Positions 1 through 44,380 of a stretch of DNA of 44,380 nt are shown here, piece by piece. Each line of letters starts with the position of its first letter. Position 1 is the stretch's first letter. Source of the stretch: Candidatus Gemmiger faecavium. Lineage in GTDB: Bacteria; Bacillota; Clostridia; Oscillospirales; Ruminococcaceae. Under the pieces are notes generated by a model. That model did not search any database and was not told where the DNA came from. It saw only the letters and a list, made by a program, of their open reading frames with translations. Location of the stretch: contig DXFO01000001.1 in the NCBI GenBank assembly GCA_019114415.1, positions 1 through 44,380 of the forward strand, given 5' to 3'. Made by a program: the position numbers and the translations under genes.

Positions 1-39
1 CCGGTGCGGCACCGACCCAAAAGAAAGGTGGATGTGGGC

Positions 40-813
40 ATGGACTTGGCGGCACAATTTGAGACGCTGTCCAATCTGGCAAAAAGCGGCGGAGAGCTGA
101 CTGTTTGGCAGGATATTTTCGTCAAATTCTATCAGGCGTTTCTGGAGGCTGACCGCTGGCAGCAGTACATTCAGGGCGTGGGCACGACACTGCTCGTCAC
201 GGCCATGGCGCTGGCCCTGGGCGTGGTGCTGGGCAGCGTGGTCGCGCTGATCCGCGTGGCCCATGACCAGCAGCGCCCCGGACACCGCAATCCGGTGCTG
301 GGTGTTGCCAACCTGATCTGTAAGGTGTACTCCACCGTCATCCGCGGCACCCCCATGATGGTCCAGCTGCTCATCATGAGCATGGTCATCTTTGCATCCA
401 GCCGCGAGTATACCCTGGTCGGTGCTTTGAGCCTGGGCATCAACTCGGGCGCCTACGTGTCCGAGATCATCCGCGGCGGCCTGATGGCCGTTGACCCCGG
501 CCAGATGGAAGCCGGGCGCAGCCTTGGCCTCAACTACACCACCACCATGATCAACATCGTCATTCCCCAGGCCATCAAGTCGGTGCTGCCGGCCCTGGGC
601 AATGAGTTCATCGTCCTGCTCAAGGATACCTCGCTCATCACCGTCATCGGCGGCAAGGAGCTGCTGTATGCGGCCAAGGGCATTATGAACCGTACGTACG
701 AAGCCATGTATCCGCTGCTGGGCATCGCGGCCATCTATCTGGTGCTGGTCATGATCTTTACCTGGCTGCTGGGCAAACTGGAAGGGAGGCTGAGACAGAG
801 TGATCGTCGTTGA
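40..813 (+). CDS. Amino-acid ABC transporter permease (HisM/GlnP type)
   Basis: Inner-membrane permease of a polar amino-acid importer. The start is ATG 40, behind the ribosome binding site AAAGGTGG (24-31); the reading frame is open further upstream to the window edge. The product is about 257 residues with several hydrophobic helices. The EAA loop that docks the ATPase is visible as [10 protein letters not shown]...[15 protein letters not shown], in the second half of the protein. Its last 14 bases overlap the next gene, the usual permease-ATPase arrangement. The substrate-binding lipoprotein is not in the window and may lie just upstream. The exact substrate cannot be read; glutamine, glutamate, cystine and arginine importers all look like this. 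Confidence 0.9.
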
Positions 814-1516
814 GAATCTGAAAAAAAGCTATGCAGGCCTGGATGTCCTCCGGGGCATCGACCTGACCATCAACAAGGGCGACGTTGTCTGCCTGGTCGG
901 GCCTTCGGGCTGCGGCAAGTCCACCTTCCTGCGCTGCCTCAACCGCCTGGAGGAACCCACCTCCGGCCGGGTCATGTTTGACGGCGTCGAGGTGACCGAG
1001 AAGGACATCAACAAGATCCGTGCCAAGATGGGCATGGTGTTCCAGCACTTCAACCTGTTCCCGCACCTGACCGTCAAGCGCAACATCACTTTGGCCCCCA
1101 CCAAGCTGGGCCTGATGAGCCAGGACGCGGCCGATGCCAAGGCCATGGACCTGCTGGGCCGTATCGGCCTGGCCGACAAGGCGGATGCCTACCCGGCCAT
1201 GCTTTCGGGCGGCCAGAAACAGCGCATTGCCATTGTCCGTGCGCTGGCCATGGACCCGGAAGTCCTGCTCTTTGACGAGCCCACCTCCGCCCTCGATCCC
1301 GAGATGGTAGGCGAGGTTCTGGAACTGATGAAGGAACTGGCCAAGGGCGGCATGACCATGGTCGTGGTCACCCACGAGATGGGCTTTGCCCGCGAGGTCG
1401 CAAACCGCGTCATCTTCATCGATGAAGGCGTGGTCAAGGTGGACCGCCCGCCGCAGGAATTCTTTGCCAACCCCGACAACGATCGTCTGCGCGCTTTCCT
1501 GTCCAAGGTCCTGTAA
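800..1516 (+). CDS. glnQ: Amino-acid ABC transporter ATP-binding protein (GlnQ/HisP type)
   Basis: Cytoplasmic ATPase that powers uptake through the permease encoded just upstream. It starts at GTG 800, with GAAGGGAGG about ten bases before, and overlaps the permease by 14 bases, so the two are probably translationally coupled. All nucleotide-binding motifs are intact: Walker [11 protein letters not shown]-loop FQHFNLFPH, signature LSGGQKQR, Walker [15 protein letters not shown] and switch His in [10 protein letters not shown]. At 238 residues it is normal for the polar amino-acid family. A rho-independent terminator follows directly. The symbol is a family label; substrate specificity is not shown by the sequence. 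Confidence 0.92.
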
Positions 1517-1534
1517 GCCTCAATCAAAAACAAG

Positions 1535-1575
1535 ATCCCCGTATCAGGCATGGCTGCCCGGTACGGGGATTTTTG
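1535..1575 (+). terminator. Rho-independent terminator after the amino-acid ABC operon
   Basis: ATCCCCGTA (1535-1543) pairs with TACGGGGAT (1562-1570), followed by a run of T. It lies 18 bases after the ATPase stop codon and between convergent genes. Confidence 0.85.
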
Positions 1576-1607
1576 TTTCGGTAAATTTCAGAGAGCCGGG
1601 AACACGA

Positions 1608-2228
1608 TCAGCGGATGAAATTGGTGCGGATGGAGTTCTCGGCGGTGGGGGCCTCGATGCCCGCGGCCTTGCCGGCTTCGATGCAGCGCAGCATCCAGGC
1701 CATGTTGCGGCCCAGGTTGCGCATGATCTGCATGCCTTCCTCGTCCCGGGCGGCTTCCTCGGCGTTGGAGCCGTGGACCATGGGCCAGTAGGTGGAGTTG
1801 ACCAGCGGCATCTCGTAGAAGGTGGGGATCTTGATCATGGCATCCAGAGCGCTGACGGTGCCGGCGCGGCGGGCGCTGGTCACCACGGCGGCGGGCTTGT
1901 GGCGCAGATACCGCCCGGCGGAGTAGGCCAGCCGGTGCATGAAGCCCAGCATGCTGCCGGCTGCGGTGGCATAGTGGACCGGCGCGCCGAAAACCACGCC
2001 GTCAGCCTTTTCCAGCAGCGGCACCACGTCGGCCACGGGACCGCCAAAGACGCAGTGTCCCGCCTTGGCGCAGCCGCCGCAGCCCACACAGCCGCCCACC
2101 GGCGTCCGTCCGATGTGGAAAATGGTCGTCTCGATGCCTTCCTCGTTGAGGACGCGGGCCATCTCGGCCAGAGCGGTATAGGTGCAGCCTTTCTCGTGCG
2201 GGCTGCCGTTGATCAAAAGCACATTCAT
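1608..2228 (-). CDS. Flavodoxin-family NAD(P)H-dependent oxidoreductase / iron-sulfur flavoprotein
   Basis: Predicted cytoplasmic FMN-binding redox protein of 206 residues. The N-terminus MNVLLINGSPHEKGCTYTAL is the phosphate-binding loop of the NADPH-dependent FMN reductase/flavodoxin-like fold. It is followed by a cysteine cluster, CVGCGGCAKAGHC (about residues 48-60), as in iron-sulfur flavoproteins, where it binds a 4Fe-4S cluster. A central GAPVHYATAAGSMLGFMHR matches the family's FMN-binding and dimer region. GGAGG lies about 11 bases before ATG 2228. It is monocistronic and convergent with the ABC operon. The electron donor and acceptor are unknown. Confidence 0.85.
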   Translation of the reverse strand: MNVLLINGSPHEKGCTYTALAEMARVLNEEGIETTIFHIGRTPVGGCVGCGGCAKAGHCVFGGPVADVVPLLEKADGVVFGAPVHYATAAGSMLGFMHRLAYSAGRYLRHKPAAVVTSARRAGTVSALDAMIKIPTFYEMPLVNSTYWPMVHGSNAEEAARDEEGMQIMRNLGRNMAWMLRCIEAGKAAGIEAPTAENSIRTNFIR

Positions 2229-2334
2229 AGCATATCCAGCCTCCGTTTCAGTGTGTGGGGCGCCGGGCTTCGCATGTATCCCCGCGGACGGGGGAAGCTA
2301 TCGGAAGAATACCGCGCACAACCACTCTGCTTCC

Positions 2335-2343
2335 ATTATAACA
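2335..2343 (-). promoter_or_regulatory. Extended -10 promoter for the flavodoxin-family gene
   Basis: Minus strand reads TGTTATAAT, an extended -10 (TGnTATAAT), with no good -35 box. It lies about 105 bases upstream of the start codon. Confidence 0.45.
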
Positions 2344-2429
2344 TGGAGCGCAAGCAGCGGCGATACGCCTTCCCGTGACAGCCCCGGCGGGAAAGTATAT
2401 GCGAAATATTTTCGACAGGACGAAAAAAC

Positions 2430-2458
2430 TTGCAATTTTCCGGGCGCTTTGATATAAT
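2430..2458 (+). promoter_or_regulatory. Sigma-A promoter of the DUF1622 gene
   Basis: TTGCAA (2430-2435), 17-base spacer, TATAAT (2453-2458). The expected transcript start near 2465 gives a 65-base leader. Confidence 0.8.
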
Positions 2459-2529
2459 CTGTGCATATTTGCGCTGTTTGTCCGGTTTTTGCGGGCCGGA
2501 GGCAAAATTGTGTGAGGAGGAGATCCCCT

Positions 2530-2940
2530 GTGGAAACCTTTGAAATGTTTATGGAGACCCTTCTGGACGTGCTGGTCAGCAACGCCATCCATCTGTTTGA
2601 GCTGGTAGGCGTGGCGGTGCTCATCGTTGCGGGCGTGCAGGGCGTGATCAATTATATCCGGCACGATCCCATGGTGCGGCTCAAGCTGGCCAAGGGTATG
2701 GCGCTCTGCCTGGAATTCAAGCTGGGCAGCGAGATCCTGCGTACCGTGGTGGTGCGTGACCTGAGTGAGATCGCCATCGTGGGCGCCATTATCGTGCTGC
2801 GTGCGGCGCTGACCTTCCTGCTCCACTGGGAAATCAAGAACGAGGAAGCCGAAGCGGAGGCCGCCCTCAACAAGGAATTCCGGGAGATCCGGGCCCAGCA
2901 GACAGCCCGCAAGGAGAGCGCCAAGGCCGGGGAGGAATGA
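2530..2940 (+). CDS. DUF1622 family membrane protein
   Basis: Small membrane protein of 136 residues with no assigned function. GTG 2530 is chosen because GAGGAGGAGA (2513-2522) sits eight bases before it and the promoter fires just upstream; the frame is open further 5' but lacks a start signal there. Residues 15-38 form one helix and 75-97 another, around a loop with YIRHDPMVRLKLAKGMALCLEFKLGSEILRTVVVRDLSE, which matches the DUF1622 signature. The last 35 residues are charged and probably cytoplasmic. It is a single-gene unit ending at a strong terminator. Confidence 0.8.
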   Translation: METFEMFMETLLDVLVSNAIHLFELVGVAVLIVAGVQGVINYIRHDPMVRLKLAKGMALCLEFKLGSEILRTVVVRDLSEIAIVGAIIVLRAALTFLLHWEIKNEEAEAEAALNKEFREIRAQQTARKESAKAGEE

Positions 2941-3024
2941 CCTGCTCCAGCCGGTGACCATGCATCTGTTCCGGGCTGCCCGGCGTGTACTGCGTTCTGC
3001 GCATGATGACGAAACCGAAACAAA

Positions 3025-3070
3025 AGAAGCTCCGGCTTGCCGTGACACGGCAGACCGGGGCTTCTTTTTT
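3025..3070 (+). terminator. Rho-independent terminator after the DUF1622 gene
   Basis: The arms starting AGAAGCTCCGG (3025) and ending CCGGGGCTTCT (3066) pair, with CCGTG/CACGG at the tip, followed by six T. Confidence 0.85.
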
Positions 3071-3282
3071 CTGCCACAGCGCAAAAGGTCTGGCATAGAT
3101 TTCCGCCCCGGGGAATTTGGTTACAGCATTGTAATTTATTCGACAAAATGATACCATATAAACAAGTATATTGTCCCTGCTGTATCCATACGCGCTGTGC
3201 CGCATACAAATACATTGTGCCCGGCCTGCGACGGTCCCGCGGGACGCCGCCCTGCCACCTCTTGCGGAAAGGAATTGCCAAC

Positions 3283-5853
3283 GTGAAGCAAACGACGATA
3301 CGATACAAACGCAAACCCAAAAACAAGCCCGGACAGCGGCTGATCCTGCCGGGTCTGGCTCTGCTTGTCATTGTGGTATTCTGCCTGGTTCTGTTTCTGG
3401 TGACGCAGAGCTCGGAAGGGGAGCCTGCCGTCCCGGAGACGGGGACCAGTGCGGGCGCCTGGATGAAGAATGACGCCGGATTTTACTTCAACAGCGCAGG
3501 GGAGCCTATTCTGGCCGCCACGCTGAAGGGGATCGACGTCTCCAAATATCAGGGGGAGATCGACTGGCAGAAAGCCAAGGATGCCGGCATCGACTTTGCC
3601 ATCCTTCGCTGCGGCATCGGCAGCGAGTGGAACGGCGAGGGCGAATACACCCAGGACGATGATTACTGGGAACGCAACGCCGACGCCTGTACCGAGCTGG
3701 GCATTCCGTTTGGCGTGTATCTGTATTCCTACGCCACCACTGAGGAACAGGCCCGCAGCGAGGCCGCCCATGTGGCCCGCCTGCTGGGACTGATCGAGTC
3801 CCCTTACGAGGAACTGCCCGATTATACCGACAAACCCTACAAGCTGGACTACCCGGTGTACTACGATCTGGAGGACGCCTCCATCACCGGGCTGTTCCCC
3901 GAAGAAATGGCGGCCATCACGGCGGCGTTCTTTGACCAGCTGGAACAGTACGGATACACCGGCCGTCAGGGCATTTATGCCTCCCTCAACTGGGTGCGCG
4001 CCCGCTTTGATGACCCGGCGTTCGATCCCTGGCGGGAAGAACTGTGGATCGCGCGGTATTCCTCCGAACTGGGATATACCGGGACTTACTCCATGTGGCA
4101 GACCACCTACCAGGCGCCCGGCTCTGACTACGGCGTCCAGAGCGAGACGGTGGACATCGATTTTGTCATGGAAGAACTGACCATGACCGGCATCACCGAT
4201 ACCTACGGCAAGGTCATTGAACCTTCCTTCACCAACGATACCTACAAAAGCGAACTGTCCCTGGGCCAGAAAGGCGACAAGGCCACCATCACGCTGGACG
4301 AACCTGAAGAGACCGACGGCGGCCAGAAAGTGTACTGGTCCACCAGTGACCCGGATGTGGCAACGGTCAGCAAAAAGGGCGTTGTCCAGGCAAAGGGCAA
4401 CGGCCAGTGCACCGTCACCGCCACCCTGGCGGATGGCCGCACCTGGGCGGAATGCACCGTGCGGGTGGGGGACATCACCGTTCCCATCTACGCCACCGGC
4501 TCGCTGAACGGCACCATCACAGACGGCGATGTCAGCCTGGCGGACGTCTCGGCCCTCAAGGCAGGCAACGAGGATGCCATCCTGATCGATGCGGGCGGCA
4601 GCCTGCAGGGCAGCCTTGCCACCAGCCTGACCGGCGGTATGGATATGACCTCAGCCTTCTCGGCTGCGGGCTATGACCTTCAGTGCTTCGATGCCAGCGA
4701 CCTTGCCTTTGGCACCGAGCGCCTGCTGGACGACGTGGTCACCGCAGCGGGCGAGTCCCTGGCCTCCAACCTTCGCAACGCCGAGGGCGTGCCGCTGTTC
4801 TACCGCAGCACCAGCTGGAACCGCAACCGCATCACCAACGGCATGAATGCCGTGATCAAGACGGCGGGCAAGCGCATTGGCTTCTTCTCCCTGGCAAGCA
4901 TCGGCAATTCCGCCAAGGGAAGCGAGCTCAGCGCCGCCGACCTGGCCCAGACTGCCTCCGAACAGGTGGCGGCTCTGCGGGCGGAGGACGTAGACGCCAT
5001 CGTCTGCGTGGTGGGTCCCGATACCGATTATACCGCAGTCCTCAGTGATCTGGCTGATCTGGGGGTCAACGCGGTCATTGCGGGCGGCGAGACGGAGGAA
5101 GTCTCCGCCCAGGGCATCACCGTTGTCCCGGCGGGCGGCGGGCTTTCGGCAGTGGGCTGCCTGGAGCTGACCTTCACTGCTTCCGGCACCGTGACCGCCA
5201 AGGCGTCCCAGGTCACCCAGTCCACCATGACGGCTGCCCGTTCCGGCTTTGACGAGACGGTCGCCGCCGCCTATGACTCGGCACGCAGCGGCCTGGACAC
5301 CCTGGAACAGGGGGACGAATCGGTCCGCAGCCAGACGCTGTTCACCCACGAGCAGGCCAGCCGTACCATCAGCTTCGGCAACTATGTGGCCGAGACCTAT
5401 CTGAACCTTGCGGAAGCCGACCGCGACAACTGGCCGGCAGAATACGCCTCCATGACCCCGGTGGGCCTGGCCGGCGGCGTCAGCGAGCTTGACTATGGGG
5501 AGATCACCCGCGGCGCCCTGCTGGACTCCCTGCCCGGCGGAGAGCGGGTGCAGCTGGTCGCTGCTACGGGCGCGACCTATCTGGAACTTCTCAACAGCGG
5601 CACGGTGACCGAGACCTACACCGAGAGCCTGCTGAGCAAGGATGTGGCCGAGGACGCCACGGTTCTCATCGTGACTGATACTGCCACCCTGCGCGGCCTG
5701 AGTGATCAGAGCTACACCGTGCTGCGAGATTACGGCGATGCCTTCTGGTGCATCCGCATGGCCATCAATGACGCCACCGGCGCCTTTACCGAGGCATTCA
5801 CCCTGCCCGAAGCGCCGCGTTACGGTGTGGGCCGCGGGGATGTCACCGGTTGA
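3283..5853 (+). CDS. Membrane-anchored GH25 lysozyme with Ig-like domain and degenerate 5'-nucleotidase module
   Basis: Predicted surface muramidase of 856 residues. The start is GTG 3283, with GGAAAGGA ten bases upstream; the frame is open to 3148 but the extra residues look non-coding. A basic N-terminus and one helix (about residues 22-40) anchor it. Residues 82-298 are glycoside hydrolase family 25: GIDVSKYQGEIDW, catalytic D195-L-E197 and DIDF near the end. Residues 318-397 form a bacterial Ig-like (Big_2) domain (YWSTSDPDVATVSKKGVVQAKGNG, given here in part). Residues 400-646 and 683-856 follow the 5'-nucleotidase (UshA) plan, but the metal ligands are replaced: DAGD is D436AGG, the GNHE motif reads DASD (470-473), and GHxH reads GETE (602-605). 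The tail keeps FGNYVAE, GLAGGV, YGEITRGALLDSLP and the helix after ATGATYLELL. I see cell-wall cleavage from family knowledge; the second half is probably a binding pseudoenzyme (inference). The promoter is unclear; TTGTAA/17/TACCAT at 3129-3157 is weak. Confidence 0.85.
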   Translation: MKQTTIRYKRKPKNKPGQRLILPGLALLVIVVFCLVLFLVTQSSEGEPAVPETGTSAGAWMKNDAGFYFNSAGEPILAATLKGIDVSKYQGEIDWQKAKDAGIDFAILRCGIGSEWNGEGEYTQDDDYWERNADACTELGIPFGVYLYSYATTEEQARSEAAHVARLLGLIESPYEELPDYTDKPYKLDYPVYYDLEDASITGLFPEEMAAITAAFFDQLEQYGYTGRQGIYASLNWVRARFDDPAFDPWREELWIARYSSELGYTGTYSMWQTTYQAPGSDYGVQSETVDIDFVMEELTMTGITDTYGKVIEPSFTNDTYKSELSLGQKGDKATITLDEPEETDGGQKVYWSTSDPDVATVSKKGVVQAKGNGQCTVTATLADGRTWAECTVRVGDITVPIYATGSLNGTITDGDVSLADVSALKAGNEDAILIDAGGSLQGSLATSLTGGMDMTSAFSAAGYDLQCFDASDLAFGTERLLDDVVTAAGESLASNLRNAEGVPLFYRSTSWNRNRITNGMNAVIKTAGKRIGFFSLASIGNSAKGSELSAADLAQTASEQVAALRAEDVDAIVCVVGPDTDYTAVLSDLADLGVNAVIAGGETEEVSAQGITVVPAGGGLSAVGCLELTFTASGTVTAKASQVTQSTMTAARSGFDETVAAAYDSARSGLDTLEQGDESVRSQTLFTHEQASRTISFGNYVAETYLNLAEADRDNWPAEYASMTPVGLAGGVSELDYGEITRGALLDSLPGGERVQLVAATGATYLELLNSGTVTETYTESLLSKDVAEDATVLIVTDTATLRGLSDQSYTVLRDYGDAFWCIRMAINDATGAFTEAFTLPEAPRYGVGRGDVTG

Positions 5854-5934
5854 GAGACACTATAGAGCGGGAAACGGGAAAGACAAGACAAAACCATCCG
5901 GCATAGGATGTCGGTGAAATAAGGAGGTCCTGTC

Positions 5935-7548
5935 ATGAAACTGCAATTTTTAGGTGCCGCCCGTGAGGTCACCGGCAGCTGTACGCTGATCGAAGCAGCG
6001 GGACACCGGTTCCTGGTGGACTGCGGCATGGAGCAGGGGCGCGATGTGTATGAAAATACCAAGCTGCCCTGCGCACCGGCCGAGATCGAAGCGATTTTGG
6101 TGACCCACGCTCACATTGACCATTCGGGCATGATCCCGCATTTCTATAAAAACGGGTTCCGCGGCCCCATTTATGCCACGGACCCCACCATGGATCTGTG
6201 TGAGATCATGCTGGAGGACTCGGCTCACATTCAGGAACAGGAAGCCGAGTGGAAAAACCGCAAAGCCAAGCGCAGCGGCCGGGATCAGATCGAACCGGAA
6301 TACACCATCGAGGATGCCGAGAACGCCATGCGCCTGTTCCAGCCCCAGCAATACGGCACGCCGGTGAAAATTTTTGACGAGGTGGAAGCGGTCTTTACCG
6401 ATGTGGGACACCTGTTGGGCAGCGCCAGCATTACGCTGCGGATCACCGAAAACGGCGAGACCCAGACTATCGTCTTTTCCGGCGACATCGGCAACATCAA
6501 CCAGCCGCTTTTGCGGGACCCCACTTATCTCAAGGAAGCGGACTTCGTTGTCATGGAATCCACCTACGGCGACCGGGACCATCCGCCCCGCCCCGACTAT
6601 ATCGGGGAACTGACCGAGATTCTGCAGACCACCCTGGACCGGGGCGGCAATGTGGTCATTCCCAGCTTTGCGGTAGGCCGCACCCAGGAACTGCTTTATT
6701 TTATCCGCCAGATCAAGGCGGAGGGCAGGATACATGGCCACGACGGCTTCCCGGTCTATGTGGACAGCCCGCTGGCCAACCGCTCCACAACGGTGTTCCG
6801 TGAAAATTACAGCCAGTGCTATGACGCCGAAGCCCTGGAACTGGTGCGCTCCGGCGAAAACCCCCTCTGGTTCCCGGGGCTCTGCATCAGTCAGACCAAG
6901 GATGACTCGGTGGCCATCAACCTGGACAATACACCCAAGATCATTATCTCGGCGTCGGGCATGTGCGATGCCGGACGGATCCGCCACCATCTCAAGCATA
7001 ACCTCTGGCGCAAGGAATGCACCATCCTCTTTGTGGGCTACCAGGCCGGCGGCACGCTGGGCCGGGCGCTGGTGGAAGGCGCCGATGAAGTCCGCCTGTT
7101 CGGTGAAGATGTGCAGGTCAATGCCGAGATCCGCCAGATGACCGGCATGTCCGGCCACGCCGACCGGACGGGACTGGACCGGTGGATCAACAGCTTTGAG
7201 CCCAAACCGGCATTTGTCTTTGTCAACCACGGCGACGATGATGTGGCCGAGACCTGGGCAGCCCATCTGCGCGGCGAGGGCTTCGCAGCATCGGCACCCT
7301 ATAACGGTTCGGTCTATGAACTTTGCGGCAAGGCGGTCCAGTGCCTGGAGGACGGCAACCGCCAGAAAATCGTCAAGACCACCGGCGGCAGCAAGGATGT
7401 TGTCCGCAGCAGCCCGGCCTTTGAGCGTCTGCTCAATATGGGCAAGCGGCTGCTTGTGGTCATTGAGCACAACCGCGGCGGCGCCAATAAGGATCTCGCC
7501 AAGTTCACCAGCCAGATCCAGGCTCTGTGTGACAAGTGGGATCGCTGA
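5935..7548 (+). CDS. Metallo-beta-lactamase / beta-CASP family ribonuclease (CPSF-like)
   Basis: Predicted zinc-dependent RNA-processing nuclease of 537 residues, start ATG 5935 behind AAGGAGG (about 5922-5928). The N-terminal metallo-beta-lactamase part carries H58-A-H60-I-D62-H63, the two-zinc motif, and GHLLGSASI follows in the middle. The beta-CASP insertion then supplies SFAVGRTQELLY, SASGMCDAGRIRHHL and GMSGHADRTGL, the conserved motifs of the CPSF-73/Ysh1-like group. The C-terminal KxxAKFTSQIQAL tail matches an RNA-end-binding RMM domain extension. Bacterial members act in RNA maturation or decay; which RNA is targeted here cannot be told. It follows the lysozyme gene by 80 bases with no terminator in between. 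Confidence 0.9.
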   Translation: MKLQFLGAAREVTGSCTLIEAAGHRFLVDCGMEQGRDVYENTKLPCAPAEIEAILVTHAHIDHSGMIPHFYKNGFRGPIYATDPTMDLCEIMLEDSAHIQEQEAEWKNRKAKRSGRDQIEPEYTIEDAENAMRLFQPQQYGTPVKIFDEVEAVFTDVGHLLGSASITLRITENGETQTIVFSGDIGNINQPLLRDPTYLKEADFVVMESTYGDRDHPPRPDYIGELTEILQTTLDRGGNVVIPSFAVGRTQELLYFIRQIKAEGRIHGHDGFPVYVDSPLANRSTTVFRENYSQCYDAEALELVRSGENPLWFPGLCISQTKDDSVAINLDNTPKIIISASGMCDAGRIRHHLKHNLWRKECTILFVGYQAGGTLGRALVEGADEVRLFGEDVQVNAEIRQMTGMSGHADRTGLDRWINSFEPKPAFVFVNHGDDDVAETWAAHLRGEGFAASAPYNGSVYELCGKAVQCLEDGNRQKIVKTTGGSKDVVRSSPAFERLLNMGKRLLVVIEHNRGGANKDLAKFTSQIQALCDKWDR

Positions 7549-7580
7549 AAACCAACCCAAAGGAGGCTGGCCGCATTCTT

Positions 7581-8933
7581 ATGCAGCAGGACTTTTTACC
7601 AAGTAAATCTATGCCGCGCCCGGCGTGGGCGCGGCACCATGGCAGGCTCTGGACCTTTTTGCAGGCCCTGGGCCTGTTTCTGATTGCCGTCGTGCTGGCA
7701 GTGACGCTGAAAAACGGCAGTACCTATGAGACGGGCAGCTGGGATGAGTATTCCCAGGCTTTGGTGTTCGGCAGGATGCTCCAGATGCAGCAGGACCAAA
7801 GTGTCCCCGGCGGTTTTATGGGGGTCTATACCCAGGAATGGGGCGACACAGAAAACCGGTATTTTTACCGGGACAATACTCCGGTGGACGTCCAGGACTA
7901 TCAGAGCTATACGCACCAGAGCGGCCTGCAGGGCTGGGCACTGGGCATTCTCAACAAAGTCTATTCGGTATTCCAGGACGACGGCGTCCAGCGAGAGATG
8001 ATGCTCTACACCACGAACGCGATCCTCTATTACTTTGCCACGCTGCTTGTCTGCGCGGCGCTGTACCGGACTGCCGGAGCACTGCCTGCCTTGGCGTGGC
8101 TGGCGGCAGTCTGTCTGTCGCCGGGGCTTCAGACCGGTATGAAAAATCTTTACTGGTGCCTGTGGACCTGGATGCTGCCGCTTTTAGCGGGCATCGCCCT
8201 GTGCGGCAGTACGATTCGCCGGGGAAAAACGCCGGTGTGGGCCTTTTTGCTGGTCGGGGTGGCCTGCATGGTCCGCTGTATGTGCGGGTTTGAATTTGTT
8301 TCCACCTTCCTGATCCTGTGCGAGATGCCCCTCGTCTGGTGCTGGGCCAGAAGCCTGGCTACCGGCGGCCCGGCGAGAGTGTGGGTGCTGCGCATGACCG
8401 CTGCGGGAGCTTCCGCCCTGGCAGGCGTCGCTGCGGCGCTGGGGGTCTGGCTGTGCCAGGGATACCTTTATTATGGCAACTGGTCGGACAGCCTTGCCAA
8501 TATTCTGAGCGCGGCAGGCAGCCGCATGAGCGTCAGCGACGATGCGGTCCGGGAAGGCGTCACCGTAGGCGGCGTGCTGACAAAATATCTTGTGCAGGAC
8601 GCCACGCCGGTGCTGACGCTGGGCGGACTTTCCCTCACGCTGGGGCAGCTTTTGGGGATTACGCTGGCGGCGGCGGTACTGTCCGCCGTGGTGCTGGCTG
8701 TGCTGAAAAGCTGGCAGACGCTGCGCCTTACAGCACCTATGCTCTGCGTGTGGGGATTGTCGGTGCTGGCGCCGGTGTCCTGGCTGGTGCTGAGCAAGGC
8801 ACACTCGGATATTCATTCCCACCTGATCCCGGTGCTGTTCCAGTTTTCGGCGGTGCCGGCCAGCGCTGCAATGCTGGCTGTCCTGCTGATGGTCTGGCTG
8901 CGGCTGGGCTTCGGGAAAGTCCGGGGCAAATGA
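7581..8933 (+). CDS. Multi-pass membrane protein, possibly GT-C glycosyltransferase-like
   Basis: Integral membrane protein of 450 residues, function not recognised. The start is uncertain: ATG 7581 lies 14 bases after AGGAGG (7561-7566), long but workable; an in-frame GTG at 7536 overlaps the previous gene and has no ribosome binding site. After a basic N-terminus there is one helix (about residues 27-44), then a loop with GSWDEYSQALVFGRML and a tyrosine- and aspartate-rich segment on the outer face, then about nine further helices. An acidic residue in the first outer loop plus many helices is the plan of GT-C sugar transferases that use lipid-phosphate donors, but no decisive motif is seen. 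It follows the RNase by 32 bases and may share its transcript. Confidence 0.6.
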   Translation: MQQDFLPSKSMPRPAWARHHGRLWTFLQALGLFLIAVVLAVTLKNGSTYETGSWDEYSQALVFGRMLQMQQDQSVPGGFMGVYTQEWGDTENRYFYRDNTPVDVQDYQSYTHQSGLQGWALGILNKVYSVFQDDGVQREMMLYTTNAILYYFATLLVCAALYRTAGALPALAWLAAVCLSPGLQTGMKNLYWCLWTWMLPLLAGIALCGSTIRRGKTPVWAFLLVGVACMVRCMCGFEFVSTFLILCEMPLVWCWARSLATGGPARVWVLRMTAAGASALAGVAAALGVWLCQGYLYYGNWSDSLANILSAAGSRMSVSDDAVREGVTVGGVLTKYLVQDATPVLTLGGLSLTLGQLLGITLAAAVLSAVVLAVLKSWQTLRLTAPMLCVWGLSVLAPVSWLVLSKAHSDIHSHLIPVLFQFSAVPASAAMLAVLLMVWLRLGFGKVRGK

Positions 8934-8938
8934 CCGCA

Positions 8939-8967
8939 TTGCGATAAACGAAAATCCGTATTAAAAT
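8939..8967 (+). promoter_or_regulatory. Probable promoter of the DUF5662 gene
   Basis: TTGCGA (8939-8944), 17-base spacer, TAAAAT (8962-8967). It begins five bases after the preceding stop codon. The leader holds a small hairpin, CCGGAG/CTCCGG near 9018-9040. Confidence 0.6.
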
Positions 8968-9064
8968 AACAACAGACCTGCGCAGGTATGCTGTGCCTGC
9001 CGGGGAAAAACACATCGCCGGAGCAGGGAAAGCTCCGGCCGCAGACGGGGAGGGAAACGGGCGC

Positions 9065-9604
9065 GTGTGGCATCCGATCCGACATTATAAGACGATCCAT
9101 CACCATAAGGTGCTGGTGCGGCGGTATTGTTTCCGCTGCGGCCTGTACTGGCAGGGCCTGACCCATGACCTGAGCAAGCTGGCGCCGGTGGAGTTTTTGG
9201 CCGGGGCAAAATACTGGCAGGGGACCTGCAGCCCCAACAATGCCCAGCGCCAGGCGGAAGGATACAGCGCCGCATGGCTGCATCACAAGGGCCGGAACAA
9301 GCACCACCTGGAATACTGGATCGACTATTCCCCGTCGGGGGATCACGCCATGGCGGGGATGCGGATGCCGGAACGCTATGTAGCCGAGATGGTGTGTGAC
9401 CGTATCGCGGCGAGCAAGAATTACAAGGGCAGTGAGTACACCGATGCTTCGGCATGGGAGTACTATGCCCACAGCAAGGATCATTATATCCTGCATCCGG
9501 ATACCCGCAGCCAGCTGGAGACCTGCCTGCAAATTTTGCGGGACCAGGGAGAGGACGCCTGCTTCGCCTATATCCGCACCAAACTGCTGGGGAAGAAAAA
9601 GTGA
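9065..9604 (+). CDS. DUF5662 family protein
   Basis: Soluble protein of 179 residues with no known activity. GTG 9065 is preferred because GGGAGGGAAA lies about ten bases upstream and the protein then begins at the conserved block (VWHPIRHYKTIHHHKVLV); an upstream GTG at 8993 would add 24 low-complexity residues. The family's histidine and aspartate pattern is clear: GLTHDLSKLAPVEF, then AWLHHKGRNKHHLEYW and YVAEMVCDRIAASK. Such clusters suggest a metal site related to HD-type proteins, but this is inference; database labels such as 'catalase' for relatives have no support in the sequence. It precedes the low-G+C membrane gene by 22 bases. Confidence 0.8.
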   Translation: MWHPIRHYKTIHHHKVLVRRYCFRCGLYWQGLTHDLSKLAPVEFLAGAKYWQGTCSPNNAQRQAEGYSAAWLHHKGRNKHHLEYWIDYSPSGDHAMAGMRMPERYVAEMVCDRIAASKNYKGSEYTDASAWEYYAHSKDHYILHPDTRSQLETCLQILRDQGEDACFAYIRTKLLGKKK

Positions 9605-9626
9605 TTTCAAACAAGGGAAAGAGCAC

Positions 9627-11540
9627 ATGAAAAATACGCAAACAAACATGCAAGTGTGGAAACAACGGTTGTTTTACGTCGTTGTGATTTTGTATGCTGT
9701 GTTTCTTACGGTGGCTACTGTGAAAACAGGGAGCAAGTTCTGCGGGGAAGCAGCGAGTTATATGTTGACAACAGTCTCTCTGGCCAACGACGGCAATGCG
9801 ATCATTTCGCAAGAGGAGATCGAGCTTGCCCAAAAATGGTTCCCGCAGTATGCTGAAAATTATGAAGGTTTTCAGGGGTCTCACTATACAACATCGCAGG
9901 GAATCGTCCCTTGGTATTTTGCAACATATCCGGCGGCTTGCCTGCCGATGCTGGGGCTTCTGGCACTGCTGGAGCTTCCGCTGCACTATGCCTTTTGTTT
10001 GACAAATTTGGTGTGTATGCTGCTGATGCTGGCCGTTGCAGCATTTGAGCCCAGACTGAAGCTGAGCCAGCGGATGGCCCTTTGCCTGATGCTGGGAGTA
10101 CATCCGGCAATTTTCTATATCAGCTGGTCGTCGGCTGAAGTTTTTCAGTTTGCCTGCATCGCAATTGCAGCGATTTGGTGGGCTGCCGGTCGAAAACACC
10201 TGGCGGCGCTGCTGATTGCTGTGGCCGGAACGACCAATCCTTGTATTTTGGCCATTGGCCTTGCAATGATCGGGGAATACCTCGTATCCGTATGGAAAGA
10301 AACGACAGGCCGGGCGGGATGGCGCGTCAAGCAGTTTGTGGCACGATGGAAAGAGATCATTCTTTACGGATGCTGCTACCTGCCGGGGCTGGTACCGTTT
10401 GCTTACAATTATTCCATTTGCGGCGCGATCAATCTGACTGCGTCTTACGGTCAGGAATGGATTCCGTTGGATGACGGAACGATTTTCCGGCATCTGTGGG
10501 CTTATTTTACCGACTGGAACTTTGGCATTTTGCCTTACATGCCCATTTTGCTGATCGTCTGGGTGGTTCTGCTGGTTCTGGCCGTGGCAAAGCGCTGCAC
10601 CAGATATCTTTGGATGAGCGCCGGATTTCTGGGGGCGATGCTGGGATATTCACTGATGGCGAATATCAACTGCGGCATGGATGGCATTGCCCGCTATAAT
10701 GCATGGTCTACGGCTTTGATGACGGCAGCCGTGTGCACACAGTGGAAAGACCTGCTGCAAGGGATATTGCCCAAACGCATCCTTGCAGGGGCACTTGCGT
10801 GCTCAGCAGTCTATACGGGCGGAGTGATTGTTGCATACGGAGGGATCGGTGCACCAAACGGTAACTATTTAAGGCCAACTCCAATTGCACAGGAACTGCT
10901 TCAGTACATTCCGCAGTTGTATACGCCGCTGGAATCTACATTGCATGGCCGGTCCAATACTCCAATCTGGATACCCTGTGAAGGATTTCTCGACAGCAAT
11001 TTAGATCTACGAAAGTTATATATGGATCAAAGCCAGGCAGAGGCACTGATGTCGGTCGTTGGTTCGCAGGATCCGGAGAATATGGTCTGGCTGAACGAAC
11101 GGTTGTCGGAATTGGGAGAAGAAAAAGAAGTCGTGACGATTCCGGCCAATCGCCATATCTATCTGGCAAAATGGTCGCTTTCCCCGCAAAACGGATATCT
11201 GTATGTTGTAAATGGCAAAGTGGAAGATGGTATTCTTGTGACAGAACCGGTTTCGGGATATCCCTTTTTAGGGGAGACAGAACCCTGGATGCCCGGTACA
11301 TACACGGTGACCTTAAATGCGTCTTGTGTTGAAATGCCGCAGGACATGCCGGCCCAACTGCAAGTTGGCATAAAGACGGAAGATGGCTACCAGATTCTTG
11401 CGTATACATCTTTGCAGGCGGATGGCACAGCACAGATAACGCTGGAACTTACGGAAAAAGCTGAAAATGTCAGCTGCCGTGTGTATCAAAATGAGGGGAC
11501 CGTGCTCAAAATCGAATCCATTGATATTGTACGGAGCTGA
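9627..11540 (+). CDS. Large multi-pass membrane protein, lower G+C than its neighbours
   Basis: Integral membrane protein of 637 residues, start ATG 9627 after AAGGGAAAG. A first helix at about residues 12-29 is followed by an outer loop with CGEAASYMLTTVSL and HYTTSQGIVPWYF, then about ten helices. The last 190 residues or so are soluble and rich in beta-strand residues, probably an extracytoplasmic sandwich domain. This is the general plan of GT-C enzymes and O-antigen-type membrane proteins, but no family is certain. Base composition drops: the 60 bases at 9661-9720 hold 25 G/C, against 37 of 60 at 8881-8940, and codons ending in A or T are common. This suggests a different origin from the genes on both sides. 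No mobile element borders it. Confidence 0.6.
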   Translation: MKNTQTNMQVWKQRLFYVVVILYAVFLTVATVKTGSKFCGEAASYMLTTVSLANDGNAIISQEEIELAQKWFPQYAENYEGFQGSHYTTSQGIVPWYFATYPAACLPMLGLLALLELPLHYAFCLTNLVCMLLMLAVAAFEPRLKLSQRMALCLMLGVHPAIFYISWSSAEVFQFACIAIAAIWWAAGRKHLAALLIAVAGTTNPCILAIGLAMIGEYLVSVWKETTGRAGWRVKQFVARWKEIILYGCCYLPGLVPFAYNYSICGAINLTASYGQEWIPLDDGTIFRHLWAYFTDWNFGILPYMPILLIVWVVLLVLAVAKRCTRYLWMSAGFLGAMLGYSLMANINCGMDGIARYNAWSTALMTAAVCTQWKDLLQGILPKRILAGALACSAVYTGGVIVAYGGIGAPNGNYLRPTPIAQELLQYIPQLYTPLESTLHGRSNTPIWIPCEGFLDSNLDLRKLYMDQSQAEALMSVVGSQDPENMVWLNERLSELGEEKEVVTIPANRHIYLAKWSLSPQNGYLYVVNGKVEDGILVTEPVSGYPFLGETEPWMPGTYTVTLNASCVEMPQDMPAQLQVGIKTEDGYQILAYTSLQADGTAQITLELTEKAENVSCRVYQNEGTVLKIESIDIVRS

Positions 11541-11579
11541 TTGAAATACTTGATGGAATTGTCGGAAAAGAGGGAAAAT

Positions 11580-12062
11580 ATGCCCATCGAACAAGTCAAG
11601 GAATATCTGGCCCCCATGGGGCTGGCCGACCGCGTCATCGAATTTGACGCAAGTTCCGCCACCGTAGCGGAAGCCGCCGCTGATCTGGGCTGTGAGGAAG
11701 CGCGCATTGCCAAAACCATGGCCTTTCTGGTAGATGGCCACGCGGTGCTCATTGTCATGGCGGGGGATGGCAAGGTGGACAATCCCCGCTATAAGGCACA
11801 GTTCCATACCAAGGCGGCCATGATCCGCCCCGATGATCTGGTGGAAAAAGTGGGGCATCCCATGGGCGGCGTCTGCCCCTTTGCCGTACATCCGGATGTT
11901 AAAGTCTATCTGGATGAAAGCCTCAAGCGGTTTGACATCGTGTACCCGGCAGCCGGTACGGCCAGCTCGGCTGTCCGCCTTACGGTGCCGGAACTGGAAA
12001 GCGCCGTGCAGAATTTTGCAGGCTGGGTGGACGTGGCAAAGGGCTGGCGCCCCGAGGCGTGA
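11580..12062 (+). CDS. YbaK/EbsC-family aminoacyl-tRNA deacylase (Cys-tRNA(Pro) type)
   Basis: Trans-editing enzyme of 160 residues that hydrolyses mischarged tRNA, in this family usually Cys-tRNA(Pro). ATG 11580 follows AGAGGGAAAAT; a TTG at 11541 is in frame but has no binding site. Family marks are IAKTMAFLVDGHAVLIVMAGD (given in part), with the conserved lysine of the IAKT motif, then GHPMGGVCPFAVHPDVKVYLDESL and AAGTASSAVRLTVPEL. The GGVxPF loop belongs to the substrate pocket. It lies 39 bases after the membrane gene without an obvious promoter of its own, and G+C returns to the local norm at its start. Transcription ends at a bidirectional terminator shared with uxaC. Confidence 0.87.
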   Translation: MPIEQVKEYLAPMGLADRVIEFDASSATVAEAAADLGCEEARIAKTMAFLVDGHAVLIVMAGDGKVDNPRYKAQFHTKAAMIRPDDLVEKVGHPMGGVCPFAVHPDVKVYLDESLKRFDIVYPAAGTASSAVRLTVPELESAVQNFAGWVDVAKGWRPEA

Positions 12063-12164
12063 CGTTGATACCGCCGCGCCTCTGTCGTTTTTGGCTCTCG
12101 CTTGGATCCGCGGCAGTGGCCCGCACCCAATGCGGTCTTGCGACGCTGCTGCCGGGGAAACATA

Positions 12165-12205
12165 CAAAAAAGAAGGCTCCTGCCATGCGGCAGGGGCCTT
12201 CTTTT
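12165..12205. terminator. Bidirectional terminator between the ybaK-like gene and uxaC
   Basis: AGAAGGCTCCTGCC (12171-12184) pairs with GGCAGGGGCCTTCT (12189-12202) around a four-base loop. A run of A precedes and a run of T follows, so it can serve both converging genes. Confidence 0.88.
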
Positions 12206-12229
12206 GTCTGTCGGGCAAAGCCCGGTAAA

Positions 12230-13669
12230 TTACAGATCGAAATAGCGCTGAGCGTTGTAGTAGCTGATGCCCTCCACGATCTTCTTGAGAGAAGCCTCAT
12301 TGTTGGGATACTGGCCGTTCTCCACCCAGGAGCCGATGAGGTTGCACATCAGGCGGCGGAACAGCTCGTGGCGGGTATAGCTCAGGAAGCTGCGGCTGTC
12401 GGTCAGCATGCCGATGAAGTTGCCCAACAGGCCCAGACGGGCCAGAGTGCGCATCTGCTGGTTCATGCCGTCATTGGTATCGCAGAACCACCAGGCGCTG
12501 CCCAGCTGAATCTTGCCCGGAACCTCGTCGCCCTGGAAGGAACCGATCATGGTGCCCAGCATGTCGAAGTCGGAGGGGTTCAGGCTGTACAGGATGACGC
12601 GGGGGCATTCGTCGGTTTCGGTCAGCTTGGACAGCAGCTTGCTGATGGAAACGCTGCCGTCGGTCACGGCGATCATGTCAAAGCCGGTGTCCGCGCCCAG
12701 CTTCTGGAACATCTTCTGGTTGGGGTTGCGCAGGCAGCTGTAATGGATCTGCATGACCACATGGTACTTGTGGTACAGGCGGCCCATGGCCAGCAGGATG
12801 TAGGTGGTGTAGGCGTCGCCTTCCTCCTTGGTCAGGGGCTCACCGGCCATGGCTTTCTTGAAAGCGGCGGTTGCCTTGGAGGCGTCGGTCTCAACGTAGG
12901 GCACGTAATCCAGGCCCTGGTCGGCGGCACGGCAGCCCATCTCCACAAAGAACTTCAGGCGTTCTTCCAGAGCGCTGACCACGCAGCCCACGCACTTGAA
13001 CTCGCGGCCGACGACGGCTTCCAACTGATGGATGTACTCGGCAAAACCGGGCTTGAGAATGTTAGTAGCCTTGTCAGGACGGAAAGAGGGAGCGACCACC
13101 ACATCGATGGTGGGGTCTTCCTTGATTTTCTTGTGCCATTCCAGAGAATCGATGGGGTCGTCGGTGGTGCCGACCATGGCAACATTGCTCTGCTTGATCA
13201 GGCCGCGGACGGTCATGTTGGGATCGTGCTGCAGCTTGTCGTTGCACAGGTTCCAGACTTCCTCGGCGGTCTCGGTGTTCAGGACGCCGTCATAGCCGAA
13301 GTACTTTTTCAGCTCCAGATGGCACCAGGTGTACATGGGGTTGCCGATGGCCATTTCCAGGGACTCGACGAACTTCTGGAAACGCTCACGGTCGGGCTTG
13401 TCACCGGTGATGTACTCTTCCGGCACACCGTTGGAGCGCATGACGCGCCATTTGTAGTGATCGCCGAAATAGACGTCCTTGCCGTCCACGACCTGATGGC
13501 CACCCAGCCAGACCTGGGCAAGATTTTCAAAACGGCGGTCCTCGTAAATTTCCTGCGGGGGAATGTGGCAGTGGTAATCGATGATGGGCAGCTTGGCCGA
13601 GTAATCATGATACAGATGCCGCGCGGTGTCATTCTCCAACAGGAAATCCTTGTCCATAAATGCTTTCAT
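12230..13669 (-). CDS. uxaC: Glucuronate isomerase (uronate isomerase)
   Basis: Converts D-glucuronate to D-fructuronate (and galacturonate to tagaturonate), first step of the Ashwell hexuronate route. The product is 479 residues, close to the family norm. ATG 13669 is chosen for AAAGGAG nine bases before it; further 5' sequence is promoter. The amidohydrolase-type metal motif is IIDYHCHIPPQEIYEDRRF (near residue 26), with YTWCHLELKKYFGYDG, SFRPDKATNIL, QIHYSCLRN, a C-terminal MLTDSRSFLSYTRHELFRR and WVENGQYP, all typical. No other hexuronate gene (uxuA, uxuB, kdgK) is in the window, so it works with genes elsewhere. It supports use of host or plant glucuronides and pectin sugars, by inference. 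Confidence 0.95.
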   Translation of the reverse strand: MKAFMDKDFLLENDTARHLYHDYSAKLPIIDYHCHIPPQEIYEDRRFENLAQVWLGGHQVVDGKDVYFGDHYKWRVMRSNGVPEEYITGDKPDRERFQKFVESLEMAIGNPMYTWCHLELKKYFGYDGVLNTETAEEVWNLCNDKLQHDPNMTVRGLIKQSNVAMVGTTDDPIDSLEWHKKIKEDPTIDVVVAPSFRPDKATNILKPGFAEYIHQLEAVVGREFKCVGCVVSALEERLKFFVEMGCRAADQGLDYVPYVETDASKATAAFKKAMAGEPLTKEEGDAYTTYILLAMGRLYHKYHVVMQIHYSCLRNPNQKMFQKLGADTGFDMIAVTDGSVSISKLLSKLTETDECPRVILYSLNPSDFDMLGTMIGSFQGDEVPGKIQLGSAWWFCDTNDGMNQQMRTLARLGLLGNFIGMLTDSRSFLSYTRHELFRRLMCNLIGSWVENGQYPNNEASLKKIVEGISYYNAQRYFDL

Positions 13670-13751
13670 AAATGGCAGCTCTCCTTTGCTTGTCCGCCAG
13701 ACAACGTCGGTGATACGCCGCTTTGACGGAGGATAAACAGTTTCTGTATTT

Positions 13752-13780
13752 ATTATACATAGCAAAAAGTTCTTCAACAA
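13752..13780 (-). promoter_or_regulatory. Promoter of uxaC
   Basis: Minus strand TTGTTG (13775-13780), 17-base spacer, TATAAT (13752-13757). The leader is about 75 bases. Confidence 0.8.
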
Positions 13781-13959
13781 GTTGCAAAAATTGCGTTGTT
13801 CGAGAAAAAACGCACAAAGATAACAGGAATCATTTGTGCAAGGTGAAAAGACAAAAAGAAACGAACAAACGTCAAACATTTATGGACGCTCAAAAAAGAA
13901 AAGCCCATGGCAAAGCAAGGCATTTTGCAGAAATTATCCTGCCCTGCCGGACGGTGATG

Positions 13960-13968
13960 TGATATAAT
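13960..13968 (+). promoter_or_regulatory. Extended -10 promoter ahead of the mutarotase leader
   Basis: TGATATAAT (13960-13968) is a consensus extended -10; the -35 position is poor. Start of transcription would be near 13975, giving a leader of about 210 bases. Confidence 0.65.
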
Positions 13969-13984
13969 AAGAAAAAAGAATCTC

Positions 13985-14159
13985 TGCGCTGCATCAGCAG
14001 GGGAAAACGGGGAGCCTGACCGCAATTTTTGATGGTCGGGCGATGGCATTCGAAAGTGCGGTTCCTGGCCACGGTGAACGCGACCTGCCGCCGTGGAATG
14101 GCCCGCATTTTCCGCATGCAAAGACAAAATCCCCGTTGTTTTTTGCTGTTGACAGCGCA
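13985..14159 (+). ncRNA. Candidate structured leader RNA upstream of the mutarotase gene
   Basis: The 220 bases between the promoter and ATG 14187 contain nested long-range pairings. TGCGCTG (13985-13991) matches CAGCGCA (14153-14159), and AACGGGGA (14006-14013) matches TCCCCGTT (14130-14137). Inside lie a hairpin GCCTGACC/GGTCGGGC (14014-14041) and CCACGG/CCGTGG (14069-14096). The 3' strand of the second helix is followed by GTTTTTTG, so that helix could also act as a terminator stem. I do not recognise the class; 6S RNA, cobalamin and other common riboswitch motifs were considered and do not fit well. It may be a cis-regulator or a separate small RNA. Confidence 0.5.
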
Positions 14160-14186
14160 CACGTGTAGGAAAGGGGAGTGCCCGAC

Positions 14187-15059
14187 ATGGCTTCTCAACT
14201 GAAAAAAGGCTTGTATGAAAAACATGGTGTTCAGTACGCCACGCTGACGCTGGCGGATGACGGCTGCGCGCTGACCGTTACCCCGGAGAAGGGCGGCATG
14301 GCCACGTCTTTCACCAAAAACGGAGAGGAATACCTCTGGCTGCGGGACGGCAACTTTGAATCCACCGACCGCCCCCGCTGCGGCATTCCCATCCTGTTCC
14401 CCAACTGCGGCAGACCGGACGGCGGTGTGCATCGGTTCGGCGGCGGTGCCTACCCCATGGAGATCCACGGTTTTGCGGATCTGGTCCCCTGGACGGTGCA
14501 GCAAGCAACCGACGAAGCCATCGTTCTGACCCTGGCTCCCAATGGACTGACCAAGTTTGTCTATCCATTCGATTTCCTGCTGACCATGCGGTACACTCTG
14601 TCCGGCAACCGGGCGGAGCTGGCGTTGACCGTCAAGAACAACGGGGACAAGCCTATGCCCTTCAGCTTCGGCTTCCACCCCTACTTTGCCGCATCCGCGC
14701 TGGAAAACGTGGACTTTGACATCCAGGCCAGGACCTGCTCGGAGGATGCCAAAGGCCCTCAGCCCGCAGCGCCCGCCAAGCTGACGCTCACCCGTAAGCC
14801 CGGTTCCGCCGATTCCATCCGGCTGCTCACCGGCGTGGAGTCCCCCATGAGTTTCAGCGATTCCGGCAACGGACACCGGGTGACGGTGGACTTTGACGAT
14901 CACTTCGGCAACGGCGTGCTCTGGCAGCAGGATGCCGAGCGCTTCGTCTGCATGGAACCCTGGAACGGCTGGGCCAACAGTGTCAACGAGGAAGGCCGCC
15001 ACGAGGAACTGGCCCCCGGCGCATCTCTGACCGCCTGCTGGGGCATTACCATCGAATAA
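14187..15059 (+). CDS. Aldose 1-epimerase family protein (galactose or hexose-6-phosphate mutarotase-like)
   Basis: Cytoplasmic sugar mutarotase of 290 residues that interconverts alpha and beta anomers. ATG 14187 is chosen for AAAGGGGAG eight bases upstream. The galactose mutarotase-like fold is supported by RCGIPILFPNCGR, H94 in IHGFADLVPW, H164 in FSFGFHPYF and E257 in CMEPWNGW, which match the catalytic His/Glu set of the family. This sequence pattern (FPNCGRPDGG, EPWNGWANSVNE) is closer to the YeaD/hexose-6-phosphate and LacX-like groups than to GalM, but the true substrate is not set by sequence. It is monocistronic, divergent from uxaC, and preceded by an unusual folded leader. Confidence 0.85.
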   Translation: MASQLKKGLYEKHGVQYATLTLADDGCALTVTPEKGGMATSFTKNGEEYLWLRDGNFESTDRPRCGIPILFPNCGRPDGGVHRFGGGAYPMEIHGFADLVPWTVQQATDEAIVLTLAPNGLTKFVYPFDFLLTMRYTLSGNRAELALTVKNNGDKPMPFSFGFHPYFAASALENVDFDIQARTCSEDAKGPQPAAPAKLTLTRKPGSADSIRLLTGVESPMSFSDSGNGHRVTVDFDDHFGNGVLWQQDAERFVCMEPWNGWANSVNEEGRHEELAPGASLTACWGITIE

Positions 15060-15075
15060 ACAGAATCTTTTTCCA

Positions 15076-15116
15076 AACGCCGGAGTACTTGGAAGTTCCC
15101 AATGCTCCGGCGTTTT
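15076..15116 (+). terminator. Terminator of the mutarotase gene
   Basis: AACGCCGGAG (15076-15085) pairs with CTCCGGCGTT (15105-15114), then TTTT; the inner TTGG/CCAA extends it. Confidence 0.85.
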
Positions 15117-15167
15117 CGTGTGGATTTTGGGCTGACTTTCTGCGAAATGGCTCCCCACGGAACAGAC

Positions 15168-15212
15168 AAAAATAAAAAGCTGCCCCGGCAGGGAAACTCC
15201 CTGCCGGGGCAG
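15168..15212 (-). terminator. Terminator of the ilvBNCD operon
   Basis: A perfect 15-base stem, CTGCCCCGGCAGGGA (15180-15194) with its complement at 15198-15212. On the minus strand it is followed by a T-rich run (complement of 15168-15179). It lies 28 bases beyond the ilvD stop. Confidence 0.9.
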
Positions 15213-15240
15213 TTGTTTACGGGGTTGGGAAGAAATCGAC

Positions 15241-16899
15241 TCAGCGCATGACGGCGCCCAGGTTGGCGCTGGATACCATGCGGGCGTAGCGGCTCAGCCA
15301 GCCGGTCTTGACGTTGGGTTCAGGCTGGACATAGGCAGCCTTGCGGCGGGCCAGTTCCTCGTCGCTGACCTCCAGCGTGATGCTGGCGTTGGGGATGTCG
15401 ATGGAGATGGTGTCACCCTCCTGGATCAGGCCGATGGGGCCGCCGGAGGCAGCCTCGGGGCTGACGTGGCCGATGGCCGCGCCGCGGCTGGCACCGGAGA
15501 AGCGGCCGTCGGTGATGAGGGCCACGGTGGTGTCCAGCTTCATGCCGGCCAGGGCGCTGGTGGGATTGAGCATCTCACGCATGCCGGGGCCGCCCTTGGG
15601 GCCTTCGTAGCGGATGACCACCACGTCACTGGGATGGATCTCGCCGTTGTAGATGGCGGTGATGGCCTGCTCCTCACTGTCAAAGACACGAGCGGGGCCG
15701 CTGTGGCACTGCATTTCGGGAGCCACGGCGCTGCGCTTGACCACGCAGCCGTCGGGGGCAATGTTGCCCCACAGGATCTGCAGGCCGCCGGTCTCGCTGT
15801 ACGGATTGTCGATGGGGCGGATGGCCTTCTCGTTGAGGATGTGCGCCCCCGCAATGTTCTCGCCCAGCGTCTTGCCGGTGACGGTGGGAACATCCAGATC
15901 CAGCAGTCCCTTCTTGGCCAGCTCTGCCTGAACGGCGGGGATGCCGCCCGCGGCATACAGGTCGGGCATATGGGTGGGACCGGCGGGAGCCAGATGGCAG
16001 AGGTTGGGGGTCTTGGCGCTGATCTCGTTGAAGAGTTTGAGATCGATGGGGACCCCGGCCTCGTAGGCGATGGCCAGCAGATGCAGCACCGTGTTGGTGG
16101 AGCAGCCCAGAGCCATATCACAGGTCAGGGCGTTGCGGATGGAGCGCTCATTGACGATCTGGCGGGCGGTGACGCCGCGGCGGACCAGGTCCATGATGGC
16201 CATGCCGGACTTTTTGCCCAGCTGCAGGCGCTTGGAGTAAACGGCGGGAATGGTGCCGTTGCCGGGCAGGGCAATGCCGATGGCCTCGCACAGGCAGTTC
16301 ATGCTGTTGGCGGTGTACATGCCGGAGCAGCTGCCGCAGCTGGGGCAGCAGTTGCAGGTGCAGTCCTCCAGCTGTTCGTCGGTGATCATGCCGGCCTTGT
16401 AGGCGCCCACGGCCTCAAACATTTTGGACAGGCTGACTTCCTCTCCGCCGTAGCTGCCGGCCAGCATGGGGCCGCCGGAGCAGACGATGGCGGGCACGTC
16501 CATACGGACGGCAGCCATGAGCATGCCGGGGACGATCTTGTCGCAGTTGGGGACCAGGACCAGGCCGTCCAGCTGGTGGGCCATGAGCATGGTCTCCACG
16601 CTGTCGCAAATGAGTTCGCGGCTGGCCAGGGAGTACTTCATGCCGATGTGGCCCATGGCGATGCCGTCGCAGACGCCGATGGCCGGGATCAGGATGGGGG
16701 TGCCGCCCGCCATGCGGACGCCTGCCTTGACGGCGTCGGCCAGCTTGTCCAGATTCATGTGGCCGGGAACAATCTCGCTGTAGGCGGAGACCACGCCGAT
16801 GAGGGGACGCTCCAGTTCCTCGGGGGTATAGCCCAGGGCGTAGAACAGGCTGCGGTTGGGAGCGCGCTCGGAGCCTTTGGTTACATTATCGCTGCGCAT
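15241..16899 (-). CDS. ilvD: Dihydroxy-acid dehydratase
   Basis: Dehydrates 2,3-dihydroxy-isovalerate and 2,3-dihydroxy-3-methylvalerate to the oxo-acid precursors of valine and isoleucine, using an iron-sulfur cluster. The product is 552 residues, standard length. ATG 16899 has AAAGGAG six to eight bases before it. Diagnostic segments: [56 protein letters not shown] with the cluster cysteines, [15 protein letters not shown], and near the end [14 protein letters not shown] and [22 protein letters not shown] (in part). It is the last gene of ilvBNCD, 127 bases after ilvC, with a strong hairpin in that gap. Confidence 0.97.
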
Positions 16900-16969
16900 T
16901 GGGAAATGCTCCTTTCGTTTTGGGACCGGCAGGGCAGGGAACCAGCCGCCGGAATATCGCAAACCGCAA

Positions 16970-17001
16970 GGTGGGCGGGCGGCGGCTGCCGCCCGCCCAC
17001 C
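16970..17001 (-). repeat. Perfect G+C-only hairpin between ilvC and ilvD
   Basis: GGTGGGCGGGCGGC (16970-16983) and its exact complement (16988-17001) are separated by four bases. There is no T run on either side, so it is not a normal terminator. It may stabilise the upstream ilvBNC mRNA or reduce read-through into ilvD; that role is inference. Confidence 0.75.
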
Positions 17002-17026
17002 ACGGTCTGCATGTTATCAGCGGGAA

Positions 17027-18719
<1,693 letters not shown>

Positions 18720-18733
18720 GGTGGGTTCCTCCT

Positions 18734-20398
18734 TTATTCCATGATGATGTCGGCAATGTCGCCGCCGCCGGGGATCATGGGCAGGACCTTTTCGTCCTTG
18801 CCGATGCGGCAGTCGATCCAGCAGGGGCCTTTCTGGGTCAGGGCGTCAGCGAACGCAGCCTTGAACTCGGCGGGCGTCTCGCAGCGGTAACCCTTGGCGC
18901 CGAAGCCTTCGGCCACCTTGGCAAAGTCGGTGCGGCGGTGGGGATCGGTGTTGGAATAGCGCTTGCCGTAGAAGGAGGTCTGCCACTGACGGACCATGCC
19001 CAGCACCTGGTTGTCAAAGATGACGGTGATGATGGGAAGCTCATAGCTGACGGCGGTGCAGCCTTCGTTCAGGTTCATGTGGAAGCTGCCGTCGCCGGTG
19101 AGCATGACGACGCGGGCGTCGGGGCCGAGACCGATCTGTGCGCCGATGGATGCGCCGTAGCCGAAGCCCATGGTGCCCAGACCGCCGCTGGTCAGGAAGC
19201 CGCGGCTCTTGGTGTGGTGCAGATACTGGGCGGCCCACATCTGATGCTGGCCCACGTCGGTGACGTAGACGGCGTCGGGCCCTGCCTGGCGGCAGATCTC
19301 GTCGATGATCTGATGGGGTTTGAGCTCGGTGTCGCTGTCCACGGGCTTGTAATCGAATTTCTGCCATTCCCGGATCTGGGCCATCCACTCGGGATGCTTG
19401 GCGGGCTCCACGTAAGGCAGGATCGCCTGCAGGATGTAGGCGGCATCGCCCACCAGAGCCAGGTCAATGGCGACGTTTTTGCCGATCTCGCTGGGATCGA
19501 TGTCGATCTGGATCAGCTTGGCGTTGTGGGCAAAGGTCTCAGGCTTGAGGGCCACGCGGTCGGAGAACCGGGTGCCGACGGCAATGACCAGGTCAGCCTC
19601 GTCCACTGCCTTGTTGGTGGTGTAGCAGCCGTGCATGCCCAGCAGTCCCAGGTTGAGGGGCTCGCCGTAGGCCAGCACGCCGGCGGCCATCAGGGTGTAG
19701 GTGGCGGGGATCTCCGCCTTGGCCAGCAGGTCCCGCAGAGGCTGGCAGCCTGCCGCGCTGCGGACACCGCCGCCGAAGCAGACCAGAGGCCGCTTGGCCG
19801 CATTGATCATCTCGGCCGCCTTGCGGACGCTCTCCTCGTCGTAGCGGGTAACGGTGCGGACCGGCTCGGGAGCTTTGGGGGTGAACTCACAGGAGTTGGC
19901 GGTGACATCCTTGGGAATGTCCACCAGAACGGGACCTTTGCGGCCGCTCTGGGCAATACGGAAGGCGGCACGCATGGTGTCGGCCAGATCCTCCACCCGG
20001 CGCACGGTGTAGTTGTGCTTGGTGATGGGCATGGTCACGCCCTCGATATACGCTTCCTGGAAGCTGTCACGGCCCAGCAGGGAAGTGGCCACGTTGCCGG
20101 TAAAGGCGACCATGGGAACGCTGTCCATGTAGGCGGTGGCGATGCCGGTGACCAGGTTGGTGGCGCCGGGGCCGCTGGTGGCCAGGACCACACCGGTGCG
20201 TCCGGTAGCGCGGGCGTAACCGTCCGCCGCGTGGGAGGCACCCTGCTCATGGGCAGTCAGGATGTGGCGGATCCGGTCAGAGTTTTTATATAATTCATCG
20301 TAAAGGTTCAGAACCGCGCCGCCCGGATACCCGAAAATGGTATCCACGCCCTGCTCGGCCAGCACCTCCACGAAAATCTGGGAACCTGTCAGCATCAT
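18734..20398 (-). CDS. ilvB: Acetolactate synthase catalytic (large) subunit
   Basis: Thiamine-diphosphate enzyme that condenses two pyruvates to acetolactate, or pyruvate with 2-oxobutyrate. The 554-residue product starts at ATG 20398 behind AGGAGAGG; the frame extends upstream only into the T-box leader. The activating glutamate is E51 in LTAHEQGASHAADGYARA. The ThDP/magnesium motif is GDGSFHMNLNEGCTAVSY with FDNQVLGMVRQWQ after it. FAD-domain landmarks include FGGGVRS and GTRFSDRV. The biosynthetic, not catabolic, role is supported by the ilvN-ilvC-ilvD genes that follow and the T-box in front. Confidence 0.97.
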   Translation of the reverse strand: MMLTGSQIFVEVLAEQGVDTIFGYPGGAVLNLYDELYKNSDRIRHILTAHEQGASHAADGYARATGRTGVVLATSGPGATNLVTGIATAYMDSVPMVAFTGNVATSLLGRDSFQEAYIEGVTMPITKHNYTVRRVEDLADTMRAAFRIAQSGRKGPVLVDIPKDVTANSCEFTPKAPEPVRTVTRYDEESVRKAAEMINAAKRPLVCFGGGVRSAAGCQPLRDLLAKAEIPATYTLMAAGVLAYGEPLNLGLLGMHGCYTTNKAVDEADLVIAVGTRFSDRVALKPETFAHNAKLIQIDIDPSEIGKNVAIDLALVGDAAYILQAILPYVEPAKHPEWMAQIREWQKFDYKPVDSDTELKPHQIIDEICRQAGPDAVYVTDVGQHQMWAAQYLHHTKSRGFLTSGGLGTMGFGYGASIGAQIGLGPDARVVMLTGDGSFHMNLNEGCTAVSYELPIITVIFDNQVLGMVRQWQTSFYGKRYSNTDPHRRTDFAKVAEGFGAKGYRCETPAEFKAAFADALTQKGPCWIDCRIGKDEKVLPMIPGGGDIADIIME

Positions 20399-20475
20399 TG
20401 TGATCCTCTCCTTCTCCTGCTTTTTCCTGTATTGCGGTACTGCCCGGCGCATCCTCGCACCGGCAAAAGGGAAAT

Positions 20476-20760
20476 AAAAAACGGCCCTCATCTCCTGCTT
20501 TCCAAGAGACAAAGGCCGGTAAAAGCTCTCTGCGGTACCACTCTCATTGATATGCCGGTAAAAGCATACCCACTCAACGGGCTTCCAACAAAGCCCTGCA
20601 CGCTAACGGGTGCGGCCGTATCCGCTTACTGGGGAAAACCGGTTGGGCGGATCTGCTCAGGGATGACTTCACACGCGGTATGCCCGCCGCCTTGCACCGA
20701 CCGGCGGCTCTCTGTGGGGTTCCGCAGCGTTACTACTTCCCATCCACGCATTTCGGATTT
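20476..20760 (-). promoter_or_regulatory. T-box leader of ilvBNCD
   Basis: Senses an uncharged branched-chain tRNA and allows read-through into ilvB. On the minus strand the T-box core AGAGTGGTACCGC is at 20532-20544. Its UGGU would pair with a tRNA end of discriminator A, as in tRNA-Val, -Ile and -Leu. Stem I is visible further 5': GAAGTAGTAACG near 20728-20739, AGAGAGCCGCCGG (about 20701-20713) and GTGAAG...CCTGAG. A terminator follows the core: CGGCC (20482-20486 on the plus strand) pairs with GGCCG (20514-20518), then six T on the transcript. The specifier codon is not certain; pairing ACGC/GCGT leaves GTG (Val, 20670-20672) in the loop. Confidence 0.9.
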
Positions 20761-20767
20761 GCTATAA

Positions 20768-20796
20768 ACTATACCGCAAATACCGGCCGTTGTCAA
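20768..20796 (-). promoter_or_regulatory. Promoter of the ilvBNCD operon
   Basis: Minus strand TTGACA (20791-20796), 17-base spacer, TATAGT (20768-20773). Transcription should start near 20761, at the 5' end of the T-box. Confidence 0.92.
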
Positions 20797-20837
20797 CAGC
20801 TTTTGTGAATTATCACATCATTTTGCCCTGTCCCGCC

Positions 20838-20866
20838 TTGCGAAGGCGCGACCCTGCGTGTATACT
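20838..20866 (+). promoter_or_regulatory. Promoter of the DUF815 ATPase gene
   Basis: TTGCGA (20838-20843), 17-base spacer, TATACT (20861-20866). The position sets ATG 20909, not 20858, as the start. It is back-to-back with the ilvB promoter, 41 bases between the -35 boxes. Confidence 0.75.
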
Positions 20867-20908
20867 GGTATCGAGAAATGTCTTGAAAAGTATAAAGGGG
20901 ATTTTGGT

Positions 20909-22111
20909 ATGGATGTTCATGAAATGAGCCTCCGCCTGCACGGTCTTGTGGTGCTGCGCGGTCTGCTCTCGGACCCTGTGATTGAAAAATATGCGGCCAT
21001 GCTGGCATCCGCAGCATCGGGGGAGGATGCTTTCGTCACCTCCGCCGCGCAGTTTGAAGCGGCGCTGTTTGATACCGGCCGCTGCTGGACAGACTACCTG
21101 CTGGATGCCGTGCTGGAAAATGACAACATCTGCATCCGCAAGGCGGCGTCCGGCGGCGCGCCCCGGGCGGCCGAAGATGCCCTGACCTCGGAGCTGGCCT
21201 TTTTGCAGCAGGCGGGCTGCGGGGGACTGGATGACCTGCTGGCCGACCTGCCCGAGCAGCTGCGTGCCGCCTGTGCCTTTTTGCCCCGCTGGGAGACAAA
21301 GGAAGCAGATTACCCCGCCGCCTATCTTCAGCGCCGGCGTGAGGTGGGCAAGAAAGGCTACGGTATGTTTGCCCGCCACCATGTGTTTACGGTGGAAAAC
21401 GGAACGCTGGTCCCGGTCCATTGCCCCGACCCCCAGCGTCTGAGCGAGCTGCCCGGCTATGAGGCCGAGCGCGCCAAGGTCATTGCCAACACCAAGGCTT
21501 TGCTGGCCGGGCTGCCCGCCAACAACGTGCTGCTGTACGGCGACGCAGGCACCGGCAAGTCCAGCACCGTCAAGGCCATTGCCAACGAGTTCGCGGGCGA
21601 GGGCCTGCGCCTGGTGGAGGTCAAGAAAAACCAGCTGTATCAGATCCCGGCGGTCATGGAAGCGCTGGCGGACAACCCGCTCAAATTCGTACTGTTCATT
21701 GACGATCTGAGCTTCTCCTCCAACGACGACGATTTCGCCGCCCTCAAGGCGATTCTGGAAGGCAGCGTGGGCGGCCGCAGCCACAACATTGCGGCGTATG
21801 CCACCTCCAACCGCCGCCACCTGGTCAAGGAACGCCTCAGCGACCGGGAAGGGGACGATATCCACGCCGGGGATACCCGCCAGGAGCTCATGAGCCTGTC
21901 GGCCCGCTTTGGTCTGACGGTGACCTTCCAGAGCCCCGACAAGCAGCGGTTTGACGCCATCCTGCTGGAGCTGGCCCGCCAGTACGGCGTCCAGATGCCC
22001 GCCGATCAGCTCTACCGCAAGGGCGAGGCTTTCGCTCTGCGGGCGGGCGGCCGCAGCCCCCGTGTGGCGAAACAGTTCATCGAACTGTGCAAGGGCGGCG
22101 TCCCTGTGTGA
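20909..22111 (+). CDS. DUF815 family AAA ATPase
   Basis: ATP-binding protein of 400 residues of unknown role. ATG 20909 has AAAGGGGA eight bases before it and lies downstream of the promoter. An alpha-helical N-terminal half (residues 1-190) precedes an AAA module: Walker A GDAGTGKSSTVK (about residue 212), Walker B FVLFIDDLSFSS, sensor-1 YATSNRRHLVKE, then SDREGDDIHAGDTRQELMSLSARFGL (in part) with the arginine-rich region, all typical of DUF815. The family is widespread and sometimes described as a predicted chaperone-like ATPase, but no substrate is established. It is a single gene ending at its own terminator and divergent from ilvB. Confidence 0.88.
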   Translation: MDVHEMSLRLHGLVVLRGLLSDPVIEKYAAMLASAASGEDAFVTSAAQFEAALFDTGRCWTDYLLDAVLENDNICIRKAASGGAPRAAEDALTSELAFLQQAGCGGLDDLLADLPEQLRAACAFLPRWETKEADYPAAYLQRRREVGKKGYGMFARHHVFTVENGTLVPVHCPDPQRLSELPGYEAERAKVIANTKALLAGLPANNVLLYGDAGTGKSSTVKAIANEFAGEGLRLVEVKKNQLYQIPAVMEALADNPLKFVLFIDDLSFSSNDDDFAALKAILEGSVGGRSHNIAAYATSNRRHLVKERLSDREGDDIHAGDTRQELMSLSARFGLTVTFQSPDKQRFDAILLELARQYGVQMPADQLYRKGEAFALRAGGRSPRVAKQFIELCKGGVPV

Positions 22112-22130
22112 CGCCCTGAAACAGGTTTTT

Positions 22131-22166
22131 GCCGTGTCCGGTCATTGGCCGGGCACGGCTTTTTTG
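22131..22166 (+). terminator. Terminator of the DUF815 gene
   Basis: GCCGTGTCCGG (22131-22141) pairs with CCGGGCACGGC (22149-22159), with one G-T pair, then seven T. Confidence 0.9.
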
Positions 22167-22191
22167 TGCCCGTAGGTCAGCGAAGGGAAAA

Positions 22192-22566
22192 TCACTGCCG
22201 CACCGCGATGCACTCGATCTCCACCCGGGCGCCCTTGGGGATGCCAGCTACCTGCACGCAGCTGCGGGCGGGGTAGGGAGCCTCAAAAGCCTGGGCGTAG
22301 ACTTCATTGACGGCGATAAAATCGTTCAGGTCGGCCAGAAAGACCACCGTCTTGACCACGTCCTTCATGGTCAACCCGGCTTCCGCCAGAATGGCTTTCA
22401 GGTTTGCCAGGCTCTGACGGGCCTGATCTGCAATGTTGTCGGCCATCAGACCGGTGGCGGGGTCCACGGGGATCTGTCCCGAGACAAACACCATGTTGCC
22501 CAGATCCAGGGCCTGGGAATAGGGGCCGATGGCGGCGGGAGCGTTTGCGGTGGATACGACTTTCAT
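22192..22566 (-). CDS. ridA: RidA family enamine/imine deaminase
   Basis: Hydrolyses reactive 2-aminoacrylate and 2-aminocrotonate released by PLP dehydratases such as IlvA. It has 124 residues, standard for the trimeric YjgF/RidA family. The active-site arginine and glutamate are R101 in YPARSCVQV and E118 in VEIECIAVRQ, with Y16 in IGPYSQAL and the SGQIPVDPATG loop. It lies 52 bases after ilvA on the same strand with no terminator between, so ilvA and ridA form an operon in which one gene makes the hazard and the next removes it. The ribosome binding site is weak (AAGAAG). Confidence 0.95.
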   Translation of the reverse strand: MKVVSTANAPAAIGPYSQALDLGNMVFVSGQIPVDPATGLMADNIADQARQSLANLKAILAEAGLTMKDVVKTVVFLADLNDFIAVNEVYAQAFEAPYPARSCVQVAGIPKGARVEIECIAVRQ

Positions 22567-22618
22567 AAATACAGCACTTCTTTCTTTTATATAAATAGGT
22601 TGGAATGGCGATGGTATG

Positions 22619-23824
22619 TCAGGCGCGCTCGCTGACCAGCTTGAAGCCTGCTTTGGTCAGCGCCTGCTTGATTTCCTCGATCTGCAGCATGTCGCGGGTC
22701 TCCAGACCCAGTTTGAGGAAGCAGCTGGTGATGGCCATGTTGGTGTCGCCCAGATCGTACTGGACGCTGACCACGTTGGCGCCGCAGCTGGAAATGATCT
22801 CGCTGACGCGGGTGAGCTGGCCGGGTTTGTCCTCCAGGGCGATCATCAGGTTGCACTTGCGGCCGCTCATGACAAGGCCGCGGTTGATGACGCGGGAGAG
22901 GATGTTCACGTCGATGTTGCCGCCCGAGACCAGGCAGACGGTCTTTTTGCCCTCGATGGGCAGCTTGCCGTACAAGGCCGCTGCCACCGACACGGCGCCC
23001 GCGCCCTCGGCCACCAGTTTCTGGTTCTCCATCAGGGAGAGAATGGCGGCGGCGATCTCGTCCTCGCTGACGGTGATGACGTCGTCCACGTATTTTTCCA
23101 CCAGTTCAAAGGTCAGTTCGCCGGGGGTCTTGACCGCGATGCCGTCGGCGAAGGTGTCCACGGTGTCCAGCGTCTCATAGGTGTGATCCCGGTGGGCACG
23201 GAACATGCTGGCCGCCCCGGCGGACTGCACGCCGTAGACCTTGACGTCGGGCCGCAGGCTCTTGATGGCAAAGGCCACGCCTGCGATCAGTCCGCCGCCA
23301 CCGATGGGAACGATGACCGCCTCCACATCCGGCAGCTGCTCCAGAATTTCCAGACCGATGCTGCCCTGACCTGCGATGACCTGTTCGTCGTCGTAGGGGT
23401 GGATGAAGGTCATGCCGGTCTCCTGCTGCAGCTCCACGGCGCGGTCGTGGGCGTCGTCGTAGGTGCCCTTGACCAGACAGACCTCCGCGCCCAGACGCTT
23501 GGTGCTCTCCACCTTCATGATGGGGGCGCCGTCCGGCATGCAGACCACACTGCGCAGTCCCATGCGAGTGGCGGCCAGGGCAACGCCCTGTGCGTGGTTG
23601 CCCGCGCTGCAGGCGATGACACCCTTGGCGCGCTCGGCTTCGGAAAGCTGGCTGATTTTATAGTAGGCGCCACGCACTTTGAAACTGCCGGTGACCTGCA
23701 GGTTTTCGGTTTTGAGGTACAGGTCGCTGGTCTCGCTCAGGCGGGGGGCGGCGATCAGGTCGGTGCGGCGGGCGACATCCTTCAGGATGAATGCAGCGTG
23801 GTAGATTTTGTCCAGTGTCAGCAT
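22619..23824 (-). CDS. ilvA: Threonine ammonia-lyase with C-terminal ACT domain
   Basis: PLP enzyme that deaminates threonine to 2-oxobutyrate, the entry to isoleucine synthesis. The start is ATG 23824 with AGGAGG five bases before it; the frame upstream is leader RNA. K49 in NLQVTGSFKVRGAYYK forms the PLP Schiff base; the phosphate loop is VPIGGGGLIAG, and VCLVSGGNIDVN marks the cofactor end. The last 75 residues (CNLMIALEDKPGQLTRVSEI) are one ACT domain. At 401 residues it is the short form, like TdcB-type or Clostridial IlvA proteins, not the 510-residue E. coli IlvA with two ACT-like domains. Neighbouring ilv genes favour the biosynthetic role. Confidence 0.94.
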   Translation of the reverse strand: MLTLDKIYHAAFILKDVARRTDLIAAPRLSETSDLYLKTENLQVTGSFKVRGAYYKISQLSEAERAKGVIACSAGNHAQGVALAATRMGLRSVVCMPDGAPIMKVESTKRLGAEVCLVKGTYDDAHDRAVELQQETGMTFIHPYDDEQVIAGQGSIGLEILEQLPDVEAVIVPIGGGGLIAGVAFAIKSLRPDVKVYGVQSAGAASMFRAHRDHTYETLDTVDTFADGIAVKTPGELTFELVEKYVDDVITVSEDEIAAAILSLMENQKLVAEGAGAVSVAAALYGKLPIEGKKTVCLVSGGNIDVNILSRVINRGLVMSGRKCNLMIALEDKPGQLTRVSEIISSCGANVVSVQYDLGDTNMAITSCFLKLGLETRDMLQIEEIKQALTKAGFKLVSERA

Positions 23825-23901
23825 GGAAACCTCCTGTGGCCGCCTGCCGGCGGCAAGATGATCGGCAGAGCATCTCACCGTCCCAAAGGGGTACGGGCAA
23901 C

Positions 23902-23948
23902 AAAAATCCCCGCACGCGGCGGGGCAGAGAAGCTTCGCCGTTGAAGCT
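23902..23948 (-). promoter_or_regulatory. Terminator-like attenuator in the ilvA leader
   Basis: The 127-base leader of ilvA, read on the minus strand, has a hairpin AGCTTC/GAAGCT (23931-23948), then CCCCGC/GCGGGG (23908-23924) followed directly by ATTTTTG. The second is an intrinsic terminator inside the 5' untranslated region, about 80 bases before the start codon. No leader peptide or T-box core is seen, so what relieves termination is unknown. Confidence 0.6.
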
Positions 23949-23957
23949 ATGGTGTTG

Positions 23958-23986
23958 ATTATAGTTGAACTGCGTTGATTCGTCAA
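23958..23986 (-). promoter_or_regulatory. Promoter of ilvA-ridA
   Basis: Minus strand TTGACG (23981-23986), 17-base spacer, TATAAT (23958-23963). This is one of the best sigma-A matches in the window. Confidence 0.9.
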
Positions 23987-24131
23987 GTGAAATAAATTCA
24001 TGTGTATGCGTGTCGCGGTCAAAAAATCGTCATTTGCCGAGATGGGACGGAATCTGCTTCACGGGACATCGTACCGGAAAAGAATTTTTTTGCGCGCCGG
24101 ACTGCTGTCCTGAAACAGCGGCCGCAAAAGC

Positions 24132-24160
24132 TGGACAAACCGGAAATGCCGCGCTATGAT
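24132..24160 (+). promoter_or_regulatory. Promoter of the Asp-box lipoprotein gene
   Basis: TGGACA (24132-24137), 17-base spacer, TATGAT (24155-24160). It lies about 25 bases before the start codon. Confidence 0.7.
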
Positions 24161-24185
24161 GGAAAAAAGAAAGGGAGGGAACAGC

Positions 24186-25739
24186 ATGAAACGGATCTGG
24201 TACCGGGCGACCGCGGCTCTGCTTTGCGCAGGCCTTCTTGCGGGATGCAGCCGCCTGATGACCTGGACGATTTTTGATACCGTGAATCTGCTGCAGGAAA
24301 ATCTGGGCGGCGGTGACTACGGTACGGACTGGGGAGAGGACAGCGTCAACACCTCCACGGACTATCTGATGGAAGGGGACAACGTGTTTGAGCTGGAACC
24401 TTATCCGCTGTCCCAGGGCGTGGCTCCCATCCTGGAAGAAGTGGACCGGCGTCTGGGCAATCTGCTGGATTCCCGGTTCAATGTGGATCAAGTCCAGCTG
24501 AACGTGGACCCGGAAGGCAACGTGGTGGAAGCAAGCCTGCAGGTCACCCAGTACCTTGGTACGGAGCCCGGCTTTAACGGCGGCTTTACTGTCCGGTGGG
24601 CGTACGAGACCCAGATCCTTACCTATTACACCACGGGAACATTATATAGCAACGATCCCACCGGCGGTTATAATGAAAACCTCTCGGCGGATTTCCTCAA
24701 TGCCAACCTGGCGGCCTTGCCGGTGGAGGCAATCAAAACCATCATGCCCGACGGTTTTACCGTCCGGTTCACGGCATTCTCCCGGCCCCTGGCAGGGGAG
24801 ACCATGGTGGATATGCGCAACCCGCCGCAGCAGCTGGATATGTCCCAGGCGGCGGTGGGCGCCTACGGCACAGCGGACGGCGGCCCCCAGTGGACGCTCG
24901 TGGTGGAAGTGCCGGAGGATTGGGACCAGCGGCTCAGCTTCTGCTATGAGCCGGCCGTGCCGGAACAGTGGATCGGCAACCCGGCAAGTTATACCAGAAC
25001 GGATGTCATGGTTGCTGATACCGGCCTGCGCTATACCCGTGACTGGGGTGAGACCTGGAAGGCGCTGCCCTCCCAGTATTCTCAGCTGGCGCAGGACTGC
25101 CTGGACGATTACACCGACATCACAAGATCCAGCTGGTCCATCTCGGAGGAGGAAGGCGGCCCGGTGGCCTTTTTGCTGGGCGGCAACGATGCGACCCTGG
25201 TGTACAGCATGGATGACGGCGGGACCTGGTCCCAGATGAACCTGGGCAGCACCGAGGACGCCACGCTGGACCGCCGTGTTGCCCGGCTGCTGCCCGGCGG
25301 AATGGGCCTTGCAGCCGCGGGCGGCAACTGGACCATGGGCAGCGGCTGCTGGCGTGCGTTGGCACTGACGCAGGACGGCGGCCAGACCTGGGATAATGTG
25401 TCGGATACCCTGCCCGGGGAGCGCAGCATCTGCGGCGCGGATATCACCGAGGACGGTACTCTCATGATCTCCCTGGAGACCCGGACGGAGGACAACTGGC
25501 CGGAGGTCTACGTATCCACCGATGCGGGGCAGAGCTGGACCCCCGTCAATATGCCCTGGACCGATGCCGAACTGGAGGAGGTCTACTGGATCTACCGCCT
25601 GGACAGCCTGACCCATACCGAGGACGGCTGGACCGCCCGGTTTACCCAGGAACCCATGGGCAACTGGGCGGCGGAATTCACCGCAACCGACCTGACCGGA
25701 TACTGGCAGTATAGCGGACGCGTCCACGTGCAAAGCTAA
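24186..25739 (+). CDS. Lipoprotein with four Asp-box (BNR-like) motifs
   Basis: Exported lipoprotein of 517 residues. The signal peptide ends in the lipobox LLAGC with lipidated C21; ATG 24186 follows AAAGGGAGGG. The C-terminal half holds four Asp-boxes (SxDxGxTW pattern): TRDWGETW (D at 286), SMDDGGTW (343), TQDGGQTW (397) and STDAGQSW (446), about 50-57 residues apart. This regular spacing indicates a beta-propeller, as in sialidases, photosystem assembly factor Ycf48 and sortilin-type proteins. The catalytic RIP motif and tyrosine/glutamate of true sialidases are not apparent, so a binding role is more likely. Residues 22-280 have no recognised domain. The gene is alone, between ilvA and the riboswitch. 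Confidence 0.75.
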   Translation: MKRIWYRATAALLCAGLLAGCSRLMTWTIFDTVNLLQENLGGGDYGTDWGEDSVNTSTDYLMEGDNVFELEPYPLSQGVAPILEEVDRRLGNLLDSRFNVDQVQLNVDPEGNVVEASLQVTQYLGTEPGFNGGFTVRWAYETQILTYYTTGTLYSNDPTGGYNENLSADFLNANLAALPVEAIKTIMPDGFTVRFTAFSRPLAGETMVDMRNPPQQLDMSQAAVGAYGTADGGPQWTLVVEVPEDWDQRLSFCYEPAVPEQWIGNPASYTRTDVMVADTGLRYTRDWGETWKALPSQYSQLAQDCLDDYTDITRSSWSISEEEGGPVAFLLGGNDATLVYSMDDGGTWSQMNLGSTEDATLDRRVARLLPGGMGLAAAGGNWTMGSGCWRALALTQDGGQTWDNVSDTLPGERSICGADITEDGTLMISLETRTEDNWPEVYVSTDAGQSWTPVNMPWTDAELEEVYWIYRLDSLTHTEDGWTARFTQEPMGNWAAEFTATDLTGYWQYSGRVHVQS

Positions 25740-25762
25740 GGGAAAAAATCCCTCGATTGTCC

Positions 25763-25792
25763 TTGACAAAAGACCGGACTCTCCGCCATAAT
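25763..25792 (+). promoter_or_regulatory. Promoter of the riboswitch-oadB unit
   Basis: TTGACA (25763-25768), 18-base spacer, CATAAT (25787-25792). The expected start near 25799 coincides with the 5' end of the aptamer. Confidence 0.82.
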
Positions 25793-25799
25793 AGAAGGT

Positions 25800-25935
25800 G
25801 CGAAAGGGAGTAGCTTGCGGCAACCTGCCGTAACGGTCTGCGTCAAGACGGCAACCGCCCGCAACCGGATCAAAAAGCAAGACTTTTGCCATATGTCCGC
25901 CGAAAAGCGGGTGTTGGCAAAAGTCTTTTTTTTGT
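25800..25935 (+). promoter_or_regulatory. yybP-ykoY-type (Mn2+) riboswitch with terminator
   Basis: The aptamer spans 25800-25889. P1 pairs GCGAAAG (25800-25806) with CTTTTGC (25883-25889). The conserved loop GGGAGTAGC follows the 5' strand, GTCAA is in the middle, and GCAAGAC (25877-25883) leads into the 3' strand, as in the yybP-ykoY family. The expression platform is a terminator: AAGACTTTTGCC (25879-25890) pairs with GGCAAAAGTCTT (25917-25928), then a long T run. Because it uses the 3' strand of P1, ligand binding should prevent termination: a genetic ON switch. Family members bind Mn2+; binding here is inferred from sequence. Confidence 0.85.
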
Positions 25936-26024
25936 GCCCGGATACTTCCCGGACGAAGGTGAACCATCCGTCTGCCCGGCGGAGGAAATTATCTCCGGCG
26001 CGGGGGCATGGCTTCATCGGAAAA

Positions 26025-26094
26025 CAAAAGGGCAGAATCCTGCCCGCGGGGCGGCGTCGGCCGCACCGCGGGAAACTTGCATTCTGAGCTTTTG
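26025..26094 (+). other. Second long imperfect hairpin in the oadB leader
   Basis: After the riboswitch terminator there are 214 bases without a gene. CAAAAG-GG-CAGAAT (26025-26038) pairs with ATTCTG-AG-CTTTTG (26081-26094), closing a stem that also contains CCCGCGG/CCGCGGG (26043-26072). No T run follows, so it is not a clear terminator. It could be a further regulatory fold or an mRNA 5' stabiliser. Confidence 0.45.
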
Positions 26095-26149
26095 CTTTCG
26101 GGTGGGGCTGGTGCTTTCCCGCCGGGAATTGTGTGAGAGGAGTTTTTCT

Positions 26150-27271
26150 ATGGAGGCTTTATTCGGAAATCTGCTCAATATCCAGTGGCAGCAGATCGTC
26201 ATGTGGGCAATCGGCGCCCTGCTGATCTATCTGGCCATCAAAAAGCAGATGGAACCCTCGCTGCTGCTGCCCATCGGCTTCGGCACCATCCTGGTCAACC
26301 TGCCGCTGTCCGGCGCGGTGACCCAGATCATCGACGGCGTGACCGAGGTCGGTATCCTGGACGTGCTGTTTGACGCGGGCATCGCCAACGAGCTGTTCCC
26401 GCTGCTGCTGTTCGTGGGCATCGGCGCCATGATCGACTTTACGCCGCTTCTGTCCAACCCCAAGCTGATGATCTTCGGTGCGGCGGCACAGTTCGGCATC
26501 TTCTTCACCCTCTGCCTGGCCACGCTGCTGGGCTTTGACATCCGGGACGCGGCCTCCATTGCCATCATCGGCGCGGCGGACGGCCCCACCACCATTTTCG
26601 TCGGTAACTATATGCAGACCCAGTATATCGGCGCGATCATCGTGGTGGCTTACTCCTATATGGCGTTGGTGCCCATCATCCAGCCGCCGGTCATCCGCAT
26701 GGTCACTTCCAAAAAGGAGCGCCAGATCCGCATGAAGTACGCGGAAAAGAGCGTTTCCAAGACCACCAAGATCCTGTTCCCCATCTTCATCACCGTGGTC
26801 GCGGGCATCTTTGCTTCCCGCAGTGTTGCCCTTATCGGTTTCCTGATGTTCGGCAACCTGATCCGTGAGTGCGGCGTTCTGGACGGCCTGTCCGAGACGG
26901 CACAGAAAGTCCTGGCCAACCTGATCACCCTGTTCCTGGGCCTGACCGTGGCCACCAAGATGCAGGCGGAGAGCTTCCTCAACGCCCAGACGCTGATGAT
27001 CCTCTGCCTGGGCCTTATCGCTTTCATTTTCGACACCGTGGGCGGCGTTTTCATTGCCAAGCTGTACAACATCTTCAGCAAGGAAAAGATCAACCCCATG
27101 ATCGGTGCTGCCGGTATTTCCGCTTTCCCCATGTCTGCCCGTGTCATCAATAAGATGGGCCTGGAGGAGGACAACCAGAACTTCCTGCTCATGCACGCGG
27201 TGGGCGTCAATGTTTCGGGTCAGATCGCTTCCGTCATTGCCGGCGGCATGATCCTGTCGCTGTTCGGCTGA
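26150..27271 (+). CDS. oadB: Sodium-pumping decarboxylase beta subunit (OadB/GcdB family)
   Basis: Membrane subunit that couples decarboxylation of a carboxybiotin carrier to Na+ export. It has 373 residues and about ten helices. ATG 26150 follows GAGAGGAG. Residues known to bind Na+ in the Klebsiella protein are present in the same spacing: D144 in GAADGPTTIF (family D203), then N315, G319, S324 and R331 in NPMIGAAGISAFPMSARV (family N373, G377, S382, R389). The C-terminus HAVGVNVSGQIASVIAGG is typical. No carboxyltransferase alpha or biotin carrier gene is in the window, so whether the substrate is oxaloacetate, methylmalonyl-CoA or glutaconyl-CoA is open. A small one-helix protein follows. 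Confidence 0.92.
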   Translation: MEALFGNLLNIQWQQIVMWAIGALLIYLAIKKQMEPSLLLPIGFGTILVNLPLSGAVTQIIDGVTEVGILDVLFDAGIANELFPLLLFVGIGAMIDFTPLLSNPKLMIFGAAAQFGIFFTLCLATLLGFDIRDAASIAIIGAADGPTTIFVGNYMQTQYIGAIIVVAYSYMALVPIIQPPVIRMVTSKKERQIRMKYAEKSVSKTTKILFPIFITVVAGIFASRSVALIGFLMFGNLIRECGVLDGLSETAQKVLANLITLFLGLTVATKMQAESFLNAQTLMILCLGLIAFIFDTVGGVFIAKLYNIFSKEKINPMIGAAGISAFPMSARVINKMGLEEDNQNFLLMHAVGVNVSGQIASVIAGGMILSLFG

Positions 27272-27290
27272 GCCGAGAAAGGGGTACGCT

Positions 27291-27431
27291 ATGTTCAATA
27301 TGGATACGTTTCTGCCGGTCCTGGCCAAGGCTTTGCAGGGCTGGATGGGTGTGTTTGTCGTCACCCTCATTCTGATCGCGCTGGTGTATCTGTTCAACCA
27401 GCTGTTTTCCAACGATTCCAAAAAGCAGTGA
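27291..27431 (+). CDS. 46-residue single-helix membrane protein, possibly an OadG-like gamma subunit
   Basis: Short gene starting at ATG 27291, 19 bases after the oadB stop, with AAAGGGG about eight bases before it. The product begins MFNMDTFLPVLAKALQGW, continues with one strongly hydrophobic helix (about residues 19-37: GVFVVTLILIALVYLFNQLF) and ends SNDSKKQ. Sodium-pump gamma subunits (OadG) also have one N-terminal helix of this kind with a short tail, and the gene order beta-then-small-protein favours that role. It lacks the proline-rich zinc-binding tail of enterobacterial OadG. Function is inferred from position and topology only. A terminator follows. Confidence 0.7.
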   Translation: MFNMDTFLPVLAKALQGWMGVFVVTLILIALVYLFNQLFSNDSKKQ

Positions 27432-27465
27432 ATTCTGCACTGTCGGCGGCCTGACAGCAGGCCGG

Positions 27466-27510
27466 GCGGCGTGTCTGTCTCCATGGGGGAGGCGGACACG
27501 CCGCTTTTTT
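27466..27510 (+). terminator. Terminator after the oadB unit
   Basis: GCGGCGTGTC (27466-27475) pairs with GACACGCCGC (27495-27504), then six T. Confidence 0.9.
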
Positions 27511-27563
27511 GATTCTTGTTGTGAAAAATGGCCGAAACAAGGGCTTTCGACCATAAAAATTTG

Positions 27564-27592
27564 TTGACAAATCTTTCTTCAAACGGTAGAAT
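27564..27592 (+). promoter_or_regulatory. Promoter of the sigma-factor gene
   Basis: TTGACA (27564-27569), 17-base spacer, TAGAAT (27587-27592). Confidence 0.87.
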
Positions 27593-27628
27593 GATTACAT
27601 TCGTGGATGCCCGGCAGGAGGCATGGCA

Positions 27629-28171
27629 ATGCAGCATTTGGACCCCGCGCTGATCGAAAAGGCAAAGACCGGAGACGAAACCGCGCTGGCCGCCCTGATC
27701 GCCCGCATGATGCCCGCCATCCGCAGGGGCGCGGCGGGATGCGCCGTACCCGGCCTCGACTTTGAGGACGCGGTGCAGGAAGGCCTGATCGGCCTGTTCG
27801 ACGCCGTGCGCAGCTACGATCCCGGCCAGGGTACCGGCTTTGCCGCCTATGCCTCGGCCTGCATCACCCACGCACAGCAGGATGCCTGCCGCGCGGCCTT
27901 GCGCAAAAAGCATTCACCTCTCAACACCAGCGTGCCGCTGCCGGAAGACTCCGCCACGCCTGGACCGGAGGAACTTGCCATTGCGGGCGAGGCCTTCGAC
28001 GACGTAATGCACCGGATGGAGACGCAGCTGTCTCCGCTGGAGCGCAGTGTGCTGGAATATGCCATGGACGGCTGTTCGGCTGCCCGCACCGCCCAACTGC
28101 TCGGGCGGGAACCCAAGGCGGTGGAAAACGCCCTGGCACGCGCCCGACGCAAACTGCGCGGTGCGCCGTGA
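27629..28171 (+). CDS. Sigma-70 family factor resembling sigma-H (Spo0H)
   Basis: RNA polymerase sigma factor of 180 residues with regions 2 and 4 only. ATG 27629 is preferred over ATG 27623 because AGGAGG (27616-27621) then has a seven-base spacing. Region 2 is LDFEDAVQEGLIGLFDAVRSYDP and the segment ending AACRAALRKKHSPLN-like (ACRAALRKKHSPLN), close to the KHxPLN of Bacillus sigma-H. Region 4 is LSPLERSVLEYAMDGCSAARTAQLLGREPKAVENALARARRKL (about residues 134-177). Spo0H-like factors control transition-state and early sporulation or competence genes; the target set here is unknown. It has no adjacent anti-sigma gene. No terminator separates it from the tRNA-like sequence that begins 38 bases downstream. 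Confidence 0.82.
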   Translation: MQHLDPALIEKAKTGDETALAALIARMMPAIRRGAAGCAVPGLDFEDAVQEGLIGLFDAVRSYDPGQGTGFAAYASACITHAQQDACRAALRKKHSPLNTSVPLPEDSATPGPEELAIAGEAFDDVMHRMETQLSPLERSVLEYAMDGCSAARTAQLLGREPKAVENALARARRKLRGAP

Positions 28172-28209
28172 ACTTTTTTGGAACCCGGCTGAAAGGCCAG
28201 GCAATATAT

Positions 28210-28280
28210 GCCCCCAGTAGCTTAACATTCAGAGCGTTGGTCCTTAACCAAAGGTGTCGGTTGAAATCCTTCCGCGGGCA
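28210..28280 (+). pseudogene. Degenerate tRNA-like sequence (nearest tRNA-Arg-like) in the zinc-ribbon gene leader
   Basis: About 70 bases follow the order of a tRNA: acceptor GCCCCC (28210-28215), GTAGCTTAA and AGAGC of the D arm, anticodon arm TTGGT...ACCAA, AAAGG variable region, and a T-arm-like GTCGGTTGAAATCC ending GCGGGC (28274-28279). It resembles Firmicute tRNA-Arg. Key features are damaged: the loop between TTGGT and ACCAA has five bases, not seven; the D-loop GG pair is missing; the T-loop reads TTGAAAT; the acceptor has mismatches; no CCA follows. It is therefore not a working tRNA. It ends 28 bases before the next start codon, so it may be a pseudogene or a reused structural element. 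Confidence 0.55.
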
Positions 28281-28307
28281 AAACTAAACAAAGAGGAGAT
28301 ACCCACT

Positions 28308-28583
28308 ATGTTCGAAGACAAGACTTTAGTATGCAAGGATTGCGGCAAGGAGTTCGTCTGGACCGCCGGCGAGCAGGAGTTCTACGCCAGCCGTGGTTTC
28401 GAGAACCAGCCCCAGCGCTGCAAGCCCTGCCGCGATGCCCGCAAGAACGCTACCCGCGGTGAGCGCCAGATGTTCGACGCTGTCTGCGCCAGCTGCGGCA
28501 AGGAGTGCAAGGTTCCTTTCCAGCCGCGTGAGGACCGTCCGGTCTACTGCAGCGAGTGCTTCGCCAAGATGCGCCAGAACTAA
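28308..28583 (+). CDS. Double zinc-ribbon protein (zf-trcl type)
   Basis: Small protein of 91 residues with two four-cysteine zinc sites: C9-C12-C38-C41 (LVCKDCGKEF...RCKPCR) and C60-C63-C81-C84 (VCASCGKECKVPF...VYCSEC). The blocks FVWTAGEQEFYASRGF and VPFQPREDRPVYC match the zf-trcl and zf_Tbcl_2 families. These are of unknown function and often labelled zinc-binding or cold-shock associated; nucleic-acid binding is plausible but not shown. ATG 28308 follows AAGAGGAGAT. The high codon regularity suggests strong expression. The leader contains the tRNA-like sequence, and a strong terminator follows the stop. Confidence 0.87.
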   Translation: MFEDKTLVCKDCGKEFVWTAGEQEFYASRGFENQPQRCKPCRDARKNATRGERQMFDAVCASCGKECKVPFQPREDRPVYCSECFAKMRQN

Positions 28584-28620
28584 TTTCTGACTGTATCGGC
28601 AAGCCACAGGTTTTGCAACA

Positions 28621-28671
28621 AAAAGGGCGCGCTTCCCTTTGGGCATGATGCCCGGGGCAGCGCGCCCTTTT
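28621..28671 (+). terminator. Terminator of the zinc-ribbon gene
   Basis: AAAAGGGCGCGC (28621-28632) pairs perfectly with GCGCGCCCTTTT (28660-28671). It ends 22 bases before the next start codon. Confidence 0.88.
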
Positions 28672-28692
28672 GATGCACAGGGAGGAAACGGA

Positions 28693-30180
28693 ATGCAACC
28701 TGTAAAAATACCGGCCGTCAAACGGATCTTATGGTGCCTGGGCGCGGCGGTCCTGCTGCTGATGATCTGCTCCAAGTCGTCGCCCTTGTACCCTCTCAAC
28801 GACTGGATGGACGCCAACATCTTCTATACCATGGGCAAGGCCATGATGAACGGCAGCGTGCTCTACCGGGATGTCTTCGACCACAAGGGCCCGCTGCTTT
28901 ACCTGATCTACGGTCTGGGCTGGTGTGTGGATCACACCGGATTTTTCGGCGTCTTTCTGTTTGAGATCGCAGCCTTCGCGGCCTTTCTCTACTGGTCGCT
29001 GCGTACGGCGGAACTGTTTGCTGGGCCGCTGCACCCGGCCTGGGCGCTGGCGGCGGGGGTTCCGGTAGCGGCAGGCCAGGCCTTTGCCCATGGCGGCAGC
29101 GCCGAGGAGCTTTGCCTGCCTTTCCTGGCCTGGGCCTTGTATGAGGTCCTGCATTTTGCCTTGCAGACCCCGGCAGACCGCCGCCCGGTATCCCTGGGGC
29201 GTGTTGCGGCGCTGGGATTTGGCGCAGGATGCGTGCTGTGGGTCAAGTTCACCATGATGGGCTTTTTCCTGGGCTGGGTGCTGGTGCTGGCGGTATTCTA
29301 CCTGCGGGCAGGCTGGCTGCGGCAGCTGGGCCTGAGCTGCGCCGCCTACCTGGGCGGCATGGTCCTTTCCACATTGCCCTGGCTCGTTTACTTTGGCGTA
29401 AACGGTGCGCTGGGTGATTTCTTCGGCACCTATTTCGGGGATAATCTTTTCCTTTACAGCGGGGGCGGCCAGGGGGACACCGGTTTTGCCGCCACCTTGC
29501 TTGCCATCGTGCAAAAGACCTACTGGGGCTGTCACGACACCCCACTGTTTGCGGTCCTGGCTGCACTGGGAATCCTCTGGATGCTGCTGCGCCGCCGATT
29601 TGCCGGTGCGGTCTCAATGGTGGTTCTGGCCGCGGCGCTGGCCGCCACCGGCTTTGCCCGCGGCGCTTACCATGTTTATTACTTCCTGCCTTTCGGGGTG
29701 TTTGCGGCACTGGGCGTTGCGCCCCTTGCTCTGGCAGCTCGGAAACTGTCCGCGGCCGTCAAAACTTTCCGGAACTTGCTGCCCGCCGCAGGAGCGGCGG
29801 CCGCGCTGGCCTTCTGCCTGCTGACCTGCCATAACGTGGGGCAGCTCCTTCGACCGGCGGAAGAACTGCCCCAGTATCAGTTTGCATCCATTATGGAGGA
29901 GAACGGCGGAGGGACGCTGCTCAATTACGGCACACTGGACGGCGGTTTCTATACCGTGACGGGCGTGCAGCCGCCCTGCCGGTTTTTCTGCGTGACCAAC
30001 CTGCCCATGCCCGAACAGCAGGAGCAGCAGAACGCCCTGATGGAATCCGGCGGGGTGGACTTTGCCGTCTCCCTGGACCCGTCCCTGGGGGAGCGCTTTG
30101 ACTATACGCTGACGGCACAGGCGGAGTACGACGGCGGCGAGGGCAGCATTACCTGGTATCTGTATCGCAAAAACAGCTGA
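28693..30180 (+). CDS. GT-C type membrane protein (glycosyltransferase family 39-like)
   Basis: Integral membrane protein of 495 residues with about eleven helices, start ATG 28693 after AGGGAGGA. After the first helix, the outer loop reads NDWMDANIFYTMGKAMMNG then VLYRDVFDHKGPLLYLIYGLG. A D-x-H-K-G-P motif after an acidic loop is typical of the PMT_2/GT39-like family that uses lipid-linked sugars; a general acid/base aspartate is expected in that first loop. The last 90 residues are probably a small outer domain. The acceptor could be a cell-surface polymer. No other glycan gene is adjacent. It has no clear promoter, as the preceding terminator ends only 22 bases upstream, so some read-through is likely. 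Confidence 0.75.
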   Translation: MQPVKIPAVKRILWCLGAAVLLLMICSKSSPLYPLNDWMDANIFYTMGKAMMNGSVLYRDVFDHKGPLLYLIYGLGWCVDHTGFFGVFLFEIAAFAAFLYWSLRTAELFAGPLHPAWALAAGVPVAAGQAFAHGGSAEELCLPFLAWALYEVLHFALQTPADRRPVSLGRVAALGFGAGCVLWVKFTMMGFFLGWVLVLAVFYLRAGWLRQLGLSCAAYLGGMVLSTLPWLVYFGVNGALGDFFGTYFGDNLFLYSGGGQGDTGFAATLLAIVQKTYWGCHDTPLFAVLAALGILWMLLRRRFAGAVSMVVLAAALAATGFARGAYHVYYFLPFGVFAALGVAPLALAARKLSAAVKTFRNLLPAAGAAAALAFCLLTCHNVGQLLRPAEELPQYQFASIMEENGGGTLLNYGTLDGGFYTVTGVQPPCRFFCVTNLPMPEQQEQQNALMESGGVDFAVSLDPSLGERFDYTLTAQAEYDGGEGSITWYLYRKNS

Positions 30181-30290
30181 ACGCTCTGCCGGACAGGAGC
30201 GTCACCGGCAGCCGCCCGGCAATTCAGCCGATGGCCCAGATCTATGGCGGGCGGCAAATGCCTTTCCGCCAACGTACTCTCACCAAAATC

Positions 30291-30329
30291 AAAACCACCC
30301 TCAAAACATTTGTTTTGGGGGTGGTTTTT
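30291..30329. terminator. Bidirectional terminator between convergent membrane genes
   Basis: AAAACCACCC (30291-30300) with TCAAAACA forms a stem with TGTTTTGGGGGTGGTTTT, with T on one side and A on the other. It can end the GT39-like gene (plus) and the small gene at 30378-30659 (minus). Confidence 0.85.
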
Positions 30330-30377
30330 GTATGTTCCACACACTTGTTTGGACTTGGTTCCAATGGAAAAGAGGCC

Positions 30378-30659
30378 TTATTTTTTGCCCTTGCAGAAGT
30401 GCAAGACCACATTTGCGGCCAGAAGCGCATATGTGATCCAAACCGAGGTGCTGAAGGCAGAGAAGAACCTGTCGAAAGACCACAGACTGTCCCCGAAGAT
30501 ACCAAATACGGCGTGAAGAATGCTGTGGGCGGAGAGACTGCCGTCGTGGATGACCGGTTCCGCATTGAAAAGAACATTCAGGCCTAAATCCACGGTGCAG
30601 AACAGGGAGATCAAAAACAGAGTCGCCGCAATAATTTGAATGGTCCTCAGCTTTTTCAT
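30378..30659 (-). CDS. Small hypothetical membrane protein
   Basis: Protein of 93 residues, no family recognised. ATG 30659 is chosen for GGAGG six bases before it (minus strand) and a good promoter upstream; the open frame to 30932 is leader. Two helices are visible: about residues 7-27 (IQIIAATLFLISLFCTVDLGL) and 70-87 (STSVWITYALLAANVVLHF). The segment between them (NAEPVIHDGSLSAHSILHAVFGIFGDSL, in part) is probably outside. The tail is CKGKK. Its G+C is lower than that of neighbours. It is convergent with the GT39-like gene. Confidence 0.65.
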   Translation of the reverse strand: MKKLRTIQIIAATLFLISLFCTVDLGLNVLFNAEPVIHDGSLSAHSILHAVFGIFGDSLWSFDRFFSAFSTSVWITYALLAANVVLHFCKGKK

Positions 30660-30705
30660 ATGACACCTCCGAGAATCGGGACGGCCCGCGCTTTCTTTTA
30701 TAATG

Positions 30706-30734
30706 AGGATACCAGTGACTCCGGAAGAAGTCAA
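30706..30734 (-). promoter_or_regulatory. Promoter of the small membrane protein gene
   Basis: Minus strand TTGACT (30729-30734), 17-base spacer, TATCCT (30706-30711). Confidence 0.7.
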
Positions 30735-30851
30735 CGACTGCTCGGTGCATCGATGATAGGGCGCTGCCCGGCAAAACACGGCTTTCTGGCGCTTGTGCCG
30801 GTGGTCAAAATCGTCATTCGATCTCAGAACCGAGACAAACCCTGCGCCCGG

Positions 30852-30880
30852 TTGCGATTTTGCCGGGGCTGTGGTATCAT
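30852..30880 (+). promoter_or_regulatory. Promoter of the DUF2142 gene
   Basis: TTGCGA (30852-30857), 17-base spacer, TATCAT (30875-30880), about 38 bases before the start codon. Confidence 0.72.
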
Positions 30881-30918
30881 AAACTCTGTATTGCAGCGCC
30901 ACCGAAAGGAGCGGCAGA

Positions 30919-33228
30919 ATGGAAAAAATCAAAGACTTTTTGTACCGGCGCCGCCTCTGGTTTGCCTGGGCAGCGGTACTGGTTGTCTGCGCCTTGGCGC
31001 TGGCCTGGGTCCGCTATGACCTGGCCGACACGGTGGACGGCCAGCCGGTGTATGAGATCGTCAACGACGATTACTCCCAAAAAATCGAACTCCCGGTTTC
31101 CGCTAATGCGGGGGAGGACGCCCTGACTCAGCAGATCCGGCTTTCCGCCGGGCAAAGGATCTACGGCGTGCGGCTCAACATTGCCACCTATGACCATGCG
31201 TTTGCCGCCGGCACGCTGCACGCAGAACTGTGCAGCGCGGACGGAGGAACGCTGGCGTCCGGTACGCTGCCCTGTATTGAGCTGCGGGACAATACCTTTG
31301 AAACGGTGATTTTTGACGCCGCCTACACGGCGGTGGATGACGAGAGCCTGACCATCCGCCTGTGGGTGGACGGCATCGGGGAAGGGGAAGCCGGGTATCC
31401 CATCGGCATCTGGGCCAGCGAGGCCCAGGTGGGGGAGATGGCTCTTTCCGGGTCGGACGGCTCTTTGAACGCTACGGCGGCTTTGCAGTATGTGGTGGAT
31501 TATTCCGGCAGCTGGTCGGGCAAAATCCTTATGATGCCCGCCGTGCTGATTTTTGCGGCAGTGGCGGTGGGCTTCTGGCTGCTGTTCGGCCGCAAAGCCC
31601 GCCCCGCTCTGGCCGTGCTGATCTGCGGCGGGCTGCTGGGCACTGCCTTTGCGGTGGTAACGCCGCCGCTGGTGGCCCCCGACGAATACACCCACCTGGC
31701 TGTGGCTTACCAGTATGCCAGTGATCTGCTGGGCCAGCCGGTCCGGGCGGAGGACGGCACTCTGCTGGTCCGCGCCTGCGACGAACCCTATTTTGAAAGC
31801 CAGACCGGCGAGATCGGCATTTTTGCCTATAAGACCATGGGGGAGAACCTCACGGCGCAGGGCGGCGGCAGTTCGGATACCGCCACCGACATCTCGGTGG
31901 ACAGCACCGGCCGCATCTGGTACCTGTATCTGGGCCAGACGGCAGGCATTGCTCTGGCCCGGGTGCTGGGCCTCAGCTTTTTTGCCATGCTGCTTCTGGG
32001 GCGGTTGGGCAACCTGATTTTGTACCTGCTGCTGGCGGCGCTGGGTGTCCGCTTGGCTGCTCCCAATCAGCGCTGGCTGTTTGCGGCGGCGGCTCTGCTG
32101 CCCATGTCGCTGCAGCTGGCGGGCAGCCTTTCCGCCGATGCCCTGGTGCTGGGCATGGCCTTTGCCTATACGGCCCTCTGTTTTGCTCTGCGCCGGCAGC
32201 CCGCCAATCCGGCAAGGCTGGCCGCGCTGCTGATCCTGGCGGCCTGCATCGGCCCGGCAAAAGCGATCTATCTTCCCGTGGTGCTGCTCTGCCTGATCAT
32301 CCCGGCACAAAACCTCAGCTGGCGCGCCGGAAAACCGGAGCAGTCCCTCCGCATCGGCGGAGCCAAGGGCATTCAGACCCGCCCCGGCACGTTGGTCAAG
32401 GGGCTGGCACTGGTCCTGGCCCTGCTGTTCTGGGTACAGGCCAACCTGGGCGCGCTGCTATACGCCACCCGCGACGTGGACAATGTGGGCCTGACCCGGG
32501 GTGCTGTTGCTCTGGCAACAGCTGCCATCCTGCTGGGCGTCGTATACTGGAATGTAAGGCAGCGCCCCCGCGCAAAGCGTGTCTTTTTCGTGGTTCTGGG
32601 ACTGTGTGTACTGGCTGTGGTACCAGTGGTACTCTACCGCCTGACCCATATGTGGGGCGGTCTTACGCCGGAGCAGCTGGTCAACAGCATTCAGGAAAAC
32701 GGCGACTCCATCTACACCTTCTCGGCGGGGTATATCTGCCGTAATGTCCCGGCTACCGTCAAGCTGCTGCTGCGCTCAGTGTCGGAGCAGGGAGCTCTCT
32801 GGCTCCAGGGAATTCTTGGGACCGTGCTGGGCGAACCCATCGTTTACCGCATCGAGGTCAGCTGGCTTCTCGGCATCGGACTGCTGGGAGCGCTGGCGGC
32901 GTCGTCGCTGCCTGTGGCGGATGACGAGGCTGCCCGCCTTGCTACCCGCACCCGGGTGTGGACCGGCCTGATCGCCCTGTGCGTGGTTGGTCTGACCTTC
33001 TTTGCCGCGCTGAGCTGGACGCCCATCAACTACACCACCATTTTCGGGGTGCAGGGACGTTACTGGCTGCCGGTGCTGCCTTTGGTCCTGGTGCTGGTAC
33101 ACTCCAATAAAAACTTCTGTACCCGGCGCAGCCTGGGCCGCGGCGCGGTGTTTGCCGTCGCCTGCCTCACATCGCTTGTCATCCTGCAGGGATACGATCT
33201 CTACGCATCCTGGCAGGCTGTCATATAA
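30919..33228 (+). CDS. DUF2142 family membrane protein
   Basis: Large membrane protein of 769 residues. The N-terminal helix (about residues 14-31) leads to an outer domain of about 170 residues rich in beta strands. Helices then begin near residue 200; the next outer loop has TPPLVAPDEYTHLAVAYQYA, the PDExxH-type signature of DUF2142. About ten more helices follow. DUF2142 proteins are regarded as GT-C-like and are often found with cell-wall polymer genes, but their reaction is not established. ATG 30919 follows GAAAGGAGCGG. The gene stands alone between a promoter and the DUF1858 gene. Confidence 0.82.
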   Translation: MEKIKDFLYRRRLWFAWAAVLVVCALALAWVRYDLADTVDGQPVYEIVNDDYSQKIELPVSANAGEDALTQQIRLSAGQRIYGVRLNIATYDHAFAAGTLHAELCSADGGTLASGTLPCIELRDNTFETVIFDAAYTAVDDESLTIRLWVDGIGEGEAGYPIGIWASEAQVGEMALSGSDGSLNATAALQYVVDYSGSWSGKILMMPAVLIFAAVAVGFWLLFGRKARPALAVLICGGLLGTAFAVVTPPLVAPDEYTHLAVAYQYASDLLGQPVRAEDGTLLVRACDEPYFESQTGEIGIFAYKTMGENLTAQGGGSSDTATDISVDSTGRIWYLYLGQTAGIALARVLGLSFFAMLLLGRLGNLILYLLLAALGVRLAAPNQRWLFAAAALLPMSLQLAGSLSADALVLGMAFAYTALCFALRRQPANPARLAALLILAACIGPAKAIYLPVVLLCLIIPAQNLSWRAGKPEQSLRIGGAKGIQTRPGTLVKGLALVLALLFWVQANLGALLYATRDVDNVGLTRGAVALATAAILLGVVYWNVRQRPRAKRVFFVVLGLCVLAVVPVVLYRLTHMWGGLTPEQLVNSIQENGDSIYTFSAGYICRNVPATVKLLLRSVSEQGALWLQGILGTVLGEPIVYRIEVSWLLGIGLLGALAASSLPVADDEAARLATRTRVWTGLIALCVVGLTFFAALSWTPINYTTIFGVQGRYWLPVLPLVLVLVHSNKNFCTRRSLGRGAVFAVACLTSLVILQGYDLYASWQAVI

Positions 33229-33260
33229 AATGTTTTTCACAGAGAAAGGAATATGTAACC

Positions 33261-33470
33261 ATGACTGTTCAGAGAGATACCATCATCGCCCAGATCCTTC
33301 AGAATGACCCCGAGCAGGGCTGCGTCCCCATCTTCCTGGCCACCGGCATGCACTGCCTGGGCTGCATGGCCGCCCACGGCGAGACCGTTGAGGAAGCCTG
33401 CGCCGTCCATGGTGTGGACGCCGACGCTCTGATTGCACAGCTCAATGACTACTTTGCCAAAAAGCAGTGA
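33261..33470 (+). CDS. DUF1858 / hybrid-cluster-associated redox disulfide protein
   Basis: Small protein of 69 residues with the DUF1858 fold. The key motif is C32-L-G-C35 in GMHCLGCMAAHGETVEEAC, a CxxC pair next to a helix start, which suggests redox chemistry or metal binding. Relatives occur near hybrid-cluster (prismane) proteins and in DUF542/ScdA-type N-termini. AGAAAGGA precedes ATG 33261. The 3' end overlaps trmK by about 26 bases, so it is probably co-transcribed with trmK and the Nif3-like gene. No hybrid-cluster protein gene is nearby. Confidence 0.85.
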   Translation: MTVQRDTIIAQILQNDPEQGCVPIFLATGMHCLGCMAAHGETVEEACAVHGVDADALIAQLNDYFAKKQ

Positions 33471-34131
33471 GCCCCGGCTGCCTGTGCTGGATGCCAGGCT
33501 TTCGGCTGCGGCCGCCTACGTCCGGGCCGGACACCCGGCGGCTGACATCGGCTGCGATCACGGCAAATTGAGTGCGTGGCTCGCGGGCAGCGGACGCTGC
33601 CCGCGTGTTTTTGCATGCGATCTTCGCCCAGACCCCTTGGAAAAAGCCCGCCGCCGCTGCGTACCCTGGAAAGACCGGGTGGATTGCCGCCTGGGCAGCG
33701 GGCTGGAAGTCCTGCAGCCGGAGGAAGCCGACGACATCATCATTGCCGGCATGGGCGCCGAGACGATCCTGGAAATTCTGGATGCTGCTCCCTGGGTGTC
33801 GGACGAGCGGTATAATCTGGTGCTGGTGCCTGCCACCAAGCACAGCCTGCTGCGGCTGGGACTGGCACAGAGGGGCTTTGCCCTGCTGGACGAGACCCTG
33901 GCCTATGCCGCCGGACGGTGGTACGCGGTGATGAATGCCCGCTTTGACGGTGACCGCCACACCCCCGACGCCTGGCACTGCCTGACCGGCAAAACGCCGG
34001 GGCAGCCGGGGTTTGCGTCCTACTGCGCACAGCAGCGGCCCAAACTGAAAAAATACCGTCTGGGCCTTGCCCCCGGCCCCGAAGCCCAGGCGGTGGATGC
34101 ACTGATCGAACGATTGGAGGGCAACCTATGA
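33445..34131 (+). CDS. trmK: tRNA (adenine(22)-N1)-methyltransferase TrmK
   Basis: SAM-dependent enzyme that methylates A22 in the D-loop of tRNAs. The start is uncertain: ATG 33445 gives 228 residues and overlaps the previous gene; TTG 33433 and TTG 33454 are in frame and none has a clear ribosome binding site. Motif I is AADIGCDHGKLSAWL, with ACDLRPDPLEKARRR and the catalytic-region IIAGMGAETILEIL after it. LVLVPATKHSLLRLGLAQRGF and the C-terminal helical KLKKYRLGLAP region match the family. The gene pair trmK and Nif3-like (ATGA overlap) is the same as yqfN-yqfO in Bacillus, which supports the call. Confidence 0.9.
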   Translation: MTTLPKSSEPRLPVLDARLSAAAAYVRAGHPAADIGCDHGKLSAWLAGSGRCPRVFACDLRPDPLEKARRRCVPWKDRVDCRLGSGLEVLQPEEADDIIIAGMGAETILEILDAAPWVSDERYNLVLVPATKHSLLRLGLAQRGFALLDETLAYAAGRWYAVMNARFDGDRHTPDAWHCLTGKTPGQPGFASYCAQQRPKLKKYRLGLAPGPEAQAVDALIERLEGNL

Positions 34132-34874
34132 GCATTACGGTACAACAGGTCCTGGAGGAGATGCGCCGCATCGCCCCGCCGGAACTGGCGGAATCCTGGG
34201 ATAACGTGGGCCTGCTGGTGGACGCCGGCCGCCCGGTGGACGCCATCCTGACCACACTGGATATCACCGCCCCCGTGGTGGAAGAAGCGGTGAAGCAGGG
34301 CTGCACATTGATCGTCTCCCACCACCCGGTGATCTTTGATCCCATCAAGCGGGTCACGGCGCAGGATCTTCCGGCGCTGCTGCTGGCGGGCGGAGTTTCT
34401 GCCGTCTGTATGCACACCAATCTGGATGCCGCTCCCGGCGGCGTCAACGACACTCTGGCCGAACTGCTGGGCATGCGGGATACCATTCCCTTTGCCGACG
34501 GCTGCGGCCGTATCGGTACGGTGGATGCTACCACCGCAAAGGCGCTGGCGGAACTGTGCCGGGATACCCTCGGCCCCGGCGTGCGCTATGTGGAGGCGGA
34601 CCATCCCGTCCTGCGCCTGGCGGAAGTCAGCGGCGCCGGCGGCAGCTACTGGAAGGAAGCGCTGGAACTGGGGGCAGACTGCCTGGTCACCGGCGAGGCC
34701 AACCACCACGTGGCATGCGACGCCAAACAGCGGGGCATGGGTCTTGTAGCGGCGGGCCACTGGGCCACCGAGCGCCCCATTGCGGCGGTGCTTGCCAAAC
34801 GCCTGAGCGAGGCGTTCCCGGATATCCCCGTGACCGTGTCCCGGGCGGATCAGGACCCGTTTACCTATCTCTGA
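34128..34874 (+). CDS. Nif3-like dinuclear metal center protein (DUF34, YqfO type)
   Basis: Conserved protein of 248 residues; precise activity is unsettled. Metal-binding histidines are in LIVSHHPVIFDPIKR (about residues 64-66), CMHTNLDAAPGGVND and, near the end, AAGHWATERPIAAVL. The N-terminus AESWDNVGLLVDAG is diagnostic. It is the short form, without the inserted PII-like domain of the 370-residue YqfO. ATG 34128 overlaps the trmK stop by four bases, so translation is coupled. In other organisms the family has been linked to GTP cyclohydrolase-like chemistry, metal handling and nucleotide metabolism; no choice can be made here. Confidence 0.92.
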   Translation: MSITVQQVLEEMRRIAPPELAESWDNVGLLVDAGRPVDAILTTLDITAPVVEEAVKQGCTLIVSHHPVIFDPIKRVTAQDLPALLLAGGVSAVCMHTNLDAAPGGVNDTLAELLGMRDTIPFADGCGRIGTVDATTAKALAELCRDTLGPGVRYVEADHPVLRLAEVSGAGGSYWKEALELGADCLVTGEANHHVACDAKQRGMGLVAAGHWATERPIAAVLAKRLSEAFPDIPVTVSRADQDPFTYL

Positions 34875-34941
34875 TTGGGGAAACCATATGACTTTGACAG
34901 GGCGGCCGTGAACCTGCCGCCCCAGGAGGAGGGAAAAGACC

Positions 34942-36708
34942 ATGGCGCTTGACGCCGCAACGCTGGCACTTGTGACAGCCGAGCTGAAAGACCGGCTGCT
35001 GGAAGCGCGCATTGACAAGATTTTTGAGCCCACGCGGGACGAAGTACTGCTGCTGCTCCGCACTCGCACTGATACATACCGGCTGCTGCTGTCGGCGCGC
35101 AGCGGTTCTGCCCGTGTCTGCCTGACGCAGGAGAGCTTTGAAAATCCTGCCACCCCGCCGGGATTCTGTATGCTGCTGCGCAAGCACCTGACCGGCGGAC
35201 GGCTGATCTCGGTGCACATGGAACCGGGGGACCGCATCGTCTTTTTCGATTTCCGCTGCACCAATGAGATGGGCGACCTGGTGGTGAATACCCTGGCCGC
35301 CGAACTCATGGGCCGTTACTCCAACCTGGTGCTGGTCCAGGACGGCCGCATCATTGACGCCCTCAAGCGGGTGGATTTTGAGGACAGTGCCATCCGCCAG
35401 CTGCTGCCCGGCCTGCCCTACACCCTGCCGCCCAAACCGTCCAAGCCGGACTTTTTGCAGGTGTCCGGCGCCCAGGCGGTGGCCGAAGCCTGCCGGAAGG
35501 ACCTCCCTCCCGCAGATGCCCTCACCCGCACGGTGGGCGGCGTCGGCCCGGTGGTCATGCGGGAAGCTGCCTGGATGGCCTTCGGCGGGGAGACTTCTCT
35601 GCTGGCCGACGAACTGGACGAGCAGCAGAAAGAAGCCCTTGCCAAGGCCTTTGACGAACTGCGCGCCCGCCATGCCGCAGGCGGCGTTCCCGCCGCGGTA
35701 CGCCTGCCCCAGCCGGACGGCGGGGAAAAGCCGGTGGAGTTCAGCTTTTTTGCCCCCGGCCAGTACGGTCCCGGGGCAAAGGTGACGACCTACCCCAGTT
35801 ACAGCGAAATGCTGGAGGACTACTACGCCACCAAGGACCGCGCCGAGCGACTGCGCCAGAAAAGCCGGGAACTGTACAAGGCGGTCCACAATATGCACGA
35901 GCGCGCGGTGCGCAAGCAGGCCGCCCGGAGGGAGGAACTGGCCCAAAGCACCAAGGCCGAACGGCTGCGCCTGTATGGCGAGCTGCTGCAGGCGAACCTC
36001 TGGGCCATCCAGAAAGGCGACCGCCAGGTCACGGTACAGAATTACTATACCGGCGAGGATGTGACTATCCCTCTGGACCCGCGCCTGGGACCCAACGAGA
36101 ACGCCCAGAAATACTTCCGTGATTACAAGAAAAAGCAGACCGCCGGTGAGATGCTCAAAAAGCTGCTGGTGGAAGGGGAAGCCGAGATCGAATATCTGGG
36201 CACCGTCCTGTATGAGGTGGAGAGCGCCCCCGGTGAGGCGGCCCTGGGTGAGATCCGTGCCGAGCTCAAGAGTCAGGGGTATCTCAAATACTATAAGCAG
36301 CGGGACAAAAAGCAGAAGCCTGCGGATTTCCTGCGCTATCGTTCCAGCGACGGGTTTGAGATTTTGGTGGGGCGCAACAATGCCCAGAACGACCGCCTGA
36401 CCCTGCACACTGCCCGGGGCAAGGATCTGTGGTTCCATGTCCAGAAAGCCCCCGGCAGCCATACCGTCGTGATGAGCGAGGGCAAAGATATCCCCGACAC
36501 TACCCGTCAGGAGGCCGCCGAGCTGGCAGTGCTGCATTCCAGCCAGAACGGCGGTGCCAAGGTGGCGGTGGATACCACCGAAGTCAAGAACATCTGGAAG
36601 GCCAACGGCGCCAAGCCCGGCATGGTCTTGTATGAGGTGTACACCACCGTCTATGTCACGCCGCGCCCTGGCCTGGAAGAACAGCTGAAACAGAATGCCA
36701 AGCGCTGA
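34942..36708 (+). CDS. rqcH: Ribosome quality-control protein RqcH (NFACT family)
   Basis: Binds stalled 50S subunits with peptidyl-tRNA and recruits tRNA-Ala to add C-terminal alanine tails that mark the chain for degradation. The product is 588 residues. The NFACT-N domain starts LDAATLALVTAELKDRLLEARIDKIF; the conserved D97-R98 pair required in Bacillus RqcH is present in EPGDRIVFF. A long coiled-coil arm occupies about residues 280-420. The NFACT-R domain follows: FEILVGRNNAQNDRLTLH and GKDLWFHVQKAPGSHTVV. ATG 34942 has AGGAGGGAAAA upstream. It was formerly labelled fibronectin-binding protein A. It is 67 bases after the Nif3-like gene and ends at a terminator. Confidence 0.95.
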   Translation: MALDAATLALVTAELKDRLLEARIDKIFEPTRDEVLLLLRTRTDTYRLLLSARSGSARVCLTQESFENPATPPGFCMLLRKHLTGGRLISVHMEPGDRIVFFDFRCTNEMGDLVVNTLAAELMGRYSNLVLVQDGRIIDALKRVDFEDSAIRQLLPGLPYTLPPKPSKPDFLQVSGAQAVAEACRKDLPPADALTRTVGGVGPVVMREAAWMAFGGETSLLADELDEQQKEALAKAFDELRARHAAGGVPAAVRLPQPDGGEKPVEFSFFAPGQYGPGAKVTTYPSYSEMLEDYYATKDRAERLRQKSRELYKAVHNMHERAVRKQAARREELAQSTKAERLRLYGELLQANLWAIQKGDRQVTVQNYYTGEDVTIPLDPRLGPNENAQKYFRDYKKKQTAGEMLKKLLVEGEAEIEYLGTVLYEVESAPGEAALGEIRAELKSQGYLKYYKQRDKKQKPADFLRYRSSDGFEILVGRNNAQNDRLTLHTARGKDLWFHVQKAPGSHTVVMSEGKDIPDTTRQEAAELAVLHSSQNGGAKVAVDTTEVKNIWKANGAKPGMVLYEVYTTVYVTPRPGLEEQLKQNAKR

Positions 36709-36738
36709 GGCACGCACCATAAGCCGTGTCCCCGCGCC

Positions 36739-36773
36739 AAGCCACAGGAGCAAAAACGCCCCTGTGGCTTTTT
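36739..36773 (+). terminator. Terminator of rqcH
   Basis: AAGCCACAGG (36739-36748) pairs with CCTGTGGCTT (36761-36770), then T. Confidence 0.88.
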
Positions 36774-36807
36774 GTATACACCGCACGCAAAAACTTTTGA
36801 TAAATAC

Positions 36808-36836
36808 TTGACAAAGTTCTGGAGCTGGTGTATATA
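36808..36836 (+). promoter_or_regulatory. Promoter of the ABC exporter operon
   Basis: TTGACA (36808-36813), 17-base spacer, TATATA (36831-36836). A long leader of about 310 bases separates it from the first gene. Confidence 0.88.
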
Positions 36837-36843
36837 TGAGTTG

Positions 36844-36867
36844 ACATTTAGAAGAACATCTAAATGT
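36844..36867 (+). promoter_or_regulatory. Palindromic operator-like site at the transcript start
   Basis: ACATTTAGA (36844-36852) and TCTAAATGT (36859-36867) form a perfect nine-base inverted repeat with a six-base gap, right at the expected +1. The position and symmetry suggest a dimeric repressor site. No regulator gene is in the neighbourhood. The transcript could also form a small hairpin there. Confidence 0.65.
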
Positions 36868-37004
36868 TAGCAAAATCTGCCCGAATCGGCGGAGCAAACA
36901 CAAAGGCATCTTTTCTTTTTCTGCATGACCGGCAAAAGGGATATATATCCCGCATTTTTCAAAAACGTTCGGAGCCGGATAAGCAGGGGGGGGAGACAAT
37001 GGAA

Positions 37005-37093
37005 ACAGGGGCTTTCCTTTGCGGTAAGCCAAACCCTGCCTTGGGGTTGCACACTCCGCCTTTGAAAGGAAGCGCAGGACAAAACGCCCCTGT
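37005..37093 (+). ncRNA. Candidate structured leader RNA upstream of the ABC exporter
   Basis: ACAGGGGC (37005-37012) pairs with GCCCCTGT (37086-37093), enclosing CCTTT/AAAGG (37016-37020 with 37065-37069), GCGG/CCGC (37021-37024 with 37056-37059) and an inner hairpin AACCC/GGGTT (37032-37048). The pairings are collinear and nested over 90 bases. It ends 59 bases before the start codon. No known class is recognised, and no terminator is present, so translation control or mRNA stability would be the likely effect. Confidence 0.45.
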
Positions 37094-37152
37094 GAGCTCC
37101 TGTTTCGGGCCAGGCAGTGCGCTTTGCGGCGCACGAAGGGAGGCATATTTTT

Positions 37153-37875
37153 ATGCTCAGGATCGACGGTTTTTCCAAAAGCTACGGCGCGGGCCGCTAT
37201 GCGGTGCGGGACCTGACCCTTCATGTGGCTCCGGGGGAGATCTACGGCTTTCTTGGCCACAACGGCGCAGGCAAATCCACCACCCTGCGGGCAGTTGCCG
37301 GAGTGCTGGATTTTACCGAGGGGGAGATCACGGTGGGCGGCCACTCCATCCGCACCGAGCCGGTGGAGGCCAAGCGCATCATGGCCTTTTTGCCCGATAA
37401 CCCCGACCTCTATGATTTCATGACCGGCATCCGGTACCTCAACTTCATAGCGGATATATACGGCATCTCCTCGGAGGAACGCACCGCCCGCATTGCACGC
37501 TATGCCGACGCCTTTGAACTGACGAAAGACCTGGGTGGGGCCATCGGCGGGTACAGCCACGGCATGAAGCAGAAGCTGGCCTTGATCTCCGCCTTTATCC
37601 GCCAGCCCAGGCTGCTTATTCTGGACGAACCCTTCGTCGGCCTGGACCCCACCGCAGCCTATACCTTAAAGACCATGCTGCGGGAACTGTGCGACGAGGG
37701 CGGGGCGGTGTTTTTCTCCACCCATGTACTGGAAGTGGCGGAAAAGCTGTGCGACAAGCTGGCCATCCTGCGGGCGGGACGCCTGATCGAAGCGGGCCCC
37801 ACGGCGGAGATCGTCGGGCGTTCCAATCTGGAGGAAGTCTTTTTGCAGCTGGAACGGGAGGAGGCCGCGCAATGA
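37153..37875 (+). CDS. ABC transporter ATP-binding protein (exporter type)
   Basis: Cytoplasmic ATPase of 240 residues. ATG 37153 follows GAAGGGAGG; the frame extends to 37117 without a start signal. Walker A is GHNGAGKSTTLR, the Q-loop region is MAFLPDNPDLYDFMTG, the signature is YSHGMKQKL (GGYSHGMKQ), and Walker B is LLILDEPFVGLDP with the switch His in FFSTHVLEVAEKL. This set is typical of ABC-2 type exporters (CcmA-like). It overlaps the permease gene by four bases (ATGA) and is the first gene of a two-gene operon with a long controlled leader. The cargo (drug, peptide, lipid) cannot be read from the sequence. Confidence 0.9.
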   Translation: MLRIDGFSKSYGAGRYAVRDLTLHVAPGEIYGFLGHNGAGKSTTLRAVAGVLDFTEGEITVGGHSIRTEPVEAKRIMAFLPDNPDLYDFMTGIRYLNFIADIYGISSEERTARIARYADAFELTKDLGGAIGGYSHGMKQKLALISAFIRQPRLLILDEPFVGLDPTAAYTLKTMLRELCDEGGAVFFSTHVLEVAEKLCDKLAILRAGRLIEAGPTAEIVGRSNLEEVFLQLEREEAAQ

Positions 37876-39467
37876 AAGCCTTTGCAGCACTGGTCAAACT
37901 CAGCCTGCTGGAAATGCTCAACGCCGTAGCGGGCAGGGGCAGCCGCCGGCAGGCAGCATCGGCGGGGACGGCGCTTGCTCTTGTGGCGTTTCTCTGCCTG
38001 ATGCTCTCCTTCACATACAGTGCCTCCCTTGCTGTGGGGCTGAAACTGTTCGACGCCCTGGATCTGCTGCCCGGCATGATGTCGGTGCTGGCTGTGCTCA
38101 TGGCCTTTCTGCTGACGGTCTTTGCGGCGGGCGGAATGCTGTTCGGCGGCAAGGATAACGACATCATCCTCTCGCTGCCCGTCAGCGACTACGCGGTGCT
38201 GCTCTGCCGGGTCCTGGCAGTCTACCTGGAAAACCTGTTCATCACCATCCTGGTCCTGCTGCCCATGGCGTTGGTCTATGCGTTCAACGGCGGCCCGGCG
38301 GGAGCCGCTGCGGTGGTGCTGGCGGTGCCGGTTTCCGTCCTGGGCGCACTGCCGCCCACACTGCTGGGAGTGCTGGTGGGCTTTGCGGTGACCTGGCTGT
38401 CCTCCCGGGTGCGGCACAGCTCTCTCTTTGCCAGCCTGGGCTACCTGATTTTTATTATGCTGATCCTGGTTGGGTCTTTCCGGATGGGAAATCTGTTTCA
38501 GAGCGTGGGGGGTATGCGGCAGGATATTGACGCCGCGCTCCACGGCCCGCTGTTCCTCTTTGGCTTGATGGGAGACGCCTGCACCGGAAACCTTGTGGCG
38601 CTGGTGCTTCTGGCGCTGGTCTGCATCCTGCCCTTCCTGGCGGTGACGGCGCTGCTCTGCCGGTCCTACCGCAGGCTGCTCTCCCGTATGAACGCCCGGG
38701 CAACACGGAGCAAGTTCCGCATGGTGACCCAGCGGGGCGGTGCGCCTGTGACGGCCCTGCTGAAAAAGGAGGCCGCTCGCTACTTCGGGTCGACCATCTA
38801 TCTGTTCAACACCAGCTTTGGCCTGGTCATGCTTGCGGTAGGGGCGGTGGCGGCCTGCGTGCGCCGGGATGCACTGCTCGCCCTGTTTGAGCAGGAGATG
38901 GGCCTTGCCGTGACCCCCGCCGACTGCTATGGTGTGGTGGCTGCTGCGGTCTGCCTGATGCTGGCCACGGTGTCTACCTCCAGCGTTTCCATCAGCCTGG
39001 AAGGCCGGTGCCTCTGGCTGCTCAAGTCCCTGCCGCTGCCCGGTAAAACCATTTTGTATGTCAAGGCCTGGTTCAATGTGCTGGTGGGGTGGCCGCTCAC
39101 GGCGGTGTGTATCCTGCTTTTGCAGTGGGCGATGGGCTTTACGGCACTGCAGGGGGCGGCGCTGCTGTTCGTCAGCGCAGGGCTTTCGGGTGCGGTGTCT
39201 CTGGCGGGCGTGGCGATCAACCTGCTGTTCCCCAAACTGGATGCCCCCAATGACACCATGGTGGTCAAGCAGTCCATGGCGGCGTTCCTGGGAATTTTCG
39301 GCGGCATGGGGCTGGCCGGTGTGGGAATTCTGCTCTATATGGTGCTGGCCTCGCTGCTCACGGTGGAAGCCTACCTCATCATGTGCGGTGTGATCCTTGC
39401 GGCGGTCTGTCTGCTGCTGGTCCGATGGCTGGCAACGGCAGGGCAACGTCGCTTCGCGGCCCTGTAA
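37872..39467 (+). CDS. ABC exporter permease subunit
   Basis: Membrane partner of the preceding ATPase, 531 residues with about twelve helices. It begins MKAFAALVKLSLLEMLNAVAG, an amphipathic N-terminus followed by helices. Landmarks include FGGKDNDIILSLPVSDYAVLL (in the first half) and the parallel segment SISLEGRCLWLLKSLPLPGKTILYVKAW (in part). This 'LPVS/LPLPGK' pair, once per half, shows an internally duplicated permease of the large ABC-2 type. ATG 37872 overlaps the ATPase stop. Nothing in the sequence shows the substrate. A terminator follows within 40 bases. Confidence 0.82.
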   Translation: MKAFAALVKLSLLEMLNAVAGRGSRRQAASAGTALALVAFLCLMLSFTYSASLAVGLKLFDALDLLPGMMSVLAVLMAFLLTVFAAGGMLFGGKDNDIILSLPVSDYAVLLCRVLAVYLENLFITILVLLPMALVYAFNGGPAGAAAVVLAVPVSVLGALPPTLLGVLVGFAVTWLSSRVRHSSLFASLGYLIFIMLILVGSFRMGNLFQSVGGMRQDIDAALHGPLFLFGLMGDACTGNLVALVLLALVCILPFLAVTALLCRSYRRLLSRMNARATRSKFRMVTQRGGAPVTALLKKEAARYFGSTIYLFNTSFGLVMLAVGAVAACVRRDALLALFEQEMGLAVTPADCYGVVAAAVCLMLATVSTSSVSISLEGRCLWLLKSLPLPGKTILYVKAWFNVLVGWPLTAVCILLLQWAMGFTALQGAALLFVSAGLSGAVSLAGVAINLLFPKLDAPNDTMVVKQSMAAFLGIFGGMGLAGVGILLYMVLASLLTVEAYLIMCGVILAAVCLLLVRWLATAGQRRFAAL

Positions 39468-39502
39468 AGGCGCCAAATTCGTCCGAACTGTGTCTGTACT
39501 GT

Positions 39503-39538
39503 AAAAGGTTCCGGCAAGGCCTGCCGGGGCCTTTTTTT
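39503..39538 (+). terminator. Terminator of the ABC exporter operon
   Basis: AAAAGG and CCGGCA (39503-39516) pair with TGCCGG and CCTTTT (39522-39535), then T. Confidence 0.88.
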
Positions 39539-39550
39539 GTGCCTTTCCTA

Positions 39551-39559
39551 TGCTATAAT
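39551..39559 (+). promoter_or_regulatory. Extended -10 promoter of the LysM-like lipoprotein gene
   Basis: TGCTATAAT (39551-39559) is a consensus extended -10 lying just after the terminator; there is no clear -35. The leader is about 155 bases with small hairpins (GCAGAA/TTCTGC near 39585-39598). Confidence 0.6.
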
Positions 39560-39722
39560 GAGCGTAGAAAGAGGGTGAAAAACGGCAGAAATTCTGCTGT
39601 TTCTCTCTGTGAAAAACAGGCTCCCGCCGCCCTGTTTCTCTGTAACGGCAAAAGCCGGCCAGTGCGGCAAATACCAACGGGACCTGTTCTCCCTGACGGA
39701 TGAAGAAAGAAGGTGTGGACCT

Positions 39723-41642
39723 GTGGCACGATATGTACGACTGCTGTCTGCTTTTCTGGCGGCGGCGATGCTGACCGCGGCAGTGAGCGGCTGCGCCCCG
39801 GCGCAAAAGGGAGAGGAGGGCGTGACGCCGGAATCCCCGACCACTGAATCAACCTCCCTATCCCAGCCGACACCTGCGGCGACCCGCGGCCCCTGTCCCG
39901 ATTACGACCAGGCCATGGCCAATGCCACCGGCGCGGGATACCCGGACAGCGCCTGGGAAAGCATGGGCACCGATGAGGCCACCTGCCTGCAAAATGCCTA
40001 TGCTCTGGCGGCGGCGCTCTATCATAACGACGCGGCGGCCGCAGCCGCGGCCTGCGGATATTCCGACCTGTCCTATGCAGAGGAAAAGCAAACCACAGTG
40101 GATGATGTTTTTCCCTTTGAGTCGCTGGACGGCCTGGTGGTCAACGGATTCTCCTTCTCAGGCGGGACGGACGAACCCCTGTGGCTGACCATCTCGGTGG
40201 CAGAATCGGGCAGCACGCCGCTGCCGGTGGGGGAGACCACCTATGCCCTGGAGTTCGGTAACGGGTACTATGTCACGTCGGGCTGTGTCTCCGCCATGAT
40301 CCCCCGGAAAAACTACCGCGCTCAGGAGGGCGAGGCGCTCACGTATGTCCGGTCCTTCCGCAGCTGGGTTACCACGCAGCCCTGGGCGGATGCCAACGAC
40401 CTGCCGCCCCTCACAACCGCCTACTACGCTGCATCCTTTGCCGCCCTGCGCGGCACGGAGACGGACAACACCGGCAACTGGAAATCCTCCGATCTGGCGG
40501 CCCAGGTGCGGGATGCCTTTGGGACGGAGCTGTACGCCTTTGAGGACCCTTACGAGTCCGCGTTCACCCAGGAGGGCTGGGGCAGTGTGTATGACGAGGA
40601 GACGGATACCTTCTCTCTGGCAGCCAGTCCGGGGGACGGCAACCGCAACTGCCGGATGATCGACTTTACAGAAAACACCTCCGCCGGGGCCTGGACGCTG
40701 ACCATGGCCCGGGGAGCGAACAGCCTGTGGATGGAGCCCTATCAGTCGGTGGCCTACACCCTGCGGCAGAATGAGGACGGCAGCTGGGCCATTCTGTGCG
40801 CGGACTGGGCGGGCGGCAGCAAAGTGGCCGACTACTCCATGTGGACTACCAAAGTCCGCCTGCCGGACGGGACCGACCTGCCCGAAAGCCTTCCTTTGCG
40901 GGTAGACCTTGGCGAACGCGTGACTTGGCAGCAGGCCGCGGATGCCCTGGGCATGGAGGTGTCCGAGCTGCAATCCCTCAACCCGGATGTTCAGCCGGAC
41001 GAGGACGGAGCTTTCCTGGCCTATGATCTGCTGGTGGACACCGAGTATACTCTGCCCGACAGTCTGCAGCGCGTCGTCCTTATCAACACCCCGTGGGAGG
41101 ATTACCAGGGCAGCCGCAGCTACTATGTTCCGGCGTCCCTGGACGAGCAGGCAAGCATCGCCGCGGCGGAGGCCCTGGACTTCCTGTGGCACTATAACGT
41201 CCGGCTGGGCTATGCCCCGGCACAACCGGTGGAAAACGACAAAAACGCCGAGCTGTATCAAGCCGCGGACGGCGCCCGGTTCACCAGCTACAGTGAGCTG
41301 AAGGCCTACCTGGAATTGGTGTTCACACCCGAACTGGCCGCGCAGTATGCAAGCGGCGGCTACAATGCACAGTACGGATACTATACCGGCTATATGGCCG
41401 GGGAAAAGGATGAACTCCAATTCGGCGGTGGAGAGCGGGGGACCAACCCTCTGATACTGGCCCAACTCTGTACAGAACCCCAGACCCAACCCGACGGCAG
41501 TTTGGTATTCGGCCTTCTGGGCATCGAGTCTTCCGAGGCCGCCGGCGCCGGAGCACCCCCTGCTAGGGCGGTATGGCATACCATCCGACTGGTACAGACC
41601 GACGACGGCTGGCGAGTAGCGGAGGCCTCCCTGGCCGTGTAA
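39723..41642 (+). CDS. Lipoprotein with LysM-like segment
   Basis: Exported lipoprotein of 639 residues. GTG 39723 is chosen since it starts a proper signal peptide (MARYVRLLSAFLAAAMLTAA) ending in lipobox AVSGC with C24. A serine/threonine-rich linker follows (to about residue 58). Residues 60-390 have no recognised domain and are tryptophan- and tyrosine-rich. A LysM-like segment occupies about residues 399-430 (RVTWQQAADALGMEVSELQSLNPDV), suggesting contact with peptidoglycan. The last 150 residues contain FTSYSELKAYLELVFTPELAAQY, which recalls the IseA/YoeB-type fold of endopeptidase inhibitors; that likeness is weak. It is followed by a second lipoprotein gene 49 bases on. Confidence 0.65.
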   Translation: MARYVRLLSAFLAAAMLTAAVSGCAPAQKGEEGVTPESPTTESTSLSQPTPAATRGPCPDYDQAMANATGAGYPDSAWESMGTDEATCLQNAYALAAALYHNDAAAAAAACGYSDLSYAEEKQTTVDDVFPFESLDGLVVNGFSFSGGTDEPLWLTISVAESGSTPLPVGETTYALEFGNGYYVTSGCVSAMIPRKNYRAQEGEALTYVRSFRSWVTTQPWADANDLPPLTTAYYAASFAALRGTETDNTGNWKSSDLAAQVRDAFGTELYAFEDPYESAFTQEGWGSVYDEETDTFSLAASPGDGNRNCRMIDFTENTSAGAWTLTMARGANSLWMEPYQSVAYTLRQNEDGSWAILCADWAGGSKVADYSMWTTKVRLPDGTDLPESLPLRVDLGERVTWQQAADALGMEVSELQSLNPDVQPDEDGAFLAYDLLVDTEYTLPDSLQRVVLINTPWEDYQGSRSYYVPASLDEQASIAAAEALDFLWHYNVRLGYAPAQPVENDKNAELYQAADGARFTSYSELKAYLELVFTPELAAQYASGGYNAQYGYYTGYMAGEKDELQFGGGERGTNPLILAQLCTEPQTQPDGSLVFGLLGIESSEAAGAGAPPARAVWHTIRLVQTDDGWRVAEASLAV

Positions 41643-41691
41643 ACATTCTATATATAATATAAGTATAAAAGAGAAGAAGGAGGGACCCTCT

Positions 41692-42792
41692 ATGAAAAAG
41701 TACACAAGAGCTGTCGCTGCCCTGATGGCAGCCGCCCTGCTGGCAGGCTGCGCGCCCCGGACGACAACACCTGCCGCAACGCCCACGCCCCAGCCACCGT
41801 CCTCTCAGTCAGAGGCGGGCGACCCCACCCCTGCACCCGAAGCAGAACCCACCCCGGCGGGGGAGCCGGGCCTGGACTATGATGAGATGCGCAACGTGGC
41901 TACGGGGTACAACACTCCCAGCAGCGTGCAGGAGGGCTACTTCACTGTCTCCAAGGACGGCAAGTGGGGCGTCATCCGTGCCGATGGCACCGAGGTGCTG
42001 CCCTGCCGTGCCGATGTCCCGGTAGGACGGTGCAACAATGAGGGGCACTGGACCTGGAGCGTCCCCGGCATGGGCTGGGAGGAGCAGGATGCCATCTCCG
42101 CCGAACTGGAAGCGGAGGGGGAGCCAACCCTCTGTCCCGGACACGGTGCCGGCATGATCACCTTCTTCTATGACCTGGATGCGCCCGGGCGGGATATCCA
42201 TGCCTATGACCCCGGGGCACTCAGGGCTTATCTTTCCTCCGACGGTCCCGGCGACATTGTCGAGATCACCGACGAGATGTGGGAGACCTACGGCGACCCG
42301 CTGCCCTGCTACGATGCCAACGAGGAAGGGGAGGAGGGCGACCCTGTTTATCCCTCCGACCCCATTGTCTCGGATCTGGGAGACGGCAATCAGATGATCT
42401 ACTTCTATGCCGACAAGGCGGGCAACAGGATGGGCGGTACCAACATCCAGCTGGGCGGCTTCTTCTTTGACGAACAGCTGGCGCCTTTCCAGGATACCAA
42501 CGGCAAGTGGGGTTATATCGACCGGACAGCCAGCCGGGTTACCGAAGCAGTCTACGACGCTACCTACGATTCGGTACGCGATTACAACACCTGGGACTGG
42601 ACAGCAGAACCCGCCTGCGCCGCTCCTCTCCTGAACGGCTATGTGGCAGTACGTCAGGGCGACAGCTGGGGCCTGCTGGACGATACCGGCAGGGAAGTAA
42701 TCCCCTGTGAGCGTCCCGGCGTTGCCTGGGACGGCACGACCCTGTGGATCAAGGACGCCACCGGCTGGCATCAGAGTGAACTGCCTGCCTGA
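41692..42792 (+). CDS. Lipoprotein with WG-type repeats
   Basis: Exported lipoprotein of 366 residues; lipobox LLAGC with C20, then a proline/threonine/glutamate-rich linker of about 40 residues. Three WG (WG_beta_rep) elements are visible: KDGKWGVIRADGTEVLPC (about residue 86), TNGKWGYIDRTASRVTEAVYD (about residue 270) and QGDSWGLLDDTGREVIPCE (about residue 324). A conserved acidic middle section (residues 130-240) separates the first from the others. WG proteins are often surface exposed but have no single function. ATG 41692 has AAGGAGGGA. An AT-rich stretch with TATAAT at 41654-41659 may be an internal promoter. It is probably co-expressed with the previous lipoprotein. Confidence 0.75.
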   Translation: MKKYTRAVAALMAAALLAGCAPRTTTPAATPTPQPPSSQSEAGDPTPAPEAEPTPAGEPGLDYDEMRNVATGYNTPSSVQEGYFTVSKDGKWGVIRADGTEVLPCRADVPVGRCNNEGHWTWSVPGMGWEEQDAISAELEAEGEPTLCPGHGAGMITFFYDLDAPGRDIHAYDPGALRAYLSSDGPGDIVEITDEMWETYGDPLPCYDANEEGEEGDPVYPSDPIVSDLGDGNQMIYFYADKAGNRMGGTNIQLGGFFFDEQLAPFQDTNGKWGYIDRTASRVTEAVYDATYDSVRDYNTWDWTAEPACAAPLLNGYVAVRQGDSWGLLDDTGREVIPCERPGVAWDGTTLWIKDATGWHQSELPA

Positions 42793-42860
42793 ACGGCATA
42801 ATGATTCCAGCTGTCTGACACCTGCCACAGACTGCAGCCAACGGAGAAAAGGAATCAGGC

Positions 42861-42897
42861 AAAGCTCTGCCGGGAAAAATTTCCCGGCGGGGCTTTT
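42861..42897 (+). terminator. Terminator after the WG-repeat lipoprotein
   Basis: AAAGC and GCCGGGAA (42861-42876) pair with TTCCCGGC and GCTTT, ending in a T-rich run. Confidence 0.87.
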
Positions 42898-43087
42898 CTT
42901 TTGGAGAAAGGTGTGATATGATAGCCCTCGGCTTGAGAAAGCTGAAAAAATACCGTCTGCCTGCCGAAAAAATGGAGAAATCGGGCGAATTTTGAACAAA
43001 TCGGCTAGAACCGGTGGAAAGTTCCCTGTCAAGGGTGGCATACACCAAAATTTTTGAAAAAAATTTGGTAAAATGCGAAAAAAGGGC

Positions 43088-43116
43088 TTGCAACACCGGG
43101 CAGCGTGTGGTATTAT
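43088..43116 (+). promoter_or_regulatory. Promoter of the S10 ribosomal-protein operon
   Basis: TTGCAA (43088-43093), 17-base spacer, TATTAT (43111-43116). A-rich tracts at 43045-43085 lie just upstream and could act as an UP element. Transcription would start near 43123. Confidence 0.8.
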
Positions 43117-43122
43117 AATTCT

Positions 43123-43451
43123 CGGCTGCGAACGGCTTGTGAAGAACATCCGTTCAACACAAGCCACGATATGCGTTGATGCGGGAGGTTGCCGTGCGAT
43201 GAACACGGGTTTTTCCGCGGAGTATGTCCGATCTTAGAACCGGGCGAAAGAATTACGAATGCGAAGGGATACGTACGGCGCTGCATTCTGCGGTACGGAC
43301 CAATGTCCAATCGACTTTGCGAGGGATTCTTTCCGGGGGAACTGCGTGTGCGGTTCACCGGTTTTTCTCATGCAAAGGGGTTGAACACCCGGAAGCGTGT
43401 GTGATTTATCGGCTCGCCTAAGGCAACAAATTCATTCAGGAGGCGAAGACA
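43123..43451 (+). promoter_or_regulatory. Long leader of the S10 operon with terminator-like hairpin
   Basis: About 330 bases of untranslated RNA. GGCTTGTG (43134-43141) pairs with CACAAGCC (43158-43165). CCGTG/CACGG with five T follows at 43192-43214. A stronger hairpin at 43333-43361 (GAACTGC/GCGGTTC with outer CCGG/CCGG) is followed by TTTTT (43362-43366), 85 bases before rpsJ. Together this looks like an attenuator, as ribosomal operons use for feedback by a ribosomal protein. L4 binds the S10 leader in other bacteria; whether it does here is not known. Confidence 0.6.
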
Positions 43452-43763
43452 ATGGCAGTCAAAGAAAAAATCAGAATCCGTCTGAAGAGCTACGATGCAT
43501 CCCTGATCGATGCGGCTGCGGCCAAGATCGTGGAAACCGCGAAGCGCACCGGCGCCCGCGTGTCCGGCCCGATCCCCCTGCCCACCGACAAGGAAGTGGT
43601 CACGATCCTGCGTGCTGTCCACAAGTACAAGGACAGCCGTGAGCAGTTCGAGTCCCGCACCCACAAGCGTCTGATCGACATTCTGAAGCCGTCCAACAAG
43701 ACGGTCGAGGCTCTCATGAGCCTGCAGCTCCCCGCCGGCGTTGACATCGAGATCAAGCTGTGA
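43452..43763 (+). CDS. rpsJ: Ribosomal protein S10 (uS10)
   Basis: Small-subunit protein of the 30S head, also the partner of NusB in antitermination. It has 103 residues, full length. The sequence [44 protein letters not shown] (residues 6-49) and [20 protein letters not shown] are typical, including the conserved loop that contacts 16S rRNA. ATG 43452 has AGGAGG ten bases before it. It is the first gene of the S10-spc-type ribosomal operon, with rplC next. Confidence 0.98.
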
Positions 43764-43788
43764 TGCACTGACTACCTTATAAAAACAA

Positions 43789-43872
43789 GCCGGTCCGAGC
43801 GGCCGTGTTCCGCTGACCGCCGGCAGGTAAGGTACACAGAGCAACAGCGGCCTGGCAAAATGCCAAGCGCTG
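43789..43872 (+). promoter_or_regulatory. Paired hairpins between rpsJ and rplC
   Basis: In the 171-base gap, AGCGG/CCGCT (43798-43814) with flanking GGTC/GACC forms one stem. CAGCG-TGGCA/TGCCA-CGCTG (43845-43872) forms another. Neither has a T run, so they are not terminators. They may be a ribosomal-protein binding or RNA-processing site. The gap itself is unusually long for this gene pair. Confidence 0.5.
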
Positions 43873-43934
43873 CGGAGAGGTCATGTTGATGGGCCACCCC
43901 ACCAACCAATAACCTTTAAGGGAGGATTTACACA

Positions 43935-44380
43935 ATGCAAAAAGGTATCATCGGCAAGAAACTGGGCATGACCCAGCTGTTCGACGCCAACGGCAAGGTC
44001 GTTCCCGTGACCGTCATCGAGGCCGGCCCCTGCACCGTCGTGCAGAAGAAGACCGAAGAGTCTGACGGCTACCAGGCTGTTCAGCTCGGCTACGGCGAAG
44101 TTTCCGCCAAGAAGGTCAACAAGGCCGCCAAGGGTCACTTCGACAAGGCTGACGTTGCCCCCAAGCGCACCCTGCGCGAGTTCCGCCTGGCGGATATCTC
44201 CGGCGTGAACGTCGGCGACATCCTGAAGGCTGACATCTTTGCTGAGGGCGACCACGTTGACGTCGTCGGCATCAGCAAGGGCAAGGGCTACCAGGGCGTT
44301 ATCAAGCGCTTCGGCCAGCATCGCCTGCGCGAGAGCCACGGCACCGGCCCCGTTTCCCGTCATGCCGGTTCCAACGGTTC
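43935..44380 (+). CDS. rplC: Ribosomal protein L3 (uL3), 3' end outside the window
   Basis: Large-subunit protein that contacts the peptidyl-transferase region. ATG 43935 follows GGGAGG. The visible 148 codons begin [20 protein letters not shown], followed by [17 protein letters not shown], then [18 protein letters not shown] and [13 protein letters not shown], which are signatures of bacterial L3. The gene runs off the window edge at 44380 and is intact as far as seen. Confidence 0.98.

Follow-up and report, generated by a model that had tools for sequence, protein, structure and literature searches.

In Escherichia coli, threonyl-tRNA synthetase controls its own message through the thrS operator, an mRNA leader that mimics anticodon arms and binds ThrRS. 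The element described here is likewise an mRNA leader imitating parts of a tRNA, but it has lost the anticodon that the operator mimics. A tRNA-like leader as such is already known, as the yjdF riboswitch has been published with a tRNA-like fold in its leader (PMC9142559). According to the accessible text of that paper, a tRNA-like leader raises translation in vitro: cis-tRNAs placed before the Shine-Dalgarno sequence gave a 2-6.3-fold increase, and mutation of the ACCA end led to a minimal loss of this gain. The same text indicates two differences from our element. In yjdF, the D-loop GG is more than 97% conserved, whereas it was found in 18 of the 99 elements that we aligned, and yjdF masks the Shine-Dalgarno sequence, whereas the element shows little predicted pairing with it (in 7% of 94 leaders).

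A second comparison is with tRNA genes themselves. With the tRNA family (RF00005), the element shares the cloverleaf, the core bases and the T-loop, and scores reach 44.6 bits in a relative (L230). In contrast to a tRNA gene, it has neither an anticodon loop of fixed size nor a CCA, and it is tied, in the strong matches that we fetched, to zf_Tbcl, a gene encoding a small zinc protein. The same chromosomal place, after sigH, is held elsewhere by a tRNA-Gly(CCC)-tRNA-Thr(GGU) pair; these are functional tRNAs with anticodon and CCA, followed by tuf, while the element precedes zf_Tbcl instead. In the accessible open-licence literature, we found no report of this zf_Tbcl leader element.

Results

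We analysed a window of 44,380 nucleotides from Candidatus Gemmiger faecavium, whose genome is 2.5 Mb. An earlier note on this DNA had described a tRNA-like 70-mer between a sigma-factor gene and a zinc-ribbon gene, with a five-base anticodon loop, no D-loop GG, an altered T-loop and no CCA. All these features were found by direct reading (Table 1), and relatives confirmed the 70-mer. Its 5' end is 38 nt past the stop codon of the sigma gene and 28 nt separate its 3' end from the ATG of zf_Tbcl at 28308. Its acceptor pairs cleanly in the outer 4 bp only, and its T-stem contains two mismatches (U-U and C-U). The canonical tRNA T-loop is TTCGAAT. The window copy is therefore devoid of both sides of the elbow contact, GG and C56. 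The upstream gene is of the SigH type, as the best NCBIfam models were SigH (108 bits), but it remained under the equivalog cut-offs. The closest zf_Tbcl proteins among named records came from Gemmiger, then from Faecalibacterium.

Table 1. Features of the sigma factor-zf_Tbcl locus (positions in the window)
Feature	Position	Strand	Basis and remarks
Sigma-70-type promoter-like site, TTGACA-17-TAGAAT	27564..27592	+	Consensus scan, 11/12; 5' of sigma-factor gene
SigH-type sigma factor gene, 182 aa	27623..28171	+	Sigma70_r2 and r4_2; upstream neighbour of element
Weak terminator-like site, 5-bp stem then ACTTTTTTG	28157..28170	+	Consensus scan; sigma gene end
tRNA-like element, 70 nt	28210..28279	+	Model R1 72.1 bits; RF00005 26.0 bits
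Outer acceptor stem, 5' half, GCCC	28210..28213	+	Direct reading; double changes among relatives
D-arm, stem GCTT (28220-28223)/GAGC (28232-28235)	28220..28235	+	8-nt loop without GG; direct reading
Anticodon-arm relic, TTGGT (28237-28241)/ACCAA (28247-28251)	28237..28251	+	5-nt loop CCTTA; direct reading
T-arm, 7-nt loop TTGAAAT (28261-28267)	28256..28272	+	T54 and A58 kept, C56 lost; direct reading
Outer acceptor stem, 3' half, GGGC	28276..28279	+	A at 28280 next, no CCA; direct reading
Shine-Dalgarno-like GAGGAG	28293..28298	+	Direct reading
zf_Tbcl gene, 91 aa, two treble-clef zinc domains	28308..28583	+	PF13451 86.8 bits, PF23477 72.8 bits, TIGR04272
Inverted repeat AAAAGGGCGCGC...GCGCGCCCTTTT, a putative terminator 3' of zf_Tbcl	28621..28671	+	By eye

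By single-sequence evidence, which is modest, the window element is borderline. RF00005 matched it below the gathering score of 29 bits, with an E-value of 0.0011 over 171 bases that becomes about 0.3 by our arithmetic when rescaled to the whole window. ARAGORN called no tRNA at the element in the window, and its plain minimum-free-energy fold was not a cloverleaf and had an ordinary folding energy (z -1.19). Two features expected of a functional tRNA gene are missing from the window copy: it obtained 26.0 bits against 29, and its anticodon loop has 5 nt instead of 7, the distance inside the first three anticodon-arm pairs being 2-22 nt across the 99 elements of relatives. In the Rfam release used, the element appears as a tRNA match only, sub-threshold in the window, and yjdF was not among the three matches at E ≤ 10 for 28160-28330. 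A T-box leader (RF00230, 99.6 bits) is present elsewhere in the window, at 20519-20755 on the minus strand, and this family gave no match at the element; on these Rfam matches, we rejected membership in yjdF or in the T-box family. An S10-Clostridia ribosomal protein leader (50 bits) was detected at 43168-43247 on the plus strand. Comparison with relatives raised the window element far above chance.

For this comparison, we used a covariance model, R1, built from an alignment (A1) of 30 zf_Tbcl gene leaders. Searched on the window's own genome, R1 gave 23 matches altogether at E ≤ 10; the element came first with 72.1 bits, and the next seven (40.4-31.0 bits) were all real tRNAs. Samples of genomes from the order, the class and the phylum were then scanned, and the figures given here refer to the matches listed. 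In the order scan (297 genomes), every genome had a match at E ≤ 0.01 because real tRNAs match R1 too, but the strong matches formed a class apart from the real-tRNA ones. Among the 70 strong matches listed and fetched (47.2-73.9 bits; G221 and G167, scoring in the same range, are outside these 70), zf_Tbcl adjoined on the same strand in 68, the two exceptions being a contig end (L179) and a real tRNA-Arg (L182). These 68 loci spanned 13 family codes (f1, f2, f3, f7, f8, f9, f12, f17, f18, f20, f21, f23 and f24). Several of the loci numbered L031-L110 come from the same genomes as G-numbered loci. A further 60 leaders of the zf_Tbcl type were examined, most of them outside the order but within the class; the set included paralogues and loci already known to have a weak element or none. 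R1 reached at least 34 bits in 13 of them (f43, f85, f33, f53, f50 and, within the order, f1, f19, f24); among the others, several had a weaker match or a form that was reduced to the eye, and many showed none. In the phylum sample (299 genomes), 38 genomes had a match at E ≤ 1e-11 among those listed. The 18 new loci fetched from this sample were all real tRNAs (15 Thr, 3 Arg), none with zf_Tbcl, giving no evidence of the element beyond the class. With RF00005, the covariance-model search that the earlier note had suggested, the window remained sub-threshold, but 9 of the 13 distant loci given were above the cut-off (31.2-38.9 bits). ARAGORN itself reported a tRNA at the element in three loci, as tRNA-Leu(caa) in L135 and L141 and without a type in L210. 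These results show that the structure of the tRNA-shaped element is conserved across the order of the window, in 13 family codes, and beyond it in other families of the same class.

Then, we determined which parts of a tRNA are kept. Distinct elements (99) were aligned with a fitted model to give alignment A3, whose rows were picked by their match to R1, itself derived from A1, so that base frequencies in A3, as in the alignment A5 described below, lean to R1. In this set, U8 was found in 98, A9 in 99, A14 in 99 and A21 in 98 elements; G45, A44 and G26 were found in 97, 92 and 88, respectively. In the T-arm, G53, C61 and A58 were invariant and T54 was present in 98, with a T-loop of 7 nt in 96. 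Contrarily, C56 was kept in 47 elements, and with GG in 18 the canonical elbow is mostly absent; 14 of the 18 elements with GG also had C56 (Fisher p 0.008, uncorrected for kinship). CCA was encoded in none of the 99 elements, an A lay next to the matched 3' end in 71, and AU-rich sequence preceded the 5' end. What would serve decoding (anticodon) and charging (CCA) is thus lost, while the tRNA core and the T-arm are kept. The near-invariant core bases point to constraint on the tRNA core, with the elbow contact probably optional. For Gemmiger-type forms, D-loop/T-loop complementarity was -4.08 against -3.11 +/- 0.30 kcal/mol in swaps, 1 of 200 swaps being as low, but with just 26 of 49 loci parsed, into 9 distinct forms, we base no claim on this. 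The Gemmiger-type elements of L027, L028, L030 and L265 are about 25-37 nt longer than that of the window, with an insert in the anticodon-arm region.

In A3, 91.4% of cells were paired compared with 84.4% in shuffles, and both sides had changed in 12 of 17 pairs (7.0 in shuffles) and in 122 cells (37.0); none of the 500 shuffles, which ignore kinship, showed covariation as high. When the partner was slid by one base, pairing fell to 50-56%. Since an alignment fitted to a model favours its own structure, the count was redone with MAFFT alone. This alignment, A5, was made from 79 of the 100 A3 elements, with an additional terminal base in a few; the other 21 were excluded by hand, being near-duplicates or, for several, elements with long inserts or gaps (including L147, L184, L185, L187, L204 and L247). 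Pairing in A5 was 89.0% (84.3% in shuffles), with both sides changed in 11 of 17 pairs (6.2) and 76 cells (27.7), and again none of 500 shuffles, kinship being ignored here too, was as high. The compensatory changes that the earlier note had proposed to look for among related genomes are therefore present in a structure-blind alignment. Covarying pairs were found in the outer acceptor, the T-stem and the anticodon stem. The D-stem, paired in 100% of cells, is almost invariant and so says little on covariation. The weakest pairs were T-stem pair 50-64 and acceptor pair 5, which was unpaired in 54 of 92 cells, the acceptor being reliably paired over 4 bp only. When the 30 founders were taken alone (A1, aligned with MAFFT), the signal was weak (4 pairs against 2.4; 45 of 500 shuffles as high), indicating that covariation surfaces only with more distant sequences, which were picked by model score. 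A conserved tRNA-like secondary structure thus stands before one gene family.

These data bear on two simple explanations. The earlier note had held that the sequence is a tRNA mimic if conserved and a pseudogene if not. A decaying tRNA pseudogene without function would account for the missing anticodon and CCA and for the strong alteration of some Gemmiger copies. It is contradicted by the conservation of position, orientation and covarying structure across many families, and by the 29 loci of the genus, in which conservation was 0.80 in the element, against 0.71 in the spacer before it and 0.53 at the end of the sigma gene; the 28 nt after the element, at 0.83, are about as conserved as the element itself. 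On the covariation seen in A3 and A5, we rejected a simple pseudogene, and we regard it as highly improbable, even if the sequence is very probably a former tRNA gene. The mimic is the better branch, since the element occupies the same place in many families and its helices covary. Alternatively, the GCCC/GGGC stem might matter by itself, as an mRNA stabiliser or cistron spacer, the tRNA body being unused ancestry; by eye, L051, L068, L078, L083, L103, L253 and L260 have only a short GCC/GGC hairpin. A passive stem would require neither the covariation of the T-stem and anticodon stem nor core tertiary bases that are near-invariant across families, and we find this explanation unlikely.

Next, we looked at relatives in which the element is altered or lost. 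The note had stated that its proposal would fail if the element were absent or drifting in close relatives that keep the zinc gene. The outcome is mixed: the element persists in distant genomes, but it is strongly changed in several Gemmiger lineages. Of 18 loci of the genus searched with R1 besides the window, L002, L003, L005, L020 and L026 gave no match in the leader (E ≤ 1); by eye, the anticodon arm is missing in L023, L024 and L026. In other clades, a different hairpin and a short GCC/GGC stem were seen by eye at the place of the element. As some close relatives degenerate or replace the element while keeping zf_Tbcl, it is not indispensable. A hairpin of the approximate form GCGA-n-ATCAGC-loop-GCTGATCGC lies in the last 90 nt before zf_Tbcl in L078, L083, L098, L100, L108, L109, L110 and similar loci without the element, and looks like another leader RNA.

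In several families of Clostridia, the raiA RNA (RF03072) was found directly 5' of zf_Tbcl (L225, L233, L234, L237, L238, L241 and L242). It took the place of the element, with 157-186 bits, in 7 of the 20 loci given to Rfam, which had been picked partly for look-alike leaders; L288, L289 and L290 come from the same genomes as L237, L241 and L225, respectively. In L290, the order is comF-raiA RNA-zf_Tbcl-HPF/YfiA hibernation factor-secA. The accessible text of PMC11706538 gives comFC and raiA as the usual neighbours of the raiA RNA and does not mention the zinc gene with it. On its other side, in the stretches 3254-4725 of L102 and 3162-5270 of L059, the gene next to zf_Tbcl encodes a TrmK tRNA methyltransferase (by Pfam in L102, by eye in L059), after which comes NIF3 in L102 and an NFACT/RqcH-type gene in L059.

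Across 37 sequences chosen among the 80 closest loci, the zf_Tbcl protein itself is invariant at 49 positions. Its predicted structure (pLDDT 83, pTM 0.41) gave no Foldseek match at E ≤ 0.001, the best being at 0.084, and a sequence search against solved structures returned mainly C2H2 and LIM-type fingers with weak E-values. Autogenous control, in which zf_Tbcl or another RNA-binding protein would bind its own tRNA-like leader and repress or stabilise the message, would suit this strong conservation. It would also agree with the fact that each strong match fetched, bar contig ends and real tRNAs, precedes this one gene family, and the raiA RNA next to zf_Tbcl, in loci picked partly by eye, may hint at RNA biology. 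Against it, no match to an RNA-binding protein was obtained, and near-identical zf_Tbcl proteins occur both with and without the element; we consider autogenous control improbable.

To trace the origin of the element, we compared it with real tRNAs. The earlier note had likened it to tRNA-Arg. Under R1, whose GCCC/GGGC ends may favour such tRNAs in the ranking, the tRNAs of the window's own genome ranked otherwise: Thr(CGU) 40.4, Phe 37.9, Thr(GGU) 37.4 and Thr(UGU) 35.2 bits all outscored Arg(CCG), which came sixth with 31.2 bits. Plain alignment was no more supportive of tRNA-Arg, and we discarded this identity. Against 51 tRNAs of G403 (parsed by ARAGORN from the fetched stretches, the genome having 59 RF00005 matches), plain alignment found no single nearest tRNA and did not single out Thr, so that descent from tRNA-Thr is argued from model ranking and synteny.

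The class scan was informative in this respect, as 16 of the loci fetched among the matches listed were real tRNAs, 14 Thr(GGU) and 2 Asn. Of the 14 Thr(GGU) loci, 12 showed, by eye, a sigH gene just upstream (confirmed by model for L196); of the others, L195 ends at a contig border and L203 has none. A tRNA-Gly(CCC) adjoined the Thr gene in 9 of the 14, and tuf came next in the seven in which a frame or start was seen (L190, L193, L195, L196, L198, L199 and L202), EF-Tu being confirmed by model in L196. Many Clostridia thus have the order sigH-tRNA-Gly(CCC)-tRNA-Thr(GGU)-tuf. In parallel, among the 60 further zf_Tbcl leaders, a tRNA-Gly(CCC) was found just 5' of the element, weak remnants included, in 11 loci (f43, f32, f85 and f69), and L291 and L293 read yacP-sigH-tRNA-Gly-element-zf_Tbcl (SigH confirmed by model in L291, the rest by eye). 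Elements of f43 (L208, L209 and L267) have their first twelve letters, GCCCATGTAGCT, in common with the tRNA-Thr(GGU) of L190; G403's own tRNA-Thr(GGU) starts differently. The tRNA-Gly(CCC) before the element, together with this gene order, makes an exapted tRNA-Thr most likely, and we propose the tRNA-Thr(GGU) of the sigH-tRNA-Gly(CCC)-tRNA-Thr(GGU) locus as the most likely source gene. That zf_Tbcl now occupies the place held by tuf in other Clostridia is strongly supported. The identity of the element and its descent from a tRNA, whichever the source gene, appear highly probable to us, and the old tRNA gene has probably found a new use in the control or processing of an mRNA.

Finally, we considered how the element could be expressed. 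An open frame of at least 100 codons ended within 150 nt before it in 84 of 91 loci, at a median distance of 23 nt. Such closeness makes co-transcription plausible, and transcription together with the sigma gene would be the simplest reading, extra starts being possible in some lineages. Promoter-like sites scoring at least 9/12 preceded the element in 18 of 99 loci, a moderate excess over the 7.8 expected. The consensus scan of the window found the site before the sigma gene as the sole promoter-like one in 27400-28750 (0.2 expected from shuffles) and four terminator-like sites in the scanned region against 2.2 expected; the inverted repeat after zf_Tbcl is absent from that list, the loop limit of the scan being 8 nt. 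The weak terminator-like site that ends the sigma gene argues against co-transcription in the window and, if real, would set the element apart from the sigma transcript. Together with the promoter-like excess, it suggests that some lineages may begin transcription at the element.

Punctuation of the transcript by tRNA processing is one way in which such a co-transcribed element could act. RNase P and/or RNase Z would cut the sigH-zf_Tbcl transcript at the element and separate the message ends, a role that the tRNAs would have had in the sigH-tRNA-tRNA-tuf transcript of the ancestor. Both enzymes read the acceptor end, the T-arm and the core and do not need the anticodon, and an absent CCA suits RNase Z. 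The short distance from the upstream frame, the retention of just these parts, the consistent lack of CCA, the A that often follows the 3' end, the AU-rich sequence before the 5' end and the real tRNA-Gly next door in four families would all fit. On the other hand, the acceptor is reliable for 4 bp only, with pair 5 mostly open, the elbow bases are mostly lost, and the promoter-like excess and the terminator-like site speak for separate transcripts in some cases. On balance, we hold cleavage at the element to be rather unlikely, though likelier than autogenous control or a passive stem.

The distance from the end of the element to the start codon was 23-42 nt (median 32). The Shine-Dalgarno core was often predicted to be partly paired, with a median unpaired probability of 0.475 over 94 leaders, but pairing with the element itself (P > 0.5) was predicted only in the few noted above. 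No masking switch is thus visible, and we rejected a switch of this kind.

Discussion

Given that no masking is visible and that tRNA-like leaders bring gains in vitro in the accessible text of PMC9142559, we commit ourselves to translation enhancement through the tRNA fold, by analogy and tentatively, at a likelihood that we put somewhat short of even. The RNA of the element, made as part of the sigma-gene transcript or from a promoter close by, would fold like a tRNA some 32 nt ahead of the zf_Tbcl start codon. The ribosome or a tRNA-binding partner could then meet it as a tRNA body, and initiation of zf_Tbcl translation would be promoted. The element would in that case be a constitutive or weakly regulated enhancer instead of a switch masking the Shine-Dalgarno sequence. 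A point against enhancement is that yjdF, by the same text, needs the D-loop GG, which is infrequent here. Further points against it are the weak covariation among the founders, the terminator-like site at the end of the sigma gene, the 28 nt behind the element, which are no less conserved within the genus than the element, and the clades and Gemmiger species that keep zf_Tbcl but have lost or replaced the element.

On a broader view, which we offer as a possibility and a doubtful one, a tRNA-Thr gene at work between sigH and the gene after it would have been converted early in Clostridia into a lasting part of an mRNA, and its body, without anticodon and CCA, would still be treated as a tRNA and would control or delimit the message of the nearly invariant zinc protein. 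With the raiA RNA at this gene in other lineages, zf_Tbcl would have been paired repeatedly with structured RNA because its product works on such RNAs or is controlled by them.

For genome annotation, the tRNA-Leu calls made by ARAGORN at L135 and L141 indicate that the element is a possible source of false tRNAs. Its natural variants, with or without the elbow bases, the anticodon arm or a tRNA-Gly neighbour, would allow a test of which part of the tRNA body is active. The locus also draws attention to an uncharacterised, highly conserved zinc protein that some lineages link to sigH and that is joined at L290 by the raiA RNA, ComF and a ribosome hibernation factor. The element itself would be a natural conversion of a tRNA into a cis-acting part of an mRNA, with both the ancestral and the derived locus visible.
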